DNA from: Symmachiella dynata
GTDB taxonomy: Bacteria > Planctomycetota > Planctomycetia > Planctomycetales > Planctomycetaceae
Direction: 5' to 3'
Length of the DNA stretch: 64,000 nt
NCBI RefSeq assembly: GCF_007747995.1
Contig: NZ_CP036276.1
Coordinates: 124,001 to 188,000 of the forward strand
Below are positions 1 to 64,000 of the stretch, one piece after another (position 1 is the stretch's first letter; each line of letters begins with the position of its first letter). The notes under the pieces are model-generated. The model made no database searches. It saw only the letters and a program-made list of their open reading frames with translations, and was not told the origin of the DNA. A program made the translations under genes and the position numbers.

Positions 1-52
1 CAATGCCCGAGAGGTAAAGTGTCAACAGAACGGCAGCAAATGTGCATTTCAT
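1..52 (-). CDS. Start of a secreted protein (partial, runs off the left edge)
   Basis: Read on the minus strand from an ATG at 52-50, the frame is open to the window edge and gives MKCTFAAVLLTLYLSGI. That is a short basic start followed by a hydrophobic run, as in a signal peptide. A GGAAA stretch lies about 12 nt upstream. Only 17 codons are visible, so no family can be assigned. It would be divergent from the flagellar locus. Confidence 0.35.
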   Translation of the reverse strand, partial: MKCTFAAVLLTLYLSGI

Positions 53-639
53 GGGTAGCTGTTTCCACAAAACGTCTCGTCGTTGGGGTACGATCACGAG
101 AAATTCCTCGTATGAAATTCGGTAGGCGAGCAACGTGCGCCACGCGAACTTGTCGGTGTTACAGAAATTGATGAGTTGTCGAAAATGTGAGTGAGAGAGG
201 GGGCGGGATACTACGCAATTCCAGGGAGCCCATCAAGGGCAATTGATCCGTTCGTTATGAGAAATCTATCTGTTCTGAGAGAGGGTTCGGACGCGGCTGT
301 ATAATAACGATTCACAGCGCAAGCCATCTTGACAGAATCGAACGGTTGCGGGTATTACACGCTCCCTCTTCACAGACACTCTCTCATAAATACTCATTGA
401 CGAACCTGTGGCCATGACGCATTGCGTCTCGCCGCTGCCTATCCGTTGCGCGAACTTATTCGTTGCGCGAAGTCATTCCTTCCCCGCGAATGCGGGCAGG
501 TCTGCATTCACGCGTTTCGACGGCATTTAGACACCTCTCCACAGCGACCACACTTCACCAACAATTGCGACTCGTTCCTCTTGGATGTTCATTCGAGATG
601 AGTCACGCGTTCCATTCCTAACTTAGCGGACGTCCCTCC
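53..639. other. Non-coding region upstream of the flagellar locus
   Basis: There is no convincing gene in these 587 bases. They should contain the promoter for the long plus-strand flagellar locus, but I could not pick out a clear sigma70, sigma28 or sigma54 site. The one structured element is a nearly exact direct repeat of 17 bp (CGTTGCGCGAACTTATT and CGTTGCGCGAAGTCATT) in tandem at 444-477, about 165 bp before the first start codon. Confidence 0.5.
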
Positions 640-3270
640 ATGGCGACCGAACCCCAACAATCCGAATCCGGACTACCGGAATCTGATACGGCGCTGGCCG
701 ATGCGCCGAGCGTAGAGGGTTTGGAAAACGTCGATGATTTTCAGCCGCCGTTGGGTCTTGTGGCCAGATTGATGGACAAGTTTCGGGGCGTGGCCAGCAG
801 CGCACAGGATTGGGTCACGCCGGCGAATTTGAAATTGGCCGGTTTTACGACGGTCGGTTTTTTGTTGTTGTTCGCCGGGATCTACGTCGCCACACGCGAG
901 GAAGGGCCAACGAACTCCGAGAAATTAATAGAGGCTCTCGAATTTTTAAAAACCGGCGATGATGGACCCGCGGCACGCATCGCTCAAGAAATCCAGCAAG
1001 AAGGTTTCCAAGATCCTGATTTTCCGGGCGGCGACCAGTTTATCTTGGGCATTGTTGCATTTCGGCAAGCTGAGAAACTGACCGAGGACGAAGGCCGCGA
1101 ACAAAAGTATCTAGTGGCCAAAAGTTTCTTGGAAGAGGCTCAGGAACGGGCCTTGACTGAAGAATATGAAGCGCAATGGGCCTATGCTCTGGGCTTGAGC
1201 ATGTATCGCATTGGCCGGGCCAAGGCGGCGCAACCGTTGTTGGAAAAAGCGGTGGAATCCTACGCCCCCGGCAAGATCGAATCGGGATTGTTGCTGGCGG
1301 ACACGTATGTTTATTCAAAAACGGCCGAAGATCTGGCGAAGGCGCACGAGCTGAACATCGCCATCGCTGCCTCACCCGAATTGAACGATCAACAGCGCGA
1401 CCGTCTCTTTTTGCAGCGTGCACAAATTTTGTATGCGATGGACAAGCCGACCGAAGCCGAAGAGGCCTTGGCCAATGTCCATGCGGAAACCGACGGAATT
1501 ACTATTCTGCGGGCTGAGGTGCTCATGAAAGCCGGCAAGTACGGTGAGGCCTTGGAAAAATTACGTCCCGTAGAAGCGGGCAAGGGTCTGCAACAAAAGT
1601 TTCCACGACAAGCACGGTACCTGATGGGATTGTGCGAACAACGGTTGGCCCAACGGGATCGCAGGAATCAAACCGTCCATTACGACGCAGCTCGCAATTA
1701 TTACGAACGCACCTACAAACAATATCGTGGATCACACGAAGCTGTCGCGGCGCAGTTGTGGGCGGCGGACATTTTGAGACGGCAGGATTTTCACGAAAAG
1801 GCGCTGGAGACCTACCACGATGTCCTGCGGCAGGTACACAACCCGAGCGACTTCAGTAACAAATGGATCGACGTCAAGGTATTTCGCGGTGTGATTTTGG
1901 ATGCCTGGAATTCCTGGAACGAGATGCAGTTGTATCAACACTCGATCGCGCTTTCCGAACACATGGCTCCACTGTTTCCTGCGGCTTTGGCCCGGGAATA
2001 TGCGGCGTTGGCAAATCAAAAAGCTGCGCAGCATCTTGAGGATCAACTCGCGGTTGCCGACAACCAGAAACGTCAGCAACGACAAAGCGAACTCGAAAAC
2101 CGCTGGGTACGTAGCGGGCAAGCCTTCGCACTCCTGGCTGCCGAGCGAAAGACGTCTGCCGAATATCCCACCGATTTGTGGATGGCGGCAGAGCACTTCT
2201 TGAAAGGGCATGACTATCAAAGTGCCGTGAACTACCTCACGTTGTTTCTGAATACGAATCCCACTAAGCAGTTGCCCGCCGCCTTGGTGCTCAAGGGTCG
2301 GGTCTTGATGCAACTGCATTTGTTTGAGGATGCCCTGAAACATTTTCAAAGAGTCATCACCAGTCATCCCACGCATGTCATGGCCTTTCAAGCGCGGCTG
2401 TTGATTGGCACGTGCTATTTCGAAACCGATCGCCATGAATTGGCGGAACAAACTTGGCGGGAAATGTTGATTTCCGACCAACTGACTCCTGCGGCGGAGG
2501 AATGGCAAGACGCGTTGTTTGGTCTGGGAAAACTGCTGCATCTCACCTGTGAAGAATTGGCGATGCAAGCCGCGTTGGTGGAAGCGACAGATCAGGAAGC
2601 TGCGGAAAAACTGAAATTCACCGCGTATCGGCGCTGGGACGAAGCGATCATCCGGTTGGATGAATATGTCAAACGATTTGACCTCCCGACAAAGGCAACC
2701 ATCGACCCGCGGCATCGCGAACGAACCAAAATGTTGATGGAGGCTCGCTACTACCTCGCCAAGGCGTGTCAGCGCAGCGCCGAATATCAGCAAACAAAAA
2801 TGAAAGCCGCTGAAACCGAAAACGCCCGCAACCAGTTTTTCAACCAGATGAAACAACTGCTTGATCAATCCAACAGTAACTATGAGCGGTTGAAGACGGA
2901 ATTGTTGTTGGCGTCGGATGCGGGCCGCATCGACGCGTTGGGGCGTGAGTTCTTGCGGAACTGTTACTTTGAAATCCCCAACAACTTTTTCAATTTCCAA
3001 GACTATCACGGAGCGGTGATTCGTTATCGCGAAGCGGCCGGACGGTATCAAAACCATCCCGATGCACTACGGGCGATGGTCCAGGAAGCGAACTGTTATG
3101 ACCGGCTCAATCGTCCGTTGGATGCCCGTGGGGCGCTGGCGCAGGCGAAATTTATTTTGGAGCAAATCCCAGATCAGGATTTTCTGGAACACAGCGAAGC
3201 GTTGAATAAGGACCAATGGAGAGATTGGTTGCAATGGGCTATTGAATTGCACAATCGACCCTCTGCTTAA
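640..3270 (+). CDS. Large TPR membrane protein at the head of the flagellar locus
   Basis: This is an 876-aa protein. Residues 1-60 are acidic and probably cytoplasmic, residues 64-85 form a single transmembrane helix, and the rest is an extended helical region with many TPR-like A/Y/L patterns (for example AEEALANVHAETD and ALVLKGRVLMQLHLFEDALKHFQRV). The predicted topology is one anchor with a large TPR domain outside the membrane. TPR proteins usually scaffold protein complexes. Its place directly before the FlgN-like, regulator and flgB genes suggests a role in flagellar assembly or in controlling it, but that is inferred from context only. The start at 640 is the first ATG and a 70-bp spacer separates it from the next gene. 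I do not recognise a named family. Confidence 0.85.
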   Translation: MATEPQQSESGLPESDTALADAPSVEGLENVDDFQPPLGLVARLMDKFRGVASSAQDWVTPANLKLAGFTTVGFLLLFAGIYVATREEGPTNSEKLIEALEFLKTGDDGPAARIAQEIQQEGFQDPDFPGGDQFILGIVAFRQAEKLTEDEGREQKYLVAKSFLEEAQERALTEEYEAQWAYALGLSMYRIGRAKAAQPLLEKAVESYAPGKIESGLLLADTYVYSKTAEDLAKAHELNIAIAASPELNDQQRDRLFLQRAQILYAMDKPTEAEEALANVHAETDGITILRAEVLMKAGKYGEALEKLRPVEAGKGLQQKFPRQARYLMGLCEQRLAQRDRRNQTVHYDAARNYYERTYKQYRGSHEAVAAQLWAADILRRQDFHEKALETYHDVLRQVHNPSDFSNKWIDVKVFRGVILDAWNSWNEMQLYQHSIALSEHMAPLFPAALAREYAALANQKAAQHLEDQLAVADNQKRQQRQSELENRWVRSGQAFALLAAERKTSAEYPTDLWMAAEHFLKGHDYQSAVNYLTLFLNTNPTKQLPAALVLKGRVLMQLHLFEDALKHFQRVITSHPTHVMAFQARLLIGTCYFETDRHELAEQTWREMLISDQLTPAAEEWQDALFGLGKLLHLTCEELAMQAALVEATDQEAAEKLKFTAYRRWDEAIIRLDEYVKRFDLPTKATIDPRHRERTKMLMEARYYLAKACQRSAEYQQTKMKAAETENARNQFFNQMKQLLDQSNSNYERLKTELLLASDAGRIDALGREFLRNCYFEIPNNFFNFQDYHGAVIRYREAAGRYQNHPDALRAMVQEANCYDRLNRPLDARGALAQAKFILEQIPDQDFLEHSEALNKDQWRDWLQWAIELHNRPSA

Positions 3271-3342
3271 AGACCTTCTGCTGAACGATACACGTTCTGT
3301 CTCGGCCACCTTTTATTTTTTTCTTGACTTCGAAACCATCCT

Positions 3343-3795
3343 ATGACCGGATCTCCCACGTTCAACTTTGTGCGAATCTTCGCGGCACACCGCGAATGTT
3401 GCAGCCGGTTGTTGGAATTGTCCCGCAATCAGGATCGGTTAATCAATGAGGATGACTACACCCAATTGTTGGTCGTCTTGGGTAAGAAACAAAAAGTTTT
3501 GAACCAAATGGAAGAGTACGCCAAGCATCGGCCGCGGATTCAAGCTTTGTGGAAGATGCAACGCGATGAACTCGACAGTGAAACACGCCAACAATGTGAG
3601 GATTTACTCACCGGCACGGAGTCCGACCTCGCGGAACTCGTCCGACAAGAACAAGCCAGTACCGACCGCATTGAACAACGTCGCGCAGCCACACAACAGG
3701 ATTTAAAAAACCTCGACCAAGGTGGCCGCGTGAGCGAAGCCTATCGCGATAGCCTGGCACCCGCGACACACCGCCGTTTGGACATCGGACAATGA
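3343..3795 (+). CDS. FlgN-like flagellar export chaperone
   Basis: This is a 150-aa, fully helical, Gln/Glu/Arg-rich protein with no signal peptide. Its size, predicted helical hairpin (residues about 15-55 and 60-130) and position in a flagellar locus fit FlgN, the cytosolic chaperone of the hook-filament junction proteins FlgK and FlgL. Sequence similarity within this family is always weak, so the call rests on architecture and neighbours. The stop codon overlaps the start of the next gene (ATGA at 3792-3795), which indicates translational coupling to the regulator. It could also be a generic flagellar helical chaperone such as a FliT-like protein. Confidence 0.55.
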   Translation: MTGSPTFNFVRIFAAHRECCSRLLELSRNQDRLINEDDYTQLLVVLGKKQKVLNQMEEYAKHRPRIQALWKMQRDELDSETRQQCEDLLTGTESDLAELVRQEQASTDRIEQRRAATQQDLKNLDQGGRVSEAYRDSLAPATHRRLDIGQ

Positions 3796-5321
3796 CCAAC
3801 ATTATTTCCACACACGATTCCAGTCGCCGTTTCAAATCAGCTGCATTGAATCAACCCATGGACCATCGAAACGACCACAACCTGAATGCCTCTCCGTTAA
3901 AAATCTACGGGGCTGACGTCCGTCAGGAACAGACACTCACCGCGCACGCGCTCGTGGTGGGCGATCAGCTTGACAGCCGTACCGCCGTGGTGGATGGGCT
4001 TGTCGAATTCGGCGGACGGGCAACAGCCGTCCATTCGCCCGCCGATGCCGAACTGTTGTTGCGCAGCCAGCAATTTGATTTGGTGATTTACAATGTGCAC
4101 GAAGATGGCGAATCGGCGGTCGCGGCAATCACCGCACTGGTGACAAGTTCGCAGCCGACCCCGCACATTGTCATCGCTCACACTGCCGCTCCGTTTGCAA
4201 TGATTGACAAGATGCAATCGCAGCCCTGTGTGGTGATCGCCCCACCCGTGAATCCGGAAATGCTCTGCAGCATCATACAGCAAGTATTGGCGCATGCTGA
4301 AATGATTGCGGAGAACACCCGCCTTACGCGACAACTTGCACAACGAGGAACACATGACATCGTCGGAAATAGTGCGGCGATTAGCGAATTGCGTTTACGA
4401 ACTCTGCGCTGTGCCGATGGGGACGCGCCCGTGTTGGTTCAGGGAGAACCGGGCACCGGCAAGCAATTGGTGGCTCGCGTTTTGCATGATTTGGGATCAC
4501 GAGCCCATCGTCCCTTCATCACGCTGGATTGTTCAATCTTGACCGCCGCACACTTGGAGCGGGAACTGTTCGGCGACACGGCAGTCGATTCGTTTCGAGG
4601 TGGTGAACCGCGACCGGGACGGCTGGACTTAGCGGCCGGCGGCACGTTGGTTGTGCAAAACATCGACGAAATGGCGTTCATGATTCAAGCCGACTTTGCA
4701 CAGGTGTTGCGCGAGCGGCGGTTTCGCCGTTTGGGAGCAACCGAATACCGTCCGCTGGACACGCACATCATCACCACAACCCGCTACGACCTGAGTCATC
4801 AAGCGCGGCAGGGACTATTCCGTGAGGACCTACTCAAGGAAATCGCATCACGGATCCTCCCCACACCCGCACTAAAGAACCATCGCGACGACATCGCAGC
4901 ACTCACAGAACATTTTCTCCGCAACATCGCTCTCAAACAGGGGAAACCGGCCAAACGTATTCCGGCGGCCACCATGGATATTCTGGCCAACTATGCCTGG
5001 CCGGGGAATGTTCAGGAGTTGGAAAATCTGATCGAGCGAGGGTGTGCCATCGACTGCGGTCCTAAATTGACCCCGGAACTGATTCGTCCCTGGTTGGCCG
5101 CCCCGACGCAAGACCACAACTCGTCCGAAACCGGCATGTCGCTGAAGGAAATGGAACGCAAACTCATCGAATCAACATTCGCGCGTTTTGCCGGCAACCG
5201 CGAAAAAACTGCACAAGCGTTGCAGATCGGTCTGCGAACGCTCTCTGGAAAACTGCGCGATTACGGCTATCCGCCGCGCGGCGGCCCCGGCTCCAATCAA
5301 CCGTTCAAACGAGCTGCGTAA
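3792..5321 (+). CDS. FleQ/FlrC-like sigma54-activator homologue with degenerate receiver and AAA+ motifs
   Basis: This 509-aa protein has a receiver-like domain (about 50-170), an AAA+ domain (about 188-425) and a Fis-type helix-turn-helix (469-492, NREKTAQALQIGLRTLSGKL). The architecture matches the flagellar regulators FleQ, FlrC and FlbD/NtrC. Walker A is intact (GEPGTGK, 218-224). The rest is eroded: the phosphoacceptor Asp position reads Asn (VIYN, N101), the GAFTGA loop reads DSFRGG (266-271), and the Walker B acidic pair reads QN (289-290, in GGTLVVQNI). The FREDL motif is kept. It probably binds DNA, but hydrolysis and sigma54 activation are doubtful, so it may act as a repressor or scaffold on flagellar promoters. 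Translation may instead start at M23 (3858). Confidence 0.85.
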   Translation: MTNIISTHDSSRRFKSAALNQPMDHRNDHNLNASPLKIYGADVRQEQTLTAHALVVGDQLDSRTAVVDGLVEFGGRATAVHSPADAELLLRSQQFDLVIYNVHEDGESAVAAITALVTSSQPTPHIVIAHTAAPFAMIDKMQSQPCVVIAPPVNPEMLCSIIQQVLAHAEMIAENTRLTRQLAQRGTHDIVGNSAAISELRLRTLRCADGDAPVLVQGEPGTGKQLVARVLHDLGSRAHRPFITLDCSILTAAHLERELFGDTAVDSFRGGEPRPGRLDLAAGGTLVVQNIDEMAFMIQADFAQVLRERRFRRLGATEYRPLDTHIITTTRYDLSHQARQGLFREDLLKEIASRILPTPALKNHRDDIAALTEHFLRNIALKQGKPAKRIPAATMDILANYAWPGNVQELENLIERGCAIDCGPKLTPELIRPWLAAPTQDHNSSETGMSLKEMERKLIESTFARFAGNREKTAQALQIGLRTLSGKLRDYGYPPRGGPGSNQPFKRAA

Positions 5322-5336
5322 CGAAAGGTTCATGTC

Positions 5337-5810
5337 ATGATCAATTCAATATTGCAGTCCACCACAGTTCCGTTACTGGAACAGGTCGCCTCGTTCACCG
5401 AACGCCGCCAAGAAATCTTGGCCGGCAATATGGCCAACATCAACACCGACGATTACCGCATGCGGGATTTGGACGTTAAGAAGTTCCAATCTCTGCTGCG
5501 GGAAGCAATTGAACTGCGAAGCCAACCCAAACAATCCCAAAGCCAATACCCGATGCCTCCGTTTCCTTCTCCGGGGTTTCCGGGCGACAGCCAAGCAACA
5601 CAACCCGATATTGCGGACTTGTTCACACCGGAAGTTTTCGAGGCGGTCCAAGCCCCACCCTACAACTTGACTTTTCAAGACGGCAATAATCGCAGCATCG
5701 AAGAAGAAGCGATGGAGATGACTAAAAACGGGATGCTGCAAAGTTACGCGATCGAATTCATCAATGCTCAAATGGCCTTGTTACAGCAAGTGATTTCCGA
5801 ACGGGTCTAA
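5337..5810 (+). CDS. flgB: FlgB, proximal rod protein
   Basis: This is a 157-aa protein. Near the N-terminus it has the rod-protein signature ILAGNMANINTDDYRMRD (about 28-45), and the C-terminal helix MLQSYAIEFINAQMALLQQVI completes the terminal coiled-coil pair typical of axial proteins. A central Pro/Gln-rich stretch (about 60-90) is the variable D1-like part. FlgB is the first rod subunit placed on the MS ring/FliE adaptor and is exported by the flagellar type III system. It lies 15 bp after the regulator gene and 27 bp before flgC, the usual flgB-flgC-fliE order. Confidence 0.93.
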   Translation: MINSILQSTTVPLLEQVASFTERRQEILAGNMANINTDDYRMRDLDVKKFQSLLREAIELRSQPKQSQSQYPMPPFPSPGFPGDSQATQPDIADLFTPEVFEAVQAPPYNLTFQDGNNRSIEEEAMEMTKNGMLQSYAIEFINAQMALLQQVISERV

Positions 5811-5837
5811 CACTTATTTTTTCTTAACGGCAGAACC

Positions 5838-6245
5838 ATGTTCAAAACACTCGACATCAGCACCAGCGGCTTGACTGCCCAGCGGCAGTGGATGAATACC
5901 ATTGCGGGCAATATCGCCAACGTGAACACGACGCGCGAACCGGATGGCGGGTCGTATCAGCGGCGGTATGTCAACTTCAGTGCCGACACATCACAAAGTG
6001 ACGGGATGACCCGCGGCGTACCGGTCTCGTATGAAGTCAAATTGGACGAATCGCCACCGCGCTTGGTCTACGATCCCGGCCATCCCGATGCGAACAAGGA
6101 AACCGGAATGGTGGCGTATCCCGCATTTGATATCGTGACCGAATTCGTCAATGCCATCGCCGCCAGCCGCGCGTACGAAGCGAATATATCGGCTGTGGAA
6201 ATGTCCAAAACCATGTTCAACAAATCGCTGGAGATCCTGGCTTAG
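5838..6245 (+). CDS. flgC: FlgC, proximal rod protein
   Basis: This is a 135-aa protein, the usual length for FlgC. It starts MFKTLDISTSGLTAQRQWMN and then has IAGNIANVNTT, the conserved axial-protein N-terminal motif. The C-terminal helix AFDIVTEFVNAIAASRAYEANISAVEMSK is the standard rod-protein end. It forms part of the proximal rod with FlgB and FlgF and is exported through FliPQR-FlhAB. It follows flgB closely. After its stop codon there is a 134-bp spacer holding a large inverted repeat before fliE. Confidence 0.94.
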   Translation: MFKTLDISTSGLTAQRQWMNTIAGNIANVNTTREPDGGSYQRRYVNFSADTSQSDGMTRGVPVSYEVKLDESPPRLVYDPGHPDANKETGMVAYPAFDIVTEFVNAIAASRAYEANISAVEMSKTMFNKSLEILA

Positions 6246-6272
6246 TGCTTTGACACCAAGTGCACTGGGGTT

Positions 6273-6339
6273 CCACTGGCTTGGCCAGTGCAACAACCGA
6301 CTGCCAGAACGACTGACAAAACACTGGCCAAGCCAGTGG
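6273..6339. repeat. REP-like nested palindrome between flgC and fliE
   Basis: Two perfectly inverted 18-nt arms (6273-6290 and 6322-6339) are separated by 31 nt. Each arm is itself a hairpin (CACTGGC-TTG-GCCAGTG and its complement). The transcript could fold as one long hairpin or two short ones. The element sits within what looks like one transcription unit, so it may modulate transcript stability or be a dispersed REP-type element. Confidence 0.75.
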
Positions 6340-6379
6340 CACACAACTTCCCCTTTCCCCCCTTTTATCGAAACAGACG

Positions 6380-6712
6380 ATGCCCGGTTCCATTGGTGGA
6401 TTTCAATCGAACTTGTTTCCGGCCATGCCGAAAATGCCGCACGCGCCCATTGGGGGCGCTGTCGGCGGCGCAGCCGGAGCGGACGCGCCGCAGGTCAATT
6501 TTCAAGAAGCCTTATTGAATTCCATCAACCAGGTTGGCATGCAGGAAAAGCAAGCCTATGCGGCCATTGAATCGTCGCTCGTCAGTGATGAGGACACTCA
6601 AGTCCATGCCATGATGGCTATGAAAAAAGCGGAACTCGCGTTTCGTACGATGATTCAGATTCGCAACAAGATGGTCGACGCCTACAACGAAATCAAGGAC
6701 ATGCGGTTTTAA
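6380..6712 (+). CDS. fliE: FliE, MS ring-rod adaptor
   Basis: This is a 110-aa protein, a typical FliE length. The C-terminal half has the family pattern NFQEALLNSINQVGMQEKQA ... MMAMKKAELAFRTMIQIRNKMVDAYNEIKDMRF. The N-terminus is Gly/Pro/Ala-rich (MPGSIGGFQSNLFPAMPKM) and flexible. FliE links the FliF MS ring to the FlgB rod and is the first export substrate. It follows flgB and flgC and precedes fliF, the canonical order. Confidence 0.93.
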   Translation: MPGSIGGFQSNLFPAMPKMPHAPIGGAVGGAAGADAPQVNFQEALLNSINQVGMQEKQAYAAIESSLVSDEDTQVHAMMAMKKAELAFRTMIQIRNKMVDAYNEIKDMRF

Positions 6713-6779
6713 CCGCTGAAAAAAACCGCTGTTGTTCTCACACGCTCTTCACTTCACCTAGAAAACTTCAATAAACGCC

Positions 6780-8393
6780 ATGGACGGCATTCAAAACATA
6801 TTCAAACAGATCGGCGATCTGTGGCAGTCCTTTAGCCCCAGCCAAAAGGGAACGTACACGATGATCGTGGCGCTGCTGATCGCGGCGCCGCTGGTCTATT
6901 CCTACAAAGGCTCGGGATCGGATCACGTCCCGTTATTTCCCGGGATCGCTCTGAAGCCGCATGAGCTGCAAACGGTGCACAGAGCAATGGTTTCTACCGG
7001 TTTGTCGGGCTGGGATCTGGAGGGCATCGATATCGTCGTCCCCAAGGGGCGCGAAGCGGAATTTTCCAAAGCACTCGCAGGGCAGGGCGGACTTCCGCCG
7101 GAAATCTCGGACATTGTCATCAACGTGTTGCAGGATGAAAGCCCTTGGTCGTCGGGAGATGCACGCAAAGAAAAAACCGAAGAGGGCCGCAAGAAACAGG
7201 TCCGCCAACAAATTCTCAACATGGATGGTGTCCAGGAGGCCACGGTGAATTGGCCGCCGAAGGAACGCCAACGATATTTCGGTCAGAGTAAACCCCGTAC
7301 TGGAATCGTCTCGGTGCGGATGGCGGGGGACCGTGAATTGATGCCGCACGAACGCAAATCGATGCAGGTCTTGGTTGCTGGTACGGTCGGGATTAGTCCC
7401 GACAGCGTTTCTGTGATCAACTTGGGCACGAATCGCGCCTACAATCCCCAGGACATCGATTCCAACGATATGTATTTCCAACGCCGCAACGAAGAAGAAA
7501 CGTTGCTGCAGGAAAAAATTCTCAGCGCGCTGAGTTTCATTCGCGGTGTGGTGGTGACGGTTGCCGTCAAACTAGAAAAAGAAGAAGCCACGACGGAGCG
7601 GACCGTTTCCTATGACGCCAAGCCGATCGTGATCGAACAGACGACGTTATCCAAGACTGAAAATTCTCGCGAAAACAAACGCAGTGACCAACCGGGCGTC
7701 GTGGGCAATACGCCACTCGAAGTCCGTGCCACGGCCAAACCGGCGCAGGAGCGGGAATTTCAACTCGATGAATCCCAGAAGAACAGCATCACCGGTGGCA
7801 AAGAATCGTACGGTGTGATTCAAGGTCTACGACCAGTCTCCTCGACCGCCACGATTACCATTCCCGAAAGCTATTATCGAGAGCGCCTGGCAGACGAAGG
7901 TGTCCTTGCCCCGGGCCCCGAGGCTTCGGAGGAAGACAAGGCGGCGTATCAGGCCAAGGTCACGGCTGAAGAAACCAAGATTAAACCGCGGGTGACGGAA
8001 TTGGTCTCCAAGTTGGTGACCGCTCCCCCCAGCGAAGACCCGACATCGTTGGTCACTGTGATCCGTGCGCCGTGGGCGTCTCCTGAGGTGGTGGAAGGAC
8101 CAGGAATCATGGATACCGCAGGCGGGATGGTCAACGCCTACGGCCGCAGTGTTGGCTTGGGCCTATTCGCGTTAGCGGCGTTGTTTATGCTCAATCGCAG
8201 CATGAAAGCCGTGCCATCCGCGCCGGAACCGGATATTGACGCCATTTTGAATCCTCCCAAACCGGACGAACCAGAAGAACCGGTTCGCGAAGTCGAAGTC
8301 CTGCCCCCCTCGCGGCGGGACGATGTGCAACTTCTTGTCAAAGACAATCCCGAGATGGCGGCAGCCGTGTTGAACAAATGGCTCTCCAGCTAA
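6780..8393 (+). CDS. fliF: FliF, flagellar MS-ring protein
   Basis: This 537-aa protein has two transmembrane helices (about 26-42, near [17 protein letters not shown], and about 455-470, [14 protein letters not shown]). The large region between them contains the ring-building modules, including the stretch [20 protein letters not shown]. The C-terminal tail ends in a FliG-binding segment ([22 protein letters not shown]). FliF forms the MS ring in the inner membrane, on which the C ring and export gate are built. It lies 59 bp before fliG. The length is slightly under the typical 550-570. Confidence 0.95.
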
Positions 8394-8452
8394 TCCATAA
8401 ACGGAACCTGCATTTGTCGCCTCTTTTATTCTAAATCGACATCGAAATCGCT

Positions 8453-9472
8453 ATGCACCCTACGAACGAATCCCAAATGAAACGAGTGCGTAAGTCGGCC
8501 GTCTTGTTGTTGAGTTTGGACCGGACCATGTCCGCCGAGATTCTCAGCCAACTCAATAAGGATGCGATCGAACAGGTTGCGTTGGAAATTGCACGATTAG
8601 ACGACGTCACCCAAGAAGAACAAGAAGCGGTTCTGGAGGAGTTCTATTTGCAAGGACGAGCGCGTCGGCATATTGAATCCGGCGGGATTGAACACGCCTA
8701 TGCTTTACTCGAACAGTCAATGGGAAAGGACGAGGCGGCGGAAATTATTGATTCCTTGCGGCAATCCATGAGTTCGGTGCCGTTTGGTTTTATGCATAAA
8801 GTCTCGGCGGAGAATGTGATCACCTTCATTATCGAAGAACATCCCCAGACGATTGCGCTGATCATGTCGCACTTGCCGTCGGGCTTGGCTGCCGAAGTGT
8901 TGGGGCGGCTGCCTTCGGATAAGCAGTTGGACGTCGTTCGCCGTGTTGCCACGATGGAACAAACCAGCCCGGAGGTGATTCGCGACGTGGAAAGCAGCTT
9001 GCACGCCCGGATGCGAACGATGTTTAGCCAATCGATGGAAAAAGCAGGCGGAGTCGGGTCGGTTGCACAAATTCTCAACGTTACGGATCGCATGACGAAC
9101 AAAGGCATCCTCGAAAATCTCGAACAGGACAATCCCGATTTGGTCGACGAGATCAAACGACTGATGTTTGTGTTTGACGACATTCTCAAGCTCGACGACA
9201 AATCCGTGCAATCGCTGCTCAAGGAAGTGGACAACAGCCAATGGGCATTGGCGCTCAAAGGCGCTTCGGAAGACCTCAAAGCGAAAATTATGGGCAACTT
9301 GTCGCAACGCGCCGCTGCGATGCTGCAAGAAGAAATGGACTACTTAGGCCCCGTCAAACTCAGCGATGTCGAGGCTATGCAACAACAGATTGTCGACACA
9401 GTCCGCCGTTTGGAAGACAGCGGCGAAATTACCGTTGCCACTGGAAACGAAGCGGAACAATTGATCACGTAA
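8453..9472 (+). CDS. fliG: FliG, motor switch protein
   Basis: This 339-aa protein has the expected FliG length. The N-terminal domain (RKSAVLLLSLD ... LSQLNKDAIEQVALEIARLD) binds FliF. The middle domain contains the EHPQTIALIMSHL motif (EHPQ at about 128-131), which contacts the rest of the C ring. The C-terminal domain (LVDEIKRLMFVFDDILKLDDKSVQSLLKEVD) carries the charged torque helix, with Lys, Arg and Asp/Glu residues conserved. It generates torque against MotA. Confidence 0.96.
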   Translation: MHPTNESQMKRVRKSAVLLLSLDRTMSAEILSQLNKDAIEQVALEIARLDDVTQEEQEAVLEEFYLQGRARRHIESGGIEHAYALLEQSMGKDEAAEIIDSLRQSMSSVPFGFMHKVSAENVITFIIEEHPQTIALIMSHLPSGLAAEVLGRLPSDKQLDVVRRVATMEQTSPEVIRDVESSLHARMRTMFSQSMEKAGGVGSVAQILNVTDRMTNKGILENLEQDNPDLVDEIKRLMFVFDDILKLDDKSVQSLLKEVDNSQWALALKGASEDLKAKIMGNLSQRAAAMLQEEMDYLGPVKLSDVEAMQQQIVDTVRRLEDSGEITVATGNEAEQLIT

Positions 9473-9551
9473 GGGCTTTGCGACTGCCGACCAGACGCGG
9501 CAAACTTTCTGTTTTCCAGTTCAATCCTATTAACAAAGACACCTCAACCCC

Positions 9552-10268
9552 ATGCCGGCCACACAACCCTCTCGGCTTCTCAAAGCCCACGACGCGCGCA
9601 ACATTGGCTCAAAGGTCGCGTTCAATTACGAAGACTTGCGCCAACGATGTGATCAGTACATTGAACAGATTAGCGCACAGGCAAAACAAATTTTGCTCGA
9701 CGCGCGGGCCGAAGCCGAACAATTGCGTGCCGAGGCTCAGGAGCAAGGGCACGCGCAGGGACTTGCCGCCGGGCATGAAGAAGGGCTCAAAGACCAGCAA
9801 AAGGCGATCGCCGATAAAGCGGACGAACTGTCGACCGCACGATTAAACGCAGCCTTACCCGCAATACAAGCGGCCGTAGATGCGCTCAACACTGAACGCA
9901 ACCGTTGGTTGACCACTTGGCAGAACACGGCCATTCAACTCAGTGTGGCGATCGCCGAAAAACTACTGCATGCGGAATTGCAGCAGCGTCCAGAACTCGT
10001 GCAAGAGACGATCCGCGAAGCGCTGGAACTAGCGGCTGGTAATCCGCAAATCAAACTTCGTTTGAATCCTGACGACGCGGACCACCTGGGCGACTGGTGC
10101 GACGAATTGGTGGCGACCGTTTCCACCGCAGGAACGGCCGAAATTGTCGCTGATCCGCACGTCACCACGGGAGGCTGTGTGGTGGATACCAAACATGGCC
10201 AAGTCGATGCACGCCTCGAAACCAAACTCGCCCGCATCGCTCAAGAGCTGTTAGACGATAGCGTCTAA
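9552..10268 (+). CDS. fliH: FliH, regulator of the export ATPase
   Basis: This 238-aa protein has a helical N-terminal half rich in A, E and Q (AKQILLDARAEAEQLRAEAQEQGHAQG), with the glycine-spaced pattern common in FliH (GHAQGLAAGHEEG), and a C-terminal globular domain containing AIAEKLLHAELQQRPELVQETIREAL and a VVDTKHGQVDARLETKL end. FliH dimers hold FliI at the C ring and restrain its ATPase activity. It lies between fliG and fliI, the usual place. Confidence 0.9.
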   Translation: MPATQPSRLLKAHDARNIGSKVAFNYEDLRQRCDQYIEQISAQAKQILLDARAEAEQLRAEAQEQGHAQGLAAGHEEGLKDQQKAIADKADELSTARLNAALPAIQAAVDALNTERNRWLTTWQNTAIQLSVAIAEKLLHAELQQRPELVQETIREALELAAGNPQIKLRLNPDDADHLGDWCDELVATVSTAGTAEIVADPHVTTGGCVVDTKHGQVDARLETKLARIAQELLDDSV

Positions 10269-10362
10269 ACAACCCAGGTTGAACGCGCCCTCTCCGACAG
10301 CAGAGGGGAATATTTTTCCGGCCACTGGCCACCGACCACTCGCCACTTGAAAAGCCACCATC

Positions 10363-11718
10363 ATGCTTGCACTGGAAGAACAAATTCAACGCATCTTGCC
10401 GGTCGGACTGTCCGGCAGTGTGACGAAGATCGTCGGGTTGACCGTCGCTGTCAGCGACTTTCCGGCTCCGCTGGGATCGGTCTGTAAAATCGCCACCGAA
10501 AGTGGCCGCAGCGTCGAGGTCGAGGTGATCGGTTTTCAAGGCGAGCATACCTTGTTGTTGCCGTACGACGAACTGACCGGCATCCGCCGCGGCAATCGCG
10601 TCACCATGGTGCAGAGCGTTCCCGGCATTCGCGTCGGCGACCAATTGCTGGGACGCGTGCTCGACGGTCGGGGGCGGTTCATTGACTCCGGTGTCCCGGC
10701 CGCCTTGCCGCATCGTGCGCCGATTCACGCCGAGGCAACCTCTCCCTTAAAGCGGCCGCGCATCGATACCCCTTTGGGAACCGGCGTGCGGGTGATCGAT
10801 GGATTATTGACCGCCGGCAAAGGACAACGGTTGGGAATCTTTGCCGGCAGTGGTGTCGGCAAAAGTGTGTTGATGGGACAAATGGCCCGAAATAGTACAG
10901 CGGACGTGAACGTGGTCGTCCTGGTGGGCGAACGGGGACGTGAAGTCCGGGAATTCATTGAGAAGGATTTGGGACCCGAAGGACTCGCCCGCAGTGTAGT
11001 GATCGTGGCGACCAGTGATGCGCCGGCGCTGCAACGCTTGCGGGCGGCGTTTGTCGGAACGGCGGTTGCGGAACACTTTCGAGATCAAGGAAAAGACGTC
11101 CTGCTGATGATGGACAGCGTGACGCGTTTTGCGCTGGCCCAACGAGAAATTGGTTTAGCGGCCGGCGAACCCCCGGCAACGCGGGGTTATCCACCGAGTG
11201 TTTTTGCCCTGCTGCCGCGACTGCTGGAGCGTAGCGGACGTAACGATCGGGGGAGCATTACCGGTTTTTACACCGTCTTGGTTGAAGCTGACGATGCCAA
11301 TGAGCCGATCTCAGATACAGTACGCGGCATCCTTGACGGACACATCATGCTATCTCGAAAGCTGGCGCATCAGGCGCATTGGCCAGCGATCGACGTTTTG
11401 GCCAGTATTAGTCGGTCAATGCCCGACGTGACGACCGACCAACATCGCGCTGCCTCCGATGGCTTGAAACAACTGTTAGCCGCCTACCGGGAATCTGAGG
11501 ACCTCATCTCGATTGGAGCGTACCAAGCCGGTTCGAACCAACAGGTCGACGTGAGTTTGAGAATGCGTGAGGCGATTCAACAGTTTTTGCAACAAGGCAT
11601 GTCCGAATCGGCGGCATTGGACAGCACAATCGAGCAATTGTTGCAGTTGTCCCAAGTCCGTGAATCATTGCTGCAAAACAGTTCTGCAAGTGACGAAACA
11701 CACGCTGCCTCGGCGTGA
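10363..11718 (+). CDS. fliI: FliI, flagellum-specific export ATPase
   Basis: This 451-aa protein is an F1-beta-type ATPase. Walker A is AGSGVGKS (161-168), followed by VVLVGERGREVREFIE, the Walker B region DVLLMMDSVTRFA, and the family stretch EPPATRGYPPSVFALLPRLLERSG. Its N-terminal domain (SGSVTKIVGLTVAV) is the beta-barrel. It forms a hexamer at the base of the export gate with FliH and FliJ and energises unfolding and release of substrates from chaperones. It sits 94 bp after fliH, in a spacer with short inverted CCACTGG-type repeats. Confidence 0.97.
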   Translation: MLALEEQIQRILPVGLSGSVTKIVGLTVAVSDFPAPLGSVCKIATESGRSVEVEVIGFQGEHTLLLPYDELTGIRRGNRVTMVQSVPGIRVGDQLLGRVLDGRGRFIDSGVPAALPHRAPIHAEATSPLKRPRIDTPLGTGVRVIDGLLTAGKGQRLGIFAGSGVGKSVLMGQMARNSTADVNVVVLVGERGREVREFIEKDLGPEGLARSVVIVATSDAPALQRLRAAFVGTAVAEHFRDQGKDVLLMMDSVTRFALAQREIGLAAGEPPATRGYPPSVFALLPRLLERSGRNDRGSITGFYTVLVEADDANEPISDTVRGILDGHIMLSRKLAHQAHWPAIDVLASISRSMPDVTTDQHRAASDGLKQLLAAYRESEDLISIGAYQAGSNQQVDVSLRMREAIQQFLQQGMSESAALDSTIEQLLQLSQVRESLLQNSSASDETHAASA

Positions 11719-11804
11719 CGACACGAGATTCAGTTTTCAACCCAATCTGCAAATTTACTAACAGGACATAGTTCTCCCAACGCAATTTGAGATAAGTCAC
11801 GACC

Positions 11805-12260
11805 GTGCCGAAATTCCAGTTCAAACTCGAAACATTGCTCAACATGCGTTTAGGACGACGGGACCAATGCCGCCAGGCATTGGCGACAATCCTCAGCCAC
11901 GACGCGGAGTTAGCAGCCCAAATGCAGCGCGTTGTGCAGCAACGTCTCGGGCAATTGCAGGAACTGCGCGATCTGAATTCGTCACGCAACATGAACATCG
12001 ATGCCACAGCGGCGCGACGGTACTATGCCGGGCAACTGACGTCGGAAATCGCTGGGATCGAACATCAACAAAGCCTCGTTGCTGAGCAACTGGAAATCTG
12101 CCGCCAAACACTCGTCAAAGCAGATCAAGATGTCAAAGCTCTGGAGAATCTGAAGGAGAAGCAACAGGCGGAATTTATGCAACTCCAAGAACAGCGCGCT
12201 CAACGCGAACTCGAGGACAGTTGGTCCGCCACGAATCGAGATGAGGTGCCATTATGTTAA
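11805..12260 (+). CDS. fliJ: FliJ, export ATPase stalk protein
   Basis: This 151-aa protein is almost wholly coiled coil (FKLETLLNMRLGRRDQCRQAL ... LVAEQLEICRQTLVKADQDVKALENLKEKQQAEF). FliJ is the gamma-subunit-like stalk inside the FliI ring and contacts FlhA. Sequence identity in this family is low, but the FQFKLETLLNMR start, size and place right after fliI support the call. It starts with GTG (11805) and its end overlaps the next gene by 7 bp. Confidence 0.85.
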   Translation: MPKFQFKLETLLNMRLGRRDQCRQALATILSHDAELAAQMQRVVQQRLGQLQELRDLNSSRNMNIDATAARRYYAGQLTSEIAGIEHQQSLVAEQLEICRQTLVKADQDVKALENLKEKQQAEFMQLQEQRAQRELEDSWSATNRDEVPLC

Positions 12261-12925
12261 AAACCGGCATCGTGATCTTCGCCTGTTTCTGCATTGCAAC
12301 CGTCATCACCGAAGCAGTCGGTTTAGGGGTGCTTTGGTCGCGGGGACAACTCAATCAGCGGACGTTTCGAGAAATTGAAGTCATTCTGACCGGCTCGGAT
12401 TTGCTGGGTATCGACGTCCAAGACAACGAACAAGAAACGCGGCAACTCTCGCTGGATGAGATCAGCGAAAAACGGGTGACTGCGATTTTGGGCATCGAAA
12501 AACGCGAAAACCTTGCCAAACAATTGTTAAACGACGTCATGAAATTTCGCGATGAAGTGACCGCCGAGCAAAAGGCGTTGATCAAAGACCGTGAATCGTT
12601 CAATGCTGAATTGCAGCAGGTCAACGAACGAAACACGGCCGAAGCCACGGAACTGGCGCGAGGCATTCTTTTGGCCTCTTCGCCCAAGGTTGCCGTCGAT
12701 CGTTTGATGGAATTGACCGTTGAGGAAGACGTCATCTTGCTACGAGGTATGCCTGACGAAAACATTGCGAAGATACTCAAGGAATTTAAAACAGGACTGG
12801 CACAGGAACGAGCACAACGCGCACGGCTTATCTACGAATCGATTTATCGCGGCGAACCAACCAGTTCCGTGATCAACAAACACTCCGAAAACGGACAACC
12901 ACAGGTAGCCACCCCGGCCGGCTAG
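12254..12925 (+). CDS. MotE-like flagellar membrane coiled-coil protein
   Basis: This 223-aa protein has an N-terminal transmembrane helix (about 5-27, TGIVIFACFCIATVITEAVGLGVLW), then a coiled coil (about 80-140), then a compact C-terminal region (SPKVAVDRLMELTVEEDVILLRGMPDENIAKILKEF). That last part resembles the conserved MotE motif, which in other bacteria is found next to fliJ or motors and links to the FliG/MgtE-type helical domain. It overlaps fliJ by 7 bp, so it is likely co-translated. The role is inferred from architecture and context: a periplasmic chaperone or adaptor of the motor. It could also be a flagellar protein specific to this group. Confidence 0.65.
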   Translation: MLKTGIVIFACFCIATVITEAVGLGVLWSRGQLNQRTFREIEVILTGSDLLGIDVQDNEQETRQLSLDEISEKRVTAILGIEKRENLAKQLLNDVMKFRDEVTAEQKALIKDRESFNAELQQVNERNTAEATELARGILLASSPKVAVDRLMELTVEEDVILLRGMPDENIAKILKEFKTGLAQERAQRARLIYESIYRGEPTSSVINKHSENGQPQVATPAG

Positions 12926-13035
12926 CCAACACAAATGGCACATGGCGAAATCGTCACGGACGATAGAGCGGGTGCACCGAATGCGTCGTTCGAAATCGTT
13001 GATCGGAAACCGACCCGCTGACAGGAACAAGAGTT

Positions 13036-14871
13036 ATGTCCTCGGATAATTTTAACTTTTCGATCGATGCACTTCCGGTTTCGGCACCGGCAAAACCTTC
13101 GTCGCTGGACACGTCGGCAAACCGCAGCGATTCCACGCAGAGTGGGTTTCGCGATGTGCTGTCTGGTTCGATGGACGAGACCCGTCAATCCCGGCGGAAC
13201 GAACCTCGCGATGACGCGCCATCGTCGACGCGCGAAGCCGCGGCACAGAAGCCGTCGGCAGAAGACCGTTCTTCTGATTCAGCGCGGCAGCGCCCAGAGA
13301 TCCCCGCGGACTCAAAACGCGCCGAGGCGCAAAACACCAGCGCCGATGAACAGGTTTCAACCGAACCGACTGAACCGACCGAAGCGGCGACGGATGCCGG
13401 TCAGCAGCCTGCCGACCCGCCAAAAGCGGCTGAAGGTGCGCCGCCGGCAGAATTCGTGGCAACGCTAATGGCGACGCAAACCACAACCGCGAATGTGGAT
13501 TCCGAAACGACCGCTTCCTCTTTTGAAACAACCACGATTACCGTACAACCGCCTCCACAAGGTCTGGTGACCGCTTTAGCTGCCACAGGCAATGGATCCG
13601 CCAACTCGCCGTTGACCAATGATCAACAAGCGGATGAGGGGACCGGGCTGGAATCTGCAGCGGAGGAAACAATAACGGTCAATCAGCCGGCAAATGCGAC
13701 CGGGGCGGGCGGGCAACCGGTTGAGGCGGCTCAACCGGCGATCGAGAATCCAGCAGCCTCCCAAGTGGCTACGACAACACCCGCCAGCGAAACGGCTTCC
13801 TCGTCGCCGACAGAGAGTCGTCCAGCGCCCGTTTCACCGCCAACGACGGAGCCTCAAGTCTCGGCTGGTCAGAATGCAGCAAACAATGTGTCGGAGACCA
13901 ATGAACCGCCAGTCGCGCAGAAAAATTCTCCACAACAGCCAACCGAAACATCTCAAACCGCGCAGCAACAATCCGTCGTTGAAAATACAAATGGATTGGC
14001 AACTGCGGACGAGGGGACCGATCCACAGCCTGCCTCACCGCCGACAACAACGGCAGGCAGTTCCGCAAAAAACTCTGAGACCTCCGAGACAGTCTCTTCC
14101 GACAAAGCCGGGCCGCAACAACCGCTGGATACTTCAATGGACGGTCAGCAATCGCAGAGCGGTTTGTCCGACGATCAATCACAGCAGCAATCGAGCAACA
14201 CAGCGTCGTCTACCGATTCGTTGACGAAGACGGGAGAATCAGCGGGCGTACAAAGTCCACTTGTCGCAGTTGATGATTCGGCGACCGGGCAGGAATCGAC
14301 GGAATCGGTCCTGGGCGGACCCGCACCCAGTTCGCAGCAGTCGGATGTCTCACGAACTGTCGGGACATCTACGACCACCACAGTGGAGACGGCTGTGGAT
14401 GTTCAGCGACCTGATTTCGCCATGCGCATCGCCAACGCAGTCCGTACCTCTGCCGAAAACCGCCAAGAGGTCACCATGCGCCTGACGCCGCCGGAACTGG
14501 GGGCGTTGCGTATTGAGGTCGCCGTGGAACATGGAAAAGTCTCAGCCCGGATTGATGCACAATCGTCGGCGGCCCAGAAAATCCTCTTAGACAGCTTACC
14601 GCAATTGAAGGAAGCCTTGGTCCAAAACGGGGCGAGTGTGGAACGCATTGAGGTGATGCTGGCCGACAACTCGCCCAATGACCAAGGGGGCGCTCTGGGA
14701 CAGGGATTCACAGAACAAGGCGAACGAGGCCAAGGGCCACAGGACCAAACGACTTACGGTGAAGACGATCGCAGTGCGGCTGAAGGCGAAGAGATAGCGG
14801 AAACCGCAGCGCCGACGGCTCAAGGAATCACACGAAATCGCGGCATACTTGAACTGGATATCACCATCTAA
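13036..14871 (+). CDS. fliK: FliK, hook-length control protein
   Basis: This 611-aa protein has a long disordered N-terminal region (about 30-450), very rich in T, S, Q, P, E and A, which fits a molecular ruler. The C-terminal domain (about 465-545) has the FliK signature QEVTMRLTPPELGALRIEVAVEHG ... QKILLDSLPQLKEALVQNG, which switches FlhB specificity from hook to filament. The tail is acidic. It lies before flgD, the hook-cap gene. The long linker predicts a long ruler and possibly a long hook. The start at ATG 13036 follows an AACAAGAG-type SD. Confidence 0.9.
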   Translation: MSSDNFNFSIDALPVSAPAKPSSLDTSANRSDSTQSGFRDVLSGSMDETRQSRRNEPRDDAPSSTREAAAQKPSAEDRSSDSARQRPEIPADSKRAEAQNTSADEQVSTEPTEPTEAATDAGQQPADPPKAAEGAPPAEFVATLMATQTTTANVDSETTASSFETTTITVQPPPQGLVTALAATGNGSANSPLTNDQQADEGTGLESAAEETITVNQPANATGAGGQPVEAAQPAIENPAASQVATTTPASETASSSPTESRPAPVSPPTTEPQVSAGQNAANNVSETNEPPVAQKNSPQQPTETSQTAQQQSVVENTNGLATADEGTDPQPASPPTTTAGSSAKNSETSETVSSDKAGPQQPLDTSMDGQQSQSGLSDDQSQQQSSNTASSTDSLTKTGESAGVQSPLVAVDDSATGQESTESVLGGPAPSSQQSDVSRTVGTSTTTTVETAVDVQRPDFAMRIANAVRTSAENRQEVTMRLTPPELGALRIEVAVEHGKVSARIDAQSSAAQKILLDSLPQLKEALVQNGASVERIEVMLADNSPNDQGGALGQGFTEQGERGQGPQDQTTYGEDDRSAAEGEEIAETAAPTAQGITRNRGILELDITI

Positions 14872-15019
14872 AGACCGGGCGGAATCCGGGACTTCGACTC
14901 GCAAGATCGTCAACCGAAGACACAACGTTTTACATTGGCTGTTCCACAAATGGTTGATCCATTTGTTTATTGAATGTCAGCCGGCGACATAGAAGGCCGG
15001 CTCTCGGAAGGAACCGATC

Positions 15020-15448
15020 ATGGATGTCAATACAACCACAAGTACCAGTGCTGCGTCGACGGCCACGACTGTCGAATCCGAGAAAACGGGTTTTGCAGCA
15101 CTGAATGCCGACGATTTCATGAAGTTGTTATTAACGCAACTTCAGAATCAAGATCCCTCGGAGCCTACGAGCAACGAAGAGTTGCTCAACCAGCTCTCCT
15201 CCATGCAGAGTTTGGCCTCGAGTATCGAACTAGGCGACACGCTCAAGGATATCGTCTCCAACCAGCAATTGACTGACGGTGCCGCGTTTTTGGGATCGTA
15301 CGTCACAGGCGACAACGACCAAAATGTCGCCGTGGATGGGGTTGTGGACCGCGTCGTTATGCGAGAGGGATCTGCCTATCTCGGAATCGGCGAGCAAGAA
15401 ATCCCAGTGCGGAACGTCACACAGGTGAACGCGCTGTTCGCCCAATAA
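15020..15448 (+). CDS. flgD: FlgD, hook-cap protein (short form)
   Basis: This 142-aa protein has the FlgD signature in its N-terminal half (ADDFMKLLLTQLQNQDPSEPTSNEELLNQLSSMQSL), including the conserved QNQDP. It is shorter than the enteric protein (about 230 aa): only the N-terminal conserved part and a small end (SYVTGDNDQNVAVDGVVDRVV) are present. The tudor/Fn3-like C-terminal domains are missing, as in several other phyla. FlgD caps the growing hook and helps place FlgE. A hairpin terminator follows. Confidence 0.88.
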   Translation: MDVNTTTSTSAASTATTVESEKTGFAALNADDFMKLLLTQLQNQDPSEPTSNEELLNQLSSMQSLASSIELGDTLKDIVSNQQLTDGAAFLGSYVTGDNDQNVAVDGVVDRVVMREGSAYLGIGEQEIPVRNVTQVNALFAQ

Positions 15449-15475
15449 CGATTCCTGACTGAATTGAATCGAACT

Positions 15476-15516
15476 CCACCGTCGGCTGAACTTTCCTTCG
15501 GCACGCGGTGGTTTTT
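15476..15516 (+). terminator. Possible intrinsic terminator after flgD
   Basis: A CCACCG stem at 15476-15481 pairs with CGGTGG at 15506-15511, and TTTTT follows at 15512-15516. It lies 28 bp after the flgD stop codon and before the long flgD-flgE gap. The stem is only 6 bp with a large loop, so the signal is modest. It could split the locus into two transcripts. Confidence 0.5.
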
Positions 15517-15781
15517 GCTGCGCGCTAGTCTTTGAAGCGCGGTAGTCCTTGATGCGCTGTGACGAAGTGGAGCTAGCGGACTTCCTAGATTACCAGGTTC
15601 CCCGGACCGTCATTGCCCAGACAATTGTACCGGCTGCAAAATATCCGGTCGATAAAACGACTGTGCGAAATTGTTCCGCCCTGCGGAGTCACATTTCGCG
15701 CTGAAAACAATTGTCACCTGTCTCGACCGAATGATTGGATTGGTCGAGCCGAATTGTCATGCTAGACCGTGGGGGGTCATT
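15517..15781 (+). promoter_or_regulatory. Long leader before flgE with repeats and a hairpin
   Basis: These 265 bp have no gene. They hold a direct repeat near 15526-15556 (TAGTCTTTGAAGCGC and TAGTCCTTGATGCGC) and an inverted repeat CTCGACC/GGTCGAG (15722-15748). AATTGTCA occurs twice (near 15710 and 15751). A promoter or 5' leader for the hook gene is likely here because flgE is highly expressed, but no clear sigma-specific motif was identified. The poly-G run GGGGGG just before 15782 is the flgE SD. Confidence 0.4.
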
Positions 15782-17488
15782 ATGGGTCTTACGTCCGCGT
15801 TGAATACGTCTTTGAACGGCTTGTCTTTGAACGAAACCGCGATTGATGTTTTAAGTAACAATATCGCCAACGCGGGGACCAACGCGTTTAAGTCGTCTCA
15901 GGTTCAGTTTTCGACGCAGTTGGCCCGTACGCTCAGTTTCGGTTCGCGTCCCACTGCGACCAACGGCGGTACCAACGCCAAGCAAATTGGTTTGGGAGCC
16001 ACGGTCGCGGCGATTATTCCCGACTTCAGCCAAGGGAGTATCACGAATACAACGACACCGTCGGACTTGGCGATTCAAGGCGATGGTTTTTTCATCGTCG
16101 AAAGCCAGGAAGGCAATGTCTATACGCGGAATGGGACGTTTCGTCTCAATAGCGAGAACGTGCTGACCAATAGCCAAGGACTGCGGGTGCAAGCTTATGG
16201 TGTGGATGACGATTTCAACATCATCAATACGGAATTGAAGGGCGTGCAAATTCCGCTCGGTGAACTGAGTATCGCTGAAGCCACCGAAAACGTGGTGATG
16301 AGTGGAGCGCTTTCTCCGCAAGGTGAAATTGGTACGCATGGGACATTATTGGAAACGGCCCCGTTGGTCATCGATGGCGCCGGAACGGCGCTCACGTCCA
16401 CGGCGACGTTGCTTTCAGACGTCCGCTTAGCGTCCGATCCAGCGACGCAATTGTTCACGGGCATCCCCGCCGATTTGGAGCTGACCGCAGTCAAAGGGGG
16501 GCGAACCCTCGATACGAAGACATTAGCGGTCACAGCGACGACGACCGTCCAGGACTACATGGACTTTCTCGATCAAACCCTGGGACTGCAGTCGAACGGA
16601 GTGCCCACCGATGCCGATGGCATTGCCGTGGGCGTCGACCTCAGCGGCGGCATGATTCGTGCTAAAGGCAACCGCGGCTCCGTCAACGACATTTCTGTTC
16701 CCGTGGGTTCGATGGTCATGAACGGCGGTGTTGTTGGATTAGATGTTCCTCGGAATGGCGAAGCCGCCGATGGAGAAAGCACGTTCACCACGTTCGTTGT
16801 CTTCGACTCATTAGGCGAAGCGCTGACCGTGCGGATGAGTGCCTACAAAGAAGCTGAAACGACCAGTAGCACGACGTTCCGCTATATTTTAGAAAGCGAT
16901 AACAACAGTTCGGGGATCCCCGGCGATGTTGATATTGCTTTGGGAAGTAGTACGGTGGTCTTCGATAGTGTGGGGAACGTCGCCGACCAACCCAACAACT
17001 CATTCTCAATCGATCGGAACGGGAGTGCCGCCGTCAGTCCGATGGTGTTTGAGGTCGACATGTCGGCGATCTCAGGGATTTCGTCCTCGGGAAGTAACCT
17101 CAACCTGAAATCACAAGATGGTTCCAGCCCCGGTGTATTAACGAGCTTCGTGATCGACGAACAAGGGGTGATCAACGGTGTGTTCGACAACGGTGTCATC
17201 CGGACGTTGGGGCAGGTCGTTCTGGCTCGTTTCACCAATCCAGGCGGCCTGTTACAAGACGGTGGCGATACATTTCGGGAAGGGGTCAGTTCCGGGGAAC
17301 CGCTGGTGAGCACCCCGGGAACGTTCGGTGCCGGTACGATTCGCGCCGGTGCGATCGAGTTGTCCAATACCGACATCGGACGAAGTCTCGTTGATTTGAT
17401 CGTAGCCTCGACCAACTATCGCGGTAACGCCCGTGTTATCGATTCCACGAATCGGCTCGTGGATGAGCTGTTACTGTTGGGCCGCTAA
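15782..17488 (+). CDS. flgE: FlgE, flagellar hook protein
   Basis: This is a 568-aa protein from the ATG at 15782. That start is chosen because MGLTSALNTSLNGLSLNETA is the family's N-terminal motif and a GGGGGG SD lies just upstream; an in-frame ATG at 15671 would add 37 residues with no homology. The N-terminal helix continues IDVLSNNIANAGTNAFKSS. The C-terminal helix (DIGRSLVDLIVASTNYRGNARVIDSTNRLVDELL) pairs with it in the hook core. The middle holds Gly/Thr/Ser-rich domains. It is longer than the enteric FlgE (about 400 aa), consistent with extra surface domains. Confidence 0.95.
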   Translation: MGLTSALNTSLNGLSLNETAIDVLSNNIANAGTNAFKSSQVQFSTQLARTLSFGSRPTATNGGTNAKQIGLGATVAAIIPDFSQGSITNTTTPSDLAIQGDGFFIVESQEGNVYTRNGTFRLNSENVLTNSQGLRVQAYGVDDDFNIINTELKGVQIPLGELSIAEATENVVMSGALSPQGEIGTHGTLLETAPLVIDGAGTALTSTATLLSDVRLASDPATQLFTGIPADLELTAVKGGRTLDTKTLAVTATTTVQDYMDFLDQTLGLQSNGVPTDADGIAVGVDLSGGMIRAKGNRGSVNDISVPVGSMVMNGGVVGLDVPRNGEAADGESTFTTFVVFDSLGEALTVRMSAYKEAETTSSTTFRYILESDNNSSGIPGDVDIALGSSTVVFDSVGNVADQPNNSFSIDRNGSAAVSPMVFEVDMSAISGISSSGSNLNLKSQDGSSPGVLTSFVIDEQGVINGVFDNGVIRTLGQVVLARFTNPGGLLQDGGDTFREGVSSGEPLVSTPGTFGAGTIRAGAIELSNTDIGRSLVDLIVASTNYRGNARVIDSTNRLVDELLLLGR

Positions 17489-17540
17489 TCAACGACTTGA
17501 TCGCTGAGAACGGCATAACTCTCTCTTAGGGTAGGCAGCC

Positions 17541-17732
17541 ATGATTCAACTGACGCGACTCAACGGCGACCAATTCGTACTCAATGCCGAATTGATTCGT
17601 TTTGTGGAAAGTCGCCCTGATACGTACATCACGCTCACCACAGATGATCGCTTTGTGGTGCGTGAAAGCATGGATGAGGTTGTGCAGCGCTCGATCCAGT
17701 ATTCGCGTCAGATTCGCGGCGGCATCGTCTAA
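17541..17732 (+). CDS. flbD: FlbD-family small flagellar protein
   Basis: This 63-aa protein starts MIQLTRLNGDQFVLNAELI and contains RPDTYITLTTDDRFVVRESMDEVV, the FlbD (YlzI) family pattern. These small cytosolic proteins lie between hook and motor genes in many spirochaetes, Firmicutes and others, and their exact role is unknown. A GGGTAGGCAG region precedes the ATG. It lies between flgE and motA, as in other phyla. This is not the Caulobacter response regulator also named FlbD. Confidence 0.85.
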   Translation: MIQLTRLNGDQFVLNAELIRFVESRPDTYITLTTDDRFVVRESMDEVVQRSIQYSRQIRGGIV

Positions 17733-17867
17733 CACGGTAATTGATCGAATTGGTTTTGAGGCCCGGGTCTCTGTTCGGGATGGCATTTTTGGGGCCGTCG
17801 GACAACCCGGTCGCGGTGCCGTGAAACCGGAAGTATCGACTCGGCGTTCAGGGATGAAAACAGGCTC

Positions 17868-18650
17868 ATGGACAAAGCAACAATTGGTGGATTGGCGAGC
17901 GGAGTCGCATTGTTGGTCATCGCGGTGTTCGTTGCGCCTGGATCGAAGTTCTCAGCGTTTTGGGATACCGCCTCGGCCGCCGTCGTTGTGGGGGGCGCGA
18001 TCGCTGCGACAGCAATCGCCTTTCCCGTGGTGGCGCTGCTCAAGTTTCCGCGGGTCATCAAAAAGACCCTGCAGCCCAATGCCTTAGAAGCCGGTCCGGT
18101 CATTGCAGAACTGGTCGGGCTGGCTGAGGTCGCCCGTAAAGACGGCATCCTGGCTTTGGAGCAAAAAACGGAGGAGATTGAAGACCCGTTCATTTTGCTG
18201 GGCATCCAGATGGCGGTCGACGGCATCGACTCGGAATTGATGGAGGAATTACTCCGCACCGAGGTCGATTCAGTCGCCGAACGTCACAAAACCGGCAAGA
18301 TGCTGTTGGACACGTTGGGCCGTTACGCACCGGCATTCGGTATGATCGGGACGTTGATGGGTTTGATCATCATGTTGGGAAACATGGATGACCCCGATGC
18401 GATCGGTCCCGGTATGGCGGTCGCCTTGATCACCACGCTCTATGGAGCCATCGTCTCCAACTTAGTTTGCCTGCCCTTGGCCGACAAGTTGGCCTATTAC
18501 AGTAAACGCGAAGTCGAAATCCGAGAAATCATCGTGCGTGGAATTCTCTCCATCCAACAAGGAGACAACCCGCGCGTGGTGGAACAAAAACTGAAGACCT
18601 GTCTGCCGGCCGACCAACGCGGCTCGGATGAAATGGCAGATGCCGCATAA
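17868..18650 (+). CDS. motA: MotA, stator subunit
   Basis: This 260-aa protein has four transmembrane helices: two near the N-terminus (about 8-26 and 37-56, TASAAVVVGGAIAATAIAFPVVALL) and two in the C-terminal half (RYAPAFGMIGTLMGLIIML and MAVALITTLYGAIVSNLVCLPLADKLA). The middle cytoplasmic loop carries charged residues for contact with FliG. The family's conserved Pro pattern and GMIGTLMGL are visible. With MotB it forms the ion channel that drives rotation. Whether H+ or Na+ is used cannot be told from the sequence alone. Confidence 0.94.
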   Translation: MDKATIGGLASGVALLVIAVFVAPGSKFSAFWDTASAAVVVGGAIAATAIAFPVVALLKFPRVIKKTLQPNALEAGPVIAELVGLAEVARKDGILALEQKTEEIEDPFILLGIQMAVDGIDSELMEELLRTEVDSVAERHKTGKMLLDTLGRYAPAFGMIGTLMGLIIMLGNMDDPDAIGPGMAVALITTLYGAIVSNLVCLPLADKLAYYSKREVEIREIIVRGILSIQQGDNPRVVEQKLKTCLPADQRGSDEMADAA

Positions 18651-18772
18651 GCGAGCAAATGGGGGCCGATGGAGCGGGTTCCTAGATCCAAGATTTGCTC
18701 TCCACAGCGGGCAACAAATTGTTGGCCCCGCCATTTCTTTTACCGGAAATCATCTCGGCCGAGGCGCGACCC

Positions 18773-19492
18773 ATGCCTGTTCAAGACGATCCCGCTCCCG
18801 GCGTTCCCGAATGGGTTGTGACCTACGGTGACATGATGTCGCTGTTGCTGACGTTCTTCATCATGCTTGTCTCGATGAGCGAGATGAAAGAAGAAGGGAA
18901 GATGCGGGCTGCTCTGGACGCCATCAGCGAAGCGTTCGGTAATGAACAAGCGATGATGGGATCACCCGGCGATTCGTTCCAAACGACCAGTGTGCTCAGC
19001 AAGCTGAGTTCGATGGGGAATCTTTCGTTAGGGGGCACGCGCGAATCCGCTCTTAAAAATCGAGGTCCTGCGGGCAAATACGACCCGGTGCAACGAATTC
19101 GCGAAGGGACCGTCGTCACATTGGGCGGCGCAGCTATGTTTAAGCCTTTTGAGGCAGAGCTGTCCGACGAGCTGAAACGAAGTCTGGATTCGATTGCCAA
19201 CGTTTTGCGAAAGCGTTCGCGGCGGATTGAAGTACGGGGACATGCTGCGCCGACGGCATTGCCCAAGAACAGCAAGTTTCGAGATGCCTTCGACTTGTCA
19301 TTCGCCCGCGCCGATGCCGTTGCCAAATATCTTATCTCAAAAGAGATTCGGCCCGCGCGGATCCTGGTCAGTGCTGCCGGAGACAACGAACCGCGCTCTT
19401 TACGTCGCGGTTCTGAGCACCAAGCGCTCAATCGTCGGGTTGACGTGTATTTGATAGATTCCTATATAGAGCGGTCTTCAAAACACCGTTAG
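18773..19492 (+). CDS. motB: MotB, stator subunit with OmpA-like peptidoglycan-binding domain
   Basis: This is a 239-aa protein from the ATG at 18773, chosen because it begins just before PEWVVTYGDMMSLLLTFFIML, the MotB start; an upstream in-frame ATG at 18695 would add a non-conserved leader. Asp20 in YGDMMS is the ion-binding residue in the single transmembrane helix. The C-terminal OmpA-like domain (about 115-235) contains IEVRGHAAPTALP and the repeated R/A-rich helix LSFARADAVAKYLIS, and it anchors the stator to peptidoglycan. A plug-like stretch follows the helix. It lies 122 bp after motA. Confidence 0.92.
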   Translation: MPVQDDPAPGVPEWVVTYGDMMSLLLTFFIMLVSMSEMKEEGKMRAALDAISEAFGNEQAMMGSPGDSFQTTSVLSKLSSMGNLSLGGTRESALKNRGPAGKYDPVQRIREGTVVTLGGAAMFKPFEAELSDELKRSLDSIANVLRKRSRRIEVRGHAAPTALPKNSKFRDAFDLSFARADAVAKYLISKEIRPARILVSAAGDNEPRSLRRGSEHQALNRRVDVYLIDSYIERSSKHR

Positions 19493-19717
19493 CAGTAGGA
19501 TTTCTCAAAAACGACCGACGGATACATCGACGGCAGCTGCGCGCGACGTGATCAATACCAGTCATAGCAGCGCGGATGGGATTGTCGATGGTTCGCGAAT
19601 CGTGGCGCGGCGGGTTTCGATGTTTGTCTGTTGTCGGCCTGTTGTCGATAGCGACAATTCGCGATTTCAGCGTACATTCCGCACGAATTAGCCAATACCG
19701 TCATGGAGGATGGTTCA

Positions 19718-20275
19718 ATGGCGACGGCCACCACCGACGACCCCGGCAATGACACAGCGGAGGAACTTCCCGATGATCTGGAAGTCGCTCACGCCGCAGT
19801 CGCCGCACGCAAAAAAAAGATCAAGGCCGCCGGTTTAGTCGTCGGGCTCACGGTCGTCATGATGGGCGTCGGCTATATGTTTATGCCCGAAAGCAGTGCG
19901 GAAAATCTTGCTGAGGAGGATGAGTCCGCCATTGCCGCATCCGAAATCGAGGACGATACCGCCGAAGTCGAGATTGGCCAATTCAATTGCACCAACTCCC
20001 GCGCAGGGATCGACATCAGCGTCCACGTGAATTTTTCGTTGGTTGCCGAAGTCCAAAAAAGCAACGAACAAAATTTTCTGGATGCCAAAGATTTGTACGA
20101 GGCGCGCATCCGTGACATCGTCAATCGCGTGGCCCGCAGCGCCAGTCGCGACGACCTCAATGACCCGGCTTTAGACACACTCAAACGTGAATTTCGCGAA
20201 GGTATCAATCGCATCGTTCGCAAACATTATATCGTGAAGATCCATATTCCCGACTGGCAAACGATGGAACGTTAA
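19718..20275 (+). CDS. fliL: FliL-like stator-associated protein
   Basis: This is a 185-aa protein from ATG 19718, preceded by GGAGGA at 19705-19710 with good spacing; an upstream ATG at 19703 would place that SD inside the coding region. There is one transmembrane helix (AAGLVVGLTVVMMGVGYMF, about 38-57), a short acidic linker, and a C-terminal domain with INRIVRKHYIVKIHIPDWQT. FliL rings encircle the stator and raise its torque. The sequence is divergent, so the call also uses position, between motB and fliN. A short inverted repeat (TTGTCG/CGACAA, 19642-19657) lies upstream. Confidence 0.75.
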   Translation: MATATTDDPGNDTAEELPDDLEVAHAAVAARKKKIKAAGLVVGLTVVMMGVGYMFMPESSAENLAEEDESAIAASEIEDDTAEVEIGQFNCTNSRAGIDISVHVNFSLVAEVQKSNEQNFLDAKDLYEARIRDIVNRVARSASRDDLNDPALDTLKREFREGINRIVRKHYIVKIHIPDWQTMER

Positions 20276-20335
20276 TGCCATTGTTGTGACGAAACCACGA
20301 CAGGCGTTAAAGCGTCTCTACAAGCGAGAGCAACC

Positions 20336-21115
20336 GTGTCCGACGAAAACGATGATCTCCTCGATCCGGCAGAAATCGAAGCACTGCTCAATGAAGCAGG
20401 CGCAGGTGACGCACCGACTCCGCCGCCGCCACAAGCAACTGCGCCAGGCGCAGAAGCTTCTGCAAACGCTCCGGATACACCCGAGGCGGAGAGTGACCAA
20501 TTGTCGCAGGACGATTTGGATCGTCTCATGGCCGAAGCGACAAGCGGTACCGCGCCACTGGAATCCAAGCCAAAACCGCCGGCAGAAGCCGCGCCGCCGC
20601 AGGACAACGACGGCGATTTGCTTGACCCCAGTGAAATCGAACAACTACTCAAAGCGCAAGAACCAGGTGCTGCTGCCAGTCCCACAGCCGCTGCGACCTC
20701 TGCGCCGGCGTCGAACCTTTCCGCCGAAACCGACGAATTGCTGCGACAAGCCGAAGCAGGATTGGCGGCCGCCATTTCCACCGATGGCGGGGCACAAGGC
20801 AATCCGGGACCCTTTGGAAATCCGGAGCCTTACACCTTTCAAGAATTTGGGAAATCCACGTCTAGTGCGGACAATGTCGCGCTGAATACTTTGCACGACG
20901 TGGAATTGGACATTCGCATCGAACTGGGCCGCACGGAATTGTTGATCGAAGAAGTCCTGCAACTCCGCGATGGGTCGGTGGTCCCGCTCGACAAACTGGC
21001 CGGCGATCCCGTCGACGTGATCGTCAACGAACGCCTGATTGCCCGTGGCGAGGTTTTGGTTCTCAACGACAATTTCTGCGTACGAATCACGGAAATCCTA
21101 CCACCGCATCTCTAG
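20336..21115 (+). CDS. fliN: FliN with four N-terminal FliM-type EIDALL peptides
   Basis: This 259-aa protein starts at GTG (20336, after GAGAG). The C-terminal part (about 175-259: [70 protein letters not shown]) is a complete SpoA/FliN domain. Usual FliN is about 80-140 aa. The extra N-terminal region is disordered and has repeated short motifs at residues about 8-18 ([11 protein letters not shown]), 56-65 ([10 protein letters not shown]), 95-105 ([11 protein letters not shown]) and 128-136 (LSAETDELL), resembling the CheY-P-binding N-terminus of FliM (SQAEIDALL). No fliM lies between fliL and fliN, where it usually is. Likely a C-ring switch component with a multivalent CheY-binding tail. 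Confidence 0.92.
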
Positions 21116-21183
21116 CCGCACGTCATTGCGTCACATCAACATTTTTTAGCACGCAGCAACGCGACTCATTTGTTCTCGAGACT

Positions 21184-21990
21184 ATGACACGAAACCTATT
21201 ATTTGCATTCGTCGGACTATGTGTTTGGGCAGGGTGCGCGCTGCCCGCTGTCTGTCTCGCCGCTCCTCCGAAAACCGCATCCGGAAATTCAAATCCTCCT
21301 GCAGTCATCGGTGAAGCGCAAAAACAGGGCTTTCAAAATCCGCTTGACAAAAAGTTTCCGCAGGCGAGTACTGCTAAGAAATCATCGGCATCCTCAACTG
21401 AGACACAGCGCAAGAAAAAAGGGGGATCGTTGGTGCAATCGGCCTTGGGCTTAGCATTCGTGCTCTGCCTGATTCTCATCGTCGCTGCTTGGGCCAAACG
21501 ACATTTGCCGCAAGCCAACAGCGCACTTCCCTCTGAAGCGGTGCAAATTCTCGGACAGCGGGCCGTCGGACAACGGCAGATGATTCAATTGATTCGATGT
21601 GGCTCACGGATATTAGTCCTCGGCGCGACTCCCAATGGGCTGACCACGTTGAGCGAGATCACCGATCCGGTCGAGGTGGATTATCTCGCCGGGTTATGCC
21701 GCCAGGACCACCCCCATTCGGTCACATCCGCTTTTTCGCGTCTCTTTCAAAATTATCGCGACATGAGCGACGATTCTACTCCGCCCGCCAACCCAATGGG
21801 GGCGCTGTCGTCGAAGCTGCGACGGACTGATCCGGCGACGGATGTACCTCAAAATCCGCCGCATCAATCCATGACCGAAACATCAGCTGAAACGCCTGAG
21901 CGTTCACTGAAGGAGCGATTGGGCCGCCTCGGTCCGTCTGGCGATTCCTCGCGGTTCTCGCCGCCCGGCGCGGAGGGTTCTTATGAGTAA
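21184..21990 (+). CDS. fliO: FliO, export gate assembly protein
   Basis: This 268-aa protein has a signal peptide or N-terminal hydrophobic segment (LLFAFVGLCVWAGCALPAVCLA), a Gly/Ser/Pro-rich periplasmic linker, one transmembrane helix (about 82-100, ALGLAFVLCLILIVAAWA), then a small cytoplasmic domain with SEAVQILGQRAVGQRQMIQLIRCGSRILVLGATPNGLTTLSEI, the FliO family pattern. The C-terminal tail (about 180-268) is longer than in enteric FliO and disordered. FliO helps FliP assemble. Its last 8 bp overlap fliP, so the two are translationally coupled. Confidence 0.85.
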   Translation: MTRNLLFAFVGLCVWAGCALPAVCLAAPPKTASGNSNPPAVIGEAQKQGFQNPLDKKFPQASTAKKSSASSTETQRKKKGGSLVQSALGLAFVLCLILIVAAWAKRHLPQANSALPSEAVQILGQRAVGQRQMIQLIRCGSRILVLGATPNGLTTLSEITDPVEVDYLAGLCRQDHPHSVTSAFSRLFQNYRDMSDDSTPPANPMGALSSKLRRTDPATDVPQNPPHQSMTETSAETPERSLKERLGRLGPSGDSSRFSPPGAEGSYE

Positions 21991-23002
21991 ATCTCCCGCA
22001 GCCACGAAGGATTATCTCAAATCAGCAATCCGCCGCGCGCGGCGTTTGGCGCTCTTATTTTCTGCATTGGTATTGGTCAGCGTACTCGTTGCTCCGGCTG
22101 ATTCTTGGGCGCAAAACGGCAAGCAAAGCGGACGGCCACGCGCGCGTGCCAACCAAGGAGCCGTTCGCGCTCCCGGTGCACCACTGCCGGTTGATCCCGG
22201 AGCAAACCTTCCAGCTGCTAAGCAAAACGGCCTGCCGATCGTCGGTGATTTTAATCCCGAATCGCTCGTCTCGCCCGATGGCATGACCTCGACAATGAAC
22301 CTGATGCTCACGCTGACGGTGATGACGTTGGCCCCGTCGATCTTCATCATGACCACCTGCTTTATCCGCTTCATCGTGGTGTTAGGGCTGTTGCGGCAGG
22401 CACTGGGCACGCAGCAACTCCCCCCCAATCAAGTCATCGTTTCCTTGGCCCTGTTTCTCACCTTTGCCGTGATGGGGCCGATCTGGCAGCAGAGTTACGA
22501 ATCGGGCATCCGGCCTTATACAAACAACGAAGAGATCGTTATTGAGGACGGTAACGATCGGCTGACGCAAACATTCATCAACACCACGCGTCCGCTGCGC
22601 AGTTTCATGATCTGGCAAATCGACATTGGCAACAACGAGAACTCATTGATGTTGTTTGTCGACTATCAACGGGGACGGCCTGGATTTGTTGAGCCGAAGA
22701 CCTACGACGATGTCTCCATCTGGGCACTGTTACCGGCCTTCATGCTCAGCGAACTGAAGACGGCGTTTATCATTGGTTTTGTGATCTATTTGCCATTCGT
22801 GATCATCGACATGGTCATCGCCTCGGTATTGATCAGCATGGGCATGATGATGTTACCACCGGTGCTGATTTCGCTGCCGTTCAAATTGTTGCTATTCGTG
22901 TTGATCGACGGCTGGACACTAACTGTCGGCATGCTGTTGGAGAGCGTCACCGTCTCCGAGTCATTATCAGCACTGGCCCACTTACCCCCCCCATTCGTAT
23001 GA
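21983..23002 (+). CDS. fliP: FliP, export gate protein with long N-terminus and a central insert
   Basis: This 339-aa protein is much longer than the usual 245. A signal peptide (RRLALLFSALVLVSVLVAPADSWA) is followed by a Pro/Ala-rich segment, then the FliP core: TLTVMTLAPSIFIMTTCFIRFIVVLGLLRQALGTQQLPPNQVIVSLALFLTFAVMGPIW and the C-terminal helices LLPAFMLSELKTAFIIGFVIYLPFVIIDMVIASVLISMGMMMLPPVLISLPFKLLLFVLIDGW. Between the two helical pairs sits an enlarged hydrophilic region (YESGIRPYTNNEEIVIEDG ... YQRGRPGFVEPKTYDDVS). FliP pentamer with FliQ and FliR forms the export pore. The insert lies where the periplasmic loop is expected. Confidence 0.95.
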   Translation: MSKSPAATKDYLKSAIRRARRLALLFSALVLVSVLVAPADSWAQNGKQSGRPRARANQGAVRAPGAPLPVDPGANLPAAKQNGLPIVGDFNPESLVSPDGMTSTMNLMLTLTVMTLAPSIFIMTTCFIRFIVVLGLLRQALGTQQLPPNQVIVSLALFLTFAVMGPIWQQSYESGIRPYTNNEEIVIEDGNDRLTQTFINTTRPLRSFMIWQIDIGNNENSLMLFVDYQRGRPGFVEPKTYDDVSIWALLPAFMLSELKTAFIIGFVIYLPFVIIDMVIASVLISMGMMMLPPVLISLPFKLLLFVLIDGWTLTVGMLLESVTVSESLSALAHLPPPFV

Positions 23003-23137
23003 CGTCGCCAGAGAGGCCACCGAGAAAATTTGGAATGTGCGGTCATCGCGGATTAAAGAATTTCTCTGTGTCCTCTGTGCTCTCTGAGGCTAAAAAAACC
23101 TTCCCATTTTTAGTGGCGTTTCACCAAAGACTGTGCC
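23003..23137. other. fliP-fliQ spacer with a degraded repeat
   Basis: There is no gene in these 135 bp. They hold a Thr-codon-like repeat of CTCTGTG (around 23062-23080), of the type TCTCTGTGTCCTCTGTG, which is a common degenerate dispersed repeat in this kind of genome. It is long for a spacer within an export-gate operon. Confidence 0.4.
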
Positions 23138-23404
23138 ATGAGTCCTGACCAAGCTGTTGAACTGGCCCGTAGCGCCGTCGTGCTGACGCTGTTGCTCAGC
23201 GTGCCGATCATGGGCGTGGCCACGTTGGTCGGTTTGTTGATTAGTATTGCCCAAGCCGTGACGCAAATCCAAGATCAGACTTTGAGTTTCGTCCCTAAGA
23301 TCATTCTGATGCTCGTTACGACATTGTTGTTACTTCCCTGGTCGATCACCCTCATTGTCGAATATTCGGAAGATTTATTTCACAGCATTCCTGGCATGTT
23401 TTAA
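23138..23404 (+). CDS. fliQ: FliQ, export gate protein
   Basis: This 88-aa protein has two transmembrane helices (about 15-37, AVVLTLLLSVPIMGVATLVGLLISIAQAV, and about 52-72, LMLVTTLLLLPWSITLIVEYS) with the conserved TQIQDQTLSFVPKI between them. FliQ wraps the FliP/FliR helical core of the export gate. Length and order between fliP and fliR are standard. Confidence 0.95.
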   Translation: MSPDQAVELARSAVVLTLLLSVPIMGVATLVGLLISIAQAVTQIQDQTLSFVPKIILMLVTTLLLLPWSITLIVEYSEDLFHSIPGMF

Positions 23405-23453
23405 CGCACGTGCCGCTATGGTTCCCGATTCCAGACAGGCAAGGATGCCCGTT

Positions 23454-23561
23454 ATGAATAACTTTTTCACCATGGTCTTCTCGGTGATCGCCTTGGCGGC
23501 TGCCGTCCTGTTCTTTGCTCAGTCCATGCCGACCGAATTGGCTCGCAGAATCCTTTCCTAA
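23454..23561 (+). CDS. Possible 35-aa single-helix membrane microprotein between fliQ and fliR
   Basis: The frame starts at ATG 23454, with AAGG at 23441-23444 as a plausible SD (9-nt spacing), and encodes MNNFFTMVFSVIALAAAVLF followed by FAQSMPTELARRILS. One transmembrane helix (about 3-22) and a basic amphipathic tail are predicted. It has no named family. It sits alone in the 225-bp fliQ-fliR gap. It could be real or chance; comparison with relatives would decide. Confidence 0.35.
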   Translation: MNNFFTMVFSVIALAAAVLFFAQSMPTELARRILS

Positions 23562-23629
23562 GCTCTTTGGATCCTCCCCCGGATTGACCAAGAGCTCTCC
23601 CGCGAGGCGCACAGTCGCCCTCTTCGCAC

Positions 23630-24625
23630 GTGACCGAACTTCTCTCCAATTTGCTCCACGAGACCGCCGGGGCCAATGCACTCAATGCACTGACCGGTAC
23701 GGCGATTGGATATTTCTACGCCTTCACATTCGTCATGTTGCGGATGGCTGGGCTGATGACCATTGGGCCGGTCTTCGGACATCCCGGCTTACCGGTGAAT
23801 GTCCGCGTGCTGCTGGTCGTTGCACTGTCGATGCTGGTCACGCCGGCGATCTTCGCTGAGGCTCCGTGGCAGACAATCGCCAAATATGACGTCAACGGCG
23901 ATGGCCGACTTTCCATTGACGAGGCGCCGGTTAAGATGCAACCCCGCATCGCTCGGCTGTTGGAATCCGCTCCCCCGGGTCGGCAAGACGCCGTCTCGCC
24001 GCAACAGCTCGTCACATCGATTGAACCGCCGAAGTCGTTGGTCGATTATCTCTGGTCGGGAGTGGGCGAATTCTCGCTCGGTCTGGTCTTAGGCATCGGC
24101 GTCACGATTATTCTTTCGGGACTGCAACTTGCCGGGCACATGATTGATCAGCAAAGCGGGACGGCGGTGGGAGAAATCTTCAACCCGGCGTTCAACACCT
24201 CAGAAACTGTGACTGCGCGCCTGCTATCCTGGTTGGGACTGGCGATCTTCCTGGCTGTCGACGGCCAACTCAGCATGGTCTCCGCACTGCTCGAAACCTA
24301 TCAGGCGTTTCCGATTGGGGAAGGTTTCGTCGATAGCGGCGCCATCGATCTGCTGCACAACCTCTTCATACGTTCGTTGGCCTTGGCCCTGCAAGTCGCC
24401 GCTCCGGTGTTAGCTGTGATGTCACTGATCGCCGTGACGATGGGATTTTTAGGGCTGTCGGTCCCGCAAGTCAACGTGCTCGTCGTCGGCTTTCCTATTC
24501 GCGCGACCATTAGCTTGGTCGTGGTGAGTTTGACGCTTGTCGGCGCTGGCGGCGTGATTGTCGAGGCGGTCGAAATGTGCATTGAACAGTTGGAATATGC
24601 CATCGTCGGTGTCCCTCCGCTGTAG
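23630..24625 (+). CDS. fliR: FliR, export gate protein with an EF-hand insert
   Basis: This 331-aa protein starts at GTG (23630); enteric FliR is about 260 aa. The core matches FliR: FVMLRMAGLMTIGPVFGHPGLPVNVRVLLVVALSMLVTPAI, then GLQLAGHMIDQQSGTAVGEIFNPAFN, LLSWLGLAIFLAVDGQLSMVSALLETYQAFPIGEG and VNVLVVGFPIRATISLVVVSL. Between the second and third hydrophobic segments lies an added region (about 78-138) that contains DVNGDGRLSIDE at 87-98. This is a complete EF-hand loop with Asp, Asn, Asp, Arg, Ser and Glu at positions 1, 3, 5, 7, 9 and 12. Its purpose is unknown. FliR completes the FliPQR export pore. Confidence 0.95.
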   Translation: MTELLSNLLHETAGANALNALTGTAIGYFYAFTFVMLRMAGLMTIGPVFGHPGLPVNVRVLLVVALSMLVTPAIFAEAPWQTIAKYDVNGDGRLSIDEAPVKMQPRIARLLESAPPGRQDAVSPQQLVTSIEPPKSLVDYLWSGVGEFSLGLVLGIGVTIILSGLQLAGHMIDQQSGTAVGEIFNPAFNTSETVTARLLSWLGLAIFLAVDGQLSMVSALLETYQAFPIGEGFVDSGAIDLLHNLFIRSLALALQVAAPVLAVMSLIAVTMGFLGLSVPQVNVLVVGFPIRATISLVVVSLTLVGAGGVIVEAVEMCIEQLEYAIVGVPPL

Positions 24626-24697
24626 AAAACCATGTCAGGCGGTTGCCTGTCTCACTCAATCCTCTTCACCTTGTTGCGCTGCGGCGGAATTTGATTC

Positions 24698-25771
24698 ATG
24701 GCGGACGATCTTGGTGACAAGACAGAAGAACCGACAGATCGCAAGCGGAGTCAAACCCGCGAAAAGGGAAACGTTGCGCGCAGTCAGGATCTGAATACCG
24801 CCGGGTTGTTGTTGGCGGCGTCCGCGAGTTTGAAGTTCCTAGGGCCGGGACTCGTCGAAGCCCTTGTTAAAGTGCTGAGGATGTTTCTCGCTCCCCGCGA
24901 TTGGGAAACCGTCGATGCTCCGTTGATCTCCAAACTGTTGTGGGAAGTCTTTTCGCTGTTGGCGACGGGGATCCTGCCGTTCATGATTGCCATGGCAGCT
25001 GCCGCGCTCGTCTTAAACCTGGTGCAAGTTGGCTTCTTCGCAACAACCGAGCCGCTGATTCCCAAGTTCTCCAGGTTGAATCCACTGGAGGGAGCCAAAC
25101 GGATTTTGTCGATCACCGGTTTGGTGAAGTTGGCAGTCAGCATCGGCAAAATCGCCATCGTCGCCACCATTGCCGGCTGGTTCGTCACCGAGCAGATGGG
25201 ACATTTTCTGGAGACCATCAATTTTGAAACCGGTGTTTTCTTCTCCGACATCGGCGCGTCGATGGTGACGTTGGCATTTCAACTCGCCGCTGCGCTGGTG
25301 ATTTTGGCGATGCTCGACTATGGATTCCAACTGTGGAAATTCAATAAAGATCTCATGATGACCAAACAAGAGGTCCGTGAGGAAATGAAAAACATGGATG
25401 GCGATCCGCACATACGGCAACGGCGCAAGGAAGCCCATCGCAAATTGGCGACCTCTCAGGAACTACGCCAAGTCCAGGAAGCGGACGTGGTCGTGACCAA
25501 TCCCACCGAATTGGCCGTGGCCATCAAATACGATGCCAATAATATGGACGCGCCAATTGTCGTCGCCAAAGGAGCCGGAGAACTCGCCGCCCGCATCCGG
25601 CAACTCGCCGCCCAACATGGTGTGCCGATTGTTGAGAAAAAGCCGCTCGCGCAAGCGCTCTACAAAAACATCAAACCGGGCCAAGCCGTTCCGGTGGATC
25701 TCTACGAAGCGGTCGCCGAAATCCTGGCCTACGTCTACCGCCTGAACAACAAAGCCGCCTCCGCAGCCTGA
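24698..25771 (+). CDS. flhB: FlhB, export specificity switch, with NPTE autocleavage site
   Basis: This 357-aa protein starts at ATG 24698. It begins DKTEEPTDRKRSQTREKGNVARSQDL, the conserved cytoplasmic N-terminus, then has four transmembrane helices (about 33-55, 86-112, 140-165 and 185-208) and a cytoplasmic domain. The autocleavage site usually reads NPTH; here it is NPTE at 268-271 (VVVTNPTELAVAIKYD). The flanking pattern (RQVQEADVVVTNP, then IVVAKGAGELAARIRQLAAQHGVPIVEKKPLAQALY) is fully conserved. FlhB switches export from rod/hook to filament after FliK senses hook length. It is the last gene of the locus. Confidence 0.95.
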   Translation: MADDLGDKTEEPTDRKRSQTREKGNVARSQDLNTAGLLLAASASLKFLGPGLVEALVKVLRMFLAPRDWETVDAPLISKLLWEVFSLLATGILPFMIAMAAAALVLNLVQVGFFATTEPLIPKFSRLNPLEGAKRILSITGLVKLAVSIGKIAIVATIAGWFVTEQMGHFLETINFETGVFFSDIGASMVTLAFQLAAALVILAMLDYGFQLWKFNKDLMMTKQEVREEMKNMDGDPHIRQRRKEAHRKLATSQELRQVQEADVVVTNPTELAVAIKYDANNMDAPIVVAKGAGELAARIRQLAAQHGVPIVEKKPLAQALYKNIKPGQAVPVDLYEAVAEILAYVYRLNNKAASAA

Positions 25772-25879
25772 ACGGGCACCCAATCGATGAGCGTGCCTTT
25801 GGAACCGGGAGGGGCGAGGCACCTGCCGGTGACGCCCAGCGATGTGGTCGCGACTCTTTCGCGGGCAACCACACCCTAT

Positions 25880-26221
25880 TCAGCCTTGCGTGCGATAACC
25901 GAGTTCCGTCAATACTTCGCGGACGCGATCTAATTGACGGCCTTGGATTTCAATGGCCCCCTCTTTGAGCGTCCCGCCGGCGCCGCAGGCGGATTTGACT
26001 TTCTTCAGCAATTGCGGCAAATGGTCAGCTTCATCTTTGAGGTTGCGGATCACGGTCACGACTTTGCCTTTGCGCCGCTTTTCGACTGCTAGTTTGGCGG
26101 TCTGTTTTCCCGGCGGCACAATTTCTACTTCGGGTGGCGGACAGGTGCAGTCCGCTTCGAGTTGTTCACACTGTGGGCAATGCGGCGGGCGATCCCACTG
26201 GGTTCCTTCAAATAAGTGCAT
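25880..26221 (-). CDS. SUI1/YciH-family translation initiation-like protein
   Basis: This is a 113-aa protein from an ATG at 26221, with GGAG just upstream; a TTG at 26233 is an alternative. The C-terminal domain is SUI1/eIF1-like: KAKLAVEKRRKGKVVTVIRNLKDEADHLPQLLKKVKSACGAGGTLKEGAIEIQGRQLDRVREVLTELGY has the basic KGKVVTVIRNL, the CGAGG loop and the EIQG strand of YciH. The N-terminal part has a Cys cluster (CPQCEQLEADCTC) that may bind zinc. Bacterial YciH proteins are thought to affect start-codon selection fidelity. Convergent with flhB. Confidence 0.85.
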   Translation of the reverse strand: MHLFEGTQWDRPPHCPQCEQLEADCTCPPPEVEIVPPGKQTAKLAVEKRRKGKVVTVIRNLKDEADHLPQLLKKVKSACGAGGTLKEGAIEIQGRQLDRVREVLTELGYRTQG

Positions 26222-26323
26222 GTGCAACTCCAAGGGGGGGATGGGCGGGGGGATTTCCTGCGCCGTCCATCACTCCGACAAGACTCCAACGACAAGTATG
26301 GCTCACCCAAATCGATAAGGGAT

Positions 26324-26335
26324 CTACTTAAGTAG
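26324..26335. promoter_or_regulatory. 12-bp perfect palindrome in the SUI1-HDOD intergenic region
   Basis: CTACTTAAGTAG is a perfect dyad at 26324-26335, and a second half-like GGTATTTCTACC follows at once. It lies in the divergent 378-bp gap between the SUI1-type gene (minus) and the HDOD gene (plus), about 100 bp from the former and 265 bp from the latter. The rest of this gap has no gene. The site resembles a dimeric regulator operator; the regulator is not known. Confidence 0.4.
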
Positions 26336-26599
26336 GTATTTCTACCGGGGGGTTAGTGTAGTTGCAACCGTCATATTCCGTACGGTTTACGGCATGATGC
26401 CATTTCTCAACACATTCCCCTGTCCTAAACGTCAGCGCTTTGAAACATATCCTAAGTTGTCATTGACGAAACATCATGGAAAAGCGCCAAACGTTAGCCT
26501 GTGTAGAATGAGCGCCAAATTCTAGCCAGTAACTTGAATGGGGTCGGAAAGGATCCAATCCACGAAAATGAAGTGATTATTTAGGTGCGAGGGAAAACC

Positions 26600-27478
26600 A
26601 TGGTCGGTAGTACGATGACGCTCAGCGAGCAAATGGCGGCGCTGGATCGACTCGTAAAGCGAATCGACGAGATTTCAAGTCTTCCCGATATCGCGATGCG
26701 CGTGATTGAAGTTGTCAGTTCCCCAGATTCGGCTGTCGCTGACTTGCGGTTGATTGTTGAAAGCGATCCCGCTTTGGTCGCACGGATTTTGCGGACCGCC
26801 AATTCATCTGCTTATGGTTTGAGCACGCGCGTCGATAGCATCCATCGCGCCATCGCACTATTGGGATTCAATGCTGTCAAGGATTTGGCGATCACGGCTT
26901 CGATTGCACAAATCTTTAAAGACAAAACCAACATCGGCACCTACAACCGCGCCTCACTGTGGAAACACCTTGTCTGTGTCGCGGTGGCATCACGAATGAT
27001 CGCCTCGCGGAGTGGAATTCAAGAATTCGACGAAGCATACATGTGTGGGCTTTTGCATGACATCGGAATTGTATTGATGGATCAGCACAATCACAAAGGG
27101 TTCCTTGAAGTGGTTGCAGCCCTCTCCGTCGATGAACCCACCTTGGTCACTGAACGCCGCATCTTGGGTTTTGACCACACACAACTGGGTTCCGAAGTCT
27201 CCCAGAGATGGGGTTTTCCCACCAGTGTGCTGCAAACGATCAAATACCACCACGACACGTCGCGTTGCGATGCGGAGGTGCGTCCCATCGCCCAAGCTGT
27301 CGAAGTCGCGAATTTCTTTTGTACGAAAAAGAACATCACCGCCATGGGGTTGATGAACGTCCCCGCCCCTGCGGGGGAGACATTCGCCGCACTCTCGATT
27401 GGGCGAAATGAATTGAAGGTCTTGTTTCAAGATCTTGACGCAGAGCTTGAAAAATCACGAGACCTCTACGAAATCTAA
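26600..27478 (+). CDS. HDOD domain signalling protein
   Basis: This is a 292-aa protein from the ATG at 26600, preferred over GTG 26585 because GAGGGAA lies 6 nt upstream. An HDOD domain spans about 15-215: ISSLPDIAMRVIEVVSSPDSAVADLRLIVESDPALVARILRTANSSAYGLSTRVDSIHRAIALLGFNAVKDLAITAS. HDOD is related to HD phosphohydrolases, but the catalytic residues are usually absent and it acts in signalling or scaffolding. The C-terminal part has no other recognised domain. It is 12 bp before the histidine kinase gene and likely in one transcript with it. Proteins of this kind often take part in motility or chemosensory control. Confidence 0.88.
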   Translation: MVGSTMTLSEQMAALDRLVKRIDEISSLPDIAMRVIEVVSSPDSAVADLRLIVESDPALVARILRTANSSAYGLSTRVDSIHRAIALLGFNAVKDLAITASIAQIFKDKTNIGTYNRASLWKHLVCVAVASRMIASRSGIQEFDEAYMCGLLHDIGIVLMDQHNHKGFLEVVAALSVDEPTLVTERRILGFDHTQLGSEVSQRWGFPTSVLQTIKYHHDTSRCDAEVRPIAQAVEVANFFCTKKNITAMGLMNVPAPAGETFAALSIGRNELKVLFQDLDAELEKSRDLYEI

Positions 27479-27490
27479 ACGGGGCTGACG

Positions 27491-29680
<2,190 letters not shown>

Positions 29681-29753
29681 ACTGTCGGATCCAGCTTTGC
29701 CGGTCTGATGGCAGCGGCAACAACAGTCCGGCACGAGTGTTAAAAATTTGCCG

Positions 29754-30146
29754 TTACGGTCCAGGTAATGTGGGCGTGCCGAGTGCCGCTCTCAGTATTC
29801 GCGACTGTTTGAAGCGCGACTGAAATGATCGCTCGACGGTTCCCCATTCGTCGCCGTGAGAGTCGGCTGACTCCGCTACCGAGTCGGCGTTGTCTTCCAG
29901 TTGCTTCTGCTGCCGGTCGACAAAAGCGCGTGCCGGTTGGGCCAAGAGTCGTTGCGCGGATCCGGCTGTCCAAATCACGCCAAACAACAAGGCTGCTGCG
30001 ACCCAAACGCGTCGACGCTGTGCGCGCTCATGATAGGCGCGGACCGATTTGGCAAGTGCTTGACGACGCAATGCCGCCGAAGGCTCGGGATAATCACGGG
30101 CCGCGAAAATCATCTGCTCGATATTGCTGAATTGCTTGTCACGCAT
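29754..30146 (-). CDS. Single-pass membrane protein coupled to the ECF sigma factor (putative anti-sigma)
   Basis: This 130-aa protein starts at ATG 30146 inside the end of the sigma gene, with an 8-bp overlap (ATGCGTGA), so the two are translationally coupled. It has a cytoplasmic N-terminus (MRDKQFSNIEQMIFAARDYPEPSAALRRQALAKS), one transmembrane helix (about 51-70, VWVAAALLFGVIWTAGSAQRLL), and a C-terminal acidic extracytoplasmic part. The position and topology match an anti-sigma factor, but I see no HxxxCxxC zinc motif, so it would be a non-zinc type. That role is inferred. Confidence 0.6.
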   Translation of the reverse strand: MRDKQFSNIEQMIFAARDYPEPSAALRRQALAKSVRAYHERAQRRRVWVAAALLFGVIWTAGSAQRLLAQPARAFVDRQQKQLEDNADSVAESADSHGDEWGTVERSFQSRFKQSRILRAALGTPTLPGP

Positions 30147-30708
30147 AGGTGACCTCATTTGCCATGGGCTGCAAAATATGAGTAAGTTTTTCAAGCGCAT
30201 AGCGATATCGGCTGGCGGCGGTGTTGGGAGATTCGCCGAGCACTTCGGCAATTTCCAAAAACGTCATCCCTTCCCAGATTTTTAGTACGACGACCTCGCC
30301 TTGAGCGGGAGGCAATTCGCGAATCGCAGCTCGGATTTGTGCATTGGCCTCTTGCTGGTCGAGTTGGCAACTCTCGGTCACACCAATCGGGGCCACCGTT
30401 GCCAAGGAACAAGCTGCGCGTTTCTTCCGTAGAATTTTCAACGCTTCGTTGCGGACAACCTTCAAAAAGTACGGCCAAGGATGATCGGCTCCGGCCAAAG
30501 CTTTGGGCCGCAACGTCATTCGCACCATGGCCGCCTGCAGCGCGTCTTCGGCATCTTCTCTGTTCCGCGTCAACGTTTCCGCGTAGCGCAACAGTCGTGA
30601 CGCCGTAAAATCGTAGAGCTTAGCCAGCGCGCACATTTCTCCCTGGCCGAGCTGCCGTGCAAACTCAGCGACGCAAACCGAGAAATGTGAGGTAGATGCG
30701 TCCATCAT
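30139..30708 (-). CDS. ECF-type RNA polymerase sigma factor
   Basis: This 189-aa protein has region 2 at about 24-90 (MCALAKLYDFTASRLLRYAETLTRNREDAEDALQAAMVRM ... WPYFLKVVRNEALKILRK) and region 4 at about 126-180 (ELPPAQGEVVVLKIWEGMTFLEIAEVLGESPNTAASRYRYALEKL), joined by a short linker and with no region 3. It directs RNA polymerase to a specific regulon. A membrane protein gene overlaps its 3' end. It is transcribed away from the histidine kinase gene. Confidence 0.92.
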   Translation of the reverse strand: MMDASTSHFSVCVAEFARQLGQGEMCALAKLYDFTASRLLRYAETLTRNREDAEDALQAAMVRMTLRPKALAGADHPWPYFLKVVRNEALKILRKKRAACSLATVAPIGVTESCQLDQQEANAQIRAAIRELPPAQGEVVVLKIWEGMTFLEIAEVLGESPNTAASRYRYALEKLTHILQPMANEVTYA

Positions 30709-30836
30709 GTTCTACTTCCATAGATGCCGTTGCCGGGCCGGTTTGTCTACAAAAAAGTGAGGATTTCGACAATTTCTGGAAATTCCTCCTCATTCGCACC
30801 GACGCGCCCTCGCTCGCGAAAACTTTGCCACCCCGG

Positions 30837-31907
30837 TCAAATCATCTCGCCGCGATCAGCCACGTGCAGGGCAGCGACCCCTAAACTCTCCACTGCTCGA
30901 TTCAAGCCGGCGAATCGAGGATCGCGCGTGTGCCCTTCGGCGTACCGGAAATAAATTTGCTGCACGATCACTGCCAGCTTAAACAGCCCGAAGCAATAAT
31001 GAAACAAAATTCCTGAAGTATCGCGCCCGGTGACCTCTTCGTAACGACGCACAATCTCCCGCCGCGTTAAATTGCCCGGCAAATTGGTCGGCCCAGCGAT
31101 GAACGCTTTCAGCGCCGGCTCGTCGTCTTCTTGAACCCAGTATGAGAGCGAGACCCCCAAGTCCAACAACGGGTCTCCCAAGGTACACATCTCCCAGTCG
31201 AGCACCGCAATGATTTTCGTCAGGTCCTGCGGATCCAACACCAAGTTGTCGAATTTAAAGTCATTGTGAATCAATGACACGCCGCTCGAGGGCGGAAGAT
31301 GCTCGGCCAACCAGCCGGCGATGTTTTCCATCTCGGGAAAATCATCGGTGCGAGCCTGTTGGTACCGCTTGGTCCAGCCTGCGACTTGCCGTTCAATGAA
31401 TCCTTCCGGTTTGCCAAGGTCGCCCAGTCCAGCCGCTGCAAAATCAATGGCATGCAGCGCCGCTAAATTATCGACAAACGACTCACCCAGCCCGCGCAGC
31501 GTCGCCGCATCCAAGTCGTATTTCTGCTGCTTCGGCGACCGCAAGATCACTCCTTGGCAGCGCTGCATCACATAGAACGGAGCACCAAGGACCGCTTCGT
31601 CTTCACAATAGACCAACGGTTGCGGTACCAAGTCATAGACGCCGGACAATTGCGAAAGGACGCGAAACTCACGCCCCATATCGTGCGCCGATTTGACACG
31701 ATTCCCAAACGGCGGCCGCCGCAGCACCAGTTCCTGATCGCCCAATTTCAAGAGATACGTCAGATTCGAAAACCCTGACGGAAACTGTTCCACGACCAAC
31801 GGACCCGACGCATCGGGTAGATGAGTGCGCAGATAACCACCAAGTTTGTCAGTATCCAATTGTTCGCCCTCGCGAACATCCGCCGGTTGATCGAGGTGAA
31901 TGGACAT
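30837..31907 (-). CDS. APH-fold phosphotransferase, ACAD10/11-type kinase partner
   Basis: This 356-aa protein has the aminoglycoside-phosphotransferase/choline-kinase fold. Its catalytic loop is LIHNDFKFDNLVLDP with D216 and N221, and the metal-binding motif is VLDWEM (D237). A Gly-rich loop-like segment and Lys54 occur in the N-lobe (GFSNLTYLLKLGDQELVLRRPP). It is next to an acyl-CoA dehydrogenase gene, 62 bp away. Human ACAD10/11 join these two domains in one chain and use the kinase to phosphorylate a 4-hydroxyacyl-CoA so that the dehydrogenase can eliminate the phosphate; LvaA/LvaC in Pseudomonas work similarly. That assignment is by analogy, and the substrate is not known. Confidence 0.85.
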   Translation of the reverse strand: MSIHLDQPADVREGEQLDTDKLGGYLRTHLPDASGPLVVEQFPSGFSNLTYLLKLGDQELVLRRPPFGNRVKSAHDMGREFRVLSQLSGVYDLVPQPLVYCEDEAVLGAPFYVMQRCQGVILRSPKQQKYDLDAATLRGLGESFVDNLAALHAIDFAAAGLGDLGKPEGFIERQVAGWTKRYQQARTDDFPEMENIAGWLAEHLPPSSGVSLIHNDFKFDNLVLDPQDLTKIIAVLDWEMCTLGDPLLDLGVSLSYWVQEDDEPALKAFIAGPTNLPGNLTRREIVRRYEEVTGRDTSGILFHYCFGLFKLAVIVQQIYFRYAEGHTRDPRFAGLNRAVESLGVAALHVADRGEMI

Positions 31908-31911
31908 AGGG

Positions 31912-31943
31912 GTTTAGACTGTAGGTTTTAGGCTGTAGGCTTG
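31912..31943. repeat. Dispersed TAGACTGTAGG-type repeat
   Basis: A copy of the sequence family TTTAGACTGTAGG-TTTTAGGCTGTAGGC lies in the 62-bp spacer between the kinase and dehydrogenase genes. Related copies lie at 40053-40078, 40107-40135 (inverted) and 41257-41284 (inverted). The family shows many small differences between copies, as in REP-like elements. Confidence 0.65.
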
Positions 31944-31969
31944 AGGGGAATGTTTGATGCTGGGTGAGA

Positions 31970-33169
31970 TTATTTTTTCATGCCGAAACTCCGCAGCGCG
32001 CGTTTGGCGAGGACGGTTTTGTGGACTTCGTCTGGCCCATCATAGATGCGGGCGCCCCGTTCTTGGCGATAGAAGTATTGCAGGATCGTATCGTCGCTCA
32101 CGCCCAGTGCTCCGTGGACTTGGATGGCGCGGTCGACAACCGCCATCAAGACGCCAGCGACGTAAAACTTGATCGCCGAGATTTCCTCACGCGCCGCTTT
32201 GGTCCCCTCGTTGTCGATCTTCCAGGCAGCATGCAGCACCATCAGCCGGGCGGCGTTGATTTCCGCGCGGCTTTCGGCGATCCAATTTTGAACCGTCTGC
32301 CGGTTGCCCAGCGGATCTCCCGGTGCCAACTCGCGCGTGGCGGCCCGCTCGCACATCAAGTCAAAGCTCCGCTCGCAGATACCAATCCAGCGCATGCAAT
32401 GATGAATACGGCCCGGTCCCAGTCGCGCTTGAGCGATAGCAAAACCGGCTCCTTCTTCTCCCAACAGATTGGACACCGGCACGCGGACGTTTTCGAAACG
32501 CAATTCACTGTGGCTGGGCCAACCATCACCCGCATGTCCCATCACCGGAATGTTGCGAATCCAGCGATAACCGGGAACATCGGTGGGGACGATGATTTGA
32601 CTGGCCCGTTGATGCGGCTCAGCATCGGGATTGGTTACGACCATGGCAACGGCAAAGGCGGCGCCGTCGGCTGCAGAGGAAAACCATTTGTGGCCGTTGA
32701 TGACATATTCGTCGCCGTCGCGGACAGCTGTGGTTTTCATCCAGACCGGATTCGAGCCGGCGCATTCCGGTTCGGTCATCGCGAAGCAACTGCGGCTCTT
32801 TCCGGCGGCCAACGGCAACAGGAATTGTTCCTTTTGCGCTTGGGTGCCAAACTCAGCGAGGATTTCCATGTTGCCGGCATCCGGTGCTTGGCAGTTGAAG
32901 ACATAATGCCCCATCGGAGTGCGGCCCAACTCTTCGCTCAGCATCGCATGTTGCATAAACCCCAAGCCGACACCGCCATATTCGGCCGGCACTTGTGGCG
33001 CCCAGAGTTTCATCTCTTTGACGCGTGCCCGTTTCTCTTCGAGCGTGGGGACCAAATCGGCAAACGCGCCGCTGACGAAGCGTTCTTCCAAGGGATACAC
33101 TTCCTCGCGGAGGAATTGTCCCACATTGGCAAGCATGTCTTGTATATCTGACGGGATCGAAAAATCCAT
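31970..33169 (-). CDS. Acyl-CoA dehydrogenase, ACAD10/11-like
   Basis: This is a 399-aa protein, the usual ACAD length. FAD-binding and signature motifs are visible: CFAMTEPECAGSNPVWMKTTA (about 130-150), YVINGHKWFSSAADGAAFAV, and a C-terminal YFYRQERGARIYDGPDEVHKTVLAKRAL. The DGPDEVH near the end is shared with ACAD10/11-like enzymes. It would oxidise, or with a phosphorylated substrate eliminate from, an acyl-CoA. The gene is 27 bp after a histidine-phosphatase gene and before the kinase, all minus-strand, so they are likely one operon. Confidence 0.92.
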   Translation of the reverse strand: MDFSIPSDIQDMLANVGQFLREEVYPLEERFVSGAFADLVPTLEEKRARVKEMKLWAPQVPAEYGGVGLGFMQHAMLSEELGRTPMGHYVFNCQAPDAGNMEILAEFGTQAQKEQFLLPLAAGKSRSCFAMTEPECAGSNPVWMKTTAVRDGDEYVINGHKWFSSAADGAAFAVAMVVTNPDAEPHQRASQIIVPTDVPGYRWIRNIPVMGHAGDGWPSHSELRFENVRVPVSNLLGEEGAGFAIAQARLGPGRIHHCMRWIGICERSFDLMCERAATRELAPGDPLGNRQTVQNWIAESRAEINAARLMVLHAAWKIDNEGTKAAREEISAIKFYVAGVLMAVVDRAIQVHGALGVSDDTILQYFYRQERGARIYDGPDEVHKTVLAKRALRSFGMKK

Positions 33170-33196
33170 CGGTCGGATTCCTATAGCTTCGAGAGA

Positions 33197-33928
33197 TTAG
33201 CGGTAAGTGACGATGTCGTCTTCGAGATGGGCGACGGAATTGAATGAATCAAGCGTCAGCCGGTTGTCGCTGAACAGAAATTGATTCACTGTACAATTTC
33301 GCAGCCGCCAACCGAGTTGTAAAGCGGCCTCGTGTTCCAGCCCGAGCGATTGTTGCAAAATCACCGTCATCGGCCCGACCGAACTGAATGCCAAAACATG
33401 ACTGCCGCGAGGTTGGTTGCCCGTCGTTTTTTTCAATCCACAGCAAACCCGCGCATGAAACTGTGCATAAGGTTCGACACCGGCGACCACAATTTTGTCA
33501 GCCACCCACAGTTTGGTGACCGCTTCAAACAGCCGTTGAAAATGTTTTTGGATCGCATTGCGATCGTGGTTGTCGCCCTCACGGCTGCGGCGATAATTTT
33601 CAGCCAGTGCTTGCAAATGGGGGTGCTCGCCGATGATCGCATCCAGGGACTGCCGCAAAATGACATCGGCGGCATGTTCGTCGAGTTCATCAACAACAAT
33701 CGGGTCCGGAAAAGGCAAACCAGCAGTTTGATACGCTTGGGCGGTCCAAGCAGCCGTGTCACGGTGACGTTTTGCCGGTCCGGTGATCACAGAATCAAAT
33801 TGCACGCGGCGGGCCGCTAGCGCTTTTCCCAATTGCCGCGCCTGTTCACAACCCCGCTCCGAGAGCTGATCATAATCGTCTTCAAAAAACGACGCTTGGG
33901 CGTGTCGAACCAGATAGAGCGTACTCAT
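33197..33928 (-). CDS. Histidine phosphatase family protein
   Basis: This 243-aa protein has the phosphoglycerate-mutase-like fold. It starts MSTLYLVRHAQASFFEDDYDQLSERGCEQARQLG, with the RHxQ motif (R8-H9), where His9 would be the phosphohistidine. A second conserved His is in GSHVLAFSSVG. Substrates cannot be told from the sequence. It is the first gene of the minus-strand group with the dehydrogenase and kinase, so it may act on a phosphorylated intermediate of that pathway or be a house-cleaning enzyme. Confidence 0.85.
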   Translation of the reverse strand: MSTLYLVRHAQASFFEDDYDQLSERGCEQARQLGKALAARRVQFDSVITGPAKRHRDTAAWTAQAYQTAGLPFPDPIVVDELDEHAADVILRQSLDAIIGEHPHLQALAENYRRSREGDNHDRNAIQKHFQRLFEAVTKLWVADKIVVAGVEPYAQFHARVCCGLKKTTGNQPRGSHVLAFSSVGPMTVILQQSLGLEHEAALQLGWRLRNCTVNQFLFSDNRLTLDSFNSVAHLEDDIVTYR

Positions 33929-33991
33929 AAAATTTCAATGCACAATTCGCGGTAGTCATTATGGTGGTCTCTGACCGGTCGTCCAGCCCTG

Positions 33992-35347
33992 CTATTTCTT
34001 AGCCGCCCGTTCGATGCAATAGATCCCGCTGTCCGTGCGGATCAACAATTTGCCTTGGGCCATCGCTGGGGTGGCCATACACATCGTGTCGTCGGTCAGC
34101 GAATTTGTTCGCAGCAATTCGTACTCGCGTCCCGCGCGGAACACGAAAGTGACGCCGTCTTCGTTGAGGCAAAAAATCTTGCCCTCGTAGGCCCAGGGCG
34201 AAGCGGTGAAGTTTTTGCCGTTGGGAATCCGCTGTTTGCCATAAACCTGTTTGCCGGTTTTTGCGTCATAGCAAGCCAGAAAACCGCGATCCAATAAAAC
34301 GTATAGCAGGTCGCCGTAAACAATCGTCGAGGGATTGTACGGACCGGCTTGTTTTTGGCACCAGGCGATATAGTCGTTGCTGGTTTCTTCTTTACCGAGG
34401 CTGATGTCACCTGTGGCACCCGGGCGAATCGCGAACAACGGCTTCTTTTTGTCGAGCACGTACCCCGAACTGACGTACAACAAACCGGAGTCCGCATACG
34501 GCGTGGCGATAGTGATGCTCGACATCCCGCCAAATTCATAAAGCGGTTTGCCGTCGAGATCATACGCACGAACTTTCCCCGTGCCGGGCGTGATGATTTC
34601 GGTGCGGAGTTCGTTTTCCCAGATGTAGGGCGTCGCCCAGTTGCTTTTCTCGTCCCGTTTGATGTTCCAGATTTCGTCACCAGTCCGTTTGTCGAGTGCG
34701 ACGAGCCGCGAGTCCTCTTCGTTGTCGTTGACGAAATACAACCGGTCGCCGTGGAGCACTGGCGAGGCGGCGCTGCCCCAATCGTAGCGGGTCTTCGTGA
34801 CCGGCAGTGGTTGCGACCAGACTTCGTTTCCCTGCATGTCGTAACAAAAAATGCCGAGGTTGCCGAAGTAGGCATACACCCGCTGACCATCAGTGACGGG
34901 CGTTTCGGAGGCGTAACTGTTCTTCAAATGCAGCGGGCCTTTCGGGAGTCCTTGATAAGCGACGGACTCCCACATTGGCTTGCCGGTGTTGAGGTTCAGA
35001 CAAATCACCTTCCAGCTATGCACGGTCGTCGGCACGGTCGGGCGATTGCCGCCGAAATAGAGCCCTTTTTTGGGCTTCTCGGTTTCTCCTTCGTTGACCA
35101 CCGTGGTCAGAAAAACCCGATCGCCCCAAATGATCGGGGAGGACCATCCCCGTCCGGCCAATTCTTGTTTCCAGGCGACGTTCTCTGTGGCGCTCCAGAG
35201 GGTGGGCAGGTCGGTTTCCTCCGAAACACCTCGCGCGCCGGGGCCGCGGAATTGGGGCCAATTTTCCCCGCCATGTGTGGGTGTCGACCCCAAACCGGTC
35301 AGCACCGCTACAGCAAGGATGTGACTCGTTTTGCCAAGTATCCGCAT
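33992..35347 (-). CDS. Secreted PQQ-like beta-propeller protein
   Basis: This is a 451-aa protein from the ATG at 35347, preceded by GGAG and followed by the signal peptide MRILGKTSHILAVAVLTGLGSTPTHGG; the upstream in-frame codons add a leader that is not typical. The mature protein begins ENWPQFRGPGARGVSEETDLPTLW, the usual start of planctomycete PQQ-like propellers, and has repeats with the W-motif (SGKPMWES, GNEVWSQPL, GDEIWNI). No quinoprotein catalytic residues are evident. It is probably a scaffold or sensor in the periplasm. Function unknown. Confidence 0.88.
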   Translation of the reverse strand: MRILGKTSHILAVAVLTGLGSTPTHGGENWPQFRGPGARGVSEETDLPTLWSATENVAWKQELAGRGWSSPIIWGDRVFLTTVVNEGETEKPKKGLYFGGNRPTVPTTVHSWKVICLNLNTGKPMWESVAYQGLPKGPLHLKNSYASETPVTDGQRVYAYFGNLGIFCYDMQGNEVWSQPLPVTKTRYDWGSAASPVLHGDRLYFVNDNEEDSRLVALDKRTGDEIWNIKRDEKSNWATPYIWENELRTEIITPGTGKVRAYDLDGKPLYEFGGMSSITIATPYADSGLLYVSSGYVLDKKKPLFAIRPGATGDISLGKEETSNDYIAWCQKQAGPYNPSTIVYGDLLYVLLDRGFLACYDAKTGKQVYGKQRIPNGKNFTASPWAYEGKIFCLNEDGVTFVFRAGREYELLRTNSLTDDTMCMATPAMAQGKLLIRTDSGIYCIERAAKK

Positions 35348-35461
35348 GTGCCCATTCTCCGTTGAGTTCCGCATGATTTCGGTGAAGCGCACCGGTTTGT
35401 TGTACTCTTCGACGAGGGGAATAACAACTCGTCGCCAGGAATGACAATCAGGTTGGGGCAA

Positions 35462-35752
35462 TGCATCGCTGCCGCAACATCGCGTTACACGTGTTCACTG
35501 GACCCGCTTCAAACACACTCAACTTGCCCCGATTGGGGGGTTCGCACTAGAATGCGGGCTGTGATGGGAAGACTTCGCTGTAAGTCATTTGAGAATCATT
35601 TGTTGTGGCCTAAGCCGTTGTGTGGCCCAATGAGTGACTCTCGATTTGTGTCCCTCGGTCGAACAGACTGCGGCATTTCATTGAGGGTCATGGTTGTCGT
35701 GATCCCGTTGTCTGCGTATTGAAAGCCAACATTTCCTGTTTGGACGTATTTG
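35462..35752. other. Divergent intergenic region without a gene
   Basis: These 291 bp separate the minus-strand propeller gene from the plus-strand exporter gene and must hold both promoters. No CDS or strong palindrome was seen. TTGTGTCC and TATT-type sequences are present, but no clear -35/-10 pair could be placed. Confidence 0.3.
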
Positions 35753-38611
35753 ATGTCCCATTCCTCATTTGAGCCGGGCCGGCATTCGTCAGCCAAATTG
35801 CCGTTGCGCTCAATCACGGAGTGGGCGATCCGGCACCCGGTCTGGGCGCTGTTGATAGCAATTGCATTCGGCGCCGCCGGTGTGGCCTACTCCGGCATGA
35901 GCCTGGGCTTCAAGACGAAGCGGGCCGATTTGATTGACCCCTCGGCCGATTACCATCGCCGCTGGCTGAACTATACCGACAGCTTCGGCGACCAATCGGA
36001 CATGGTCGTCGTCGTCGAAGGCGAAAACCCCGAGGACATCAAACAGGTCATCGATGATCTGGGTTGGCATCTCGAACAAGACACAGAACACTTTTCGCAA
36101 GTGCTGTATCGCACCGATGCCAAAGCCCCCGCGCTGCGCGCCAAGGGACTGCAATTTTTGAACACCGAAGAGTTGCACCAGATCGAACGCTGGCTGGACG
36201 AATTGAGCCGTGTTCTCAAAGGGCAGTGGGGCCTGTTCAACATCTCGTCGATCTTTATGGGATTACGCCACCAGATTGAACGCGCCGATCCGGGAACGAG
36301 CGATGAACCCTCCCCTGCCATGGAGCCGCTTTTTTATCAGGCTCAACTTTTCGCAAAAAGTTTAGACAATTTTGCCGCCAAGAAAAGCGTTTTTGTTTCG
36401 CCTTGGCAGAGTATGTCGGCGATCGGTGCGGATCTCCCGGAGCCCGACCGGCAAGAACTGCATTTGATGAATGCCGCTGGGACGATGGGCTTTCTCAAAG
36501 TCCGGGCTGTGGTCGAGGAGAACGACTTCGCCGGCGCATCGGCATCGATTCAACGTTTGCGGGATGTGCTCGAAACAGTTCGCGGGAGTTATCCCGACGC
36601 GAAAATTGGGTTGACCGGTATCCCCGTCCTTGAGTTCGACGAGATGCAGCAATCACAACAGGCGATGTTGTGGGCCTCAGGAATCTCATTTGGCGGCGTC
36701 GCCATCTTTCTGATCATCGGTTTCCGCGGTGTGCGGCATCCGTTGATGGCGCTGGCTATGTTGTTGGTGGCGATGTCTTGGTCGCTGGGGGCTGCGACGG
36801 GAATTATCGGGCATTTGAATATTCTGTCAGTTTCGTTTTTTGCAATTCTGATCGGGCTGGGGATCGATTTTGCGATCCATTATTTAGCGCGGTATCTGGA
36901 ATTGCGACATGCGGGCGAAGATTTACAGTCGGCTCTTGTGGATACTGCGACCAGCGTGGGGCCGGGTATCGTGACTGCGGGCATCACGACGTCGTTGGCG
37001 TTTTATTGCGCCGCGTTTACTGACTTTTTAGGCGTTGCCGAACTGGGCATCATTGCTGGCACCGGCATTTTGCTGTGTGTGGTTGCAGCATTCATCATGT
37101 TGCCTGCATTGGTCATGTTGGGGGATCAACATACCGAACCGCGTCAGTTGCCCATTCCCTTCCAAGGCCGCGCGCTCAAACGGCTCATCTCGCGGCATCC
37201 GGTGCTTGTGGTTGCCGTTACGTTAGCCATGACCGGTTATGTCGGCGTCTACGGGCTGAACGTTAAATACGACTACAACTTATTGAATCTGCAAGCGGAA
37301 AACCTAGAGTCAGTCGAAGTCCAATCACGGGTCTTCGAGCAATCGGATGGATCGTTGCTGTTCGCTGTCTCGGTCGCTGATTCGCCGGAACGGGCGCTTG
37401 AGCTCAAAGAAAAATTCTTGAAACTGGACGGCGTCAAACGGGTCGTCGAATTGGCCTCACAATTGCCAAAGACCCCCTCCGAAGATACGTCGTTGCTGGT
37501 GCAAGCGATCAACGTCCGCTTGGCGAATTTGCCGCCTCGCAATTCATCGATCGCGCAGCTTGCTGGAAAAACATATGAAGTCGAGCCCGATAAGGTGGGG
37601 ATCCGCGTGGAGGAATTGTGGGAACAATTACAGAAGTTCCCCTCCCCGCTCGCTCAGGCCGCTACGAAATCTTTGGATACGTTTCTCAACCGCTTCGACG
37701 AACTGACGGCCGAAGAACAGGTCAAACTGGTCGCCGCCTATGAAGACCGCATGACGGCCGATTTGCTCAGCCAACTCTACGAAATCCGTGATGCTTCCGC
37801 CGTCGAACCGGTGACCATCGAAGATTTCCCCGAAACCGTCCGCTCGCGGATGGTCAGTGACAAAGGGAAATGGTTGTTGCAAGTTTATCCCGCTTATGAA
37901 ATCTGGGATCACGAACCGCTGGAACGATTTGTGCAAGAGGTGCGTAAAGTCGATCCCAATGTCACCGGGACTCCACTTCAAAATTATGAAGCAGCACAGC
38001 AAATTGCGACCAGTTACGAACGAGTCGCGATTTATGCTTTGATCACGGTCTTTATTGTCCTGTTGATTGATTTCCATAGCATCAAGGATGGGTTGTTGGC
38101 GCTGTTACCTCCCTTGGCCGGCGGCGCGCTCATGATGGGGGTCCTGGGACTGTTGGGAGTGGATCTCAATCCAGCGAATCTGATCGTCTTACCGTTGGTG
38201 ATCGGCATCGGGGTCGACGATGGCGTGCACGTCGTACACGACTTCCGCCAGCAAACGGCCAATTACCGCATGTCGGCCAGCACGACCAATGCCATCGTGT
38301 TGACGTCGCTGACCTCAATGATCGGTTTCGGCAGTATGATGGTCGCCTCGCATCGCGGGTTGTATAGCTTGGGGCTCGTGCTTGTGGTCGGCGTGGGGGC
38401 TTGCCTGTTCGTTTCGTTGGTGATGCTGCCGGCGTTATTGACGTTGTTTTCGCGAGAGGCTCCCAAATCACATCCCTGGCGGTTCACCGATGAGGGCCGC
38501 GCCATGCCCCGCGAGCGTGGAGCCCGGTTCCAGGAGCAGGAAGAGGCACTGCCTCAACCCGATTCAACCGTTGATTTTACGACGATGGATAACCCCAATC
38601 CGTTATCTTAA
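35753..38611 (+). CDS. RND/MMPL-family membrane exporter (HpnN-like)
   Basis: This 952-aa protein has two homologous halves, each with one helix, a large periplasmic domain, then five helices. Helices are at about 30-48 and the 310-440 cluster (MLWASGISFGGVAIFLIIGF ... MALAMLLVAMSWSLGAATGI ... FFAILIGLGIDFAIHYLARYLELR), with the second half mirroring it near 460-480 and 760-905 (LIVLPLVIGIGVDDGVHVVHDF). The paired GLGIDFAIH and GIGVDDGVH motifs with acidic residues are proton-relay positions. Related proteins export hopanoids, lipids or small molecules. The start at ATG 35753 follows an in-frame TTG at 35750. Confidence 0.9.
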   Translation: MSHSSFEPGRHSSAKLPLRSITEWAIRHPVWALLIAIAFGAAGVAYSGMSLGFKTKRADLIDPSADYHRRWLNYTDSFGDQSDMVVVVEGENPEDIKQVIDDLGWHLEQDTEHFSQVLYRTDAKAPALRAKGLQFLNTEELHQIERWLDELSRVLKGQWGLFNISSIFMGLRHQIERADPGTSDEPSPAMEPLFYQAQLFAKSLDNFAAKKSVFVSPWQSMSAIGADLPEPDRQELHLMNAAGTMGFLKVRAVVEENDFAGASASIQRLRDVLETVRGSYPDAKIGLTGIPVLEFDEMQQSQQAMLWASGISFGGVAIFLIIGFRGVRHPLMALAMLLVAMSWSLGAATGIIGHLNILSVSFFAILIGLGIDFAIHYLARYLELRHAGEDLQSALVDTATSVGPGIVTAGITTSLAFYCAAFTDFLGVAELGIIAGTGILLCVVAAFIMLPALVMLGDQHTEPRQLPIPFQGRALKRLISRHPVLVVAVTLAMTGYVGVYGLNVKYDYNLLNLQAENLESVEVQSRVFEQSDGSLLFAVSVADSPERALELKEKFLKLDGVKRVVELASQLPKTPSEDTSLLVQAINVRLANLPPRNSSIAQLAGKTYEVEPDKVGIRVEELWEQLQKFPSPLAQAATKSLDTFLNRFDELTAEEQVKLVAAYEDRMTADLLSQLYEIRDASAVEPVTIEDFPETVRSRMVSDKGKWLLQVYPAYEIWDHEPLERFVQEVRKVDPNVTGTPLQNYEAAQQIATSYERVAIYALITVFIVLLIDFHSIKDGLLALLPPLAGGALMMGVLGLLGVDLNPANLIVLPLVIGIGVDDGVHVVHDFRQQTANYRMSASTTNAIVLTSLTSMIGFGSMMVASHRGLYSLGLVLVVGVGACLFVSLVMLPALLTLFSREAPKSHPWRFTDEGRAMPRERGARFQEQEEALPQPDSTVDFTTMDNPNPLS

Positions 38612-38743
38612 AACGCCGGAAAATTCAAGCGGTTGCCTTGCCAAGCAGCGTGAATAAAACCCGCATTCACCGACCTCCCCAGTTGTGCTAGATTCCTGTC
38701 CGTTTTGGAAATGTACGGGCCAACAAATCCAAGGAGGGATCGG

Positions 38744-39964
38744 ATGAAAAAGAAAAAACGGATGCGCTCGCTGTTAGGGGTCACCTTGTTAATGGGGATC
38801 AGTGCTGCCGTGATTTGGCAGGTTGATCCGCTGCGCATGAATGGCATCCCGCGGTTTCTGACCAATCCCGATTTGAATGCGATCACCACTCCTCCCCCAG
38901 CTGCCGAAGACGAGTTGCTTGCCGCGCACTCCGCTAGCGCTCCCGATCAATCCGCTTCCGGAGAGGCAGCTGAACCGCCGCTACAGCAGGATTTCGTGTT
39001 CGAAACCGAACCCGAAATCGTGACGGAGCCCGAAGCGCCGCAAACGGATTTTGATGCAGACGAACTCTTTGAATACACACCCACAGAATTGGCTGCGGAC
39101 GATACGACCGAGATTGGCACAGACGTTTTTGAGTCGGATGTGTTTGAGACTCAAGAAATCGAAGTCACCCCCGCCGCACAAAGGCTGAGTAGTGAGCACG
39201 TGACCTCGCAAGACTCCTCGATCATCACAGTGGCCGGAACCGAACCCGCTGTCCAATCTACGGCAACCGACAGCGCGATCTCGTCGGAACACCTTTTGGA
39301 AATCAATCAGCTGCTCGAAAACGGTCAGGAGCAGGCCGCCCACAAACGACTCTCCGCTTGGTATTGGAACCATCCGCAGGACCGCCCACGATTCCAAGAG
39401 ACGATGGAAGAATTGGCCCAGTCGATCTATTTTTCGCCACAGCCACACTATGAAGAGGCATATGTCGTTCAATCGGGCGATCAACTGCGCAAGATCGCCA
39501 AGCAATACAAACTCTCCTGGCAATATCTTGCGCGGCTGAACCGGGTCAATCCCCGCAAAATCCGCGTCGGTCAAAAGTTGAAAATCGTCAACGGTCCATT
39601 TGATGCCGTCGTCGATCTCAGCGAATACCAACTCACGATTCTCTGCCGCGGACAATTCGTCCGGCAATACAGCGTCGGAATCGGTAAGGATGGCACTTCG
39701 CCGATTGGCAAGTTTACTGTCAAAGACAAACTCGAAGACCCGGTCTACTACGGTCCCGACGGCGTGATCGCCAACGACAGTCCCGACAATCCGCTCGGCG
39801 AACGCTGGATCGACATCGGCGACAGCTTCGGCATCCACGGCACGATCGATCCCGAATCGATCGGCAAAAGCGAATCCCGCGGCTGCATTCGCATGCTCAA
39901 CAACGACGTCGCCGAGGTCTACGATTTTCTAACCGTCGGCTCAACCGTCTGGATCCGCCGCTAG
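38744..39964 (+). CDS. LysM-containing L,D-transpeptidase
   Basis: This is a 406-aa protein from ATG 38744, placed by AGGAGG about 10 nt upstream; the earlier in-frame codon at 38705 has no SD. Residues 1-26 are a basic leader and transmembrane helix, 40-170 form an acidic Pro/Glu/Thr-rich linker, and 175-225 a helical segment. A LysM domain lies at about 240-282 (YVVQSGDQLRKIAKQYKLSW ... RVGQKLKI) and the YkuD catalytic domain at about 283-400. The catalytic residues are in SFGIHGT (H365) and SRGCIRM (C381). It would make 3-3 peptidoglycan cross-links or attach proteins to the wall. Confidence 0.95.
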   Translation: MKKKKRMRSLLGVTLLMGISAAVIWQVDPLRMNGIPRFLTNPDLNAITTPPPAAEDELLAAHSASAPDQSASGEAAEPPLQQDFVFETEPEIVTEPEAPQTDFDADELFEYTPTELAADDTTEIGTDVFESDVFETQEIEVTPAAQRLSSEHVTSQDSSIITVAGTEPAVQSTATDSAISSEHLLEINQLLENGQEQAAHKRLSAWYWNHPQDRPRFQETMEELAQSIYFSPQPHYEEAYVVQSGDQLRKIAKQYKLSWQYLARLNRVNPRKIRVGQKLKIVNGPFDAVVDLSEYQLTILCRGQFVRQYSVGIGKDGTSPIGKFTVKDKLEDPVYYGPDGVIANDSPDNPLGERWIDIGDSFGIHGTIDPESIGKSESRGCIRMLNNDVAEVYDFLTVGSTVWIRR

Positions 39965-40027
39965 GGCGGTGACTTGTGCCCGCGTCGGTACCGGCTAACA
40001 TGGGAATCGTTTCCAGTTCGGGAAGGA

Positions 40028-40157
40028 TTCACCACGGAGGCTCAAAGAGACCTTAGGCTGTAGGCTTTAGACTGTAGGAATTGGCGTTGGACGATCAGGT
40101 CTTTTTCCTAAGGTCTACAGACTAAAGCCTACGACCTCTTTCAGCCTCCGTGGTGAA
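40028..40157. repeat. 130-bp inverted-repeat element
   Basis: The termini (40028-40049 and 40136-40157) match inversely at 21 of 22 positions, beginning TTCACCACGGAGGCT. Internally, the arms also carry inverted copies of the TAGGCTTTAGACTGTAGG repeat family. The element starts 64 bp after the transpeptidase stop and would form a very large hairpin. It has no coding capacity. It looks like a MITE/REP-type non-autonomous element. Confidence 0.7.
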
Positions 40158-40212
40158 CCTCCTCCGTAATTAGCCACTTATGACGGCAATCGCAGTACAC
40201 CGCGGGAGTAGC

Positions 40213-41209
<997 letters not shown>

Positions 41210-41256
41210 CAAAAAAAGTGTCCGTTCCATAGACGACACGAACCTCCCCAACGCGA

Positions 41257-41284
41257 CAGCCTACGGTCTAAAGCCTACAGCCTG
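41257..41284. repeat. Inverted copy of the dispersed TAGGCTTTAG repeat
   Basis: The segment reads CAGCCTACGGTCTAAAGCCTACAGCC, the complement of the copies at 31912-31943 and 40053-40078. The region 41167-41444 has no gene and consists of this copy, the heptamer array and the leader of the next gene. Confidence 0.6.
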
Positions 41285-41444
41285 TTTCAGTGGCCAGAGC
41301 CCACTAAAACCCTGCAACGGCCAGCCCTCAAGCCTGTTCCCTCACGCCTCAAGCCTTTTCAACCTTGGAATCCCCTCACTGAGGCGCCATAATAGAGTCT
41401 CTGCGTTATTTAGATGACACGTTGACCAATGGGATGAAGTTCTG

Positions 41445-42767
41445 ATGACTGAAATGCAGCCGATCGATTTTGTGAATCCTCCGATCAATCGTCGCCAATT
41501 TCTCAATTCCAGCGCCAAGAATGCCGCCGGCGTGGCGGTGGGGATGGTGGGATTGGCGAGCGCCGGAGCGGTTGCCAAAGCGGCGCCCAACGAGCGGATC
41601 AATGTGGCCGGCATCGGAATTCGTGGGCAAGGCAAGTTTGTGAGCTCCAGTATGGCGTCGCTGCCCGACGTGAATCTCGCCACGGTTTGCGATATCGATG
41701 AAAATCTGCTGCCTCGCGCTGCGAAATCAATTCAGGATGCGCAGGGCAAAGCTCCGCAATTCGAAACCGATTTCCGCAAAGTGCTCGACGACAAATCGAT
41801 CGATGCGGTGGTGATTGCTACCCCGGATCATTGGCATGCGTTGATTGCCATCATGGCTTGCCAAGCGGGCAAAGATGTTTATGTCGAAAAACCGGTGTCG
41901 CACAACGTGCTGGAAGGGGTCCGCATGGTCGAGGCGGCTCGCAAGCACAATCGCGTTGTGCAATCGGGTATCCACCAACGGTCCGGGTCGCATTTTCAGT
42001 CAGCGGTCGATTACGTCCGTAGCGGAAAACTGGGCAAGGTTCGACTTGCCAAAGCTTGGACGATTCACACGCGCAAACCGATTGGCCACAAAGCAGACGC
42101 ACCGACGCCCCCCGGTGTGAACTACGACATGTGGCTGGGTCCGGCAGCATCGCGGCCGTTTAATCCCAATCGCTTCCACTACAATTGGCATTGGTTCTGG
42201 GATTACGGCACCGGCGAGATGGGCAACTGGGGCGTGCACATGCTCGACATCGCTCGTTGGGGAATGGGCGTCGATTTGCCGAATCACATTTCGGCCAGCG
42301 GCGGCAAGTTTTATTTTGACGACGACCAACAGACACCCGACACGCATTTGGTGCACTATCGTTACGACGATGCGATGATCACTTGGGAGCATCGGTTGTG
42401 GACGAATCACGGCCAAGAAGGCCGCAGTGCCGCCGCCGGTTTTTACGGCGACAATGGTACGCTGATCGTCGATCGCGGTGGTTGGAAAGTCTACGACCAA
42501 AAAGACGCCCCGACCTCCGACACCAGCGACCAAGCGCGGACGCACCACGAAAACTTCATCCACTGCATCAAGACTCGCGAGACGCCGACCTCGGACATCG
42601 AAATCGGCCACATCACCAGCGCCATGTGCCACCTCGGCAACGTCGCCTACCGCGTCGGCCGCGACATCCAATTCGACCCGGCCACAATGAGTTGCGGTAA
42701 CGATGGCGAAGCGAACGCGCTGTTGGGGCGTGAATATCGCAAGGAGTGGGAATTGCCGGTGGTGTAG
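41445..42767 (+). CDS. Secreted Gfo/Idh/MocA-family oxidoreductase
   Basis: This 440-aa protein has an N-terminal Tat-like signal (NRRQFLNSSAKNAAGVAVGM) followed by a hydrophobic stretch ending near ASAGAVAKA. The Rossmann domain has INVAGIGIRGQGKFV, DLATVCDIDEN, IDAVVIATPDHWHALIAIMACQAGKDVYVEKPVSHN with the EKPxxxN motif. The C-terminal domain carries DPYMWLG-type residues and HYNWHWFWDYGTGEMGNWGVHMLD, a pattern typical of planctomycete Tat-exported family members. It probably binds NAD(P) and acts on a sugar. Substrate unknown. Confidence 0.93.
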   Translation: MTEMQPIDFVNPPINRRQFLNSSAKNAAGVAVGMVGLASAGAVAKAAPNERINVAGIGIRGQGKFVSSSMASLPDVNLATVCDIDENLLPRAAKSIQDAQGKAPQFETDFRKVLDDKSIDAVVIATPDHWHALIAIMACQAGKDVYVEKPVSHNVLEGVRMVEAARKHNRVVQSGIHQRSGSHFQSAVDYVRSGKLGKVRLAKAWTIHTRKPIGHKADAPTPPGVNYDMWLGPAASRPFNPNRFHYNWHWFWDYGTGEMGNWGVHMLDIARWGMGVDLPNHISASGGKFYFDDDQQTPDTHLVHYRYDDAMITWEHRLWTNHGQEGRSAAAGFYGDNGTLIVDRGGWKVYDQKDAPTSDTSDQARTHHENFIHCIKTRETPTSDIEIGHITSAMCHLGNVAYRVGRDIQFDPATMSCGNDGEANALLGREYRKEWELPVV

Positions 42768-42769
42768 GT

Positions 42770-42844
42770 GTAGGTCATGCTGTGCATGACGAAGCTAAAA
42801 CGAGCTATGCGTCTTCGAGCAACGTCATGCACAGCACGACCTAC
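42770..42844. repeat. REP hairpin, copy 1 (75 nt)
   Basis: Inverted 21-nt arms lie at 42770-42790 and 42824-42844 (20 of 21 match). The left arm begins GTAGGTCATGC and the right arm ends ACGACCTAC. It has the 5' GTAG tetranucleotide seen in REPs recognised by RAYT proteins. The 33-nt centre includes GAGCTATGCGTCTTCGAGC, shared with copy 3. It lies right after the Gfo/Idh/MocA stop codon. Confidence 0.85.
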
Positions 42845-42870
42845 GGAGCTTTGCCGGATAAGGGAAACCT

Positions 42871-43362
42871 ATGCGCCGCGCTTATTCGATTGGGATACTG
42901 GCCGTTTTCGCGAGTCTTGTAGGCTGTAACTCCGATGTGGAAAACCTGGTGGAGGCTACGCAAGAAAGCGCTCCTTTCACGATCAGTGGTCGCAGTGTCG
43001 AATGGGCAAACGAATCTGTCGGTGAATTTGACCGAGTTGTCGCTGGAGGGGAAAGCGATTGGGGGGAGCTAGTTGCGTCACTGCATCATCCCCAGGTTCG
43101 TAAGCACATGTGGGATCATAATGGGCATCAGGTTGCCGTGATTGATGCTGCTCTTTGGTTAAGTATTACTGGAATGCCGAAGGATTCGCTCAACGTATCG
43201 GGTTCATTTGAACGGCCTCGCGGAAAAGACAACGTTAGGCAGATCATTGCAGCATGGCAAGATTGGGGCTCTCGAGGAATGCCCGTAACGATTCACGCTG
43301 ACGGCTATCAAGTGCCTGAACTCGTTGACTATCCCGACGTCGAAGATGTGTTCGTAAAATAG
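42871..43362 (+). CDS. Small secreted lipoprotein-like protein, unknown function
   Basis: This 163-aa protein starts RRAYSIGILAVFASLVGCNSD, a signal peptide with a lipobox-like LVGC, so Cys20 or so would be lipidated. The mature part has a WANESVGEFDRVVAGGESDW stretch and QIIAAWQDWGSRGMPVTIHADGYQ. I recognise no family. It lies between two copies of the REP hairpin, so it may have travelled with the RAYT island or be an unrelated gene captured there. Confidence 0.7.
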   Translation: MRRAYSIGILAVFASLVGCNSDVENLVEATQESAPFTISGRSVEWANESVGEFDRVVAGGESDWGELVASLHHPQVRKHMWDHNGHQVAVIDAALWLSITGMPKDSLNVSGSFERPRGKDNVRQIIAAWQDWGSRGMPVTIHADGYQVPELVDYPDVEDVFVK

Positions 43363-43365
43363 GGT

Positions 43366-43440
43366 GTAGATCATGCTGTGCATGACGAAACTTGAGGGAG
43401 TCGCACGTTCCTGAGCAATGTCATGCATAGCATGACCTAC
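43366..43440. repeat. REP hairpin, copy 2 (75 nt)
   Basis: Arms lie at 43366-43386 and 43420-43440, the same length and orientation as copy 1. The left arm has one change (GTAGATCATGC) and the right arm has CATAGCATG. The centre is the most divergent of the three. It lies immediately after the lipoprotein-like gene and 19 bp before the RAYT start. Confidence 0.85.
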
Positions 43441-43459
43441 AAAATTGACTGGAATAGGC

Positions 43460-44029
43460 ATGCCCAACTATCGTCGCGCTCGCATCCCGGGGGGGTGCTA
43501 TTTCTTCACCATCGTGACAGATCGCAGGGTGCCAATTCTTTGTCATCCTGCAGCGCGATCACTTCTAGGCAGGGTCATCCGGGAATGTCGTCAGCGTTGG
43601 CCGATGTTCATAAATGCTTTTGTATTGCTACCTGATCACCTACATACAATATGGACCTTGCCATCGGGCGATGATCGCTATGCAGCTCGGTGGGGCTGGA
43701 TCAAGAAGGAGTTTGCTAAACATTGGGTAGAGCAAGGAGGCAAGCAACAATCCATTTCAGCCTCTCGTCACAACCAGAGGCGTCTTGGAGTATGGCAACC
43801 ACGCTATTGGGAGCACACGATCGAAGATGACTACGATTTTGAGCGCCATTTCGATTACATTCACTACAATCCAGTGAAACACCGGTTTGCAGATTGTCCC
43901 AAAAACTGGCAATGGAGCAGCTTTCATCGTTGGGTCAAATCTGGCGTGTACTCTGAAAACTGGGCTTGTGGCAATGTGGTGCAGAATCAAATGAATTTCG
44001 CGGATCTCGAAAACAGCGTCGGCGAATAG
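43460..44029 (+). CDS. REP-associated tyrosine transposase (RAYT)
   Basis: This is a 189-aa protein from ATG 43460; the five preceding in-frame codons from 43445 belong to the spacer. The Y1-HUH nuclease fold shows the HUH motif DHLHTIW (H60, H62) and the catalytic Tyr region YIHYNPVKHRFADCPKNWQWSSFHRW (Tyr133 in YxHxNPV is the candidate nucleophile). The start MPNYRRARIPGGCYFFTIVT is typical. RAYTs process REP hairpins and are thought to have been domesticated to move REPs rather than themselves. REP copies lie 19 bp upstream and 2 bp downstream, so the gene is framed by its substrate. Confidence 0.93.
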   Translation: MPNYRRARIPGGCYFFTIVTDRRVPILCHPAARSLLGRVIRECRQRWPMFINAFVLLPDHLHTIWTLPSGDDRYAARWGWIKKEFAKHWVEQGGKQQSISASRHNQRRLGVWQPRYWEHTIEDDYDFERHFDYIHYNPVKHRFADCPKNWQWSSFHRWVKSGVYSENWACGNVVQNQMNFADLENSVGE

Positions 44030-44031
44030 CC

Positions 44032-44106
44032 GTAGGTCATGCTGTGCATGACGAAACTTGTAGGAGCTATGCGTCTTCGAGCAACGTCATGCACAGCATG
44101 ACCTAC
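44032..44106. repeat. REP hairpin, copy 3 (75 nt)
   Basis: Arms lie at 44032-44052 and 44086-44106 and match each other perfectly over 21 nt. The copy begins GTAGGTCATGC, with the GTAG tetranucleotide. The centre contains GAGCTATGCGTCTTCGAGC, as in copy 1. It lies between the RAYT stop codon and the next gene's leader. Confidence 0.88.
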
Positions 44107-44126
44107 GATTGTCGGGAGAGAAAACG

Positions 44127-45530
44127 ATGACGTCACTGCGAAATATCCGGCAAGTTTTGGTTATTGTTGCGCTCGCCTACGTCGCCTCACCCACTCTCGC
44201 CGATTCGCCGCAAACCATCGAGATGCAACTTGCCGGCCAGGACGGCAATGAGCGACACGGTTACGGCAATTGCCAATGGCTGCACCCGCATGACACATGC
44301 CAAGAAACGGATTTGAAGCTGCCGGAGTTGGCGTCGGAGAATCCGGTGTTTTATGCGGCCAAGTTTGGTGAGGCGGATGACTCGGTGTTTACCTTTGTCA
44401 TCGATAAGACTCCTGATAGCAAAAACAGCTACAATGTCGTTTACGTCGATGCGAATAACGACAACCGCATTGATCCTAAAACGGAACGATTTCCTTTCAC
44501 GCTAGGTTCCACCCGTAAAGCAACTCCATTGCGGATCCCCTTAATGGTGACCAATGGGGACGTGACCGCTCCTTATTTTGTCAATTTTACGGCGTTCCCA
44601 TATCAGGATAAAAATAACCGTAAACAACGCGTGCATGCCAATCTTCGCAATAGCTCCTACTACAAAGGCGAAGCCGATTTCGATGGGCAGCGGCACAATT
44701 TCATCGTTTTGGATCTGAACAGCAACGGTCGCTACAACGACTACGAACTGAAACTGTTCAAAGGGGATCGCTTGCTGATCGATTTGGACCACGATGGTCA
44801 CTTCCGCAGTTTCGAAGACCCGAAAAAAAATGAGTCGTTCCCTTTAAGCCGGTTCACATTCGTGGCCGGTCGGTGGTTTTCGATCCTCCCCAGTCCTGAT
44901 GGATCACGGGCTAAGATCGCGGCGGTCGATCCGCCCATGGGTGTGGTTGAGGCGGCGCCGCACGTCAGTCGTGTGAAGTTGCGGTCAGCATCGCAAACCT
45001 TGGATTTAATTTTCCACGACGGTCAGGCCGAGGCCATTGTCGGAGCGTATGAGATTCATGAAATCGAACTCACATCGCCCCGAGGAGAGGCTTTGGAGTG
45101 GAGCTTAACTGCTCGGCTTAAAAAAAATGACCGCCCTAAAGTGGTCGTCACCAAAGATGAGACGTTAAAGTTGGATGTTGGAGAACCGCTCCGTGTTGAA
45201 TTGGATATCGAACCGCAAAAAAATCGCGCCCGCATGGTGAAACTTCGCATGCAGATTGTTGGCAACCGCGGTGCAACGTATTTGTACAACGAAGATCAAG
45301 AAATCGTTGCACCCCCCGGTCTGATTGTGCTCGATTCCAATGAACGTCCCGTGGCGACATGGCCAGTGCGCAATAGAATCATTCTTGGTGATATTGGGAA
45401 CTCATGGTCCGTGCCCCGAAGTTTTACCGGCAAGTACGAACTCTGGCCGGTGGTCGATCTGCCCGGCCTGGACTTCGAAACCGTTGGACGTGAGGTCGAG
45501 TTTCGCGATGGCGAAATTGTGATGCCGTAG
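44127..45530 (+). CDS. Large secreted protein with Ca2+-type loops, unknown function
   Basis: This is a 467-aa protein from the ATG at 44127, placed by GGGAGAG and by the signal peptide (RQVLVIVALAYVASPTLA); the preceding in-frame codons come from the end of REP copy 3. Two Asp/Asn/Gly-rich loops resemble Ca2+-binding sites: VDANNDNRIDPKTE (about 117-130) and DLNSNGRYNDYE with DLDHDGHFRSFED (about 200-235). The C-terminal half looks beta-rich (DVGEPLRVELDIEPQ and similar). No family is recognised. It is probably periplasmic or extracellular. Confidence 0.75.
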   Translation: MTSLRNIRQVLVIVALAYVASPTLADSPQTIEMQLAGQDGNERHGYGNCQWLHPHDTCQETDLKLPELASENPVFYAAKFGEADDSVFTFVIDKTPDSKNSYNVVYVDANNDNRIDPKTERFPFTLGSTRKATPLRIPLMVTNGDVTAPYFVNFTAFPYQDKNNRKQRVHANLRNSSYYKGEADFDGQRHNFIVLDLNSNGRYNDYELKLFKGDRLLIDLDHDGHFRSFEDPKKNESFPLSRFTFVAGRWFSILPSPDGSRAKIAAVDPPMGVVEAAPHVSRVKLRSASQTLDLIFHDGQAEAIVGAYEIHEIELTSPRGEALEWSLTARLKKNDRPKVVVTKDETLKLDVGEPLRVELDIEPQKNRARMVKLRMQIVGNRGATYLYNEDQEIVAPPGLIVLDSNERPVATWPVRNRIILGDIGNSWSVPRSFTGKYELWPVVDLPGLDFETVGREVEFRDGEIVMP

Positions 45531-46182
45531 TGATCACGATCCACTGGCAGGGCTACGGCAGAACGGTTGTTCGAAAACCGCCTACGAATCGCGTGATAAA
45601 ACCCGTGTGCAATGCGTCTGCACCAATGGGCGCAATTTGATTGTGGCGAATGGATTTAGGGATCGCCAGCTGAGAATCATAAAAAAACGGAACCATACTC
45701 GGTCCGTTTGCGTCCAATGCGTCGGCGATCATCGTCGCTGCGGGGATGTTCGCCTCTCATCTGGGCACATTCGTGCTGAGAAAAACGCTCTTCGCCGATG
45801 CATTTGCGGTGTTGCGCGCAAAATACACGTGGTTGGATTTTTATCCCAAGTCTGCCGAGTCGCGAAAAAATTGTGCTATTGGAATAAATAGTAGCCCAGT
45901 AACCCGTATAAGTATCGGCAAAGGGGCAGACTTCGAAAAAACGTGTGGGCAGATGTTTCGCGAGGTGACTTTGTGACAATATTGTCACGACCGCCAAAGC
46001 GGGATTGACTGACTGGGCGCGACGCAGGAGGATCTAACCTGCGTTTAATAAATGGTCGCCGCTTGCGAATAACTTGGAAATCGCGTAGATTGATTAGACA
46101 AATTACACTTGTACGCCATATCTATTGGCCCAGTGGGCACGGACTGTTTCATCATAGTTTGATTGACAATTGAGGAGCACGC
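45531..46182. promoter_or_regulatory. Long non-coding gap upstream of moxR with a perfect 16-bp palindrome
   Basis: No real gene is seen in these 652 bp; short open frames such as that at 45607-45891 lack family features. A perfect dyad GTGACAATATTGTCAC lies at 45973-45988, about 195 bp before the moxR start. This is a good candidate operator or regulator site for the following block. A promoter for moxR probably lies between about 46000 and 46150, but I could not fix its -35/-10. GAGGAG precedes the moxR ATG. Confidence 0.55.
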
Positions 46183-47208
46183 ATGCCGGATTCTGTAGCG
46201 CTGCCGGAAATGAAGCTTTCGGATAACGATGTCCAGGCGATTGACGATCTGCGTGACCTTTATGGTCGGCTCCGTACGGAGTTAGGACGCGTCATCGTCG
46301 GCCAAGAAGAAACGATCGAACGCTTGTCGATCTGCCTGTTCGCCCGCGGGCATGCTCTGTTGATGGGAGTGCCGGGGCTGGCCAAAACGCTATTGGTGAG
46401 CAAATTGGCCGAAACCATGTCGCTGAAATTCAGCCGCATCCAGTTCACACCCGACCTGATGCCGATGGACATCACCGGGACCGACATTCTGCAGGATAGC
46501 GAGCACGGGCGGCGGGAATTTCAGTTCGTGCATGGTCCGGTCTTTGCCAATATGGTGTTGGCCGACGAAATCAACCGCGCTCCTCCCAAGACCCAAGCGG
46601 CGATGCTCGAAGCGATGCAAGAGCATAAAGTGACCGCTGTCGGCAAAACCTTTCCGCTGGAAGAACCGTTCCTGGTACTGGCGACGCAGAATCCGGTCGA
46701 GCAGGAAGGGACCTATCCGTTGCCCGAAGCGCAATTGGATCGGTTCATGTTCTTGATCGAACTCGATTATCCGTCCGAAGCTGAGGAAGTGAAAATCGCC
46801 CGGACCACGACCGGTGATGCGTTGCCGGAATTGGAACACTTGGTGCATGCGGCGGAAATCATCGCCCATCAAAACCTGGTCCGCCGCGTTCCGGTGCCCG
46901 ATCATATCTATACTTACTCTGCGCGATTGGTGCGGCAGACGCGACCAGCTGGCGACTCCGCTCCCGAATGGCTGAAGCCGTTGGTCGCCTGGGGAGCCGG
47001 TCCGCGGGCGGTGCAAAATCTCATTCTGGCTGCCAAAGCGCGGGCGGCATTGATGGGAAGTTACATGGTTCGGCTGGAGGATATTCAGGAAGTCGCCGCT
47101 CCGGTATTAACGCACCGGGTGATCACGACGTTTGCGGCGCAGGCGGAGGGCATTAGCGCGAAGGAAATCGTGCGGCGCCTGATTGAGGAAACCAGCACAG
47201 ACGAATAA
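46183..47208 (+). CDS. MoxR-family AAA+ ATPase
   Basis: This 341-aa protein has Walker A GVPGLAKTLL (about 65-74), Walker B MVLADEINRAPPKTQAAMLEAMQE, sensor LATQNPVEQEGTYPLPEAQLDRF and a C-terminal lid. MoxR proteins are chaperone-like ATPases that act with von Willebrand-type (VWA/MIDAS) partners, which directly follow here. The start follows GAGGAG with 6-nt spacing. It opens a block of ten genes in the same direction up to 62834. Confidence 0.94.
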   Translation: MPDSVALPEMKLSDNDVQAIDDLRDLYGRLRTELGRVIVGQEETIERLSICLFARGHALLMGVPGLAKTLLVSKLAETMSLKFSRIQFTPDLMPMDITGTDILQDSEHGRREFQFVHGPVFANMVLADEINRAPPKTQAAMLEAMQEHKVTAVGKTFPLEEPFLVLATQNPVEQEGTYPLPEAQLDRFMFLIELDYPSEAEEVKIARTTTGDALPELEHLVHAAEIIAHQNLVRRVPVPDHIYTYSARLVRQTRPAGDSAPEWLKPLVAWGAGPRAVQNLILAAKARAALMGSYMVRLEDIQEVAAPVLTHRVITTFAAQAEGISAKEIVRRLIEETSTDE

Positions 47209-47239
47209 CGGCGGGGTCTTTGCATGGGTTATAGAGCCA

Positions 47240-47368
47240 GTTTCAAAACCCGGTTGCGCTTGTTCTAGAAACGTTCAGATCAATGTCGGTGAGACGCGTC
47301 AGAGGGTTTTGAAACAACTATTAGAGACCTGAGGTCGTGAAGGTGGCAAGGTCGGGAGACCTTGCCAC
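47240..47368. repeat. Two inverted-repeat elements in the moxR-DUF58 spacer
   Basis: The first has perfect 12-bp termini GTTTCAAAACCC (47240-47251) and GGGTTTTGAAAC (47304-47315). The second is a hairpin with perfect 11-bp arms GTGGCAAGGTC (47343-47353) and its complement (47358-47368) with a 4-nt loop. Both look like REP-type dispersed elements. The DUF58 start codon lies downstream at 47454. Confidence 0.7.
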
Positions 47369-47453
47369 AACTAGTGGCCCTGCCGCAACTGGTATCCAGA
47401 GTTGTGTGCGGGTTTTCTGTAACCTGTCGATTCGACTGGTGAAGGAGTCGTTG

Positions 47454-48365
47454 ATGTTTCCGGATGGTAATCGCCGGGAGTTCTTGGATCCGTCGGCGCT
47501 GTCGCGCTTATCGGGTTTGCCGCTGTTCGCGCGGCGGCCGATGATGGGCAGCGTCTCCGGTCGACATCCCAGTCCGCACCGCGGCGCCAGCGTGGAGTTT
47601 GCGGAGTACCGGAAGTATGTCCCAGGCGACGATTTGCGGCGGCTCGATTGGCGGGCTTATGGCCGGACCGACCGTTTCTATGTCAAGGAATTCGAGGCGG
47701 ATACCAACCTGCGGTGTTGCCTGGTGCTCGATACCAGCGGCTCAATGGACTTCGGCAGCGGCGACATCACCAAGTTGCAGTATGCCCGCAAGATCGCCGG
47801 CGCATTGAGTTATCTAGCGGTCCAACAAGGGGACGCCATCGGCCTTTCCTGTGTGGCCGAGAACATGATTCAAAATATCCCGCCGCGACGAAATCCTGCG
47901 CACCTGATGCACGTGTTTGACACGTTGGAGAAAGCTGTCCCCAAGGATGGCACGCAGTTGACGAGCGTGTTGCACGAGTTGGCTGAAACGATTCGTCAAC
48001 GGGCGTTGATTGTGATCATCTCCGACTTTTTTGTGGAACCGGCGGAGTTGCGGAGCTGTTTCGAGCATCTGCAATTTCGCAAACACGATGTCACCGCGTT
48101 CCACTTGTTGGATCCACAGGAGTTGGGATTCGAATTTCGCCGCCCGATGCGGTTTTTGGATATGGAAGGTGGGCCGGCCATTTTTGCTGAGCCAAACGAG
48201 ATTGCCGACCGTTATCATAAAGCACTTCAAGAGTATCTGGAGAATCTCAAACAGGTCGTGTTGCAGACAGGAATCGATTACCACCGCACAGTGATCGATG
48301 AAGATTACGAAAAAGTTTTGACACAGTTCTTGGCCGGGCGGACGCGAGCGCGAGGCGTACGATGA
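47454..48365 (+). CDS. DUF58-family protein with VWA-like MIDAS motif
   Basis: This is a 303-aa protein from ATG 47454, preceded by AAGGAG; the in-frame upstream codons from 47337 overlap the repeat hairpin and are unlikely to be translated. DUF58 features: YRKYVPGDDLRRLDWRAYGRTDRFYVKEFEADTN, then VLDTSGSMDFGSGD, a MIDAS DxSxS. MoxR-DUF58 pairs are common, with DUF58 probably a metal-ion-dependent adhesion-like partner of MoxR. No transmembrane segment is seen. Its stop overlaps the next start (ATGA). Confidence 0.92.
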   Translation: MFPDGNRREFLDPSALSRLSGLPLFARRPMMGSVSGRHPSPHRGASVEFAEYRKYVPGDDLRRLDWRAYGRTDRFYVKEFEADTNLRCCLVLDTSGSMDFGSGDITKLQYARKIAGALSYLAVQQGDAIGLSCVAENMIQNIPPRRNPAHLMHVFDTLEKAVPKDGTQLTSVLHELAETIRQRALIVIISDFFVEPAELRSCFEHLQFRKHDVTAFHLLDPQELGFEFRRPMRFLDMEGGPAIFAEPNEIADRYHKALQEYLENLKQVVLQTGIDYHRTVIDEDYEKVLTQFLAGRTRARGVR

Positions 48366-50344
48366 GTTTTTTGCAGCCGATGCTCTTGGCGGCGCTACCC
48401 ATAATTGCGCTGCCGATCATCATTCATTTGATCAACCAACGCCGTTACCAAACGACGCGCTGGGCGGCGATGATGTTTTTACTCGCCGCCAACCGCATGT
48501 CGCGGGGCTACGCGCGCATTCGACAATGGTTGATCCTGCTGTTTCGCACATTGGCGATCGCCGGTTTGATCTTTGCCATTAGTCGCCCACTGGCCAGTGG
48601 CTGGTTGGGTATGACCGCCGGCGGCCGCGCGGATACGACGATCATTCTGTTGGACCGTTCGCCCAGCATGCAACAACTCGGGCCGGGAGCGGTCGTCTCG
48701 AAGCTCGAAACCGGGCGGCAGCAATTGGCCAAAACTCTCGAAACACTCGGATCGACGCGGTACGTGCTGATCGAAAGCACTAAAAATGTCCCCCGCGAAT
48801 TGAACGATCCTACAGACTTATTGAACCTGCCGGAAACAGAACCAACGAGTACATCCGCCGACCTCCCGGCCATGTTGCAGGCAGCGCACAGTTACATTGC
48901 AGCCAACCAATCGGGCCGGACGGAGATCTGGATCTGTTCCGACCTGCGCGAGAACGATTGGAACGCTGAAAGCAGCCGTTGGAAATCACTGCGGGACAGC
49001 TTTTTGGAATTCTCCCAAGGGGTACGGTTCCATTTGCTGGCCTATCCCCGCGCTGCTCCGCAAAACGTGGCCGTTCGTGTGACGGACGTGCGGCGGCAAC
49101 AAACCAGCGAGGGCGTTGAGTTGTTAGTGTCGCTGCATTTGACGCGGGAAGGGGATTCGGACGAACGATTGGCGGTCCCGGTACAACTGGAGATCGACGG
49201 GGCCCGATCGGAAATCAATGTCGACATGGTGGGGACACAATACGAACTGAAGGATTACCGCATCGGTTTGACGGAAAACCAGAAACAGGGCTGGGGACGC
49301 GTGTCGATTCCCGCCGACGCCAATCCGGCCGACAACGATTTCTATTTTGCCTTCGATGAACCCCCCGAGCGGCACACGCTGATTGTGGCCGACGATCCAA
49401 CCAACGTCCGGCCGCTGCAACTGACCGCATCGATTTCTCCCGATCCGCAAGCCAAGAGCGTTGCTACTGTCGTGACCGAAGATCAGTTGGGAACCGTCGA
49501 GTGGGAGCAAATGGCGTTGGTGTTGTGGCAGGCTCCGCTGCCCGACGCAGATGTCGCCCAACAACTGACCCGTTTTGTCGGCCGTGGCGGCCGTGTTGTG
49601 TTTTTCCCCCCGCGGTCGACCAGTGGACGGGAATTCATGGGCGTGGCTTGGCAAGACTGGCAGAAACCGCCCAAGGAAATTGGCATCGAAACATGGCGAA
49701 GCGATCAGGATATCCTCGCGCACACGCTCAGCGGCACCTCGCTGCCGGTTGGCGAACTGCAGATTCGCGAATACTGTGAACTGTCCGGTGAAGTGACTCC
49801 CTTGGCTCAGTTGCCCGGTGGCACGCCGTTGTTGGCACGCGTGACGACCGATCATGGCGGCGTATATTTTTGTGCGACCACTCCGGCGCCGAGTGATTCA
49901 ACGCTGGCCACCAACGGCATTGTGCTGTATGTCGCTGTGCAACGGGCTTTGGCGTCTGGAGCCGAGGCGTTGGGTAATACACGGCAACTGATCGCCGGTG
50001 AACAGCCAATTGAATTGGCGACCACTTGGGAGCGATTGACCGGCGACGAAGAAGGGTTGTCCACGGAGTATGCATTTCATCGCGGCGTTTATACGGCGGG
50101 TGACCGCTTGTTGGCGGTCAACCGTTCGGCCGAAGAAGAACAAGCCTCCCTGTTAGCCGATGAGAAGGTGGCGGGGTTGTTCAATGGACTTGATTTTGCC
50201 CGTGTGGATGATGAAGCGGGAACGATCAATTCGTTGATCGAGGAGATTTGGCGGGTGTTCTTAGCCATTATGATGGTATCGATGATTGTGGAAGCCGCGC
50301 TGTGCTTGCCGAAAATTCGGCCGACTCAAGGAGCCGCCGCATGA
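48362..50344 (+). CDS. BatA-like VWA membrane protein
   Basis: This 660-aa protein has the N-terminal BatA-type start MSFLQPMLLAALPIIALPII followed by HLINQRRYQTTRWAAMMFLLAA, a hydrophobic anchor, a second helix near residues 57-75 (LILLFRTLAIAGLIFAISRPL), and a VWA domain whose MIDAS reads LDRSPSMQQ. The middle and end hold beta-sandwich-like segments and a C-terminal transmembrane helix (FLAIMMVSMIVEAALCL). It overlaps DUF58 and the next gene by 4 bp each, so these are probably translationally coupled. Role: membrane partner in the MoxR/Bat-like complex. Confidence 0.85.
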   Translation: MSFLQPMLLAALPIIALPIIIHLINQRRYQTTRWAAMMFLLAANRMSRGYARIRQWLILLFRTLAIAGLIFAISRPLASGWLGMTAGGRADTTIILLDRSPSMQQLGPGAVVSKLETGRQQLAKTLETLGSTRYVLIESTKNVPRELNDPTDLLNLPETEPTSTSADLPAMLQAAHSYIAANQSGRTEIWICSDLRENDWNAESSRWKSLRDSFLEFSQGVRFHLLAYPRAAPQNVAVRVTDVRRQQTSEGVELLVSLHLTREGDSDERLAVPVQLEIDGARSEINVDMVGTQYELKDYRIGLTENQKQGWGRVSIPADANPADNDFYFAFDEPPERHTLIVADDPTNVRPLQLTASISPDPQAKSVATVVTEDQLGTVEWEQMALVLWQAPLPDADVAQQLTRFVGRGGRVVFFPPRSTSGREFMGVAWQDWQKPPKEIGIETWRSDQDILAHTLSGTSLPVGELQIREYCELSGEVTPLAQLPGGTPLLARVTTDHGGVYFCATTPAPSDSTLATNGIVLYVAVQRALASGAEALGNTRQLIAGEQPIELATTWERLTGDEEGLSTEYAFHRGVYTAGDRLLAVNRSAEEEQASLLADEKVAGLFNGLDFARVDDEAGTINSLIEEIWRVFLAIMMVSMIVEAALCLPKIRPTQGAAA

Positions 50345-52536
50345 ACACCACACGCACGCTGACATTTCAGTGGACCGGTTGGTCGTTGGGCATCTCCATC
50401 GTCGTGGTACTGGTGACAGCCGCCTATTGTTACGCCGCCTGGCGCCGCAGCGGCTATCAGCGGACGTTCGGGCTACTGGAGTTGTTACGGCTGGTGTTGG
50501 TGATCTTTGCGGCAGTCATGTTCAACCAACCGGAATACATCGAAGAGTTCTTGCCGGATGAAAAGCCGTCGGTGGTGGTCCTCTGGGATGACTCACGCAG
50601 TATGGAAACGCGGGATGTCAAAACCGCTGGACAATCGGCCGATGCGTTGACAACACGTCGTGACGCCATTGCCCCGCTGACGGAATCCTCGGCATGGCAC
50701 AAATTGCAGGAGCGGATCAATGTGGTCCTGCAACCGTTCTCGTCTCCGAAGAGTCCGGGAAGCAATCTGTATCAACCGCTGAATGATGCCATGGAGAAGC
50801 AATCCAATTTGTTGGGCGTGGTCTTTGCGTCGGATGGAGATTGGAATGAAGGCCCGCCTCCCGTGCAGGCAGCGACACGCATGCGGCTGAAGGAGATCCC
50901 CATTTTCGCGGTTCCAGTCGGTAGCTCGATCCCGTTACCCGATGTGGAGTTGTTGAGCCTCGATGCGCCCACATTCGGCGTGGCCGGTAAATCGGTCCGC
51001 ATTCCGTTTTCGATCAATAGCTCGCTGCCGCGCGATCATGTGGCAACGGTGACGATGCGGACGTCCGATGGTGAGGAGTTGCAGAAAGAAATCAACGTCA
51101 AGGCCATGGGCCGCACCAGCGAATGGATCATCTGGAAACCGGAGCAAATCGGTGATTACCAACTCACGGTCAACGTCCCCACGCATCACGACGAATCGCT
51201 GACCGACAACAATGAGCTCTCTGCGCCGATATCAATCCGCGAAGAGAAACTACGCGTACTGGTTGTGGAATCCTACCCGCGTTGGGAATACCGTTATCTG
51301 CGTAACGCGCTCTCGCGCGACCCGGGTGTGGAGGTATCCTGCCTGTTGTTTCACCCCGGCCTGAGTAAAGTTGGCGGCGGCAATCGGGATTACATCAAAG
51401 AGTTCCCCGACGGGCTGGATGAACTCTCGCAGTACGATGTGGTTTTCTTGGGCGATGTGGGATTAGATGACGGGCAGTTGACCGTCGAACAGTGCCGGTT
51501 GCTCAAAGGGCTGGTCGAGCATCAGGCGAGCGGGTTGGTGTTCATGCCCGGTTTTTATGGACGGCAGTTTTCGTTGTTGGAAACCGAATTGGATGCGCTG
51601 TATCCGGTGGTTCTCGACGAAGCGCAGCCAGGGGGATGGGGCTCGCGGACGCCGAGTCATTTTGAATTGACCGAATTAGGCCGGCGGAGTTTGTTAACCA
51701 AACTGGCCGACACGCGCGAGGACAATATCGAGGTTTGGAGCGGATTGCCCGGCTTTCAATGGCACGCACCGGTGCTCCGCGCACGGGCAGGGACCGACGT
51801 GCTGAGTGTCCACGAAAGTGAAACCAATAAAAATGGCCGCGTCCCCTTGCTGGTGACGCGGACATATGGCGCGGGCAAAGTGTTGTTCATGGGAACCGAC
51901 GGCGCTTGGCGCTGGCGGAAAGGGGTTGAGGACAAATACCACTATCGTTTCTGGGGCCAAGTCGTCCGCTGGATGGCGTATCAGCGCAATATGGCCAAAG
52001 GCGAATCGATGCGGTTGTATTACTCGCCCGACCAACCACAAATCGATCAAACGGTCATGTTCAATGCCAACGTGATGGAGAAGAGCGGCGAACCGTTGAC
52101 CAAGGGAGATGTTGTGGCCCGAATCACGTCACCCTCAGGAAAACTGGAAACCGTGCGGTTTGTTTCGGCAGGGGATGAATGGGGCGCATTCGCGGGCCGG
52201 TTCACGACCGCAGAGCCTGGTCAACACGAAATGGTGCTGACCTGCAAGCAAACGGGCACAACGTTAGAAACCTCGTTTTTCGTCCAAGGGGTCGCCAACG
52301 AACGGGCCGGTCGACCGGCGCGGCCGGAAGTCTTGGATGAATTGGCCCGCGTCACCCGCGGAAAAGTTATCGCAGCCGACAAAATCGATGATGTGATGAA
52401 CTCATTGGCTGCACTACCCGATCCACCCGCCTCGGTGCGGCGTGTACAGTTGTGGAGTCATCCCGTTCCGGCAGCCTGTCTGATTGCCCTGTTCGGCGTA
52501 TTTTGGGTAGGACGCAAGGCGGCCGGCCTGATATGA
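50341..52536 (+). CDS. Membrane protein with VWA-like and glutamine-amidotransferase-like regions
   Basis: This 731-aa protein starts at 50341 (ATGA overlap with the previous gene). It has two N-terminal helices (about 13-32 and 46-62), then VVVLWDDSRSMETRD, a MIDAS-like DxSxS, followed by Ig-like beta segments (residues about 210-300). From about 305 comes a GATase1-like Rossmann segment (LRVLVVESYPRWEYRYLRNAL ... YDVVFLGDVGLDDGQLTVEQCRLLKGLVEHQASGLVFMPG), which lacks an obvious catalytic Cys. A C-terminal helix ends the protein. This is a known planctomycete-type architecture of unknown role, part of the MoxR block. Confidence 0.8.
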   Translation: MNTTRTLTFQWTGWSLGISIVVVLVTAAYCYAAWRRSGYQRTFGLLELLRLVLVIFAAVMFNQPEYIEEFLPDEKPSVVVLWDDSRSMETRDVKTAGQSADALTTRRDAIAPLTESSAWHKLQERINVVLQPFSSPKSPGSNLYQPLNDAMEKQSNLLGVVFASDGDWNEGPPPVQAATRMRLKEIPIFAVPVGSSIPLPDVELLSLDAPTFGVAGKSVRIPFSINSSLPRDHVATVTMRTSDGEELQKEINVKAMGRTSEWIIWKPEQIGDYQLTVNVPTHHDESLTDNNELSAPISIREEKLRVLVVESYPRWEYRYLRNALSRDPGVEVSCLLFHPGLSKVGGGNRDYIKEFPDGLDELSQYDVVFLGDVGLDDGQLTVEQCRLLKGLVEHQASGLVFMPGFYGRQFSLLETELDALYPVVLDEAQPGGWGSRTPSHFELTELGRRSLLTKLADTREDNIEVWSGLPGFQWHAPVLRARAGTDVLSVHESETNKNGRVPLLVTRTYGAGKVLFMGTDGAWRWRKGVEDKYHYRFWGQVVRWMAYQRNMAKGESMRLYYSPDQPQIDQTVMFNANVMEKSGEPLTKGDVVARITSPSGKLETVRFVSAGDEWGAFAGRFTTAEPGQHEMVLTCKQTGTTLETSFFVQGVANERAGRPARPEVLDELARVTRGKVIAADKIDDVMNSLAALPDPPASVRRVQLWSHPVPAACLIALFGVFWVGRKAAGLI

Positions 52537-52585
52537 TAATACTGCGGTCAAACACCATTTCCTCATGCTCTCAAGGAACACGGCC

Positions 52586-55500
52586 ATGAGCACTGTTTCC
52601 AAGCCCACTCACCATTTGGAACTGCCGCCGTCACTCAATTCGCAGCTCGACGAATTTCGTCGCCGAGTGTGGACGATCAAAATGATCGAAGCCGCCTGCG
52701 TGGCTGTCTTCGCAGTGGTCGTCGCCTTCTTGTCGGTCTTTGTGCTGGACCGCTTGTGGGATACGCCGCAGGCGTTGCGTCTGGGTGTCTTCTTCGCGGC
52801 TCTGGGTGGATGTTTGATTGTGCCGTGGTATTTGCATCGCTGGATTTGGAGCCAACGTCGCCCAGATCAATTGGCGCGCTTGCTGGGCAAGAAAATGCTG
52901 CTCGGCGATCACCTGCTGGGGATCATCGAGTTGGTTCGTAGTGATTCCGAACAAGCCCGCTCGCGCACGCTGTGTGAAGCGGCGATTGTTCAGGTTGCCG
53001 AAGACGCGCAGACTAAGAATTTTCAAACCGCGACTCCACGAACGCGGCATCGCTTGTGGAGCGGACTGGCGATCGTTGCCGTCGCCATCGCAGCCGGTTT
53101 GTCACTCTTCGTTCCGGCAGCCGCCAGCAATGCCTGGGCGCGTTTGCTCACTCCCTGGAACAACACACCGCGCTACACCTTTGCCGCTGTCGAAGCCTTG
53201 CCGGCGGAATTGGTCATCGCCCATGGCGAACCGCACCAGTTGCGGATTGCTCTCCAAGAAGATTCAAAGTGGCAGCCGTTGCAGGGCGAGATTCAAGTGG
53301 GGCGGCAACAAGCGATTGCCGCGGAGTTGAAGGACGGTGCGTACGAGTTTGAAATTCCGCCGCAGATCGACGACGGGCCCATGAATGTTCGTATTGGCGA
53401 TTCGCGACAAAACCTGTTGATCCGCCCGACGTTGCGGCCCGAGTTGACCTCGGTTGTTGCCAACGTGCGGTTGCCGGAATATTTAGAACAAGACAAGCCG
53501 TTTGAACGCGACGTCCGTGGCGGTTCGATCTCCATGGTCAAAGGCAGCCAAGCCACGTTTTCAATGACAGCCGGACGCAATTTGCTGTCCGCTTCGGTCA
53601 ATGGCCAGCCGGTCAAATCCTCAGGGGCTGACATCACGGGCATCCCGGTGACCGCCGATGAATCGCGCGAGTTGGTGATCGAATGGCGCGACGAATTTGG
53701 ATTGGCCGGTAAAGAGCCGTTTAATCTAATGGTCAAAGCACACGACGATGAGGCGCCGACACTCTCCTGTGAAAACCTACCGCGAAAACGCGTGGTGCTC
53801 GATTCAGAACAACTGACGTTCCAGGTCAAAGCCCGTGACGACTTCGGCGTCCGCCGCATTGGCATGGAATGGCAAGGGTTGGATGAAACACTTGTCGAAA
53901 AACGGGCGGAAGGGGAACGCATTCTCGCCGCCGGTGGCAGCGAACTGGCCGCTCTTGATATCACCGGGACCTTTTCAGCGCAATCACAAGGAATCGAACC
54001 ACAACCGATTAGCCTCCGCATCTTCGTCGAGGATTATTTCCCCGGCCGTGAGCGGGTCTATTCACCCGAGTATGTGATGTACGTGCTCAATGCCGAACAG
54101 CACGCGATTTGGCTCACCGATCAACTGAGCCGTTGGCATCGCCAGTCGTTGGAAGTTCGCGACCGCGAATTGCAATTGTATGGGGTCAACAAAGAACTGC
54201 GTGAACTCACGCCGGACGATCTCGACAAGCCGGAAAACCGCGAACGCATCGACCGTCAAGCCGCAGCGGAGCGAGCCAATGGGCGCCGTCTGTCGAGTTT
54301 GACCGACAGCGGCACGGAGTTGATTCGCCAAGCTTCGCGCAACCCGGAATTCGGCGTGGGCCATCTGGAACAATGGGCTGAAATGTTGCAGATCCTTAAA
54401 GACATTTCGGACAATCGTATGCCGTCGGTGGCGGATCTACTTAAAGAAGCGTCCGAAGCTCAAAAAACCGCATCCAACCAGCCGGCCAACAAAGCTCCCA
54501 CGATTGGAAATGTGCGCGACATCAAATCGGGGCAACCGGCTCCGACGAAAGAAGACAAAGACGCAAAGCCGACAGCCGTGCCGGGCATCTCCGACGTGGA
54601 ATCGTCGCAGCAGTTGGCGGACAAGAATAAAAAGCCGGAAGAAAAACAAGAACCGAAGGATCCGAGCAGCCCGTCATTGCGGTTGCCCGTCACGACGTTG
54701 ATGGATAGCAGTGGACCTTCCAGCGGTAAAAAACCGCCGCAGAAAAAGAAGATGGACGAGGCGATCGCCGAACAGGAAGACCTGTTGGCCGAGTTTGACC
54801 GCATCGCTGATGAGTTGAACAACATTCTGGCCAACCTCGAAGGCAGCACGCTGGTCAAACGGCTCAAGGCGGCGTCTCGTGAACAATACAAAATTGCCGG
54901 CAAAATTGGCGACCAGATCGATGGTGCCTTCGGCGTCGCTACTTCGCGTATTAATAAACCAAGTCGCGAAGTATTCAAAGGTCTTTCCGGCCGTGAAGAG
55001 CAAAGCAGCCAAAACGTGTCGGTGATCATGGATGACATGCAGGCTTACTTTGAGCGCCGCAAGATGATGAAGTTCAAGTCGACATTGGAAGACATGAAGG
55101 AACAGGATGTCGTCGGCAACCTGCGTCAATTGGGAGATGACCTTCCCAAAGAACATGGACTGTCGATCGCGCAAGCCGAATATTGGTCCGACTCGCTGGA
55201 CCGTTGGGCCGAAGACTTGGTCGACCCCGCCTGTGCCGGGCAATGTCCGGGATGTAAATCAAAAGGCAGCTTACCCCCTTCTATTATCTTGGCGGTGTTG
55301 CAGGTCTTAGAAGCGGAAATCAACCTCCGGGAGGATACGCGCGTCGCCCAACAGGCAAAGGCCGCGCTGGCCGAAGAAAAATATGAAGGCGAAGCGAATA
55401 AGCTGGCCAATACACAGAAGGGTTTGAAAGCCAAGATCGAAGATGTGGAGAAACGGATTCGCGCACTGAAGGATGGCGAACAACTCTTCGGCAAGGAAAT

Positions 55501-55855
55501 TGCCTTGATGCAAAAAGTCGCCTCCGTCATGCAGGAAGCGGCCGAAATTCTGGCATCGCCGAATACCGATGCACCCGCGATTGCCGCCGAGACGGAGGTC
55601 ATTGAACTGCTGTTGGCCTCGAAACGGATCAAACCCGGCGGAGGTGGCGGCGGGGGTTCCAACCCGGGTGGCGGCGGTGGTGGCGACACACAGGATGCGG
55701 CCATCGCGCTGATCGGCAGCGGCGTGAACGAGAAAGAAGTTCGCGAAGATCATGGCGCGCAGCAAGCGACGGGCGAAACGGGATCGGGATTGCCCGAAGA
55801 ATTCCGCGCCGGTCTGGACGAGTACTTCAATCAACTCGAACGCCCGAGTCGATAA
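52586..55855 (+). CDS. Very large membrane protein of the MoxR block (DUF4175-like architecture)
   Basis: This is a 1089-aa protein from ATG 52586, with AAGGAA 8 nt upstream; ATG 52565 has no better SD. Two N-terminal helices lie at about 34-75 and a third at about 155-180, followed by beta-rich segments, a coiled-coil region (about 470-600), an acidic Pro/Lys linker and a helical C-terminal part. A Cys cluster CAGQCPGC lies near residue 890, and poly-Gly runs at about 1020-1040 (GGGGGGGSNPGGGGGGD). It resembles DUF4175-type membrane proteins in layout, but I cannot assign it firmly. It follows the VWA pair in the same direction. Confidence 0.7.
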   Translation: MSTVSKPTHHLELPPSLNSQLDEFRRRVWTIKMIEAACVAVFAVVVAFLSVFVLDRLWDTPQALRLGVFFAALGGCLIVPWYLHRWIWSQRRPDQLARLLGKKMLLGDHLLGIIELVRSDSEQARSRTLCEAAIVQVAEDAQTKNFQTATPRTRHRLWSGLAIVAVAIAAGLSLFVPAAASNAWARLLTPWNNTPRYTFAAVEALPAELVIAHGEPHQLRIALQEDSKWQPLQGEIQVGRQQAIAAELKDGAYEFEIPPQIDDGPMNVRIGDSRQNLLIRPTLRPELTSVVANVRLPEYLEQDKPFERDVRGGSISMVKGSQATFSMTAGRNLLSASVNGQPVKSSGADITGIPVTADESRELVIEWRDEFGLAGKEPFNLMVKAHDDEAPTLSCENLPRKRVVLDSEQLTFQVKARDDFGVRRIGMEWQGLDETLVEKRAEGERILAAGGSELAALDITGTFSAQSQGIEPQPISLRIFVEDYFPGRERVYSPEYVMYVLNAEQHAIWLTDQLSRWHRQSLEVRDRELQLYGVNKELRELTPDDLDKPENRERIDRQAAAERANGRRLSSLTDSGTELIRQASRNPEFGVGHLEQWAEMLQILKDISDNRMPSVADLLKEASEAQKTASNQPANKAPTIGNVRDIKSGQPAPTKEDKDAKPTAVPGISDVESSQQLADKNKKPEEKQEPKDPSSPSLRLPVTTLMDSSGPSSGKKPPQKKKMDEAIAEQEDLLAEFDRIADELNNILANLEGSTLVKRLKAASREQYKIAGKIGDQIDGAFGVATSRINKPSREVFKGLSGREEQSSQNVSVIMDDMQAYFERRKMMKFKSTLEDMKEQDVVGNLRQLGDDLPKEHGLSIAQAEYWSDSLDRWAEDLVDPACAGQCPGCKSKGSLPPSIILAVLQVLEAEINLREDTRVAQQAKAALAEEKYEGEANKLANTQKGLKAKIEDVEKRIRALKDGEQLFGKEIALMQKVASVMQEAAEILASPNTDAPAIAAETEVIELLLASKRIKPGGGGGGGSNPGGGGGGDTQDAAIALIGSGVNEKEVREDHGAQQATGETGSGLPEEFRAGLDEYFNQLERPSR

Positions 55856-55872
55856 CGGGAAGGAAGTTCACG

Positions 55873-56916
55873 ATGCGATACGCAATGCGAGCAATCCTCC
55901 TCGCCGTTTGTCTCTGCCTCACTTCTGGTAGTCCTGCGGCGTGGGGCGAGGAAGCTGCCGCGAAGAAAAATACGGCCGACGAAAACAAGGCGGCCGCAGC
56001 GGCAGAGGCTGCGCAAAAGGATGCTCAACAGAAAGCAAAAGCCGCAGTGGCAAAGCAGGCGGCGGCACAGCAGGCCGCAGCAGCTGCGAAGAACGCGGCT
56101 GTTGCCAAAAAGTTAAAATTTATCGCTCAACAAAGACAGGCCAAGCAGAAGGCTGTGAAGGCAAAGGCACTCGGCGCCGTGATCTTTCTACAAAACGGTC
56201 AAGCCATGCGGGCGGATCAAGCCCGTAAGCAACTCCGGAATTTGTATAAAGTCGAGCTGGCGTACGCAAACCGTATCTGCGACATGTCGCCGGAGCAGCG
56301 TGAGCAGGTGGCGGTTGCAGCTGTGGAATCGATAGATGTCTTCATGAAGAAACTCAGTAAGAAAAAAAAACTTCGCGCGCGGGGCGGAGGGTTCATCAAC
56401 GGTCAAGCGACCTTGAGTGTCGACCAGCGGGCGACGGTTCAAGCGGAAGTCAAGAAACTGGTTGATACAAACTTACGACCCGAACAGGCCGCTCGCTATC
56501 TTGAAGAGATCACCAAGCGGGACAAACGGTTTCAGCAAGCGACCGTTCAGTTTTTTGTGGCTCGCATAGACGAGAAGTTACGCCTGACGGAGGAGCAACG
56601 AACAAAACTTCAAAAAGCACTAGAAGACAATTGGCGGGAACAGTACGGCCAGACTGTTGAGGTTTTGATGATGAACCCTCAGTTCGTGCCACAAGTTTCC
56701 AGCGGGTCGCTGATGGCAATTTTAGACGACTACCAAAAAGATGTCTGGCGGACGCTGCAAAGAATAGGACCACAACAAGTCGGCATTTTTGGGCGAGGCC
56801 GCGTCAACGAAATAGTTGACGACTTTGAATTGCCTGAGGAGGAGGCAAATGCCGAACCGGAGAATGGCGGAGCTGATGTGCTCATTGAAGGCGGAATCGA
56901 TGTATTGATTGAGTAA
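55873..56916 (+). CDS. Secreted Ala/Lys-rich protein with LTxxQ-type repeats (paralogue 1)
   Basis: This 347-aa protein has a signal peptide (MRYAMRAILLAVCLCLTSGSP) and an Ala/Lys-rich helical region (about 25-90), then a domain with YLEEITKRDKRF and three LTxxQ-like repeats (MSPEQREQV, LTEEQRTKL and a looser one). The LTxxQ pattern is known from the periplasmic CpxP/Spy chaperone family. It is related to the next two genes, more distantly. Predicted periplasmic. Function unknown. Confidence 0.7.
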   Translation: MRYAMRAILLAVCLCLTSGSPAAWGEEAAAKKNTADENKAAAAAEAAQKDAQQKAKAAVAKQAAAQQAAAAAKNAAVAKKLKFIAQQRQAKQKAVKAKALGAVIFLQNGQAMRADQARKQLRNLYKVELAYANRICDMSPEQREQVAVAAVESIDVFMKKLSKKKKLRARGGGFINGQATLSVDQRATVQAEVKKLVDTNLRPEQAARYLEEITKRDKRFQQATVQFFVARIDEKLRLTEEQRTKLQKALEDNWREQYGQTVEVLMMNPQFVPQVSSGSLMAILDDYQKDVWRTLQRIGPQQVGIFGRGRVNEIVDDFELPEEEANAEPENGGADVLIEGGIDVLIE

Positions 56917-56945
56917 TGGCCGTCTAACAACAAGGAACCACTCTG

Positions 56946-57854
56946 GTGCAGACCGTCGTCACAACAATCCGAACATTGCCGAGTAGTGGCCGCAGTCGAC
57001 GTGTCGGTGGAGTAATCTCGAGACCAGTCAGACGCACGGCTATTTACGGAATCGCAGGTTTGTTGGTGTGCCAAGTAGCTGTGGTACGAGTGGATGCTCA
57101 GGACGATGTCCGTGCGGCTGCGATTGTCGAAGAACGCGAACGACTTCTAATCAATAGATTCCTGGGTAATTCGGCGGATGGCAACCACATTGCTCTTTAT
57201 GTTTTGCAAAACGCGATTAACGTTGAACAAATCCGGGAACAAATTGATCAACAGTTGATGGCCCAGATAGCGGACATCGATCGTGGCTGTCTGCTGACCG
57301 ATGTGCAAAAACAGAAACTGAGTCTCGCAGCCGCCGGGGACATCAAACGGTTCTTTGAAAAACTGGACCATTTGAAAGACAAAAATAATAAGGACCGCAA
57401 CGGCCGACGTCACATACAAAAGTTTCTATTGGAAATCGCACCGCTACAGAAGCAATATGTCTCTAATCTATTTGGCGACCAATCTTTATTCGCAAAATAC
57501 CTCCAGAGCACACTTTCGGCCGAACAATCCGCTCGTCTTGATCACTGGAATAAAACAAAGTGGCAGCGACATTTCGAGGCGCGTGTGATACTTGCTGTGA
57601 ACGACTTGGAGAAGACGACTCCGCTTAACCCGGAACAGCGCAAACAACTCATTACTTCAATTGTCGCTGCCGGAAAGCCACTCATTAAAACAGGACATCT
57701 CGACTATCATGTCGTCTGGTATTACGCCGCTCAAGTTCCTCACGAGGAGCTCAAACCACAGTTTACTGCTATGCAATGGGAGGCCATCAGCCATCGCATG
57801 GCGCTCGGAAAGCGGTTGGAGGTGACACTCAAGCGGAACGGATATATCAATTGA
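56946..57854 (+). CDS. Secreted LTxxQ-type protein (paralogue 2)
   Basis: This 302-aa protein starts at GTG 56946 after AAGGAACCAC; the same leader and GTGCAGACCG start occur at the next paralogue, which supports the choice. A basic N-terminus and hydrophobic stretch (AIYGIAGLLVCQVAVVRV) indicate export or a membrane anchor. Conserved repeats: LTDVQKQKLSLAAAGDIKRF (about 117-136), LSAEQSARL and LNPEQRKQL. It shares the LSLAAAGDIKRF segment with the following gene exactly. Function unknown; CpxP/Spy-like by motif only. Confidence 0.75.
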   Translation: MQTVVTTIRTLPSSGRSRRVGGVISRPVRRTAIYGIAGLLVCQVAVVRVDAQDDVRAAAIVEERERLLINRFLGNSADGNHIALYVLQNAINVEQIREQIDQQLMAQIADIDRGCLLTDVQKQKLSLAAAGDIKRFFEKLDHLKDKNNKDRNGRRHIQKFLLEIAPLQKQYVSNLFGDQSLFAKYLQSTLSAEQSARLDHWNKTKWQRHFEARVILAVNDLEKTTPLNPEQRKQLITSIVAAGKPLIKTGHLDYHVVWYYAAQVPHEELKPQFTAMQWEAISHRMALGKRLEVTLKRNGYIN

Positions 57855-57954
57855 TCGCTGATTGGTGCGCGACCCAACTTTGGGCCGCACGGGCGGCTTA
57901 GAATAAATCGAACAAACAATCCACTCGTCTCATAACCAACAAGGAACCACGCTG

Positions 57955-58839
57955 GTGCAGACCGACGTTTCAACAACCCAAACATTGCCCAACCGCCATC
58001 TTCGTGGCTGGTCCGCTGTGGCGCAGTTGCTGCGCCATGTGGTGTGGGGCGGGTTGTTGTTGCTGTGCGGTTTCTGGAGCGGGATAGCTTTTGGACAAGA
58101 CGATGATGGTTTGGTCGAGGGAGATGCGCCGCAGCCAGTGGCCGTCAATCGATTTCAAATCAGCCCCGAACAATTCGATCAATGGGTCTTCCGCGGCAAT
58201 GGGAATGCGCGGCAAGCTCGCAAGCGGCTGGATTCGCAATTGACGATGCGGATGAACGAAATCCACCGCATCTGCAATCTCGATCAGACTCAAAAACAGA
58301 AGCTGTCGTTGGCCGCCGCAGGGGACATCAAACGGTTTTATGACGATGTCGAAAAGATGCGCGCCAAATTCATGGCCGTCCGCAACGACCGCAATGCGTT
58401 TGGAAATATCTGGCAGGAGATCCAACCGCTGCAACAAAAGGTCAGTTCCGGACTCTTCGAAACGGATTCATTGTTTCACAAAACAATCCGCGGCACATTA
58501 ACGCCACAGCAACGGGTAAAATATGACCGTGCCGAACTGAAGCGGCGCAATTTCCGCTTCAATGCCCAGGTAGCGGTTGCGGTCAGTTTGCTGGAACGCC
58601 GCATGCCCCTGACCGAAGCGCAACGCAGTCAATTAATCAAGCTGATTTCAGAGGTCGCCCCGCCGCCGCTGCGATTCGGGCGATATGACCAGTATGTGGT
58701 CTGGTTTTTCGCCTCCCAAATCCCCGAGGCAACAGTCAAGCAGATTTTAGATGAGGCGCAGTGGGAGGTTTTTAAACCGCAGGTAAGGCAAGGGAAGGGC
58801 ATGCAGCAAACACTTCGGCGCGAAGGGTATATCCCTTGA
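57955..58839 (+). CDS. Secreted LTxxQ-type protein (paralogue 3)
   Basis: This 294-aa protein starts at GTG 57955, preceded by AAGGAACCAC at 57941-57950. A hydrophobic stretch at about 31-47 (VVWGGLLLLCGFWSGIAFG) is a signal or anchor. Repeats: LDQTQKQKLSLAAAGDIKRF (about 102-121), LTPQQRVKY and LTEAQRSQL. It is a tandem duplicate of paralogue 2, sharing leader, start codon and core. The C-terminal third aligns in both (DYHVVWYYAAQVP and QYVVWFFASQIP). Function unknown. Confidence 0.75.
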   Translation: MQTDVSTTQTLPNRHLRGWSAVAQLLRHVVWGGLLLLCGFWSGIAFGQDDDGLVEGDAPQPVAVNRFQISPEQFDQWVFRGNGNARQARKRLDSQLTMRMNEIHRICNLDQTQKQKLSLAAAGDIKRFYDDVEKMRAKFMAVRNDRNAFGNIWQEIQPLQQKVSSGLFETDSLFHKTIRGTLTPQQRVKYDRAELKRRNFRFNAQVAVAVSLLERRMPLTEAQRSQLIKLISEVAPPPLRFGRYDQYVVWFFASQIPEATVKQILDEAQWEVFKPQVRQGKGMQQTLRREGYIP

Positions 58840-58889
58840 TCTTAAAGGCACGTTTTTCATTCGACCAATTGCCGGAAGGCACGAATTTG

Positions 58890-59993
58890 ATGACTCAAAC
58901 CAAACCACGACGACCCAGACGCACCCGCTCGCCGCGCTCTGTCAGGCATCTGCTGCTTGCGGCGGTTCTGGGAGGATTGATTCTCTCGCCCGCTGTGTCG
59001 CCCGCAGTGGCGAAAGCGCAGGCACCATTGCCGGGTATCCGCCACGGCGACGTTGTGCCCCGCGATGTCCGCGAAATGTATGACCGGGGTTTGCAATACT
59101 TGGCCACCACGCAAGCGGCGGATGGCTCCTGGTCCGACGGCCAAACCGGCCCCGGCGTCACCGGCTTAGGGCTGATGGTGTTTCTCGCATCGGGAGAAGA
59201 TCCGAATTACGGGAAATACAGCAGTAACATCCGGCGTTGTTTGCGGAGCATTATTTCCGAACAAAACGCGGGGACCGGTTTTTTTGGCAACAGTATGTAT
59301 CACCACGGATTTGCCATGTTGGGCCTGGCGGAGGCCTATGGAGCGGTGGATGAGCGCAACCTGTGGCCCGTCGGCAAAAAGAACAATGCTCGCTCAATCG
59401 GCGAAGCGTTGGAGTTGGCCGTCCGCGCCGCAATCACGTCGCAGAAAAAAAACCCACTCAACGCATGGCGATATTCGCCCGATTCCAACGACGCGGATAC
59501 CTCGGTCAGTGGATCGGTGATGGTCGGGTTGCTCGCCGCCCGGAATGCGGGGATCGAAGTTCCCGACACGGCCATCGATAAAGCCGTCGCCTATTTCGCC
59601 AGCATGACCTCCGGGTCGGGCGAGGTTGGCTATTCTGGCTTGGGTGGGTTTGGTGAATCGTTGGCGCGGAGTTCGATTGCCACTTTGGTCTATGCCGTCG
59701 CACATCGCAAGGACTTGGACAAATATAAAGCGACCGTCAAATATCTCACCGACCGAGTGGAAAGCGAAGCGGGCAGTTGGCCGGAATACGCCCGCTACTA
59801 TCAGGCGCAAGCGTTGTTTCAAGGGGACGTCGAAGCCTGGGAGAAGTGGAACAAGATTCTTATTCGCCGGCTCAAGACCGTTCAACAAGCCGATGGCAGC
59901 TTTCAAGGCCAGTTCGGAGCATCGTTGAGCACATCCATGAATTTGCTGGCCTTAGCATTGAATTACCGATTTCTGCCGATTTACGAGCGATAA
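58890..59993 (+). CDS. Secreted prenyltransferase/squalene-cyclase-fold protein
   Basis: This is a 367-aa protein from ATG 58890, with GGAAGG just upstream; the earlier in-frame TTG at 58836 overlaps the preceding gene and is unlikely. The leader is basic (RPRRTRSPRSVRHLLLAAVLGGLILS) and hydrophobic. The rest has repeated helical-barrel motifs such as GLQYLATTQAADGSWSDGQTGPGVTGLGLMVFLASG and ILIRRLKTVQQADGSFQGQF, which resemble prenyltransferase/squalene-oxidase repeats (QxxDGSW type). The DxDD catalytic motif of cyclases is not seen, so it is probably a structural or peptide-binding relative. Confidence 0.82.
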   Translation: MTQTKPRRPRRTRSPRSVRHLLLAAVLGGLILSPAVSPAVAKAQAPLPGIRHGDVVPRDVREMYDRGLQYLATTQAADGSWSDGQTGPGVTGLGLMVFLASGEDPNYGKYSSNIRRCLRSIISEQNAGTGFFGNSMYHHGFAMLGLAEAYGAVDERNLWPVGKKNNARSIGEALELAVRAAITSQKKNPLNAWRYSPDSNDADTSVSGSVMVGLLAARNAGIEVPDTAIDKAVAYFASMTSGSGEVGYSGLGGFGESLARSSIATLVYAVAHRKDLDKYKATVKYLTDRVESEAGSWPEYARYYQAQALFQGDVEAWEKWNKILIRRLKTVQQADGSFQGQFGASLSTSMNLLALALNYRFLPIYER

Positions 59994-59996
59994 GCT

Positions 59997-62834
59997 ATGA
60001 CTTTTCAAAGCGCTATTTTAACGTCGATGTTGTGCTTATCGGCCCTCGCCGGATTTGGCGGATCGCTGAGCGCCGCGGATGATGTTCGCAAAGATGCCAT
60101 TTTACGGTTGGCAAGCGGCGACTACATCACCGGTAGCCTGGGTGATTCCGCGACGCCCGATGTCGTGACCTGGAATTCGCCGCAATTTACAAAGCCGTTG
60201 ACCTTCCCCGCCGGGCGAGTGGTTTCGGTGCATTTTCCCGTGGGCCTCGACCGCCCCGCACCGACGGGCGCTTATTGCGTGGAACTTGCCGGTGGTGACC
60301 AACTGTTCGGCGAATTGGTCAGCTTGTCGCCGACGGAGATGGTGCTCGACTCGACGCGGTTTGGCAAACTCAAGATCGCCCGCAGTCACATCCGACGGAT
60401 TCTCAGTTGGGGCGAAGGCGCCAAGGTCATCTGGCAAGGTCCCAACGGTTTGGGGGGCTGGGATCACTCCGGTGAGACTGCCACATGGACTGAGGAAGGG
60501 GGGCAATTGGTCACGAACAACCAGGACGCCTTCTTGCAGCGCGATTTAGATCTTCCCAGCCGCGCCGGCATTGAATTAGAAATCTCTTGGAAGAAAAAAG
60601 CGGACTTTGTGATTGCGCTGGGCGTCGACGACAACCCCAAGAATATCCAACAAGCATTTCGCCTCGAGGTCTGGGAACAGGACTTGGTCTTAATGCGCGA
60701 AACCGATGACGAGGTCGACGTCACGTCGCTGCTCAAACTCAAAGCGGGTGACGGGCAATTGCATTTGCAGATCTATCTTGACCAAGAAAAAAACCGCATC
60801 TTTGCCTATACAGCTGACGGTCGTCGGTTGGGAGATTTGGAAGTCGCCAAGTCAAACTCCCCCGCCGCGTTTACGCTCGCCGGATTGCGCGTGATGAACA
60901 AACGGGGCGACCTGCGGTTGGATCGCTTGCGGATTACGGAATGGAACGGCGAAGCGCCCCATGATGTCCAGGGGAATGCATCGCGCGCACACCTTGCCGA
61001 CGGCACAATCATCAACGGCAATGTGCAATCTTATGATGCGGAGACAAAGGAATTCATCATACTCAGTGACGACAAACCAGTCCGTATCAAAGAAGGCCAG
61101 GCCGTTAGTTTCTCGATGCCCGCTGAGACACCCGAGGAACCGCGTGTGATAAGCGCGATTTTTCCCGACAACAATCGCATTAGCGGGTCGATTGTCAAAA
61201 TCGAAAAAGGCAAGATGTTCTTCAAATGCCCGGGTATCGAAAACGAACTCGTGTTTCCTGCCACGGATTTGCATTCGCTGGCCTCAACCGACAAACAACT
61301 CCCACCGCAGGCTCATGAAGAACGCGAAGGTCGATTAGAAATCCCCGGTCTTCGCCTGCGAGGCTATTTGGTCGACGCTCAGGCCGAAGCCGATGGCAGT
61401 TGCCTGATGTTTCATCCGCGGGAAGGGCTCTCCAGCAGTCCACTTAAAGCAGAGGCTTCCGGCCGGATCGTCTATCGCGATCCGCCGCCGCCACAACCAA
61501 AAAAACCGGTGCAGCAGCAGCGGAGACGGGTGGTCCGTCAGCGGCGCGGATTTTGGGGCGGCGTGATCGAAAAACTATCCACTGGAAATTCACCCGGCGC
61601 AGTCTCGGGACCGTCTGGACGGGCCATTCATCTTTATACCGGGGACGTGATTCCCGGTAAGGTGAAACGGATTGATGAAAAAGGGGTCTACTTCGATTCG
61701 ACGATGACCGACGCCAAATTCGTGCCCAACGAAAAAGTCAAAGCTGTGGAATTTGTCAGAGCGCAATCGACTATCAAATTCAGCAAGAAAAAACGAGAGC
61801 GGTTGTTAACGTTGCCGCGCATGCAAAAACACAATCCTCCCACGCACATGATTCGGTCAATCAAAGGGGACTACTTGCGGGCACGGATTCTGGACATGGA
61901 CGAGGAATACCTCACCGTCGAAGTCCGGTTGGAAACGAAAAAAATTCGCCGCGAATATGTTTCACGCATCATTTGGTTGCATGGCGATGACCTGAATCTC
62001 GACGAATCGGCTGACGAAGCCCCAGTCGAGAAACCGCCCGCCAAATTACGGGTGCAAACCATGCGGAGTGACAGCTCCCGGTTGACCTTCGAACCGAGCG
62101 AAGTGACCAATGCAACGATTTCGGGTGCCAGCGATGTGTTGGGGCAATGCCAAGTCGAGATCAAGGTTGTCGATCAACTGATCTTCGGCGATGCTATCGA
62201 AGAGGCGGCGTCCCAGTTGACCTACCATCAATGGAAACTCAAGCACGCTGTCGAACCCAGCTACCTCTCCGCGTCGGGCGGGCAAAATACCGGCCTGGAT
62301 TCCGCATTGGTGGGCGAAATGGCACCCGACTTTACTTTAAAGCTGATGCAAGGGGGCGACTTTCACCTCGCGGACCAGAAAGGGAAAATCATCATCCTCG
62401 ATTTTTGGGCCACCTGGTGCGGTCCATGTATGCAGGCGATGCCACAAGTGGACGGCGTGGCACGCGAGTTCGAGGGACAGCAAGTCGAATTGATCACCGT
62501 AAACCTGGAAGAAAATCCCGAGCGTATCAGTCAAACGTTGGAACGTCTCAAATTGTCGCCGACAGTCGCGTTGGACCAAGATGGGGCAGTCGCCGACAAG
62601 TATTCCGCTACCTCCATCCCGCAGACGGTGATCATCGATCGAGATGGCAAAATTGTGCGGCTGTTCATCGGCGGGGGACCGCAATTCGGTGAACAATTGC
62701 GCAAAGCACTGCAAGAAGTCATTTCCGGCAAACTGCCCGGCGAAGACCCACCAGCCGACGCGCAGCCTGCAGCCGATGAGCAACCGACCCCAAAAGAAGA
62801 GTCCGCAGCAGACGATGACTCCACAGCCGAATAG
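59997..62834 (+). CDS. Very large secreted protein with C-terminal TlpA/thioredoxin domain
   Basis: This 945-aa protein has a signal peptide (SAILTSMLCLSALAGFGGSLSA). The N-terminal 750 residues hold beta-rich segments that repeat a G-x-I-xG-x-V pattern, for example ADGTIINGNVQSYDAETKEFIILSDDKP and IHLYTGDVIPGKVKRIDEKGVYFDS, and a coil near 515. The C-terminal domain (about 780-915) is TlpA/thioredoxin-like: APDFTLKLMQGGDFHLADQKGKIIILDFWATWCGPCMQAMPQVDGVA, with the CxxC at Cys808 and Cys811, and PQTVIIDRDGK. It would act as a periplasmic thiol-disulphide protein. It ends the MoxR block, 3 bp after the preceding gene. Confidence 0.9.
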   Translation: MTFQSAILTSMLCLSALAGFGGSLSAADDVRKDAILRLASGDYITGSLGDSATPDVVTWNSPQFTKPLTFPAGRVVSVHFPVGLDRPAPTGAYCVELAGGDQLFGELVSLSPTEMVLDSTRFGKLKIARSHIRRILSWGEGAKVIWQGPNGLGGWDHSGETATWTEEGGQLVTNNQDAFLQRDLDLPSRAGIELEISWKKKADFVIALGVDDNPKNIQQAFRLEVWEQDLVLMRETDDEVDVTSLLKLKAGDGQLHLQIYLDQEKNRIFAYTADGRRLGDLEVAKSNSPAAFTLAGLRVMNKRGDLRLDRLRITEWNGEAPHDVQGNASRAHLADGTIINGNVQSYDAETKEFIILSDDKPVRIKEGQAVSFSMPAETPEEPRVISAIFPDNNRISGSIVKIEKGKMFFKCPGIENELVFPATDLHSLASTDKQLPPQAHEEREGRLEIPGLRLRGYLVDAQAEADGSCLMFHPREGLSSSPLKAEASGRIVYRDPPPPQPKKPVQQQRRRVVRQRRGFWGGVIEKLSTGNSPGAVSGPSGRAIHLYTGDVIPGKVKRIDEKGVYFDSTMTDAKFVPNEKVKAVEFVRAQSTIKFSKKKRERLLTLPRMQKHNPPTHMIRSIKGDYLRARILDMDEEYLTVEVRLETKKIRREYVSRIIWLHGDDLNLDESADEAPVEKPPAKLRVQTMRSDSSRLTFEPSEVTNATISGASDVLGQCQVEIKVVDQLIFGDAIEEAASQLTYHQWKLKHAVEPSYLSASGGQNTGLDSALVGEMAPDFTLKLMQGGDFHLADQKGKIIILDFWATWCGPCMQAMPQVDGVAREFEGQQVELITVNLEENPERISQTLERLKLSPTVALDQDGAVADKYSATSIPQTVIIDRDGKIVRLFIGGGPQFGEQLRKALQEVISGKLPGEDPPADAQPAADEQPTPKEESAADDDSTAE

Positions 62835-62849
62835 AGAGTCGACCGAGTC

Positions 62850-63845
62850 CTACGACTGAGCGGCGGAAATGCGGCGGACTTCATCGCGGCTCAGTTTATC
62901 GGCCCAATGGGTCGGTTCAGGAAGGCGATGTCCGGCCAGCAGGCTTTGCGTGACTTCCAAGGCTGTGGCAAAATCGATGCGATGCCCCGGGGAAACGTAA
63001 ATCAACTTCGAGCTGTTGCGCGATTTGAGCGCCATCCCCAAAACTTCTTCGCCATCCACCACGGGACGCGCTTCGCGATGCGCCATATCATCCGTCTCAA
63101 CGTGGCCACACAATAATTTCTTGCTGATCCCCACCGTCGCCACGTCAGCGGCGATACCTAACATACTGGCAATACCCATGCGGCGGTTGTGCATGACGCC
63201 GTTGCCATCGACAAAGACCAGATCCGGCATGCGATCCTCCCGCCGGACTTGATCCAACAGCTGCAACAACAACGGCAATTCCCGGAAGGACAAAAACGTA
63301 GGGATATACGGAAACGCGACCGCGGCTGTCAGTGTGGTCGACCATAGCAGTTTGCGTGTGGCCACATCGATCAACGCGTATCCAGCAACAGCCTTCTCGT
63401 CCGTGATGTAAGAAAGGTCCACCCCGCCCACGGTTTGCGGCCGCGCTGCGGGACGCGTCAGTTGCAGTCGCTTGGTGTATTCCTCTTGCAGCGCGCTCAA
63501 TGTCCGTAGCGGCTGTGATGATTGAAAGTCATCGAAAAACCACCGTGATAATTCAATGCGATCTTTCTCGACCTCGATGCCTTCGGATTGCAATTGGAGA
63601 CATTTGTCGGCCGCATCCCCTGTGTAATACAAGCCCAGTTCGCCAGCGGCGCGGACAATGCGGTGCACGGGCAATGCGGCTGCGACCAGCGGATCCAAAA
63701 CAAAGCTACCGACCCAGCGGGTCGCGCTATCGCTACCCAGCGCTGCGGCCAATGCACCATAAGTGGTCACGCGGCCCGGTGGAATCTGGGCAATTAACGC
63801 CCGCAACGCGGCCGGCAGATCGGGAATCTCAACGTCAATTTCCAT
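62850..63845 (-). CDS. Fusion of an alkyltransferase-like (ATL) domain lacking the acceptor Cys to endonuclease V
   Basis: This 331-aa protein has two domains. Residues about 8-100 match the DNA-binding half of O6-alkylguanine transferases: IPPGRVTTYGALAAALGS, RWVGSFV (the usual RAVG) and LPVHRIVRAAGELG. The acceptor site PCHR reads PVHR, Val60 in place of Cys, as in alkyltransferase-like proteins. Residues about 135-331 are endonuclease V (Nfi): VGGVDLSY (D143), YIPTFLSFRELP (E189), LVFVDGNGVMHNRRMGIASMLG (D213) and LIYVSPGHRIDFATALE, with all catalytic residues kept. It should sense alkylated guanine and/or cut near deaminated bases. The archaeal Ferroplasma AGT-EndoV fusion has the same layout but keeps the Cys. 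Confidence 0.93.
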   Translation of the reverse strand: MEIDVEIPDLPAALRALIAQIPPGRVTTYGALAAALGSDSATRWVGSFVLDPLVAAALPVHRIVRAAGELGLYYTGDAADKCLQLQSEGIEVEKDRIELSRWFFDDFQSSQPLRTLSALQEEYTKRLQLTRPAARPQTVGGVDLSYITDEKAVAGYALIDVATRKLLWSTTLTAAVAFPYIPTFLSFRELPLLLQLLDQVRREDRMPDLVFVDGNGVMHNRRMGIASMLGIAADVATVGISKKLLCGHVETDDMAHREARPVVDGEEVLGMALKSRNSSKLIYVSPGHRIDFATALEVTQSLLAGHRLPEPTHWADKLSRDEVRRISAAQS

Positions 63846-63925
63846 GCAGCAACAGTTCCGGCGGCGGGAAATGAACTCAGCCGCGCAACTTCAGCGCGAT
63901 GGCACGATGATACAATTGCCCAGCA

Positions 63926-64000
63926 ATGGCAATCAAGCAGCGCAGCAGTGAGCGTTGGCGAGTTCGGCTACGCAACCGGGACGGAGTCGACCAGCATGGG
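63926..64000 (+). CDS. Possible start of a gene running off the right edge
   Basis: An ATG at 63926 opens a frame that stays open to the window end. It reads MAIKQRSSERWRVRLRNR and then ends in DGVDQHG. The basic start with a K/R-x-WRVRLR-x-x-DG pattern resembles the N-terminal DNA-binding arm of phage-type integrases, but 25 codons are too few to be sure. No good SD precedes it. Another frame (GTG 63948) is also open. Confidence 0.25.
   Translation, partial: MAIKQRSSERWRVRLRNRDGVDQHG

Follow-up and report, generated by a model that had tools for sequence, protein, structure and literature searches.

FliY of Bacillus, Thermotoga and clostridia consists of a FliN domain and a CheC-like domain, and in Bacillus and others it carries an EIDALL peptide at the N-terminus. 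Phosphorylated CheY (CheY-P) is reported to bind the EIDALL motif of both FliM and FliY (PMC9126983), and a CheY-binding motif has been described at the N-terminus of B. subtilis FliY (PMC8809382). Full or degenerate EIDAL sequences are also reported to occur sporadically in FliN and FliY, in 12 organisms, by a survey whose groups are spirochetes, Firmicutes, Epsilon- and Gammaproteobacteria (Henderson et al., 2020; PMC6946799).

A single EIDAL peptide in FliN is therefore already known, and what appears to be new in the FliN described here, from the planctomycete Symmachiella dynata, is the presence of several copies in one tail. These putative docking peptides share with the EIDALL/EIDAL peptide of FliM a similar length and hydrophobic/acidic spacing, a first copy near the N-terminus and a disordered linker behind it. 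They differ in standing in FliN, in being three in number and in having DP in place of SQ in copies 1 and 3. Like FliY, the protein combines a FliN-type domain with an N-terminal EIDALL-type peptide, but it has no CheC-like phosphatase domain and carries three peptides vs. one in a FliY-like protein of Acetoanaerobium. As in the surveyed cases an EIDAL sequence is found in a FliN, whereas the available text of that survey mentions neither planctomycetes nor multiple copies (PMC6946799). A literature search by titles and the beginnings of abstracts, with coverage mostly outside subscription journals, showed among the matches listed no report of FliN tails with several copies.

A FliN Gene Between fliL and fliO

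The window, i.e., the whole stretch of DNA that was analyzed (64,000 nucleotides), contains fliN with the following features and direct neighbors:

20336..21115, + strand: fliN, 259 aa, GTG start; peptide-bearing N-terminal tail, then the FliN domain
20888..21100, + strand: FliN (SPOA, FliMN_C) domain, residues 185–255, by Pfam and NCBIfam
20834..20860, + strand: conserved aromatic element preceding the FliN domain, about residues 167–175, from the alignment of relatives and a solved FliN
19703..20275, + strand: fliL, directly upstream of fliN, by profile match
21184..21990, + strand: fliO, directly downstream of fliN, by profile match

The gene start was placed at the first start codon that follows the upstream stop. 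The C-terminus is a complete FliN domain, as the initial annotation had stated: residues 185–255 match Pfam FliMN_C (E 8.3e-24, 83.8 bits, cut-off 23.8) and also lie above the cut-off of NCBIfam TIGR02480 (99.4 bits vs. 84.05). The alignment with the solved FliN 8umd_D begins at the aromatic element and pairs residues 167–257 with residues 38–128 of the chain. The surrounding flagellar cluster comprises FliF, FliG, FliH, FliI, FliJ, FliK, MotA, MotB and FliL, then FliO and FliP, and also holds FlgD-, FlgE-, FliQ-, FliR- and FlhB-like ORFs (named by eye). Both the SPOA domain over its curated cut-off and the place in a flagellar cluster with fliL, fliO and fliP class the protein as a FliN.

The FliM middle domain (PF02154) is absent from the protein, for which Pfam returned FliMN_C only. 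Classification as FliY was rejected, as Pfam found no CheC-like domain and the FliY model gave 104 bits (cut-off 218).

Three FliM-Type Peptides and a Separate Helix in the Tail

The tail had been described in the initial annotation as carrying four FliM-like peptides. Three of these hold up, while the fourth is the start of a different helix:

20357..20389, + strand: peptide 1, 11 residues (8–18), near the N-terminus as in FliM; score 14.7; aligned in relatives
20498..20530, + strand: peptide 2, 11 residues (55–65); score 9.1; aligned in the own genus only
20618..20650, + strand: peptide 3, 11 residues (95–105); score 16.9; paired in the alignment with the second copy in other genera
20717..20776, + strand: separate conserved helix, residues 128–147, the start of which was mistaken for a fourth peptide

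The scores come from a FliM-only matrix built from 12 FliM N-terminal peptide forms of the order together with those of T. maritima and E. coli. The matrix was applied to 147 distinct FliN tails and to 100 shuffles of each. Among the resulting 14,700 shuffles, the best score of the shuffled tail reached that of peptide 1 in 0.08%, that of peptide 2 in 2.1% and that of peptide 3 in none (0/14,700). By this matrix the sequence pattern of a CheY-binding FliM-type peptide is present in three copies. The fourth candidate, LSAETDELL, scored 1.4, a value reached by 66% of the shuffles. It forms the start of the helix at 128–147 and aligns, among 33 chosen FliNs, with "E.LL.QAEA.LAAA" of relatives, which is present also in FliNs with a single peptide (L015, L016, L018, and L019).

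An AlphaFold model made from the 33-FliN alignment has mostly low-confidence linkers (mean pLDDT 65.5, pTM 0.30). It predicts separate peptide helices at residues 11–22, 58–70, and 98–108, and one 20-residue helix at 128–147. Based on the matrix scores against shuffles, the alignment and the predicted helices, we rejected four equal peptides and describe the tail as three peptides and one different helix. In the alignment, this helix (E.LL.QAEA.LAAA) and the aromatic element next to it are conserved across a wider range of FliNs than the extra peptides.

At the DNA level no family of direct repeats was found in 20336–20890 by a repeat search with default settings, and a recent DNA duplication in this fliN was rejected for that reason.

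We also scanned the whole genome with peptide profiles. A profile of 17 peptides (own included) gave E < 1e-3 only for the three FliN copies and one FliM, the next match being a MutL-like protein (named by eye) with E 0.04. With a profile that lacked the FliN peptides of the own genus, the E-values were 2.4e-5 for copy 1, 1.4e-4 for copy 3, 1.2e-4 for FliM and 0.013 for the MutL-like protein, and copy 2 was not found. When the profile was built from FliM peptides alone, the matches up to E 10 comprised FliM and two chance-level ones but none of the FliN copies. The FliN peptides are therefore a recognizably different version of the motif (LLxPxEIExLL vs. VLSQxEVExLL). The MutL-like protein (G000:C1:1311388, L269) holds LSPEEIDSLLEQR (LSPEEIDSLL), close to the peptide; as the same pattern occurs there, the pattern alone is not CheY-specific.

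A third FliN-domain protein of 282 aa is encoded in the genome (G000:C1:7172698–7172907, minus strand; L004 1462–2310). It scores below both the FliN and the SctQ cut-offs, has no peptide by the profile scans, and its neighbors within 3.2 kb are not flagellar-looking (by eye).

FliM Is Encoded Elsewhere in the Genome

The gene fliM is often placed right after fliL. It had been noted as missing here, and indeed no fliM lies between fliL and fliN at this locus, but the genome, a single contig of 7,767,809 bases rated 100% complete, does contain one. With fliN at 0.14 Mb, this single FliM is found at 5,812,601 and matches PF02154 (E 1.6e-65) as well as TIGR01397 (320 bits vs. a cut-off of 219.6), and absence of fliM from the genome was accordingly rejected. 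The gene is flanked by proA-like and infC-like genes (by eye). The N-terminus of the protein is MADVLSQSEVESLLSALDP with its own peptide VLSQSEVESLL, for which phmmer gave an alignment (E 0.11) with the FliM peptide from T. maritima in the solved entry 4iga, taken here to be a FliM peptide–CheY complex.

The two genes are at least 188 kb apart, by the shorter way round, in all 16 genomes of the order (the own one among them) that consist of a single contig and have E 1e-20 or better for both fliM and fliN, so that a displaced fliM is usual in the order. The earlier suggestion that FliN partly takes over the role of FliM fails, since there is an ordinary fliM with its own peptide and its displacement is what is usually seen in the order.

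The peptide of FliM itself is nearly constant: all 60 inspected FliM loci above 150 bits in the order keep it (own gene counted twice). Excluded from this count are eight FliM loci of 150 bits or less, all from genus g52. None of these eight matches the strict FliM pattern; seven have a changed peptide such as ILSQSEVEAVLSSL (by eye) and one (L219) is without any. FliM of this genus is divergent and in G149 lacks any recognizable peptide, and three FliN-domain matches in the genus contain one in-frame stop each (G135:C20:3241923, G149:C1:6612037, and G146:C18:56696).

The other single-contig genomes gave weak matches only; among them, weak FliM-like and FliN-like genes are adjacent in G014 and G157 and 11 kb apart in G091, and these look like a different gene pair. 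A weak FliM-like gene beside a weak FliN-like gene is also seen in several genera (e.g., G117:C338 2494–3709, G134:C78, and G020:C267). The latter pairs differ strongly from the flagellar one and perhaps belong to another export or secretion system.

Conservation and Copy Number of the Peptides

Among 170 genomes, 136 had a FliN match, and the 73 genomes of the order with the strongest matches (own included) were used. Leaving out the remaining 63 (from G136, E 7.2e-23, downwards) biases the set against weak or divergent FliNs. A cut at 50 bits for the FliN domain gave 154 loci and 147 distinct tails. The loci from named contigs are the best 80 of 167, retrieved with patterns that included pieces of the own tail. 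Alignment A4 comprises the own FliN and 32 of 38 prepared relatives, six of which (L028, L147, L159, L166, L172, and L176) were left out for having no clear peptide or a doubtful start. The N-terminal position of the peptide is partly built in for the A4 relatives, because a script set their start codons close to the place where the pattern first matched.

Scoring by the FliM-only matrix gave at least one window over the 95th-percentile shuffle threshold in 87 of the 147 distinct tails (≈6 expected) and two or more in 47 (0.1 expected). A stricter peptide pattern, written after the tails had been inspected, was found at least once in 70/147 tails, with 0.27 expected from shuffles, and twice or more in 44/147, which was seen in none of 200 shuffled sets. 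The original observation of several FliM-like peptides in one FliN is thus real, above shuffles and conserved in relatives.

By the stricter pattern, the 73 FliNs of the order (best of 136) contain three copies in 19 cases, two in 13, one in 19 and none in 22. At least one peptide is therefore present in 51/73 and two or three in 32/73. Counted by genus, at least one copy occurs in some member of 27 of the 32 genera and at least two in 15. Copy number varies from 0 to 3 between genera, and also within genera g2, g5, g10 and g52.

A further 74 distinct tails came from the named contigs (loci: best 80 of 167), all but two with planctomycete titles; their class labels were assigned from the record titles. 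The 52 titled as Phycisphaera-, Sedimentisphaera- or Humisphaera-type have mostly no copy (43), with one copy in four, two in one and three in four. The corresponding numbers for the other 22 are none in 12, one in three, two in two, three in four and five in one. This last tail (L080, from another planctomycete) has five copies by the stricter pattern and six by the FliM-only matrix. It contains a tandem array visible in the DNA, with units of 26–29 residues (78–87 bases) that match at 87% and 84%, and the array is recent.

Within the own genus, two congeners keep 11/11 and 10/11 residues of peptide 2. A more distant congener keeps 9, 10, and 9 of the 11 residues of the three peptides (28/33), compared to 60/126 in the linkers, 5/11 in the supposed fourth peptide and 73/77 in the FliN domain. 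The initial annotation had named a normal fliM with its own peptide, together with poor conservation of the FliN repeats, as what would count against its reading. The former was found; the latter applies only in part, as copies 1 and 3 occur widely, an aligned copy 2 is seen only in the own genus and copy 4 is no peptide.

The wording of the copies follows lineage, with LLxPxEIExLL in the order and LSQADIDAAL or VDQSDIDAMF elsewhere, and several genera have additions of their own. This suggests that the FliN copies may have grown repeatedly and independently.

As a small control outside the planctomycetes we used ten FliN-domain proteins of other phyla from plasmid records, hand-picked from 60 listed of 105. 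One of the ten, the clostridial FliY-like protein of Acetoanaerobium, has a single EIDALL-type peptide, and by the pattern none of these ten has more than one. The Pseudarthrobacter tail scores 7.8 vs. the threshold of 7.5, on a stretch without the pattern.

Possible Binding Partners

Growing C rings take up FliM/FliN or FliY with the help of the ATPase FlhG. CheY and FlhG are the two kinds of protein known to use the N-terminus of FliM, and both are likely to be present in this genome. It encodes two stand-alone proteins of CheY type, both with 44% identity to CheY from E. coli; the best NCBIfam model of both is CheY, with both below the strict cut-off. One of the two genes precedes a CheR-like ORF (by eye). 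A single CheA of 868 aa, the end of which is matched by response-regulator models, adjoins CheW-like and CheB-like proteins (CheB by eye). CheA exceeds the PF02895 cut-off, while it and the CheW-like protein both fall below the strict NCBIfam ones. FlhF is also encoded (213.9 bits vs. a cut-off of 174.15), and it is adjoined by a 311-aa MinD-like ATPase in the place of FlhG, with an FlhA-like ORF there too (by eye). The ATPase passes no NCBIfam cut-off, and the name FlhG refers to its place and fold class only.

Across the 73 genomes, FliN peptides were found in 40/54 with CheA and 11/19 without (Fisher p 0.25). This correlation is unreliable since CheA may be split or missed in draft genomes, and at least six of the 19 genomes "without" CheA show CheA-like pieces (G022, G039, G046, G087, G097, and G143). 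Conversely, three genomes of genus g15 (G047, G048, and G050) have a FliN without peptides despite having CheA. As the FliN peptides do not track CheA, FlhG may also be considered as a partner.

Discussion

We put the chances at about even that the protein is a genuine FliN whose tail forms a flexible string of FliM-type docking helices, present besides a normal FliM, with CheY-P as the most likely partner. The several peptides are real, beyond chance and conserved in relatives, which makes multivalent docking plausible; that the FliN peptides bind CheY-P is what we infer. In the assembled C ring each FliM subunit would offer one peptide, while FliN, with probably about three subunits per FliM in this organism, would contribute three peptides each. 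In one set of PDB entries, 317 FliM and 951 FliN chains give a ratio of 1:3. Three FliN per FliM with three peptides each would amount to about nine FliN peptides per FliM peptide. The tails could thereby raise the local concentration of CheY-P at the lower C ring through multivalent contacts, and may have an effect on switching.

In E. coli, a second site for CheY is reported to lie on FliN, and a CheY–FliM-peptide fusion is reported to associate with FliN (PMC7355467). The FliY of T. maritima contains a FliN-like domain, and the same source reports no preference of this FliY for activated over inactive CheY (PMC7355467). This result, together with the failure of the profile without own-genus sequences to find copy 2, slightly weakens the reading as a CheY-docking tail.

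The peptides might instead, or in addition, dock FlhG (FleN/YlxH), in which case the tail would serve flagellar assembly or number control. We consider this rather unlikely, although FlhF lies over its cut-off with the MinD-like ATPase right beside it. FlhG is also reported to contact FliM of monotrichous bacteria through the N-terminus of FliM; in B. subtilis its reported contact is FliY, a homologue of FliN (PMC12826062). Such a role would explain the peptides in the 11 of 19 genomes where CheA was not detected, at least six of the 19 showing CheA-like pieces. The ATPase, however, is called FlhG from place and fold class while passing no NCBIfam cut-off, FlhG of monotrichous bacteria is reported to bind FliM but not FliN (PMC12826062), and assembly has no obvious need for growth in copy number.

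It is unlikely that only the first peptide is functional, with the further copies being near-neutral expansions of a disordered tail. The range of 0 to 3 copies between genera, the variation within g2, g5, g10 and g52, the presence of one or no copy in 41/73 FliNs and the recent tandem array of L080 would all fit such an expansion, but copies 2 and 3 have been retained across the genus despite divergence of the linkers, and the place of copy 3 is common to other genera. More improbable still is that the peptides bind another part of the C ring (FliM, FliN itself or FliH) as assembly or spacing elements: the widely conserved helix 128–147 and aromatic element may well do so, but the model, with its pTM of 0.30 and low-confidence linkers, shows no packing on the FliN domain either way, and the likeness of the peptides to the CheY peptide of FliM would then be a coincidence.

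If the peptides do dock CheY-P, planctomycete FliN may carry a multivalent and evolvable CheY-P antenna. Lineages would have gained and lost copies, apparently by independent growth in different branches, with a valency of zero to about five per FliN next to one FliM peptide that hardly varies, and copy number would tune the sensitivity of the switch. We advance this idea tentatively, as one that is possible but has the chances somewhat against it.

It is reported to be still under study how the C ring relays the binding of CheY at the N-terminus of FliM and what makes the switch so steep (PMC7355467). FliNs that differ naturally in peptide number, from zero through one, two and three to more, beside a nearly unchanged FliM peptide, would provide a ready-made test. 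With them one could ask whether CheY recruitment and the sensitivity of the switch depend on how many docking sites there are, or whether the peptides act, by way of FlhG, in building the C ring.
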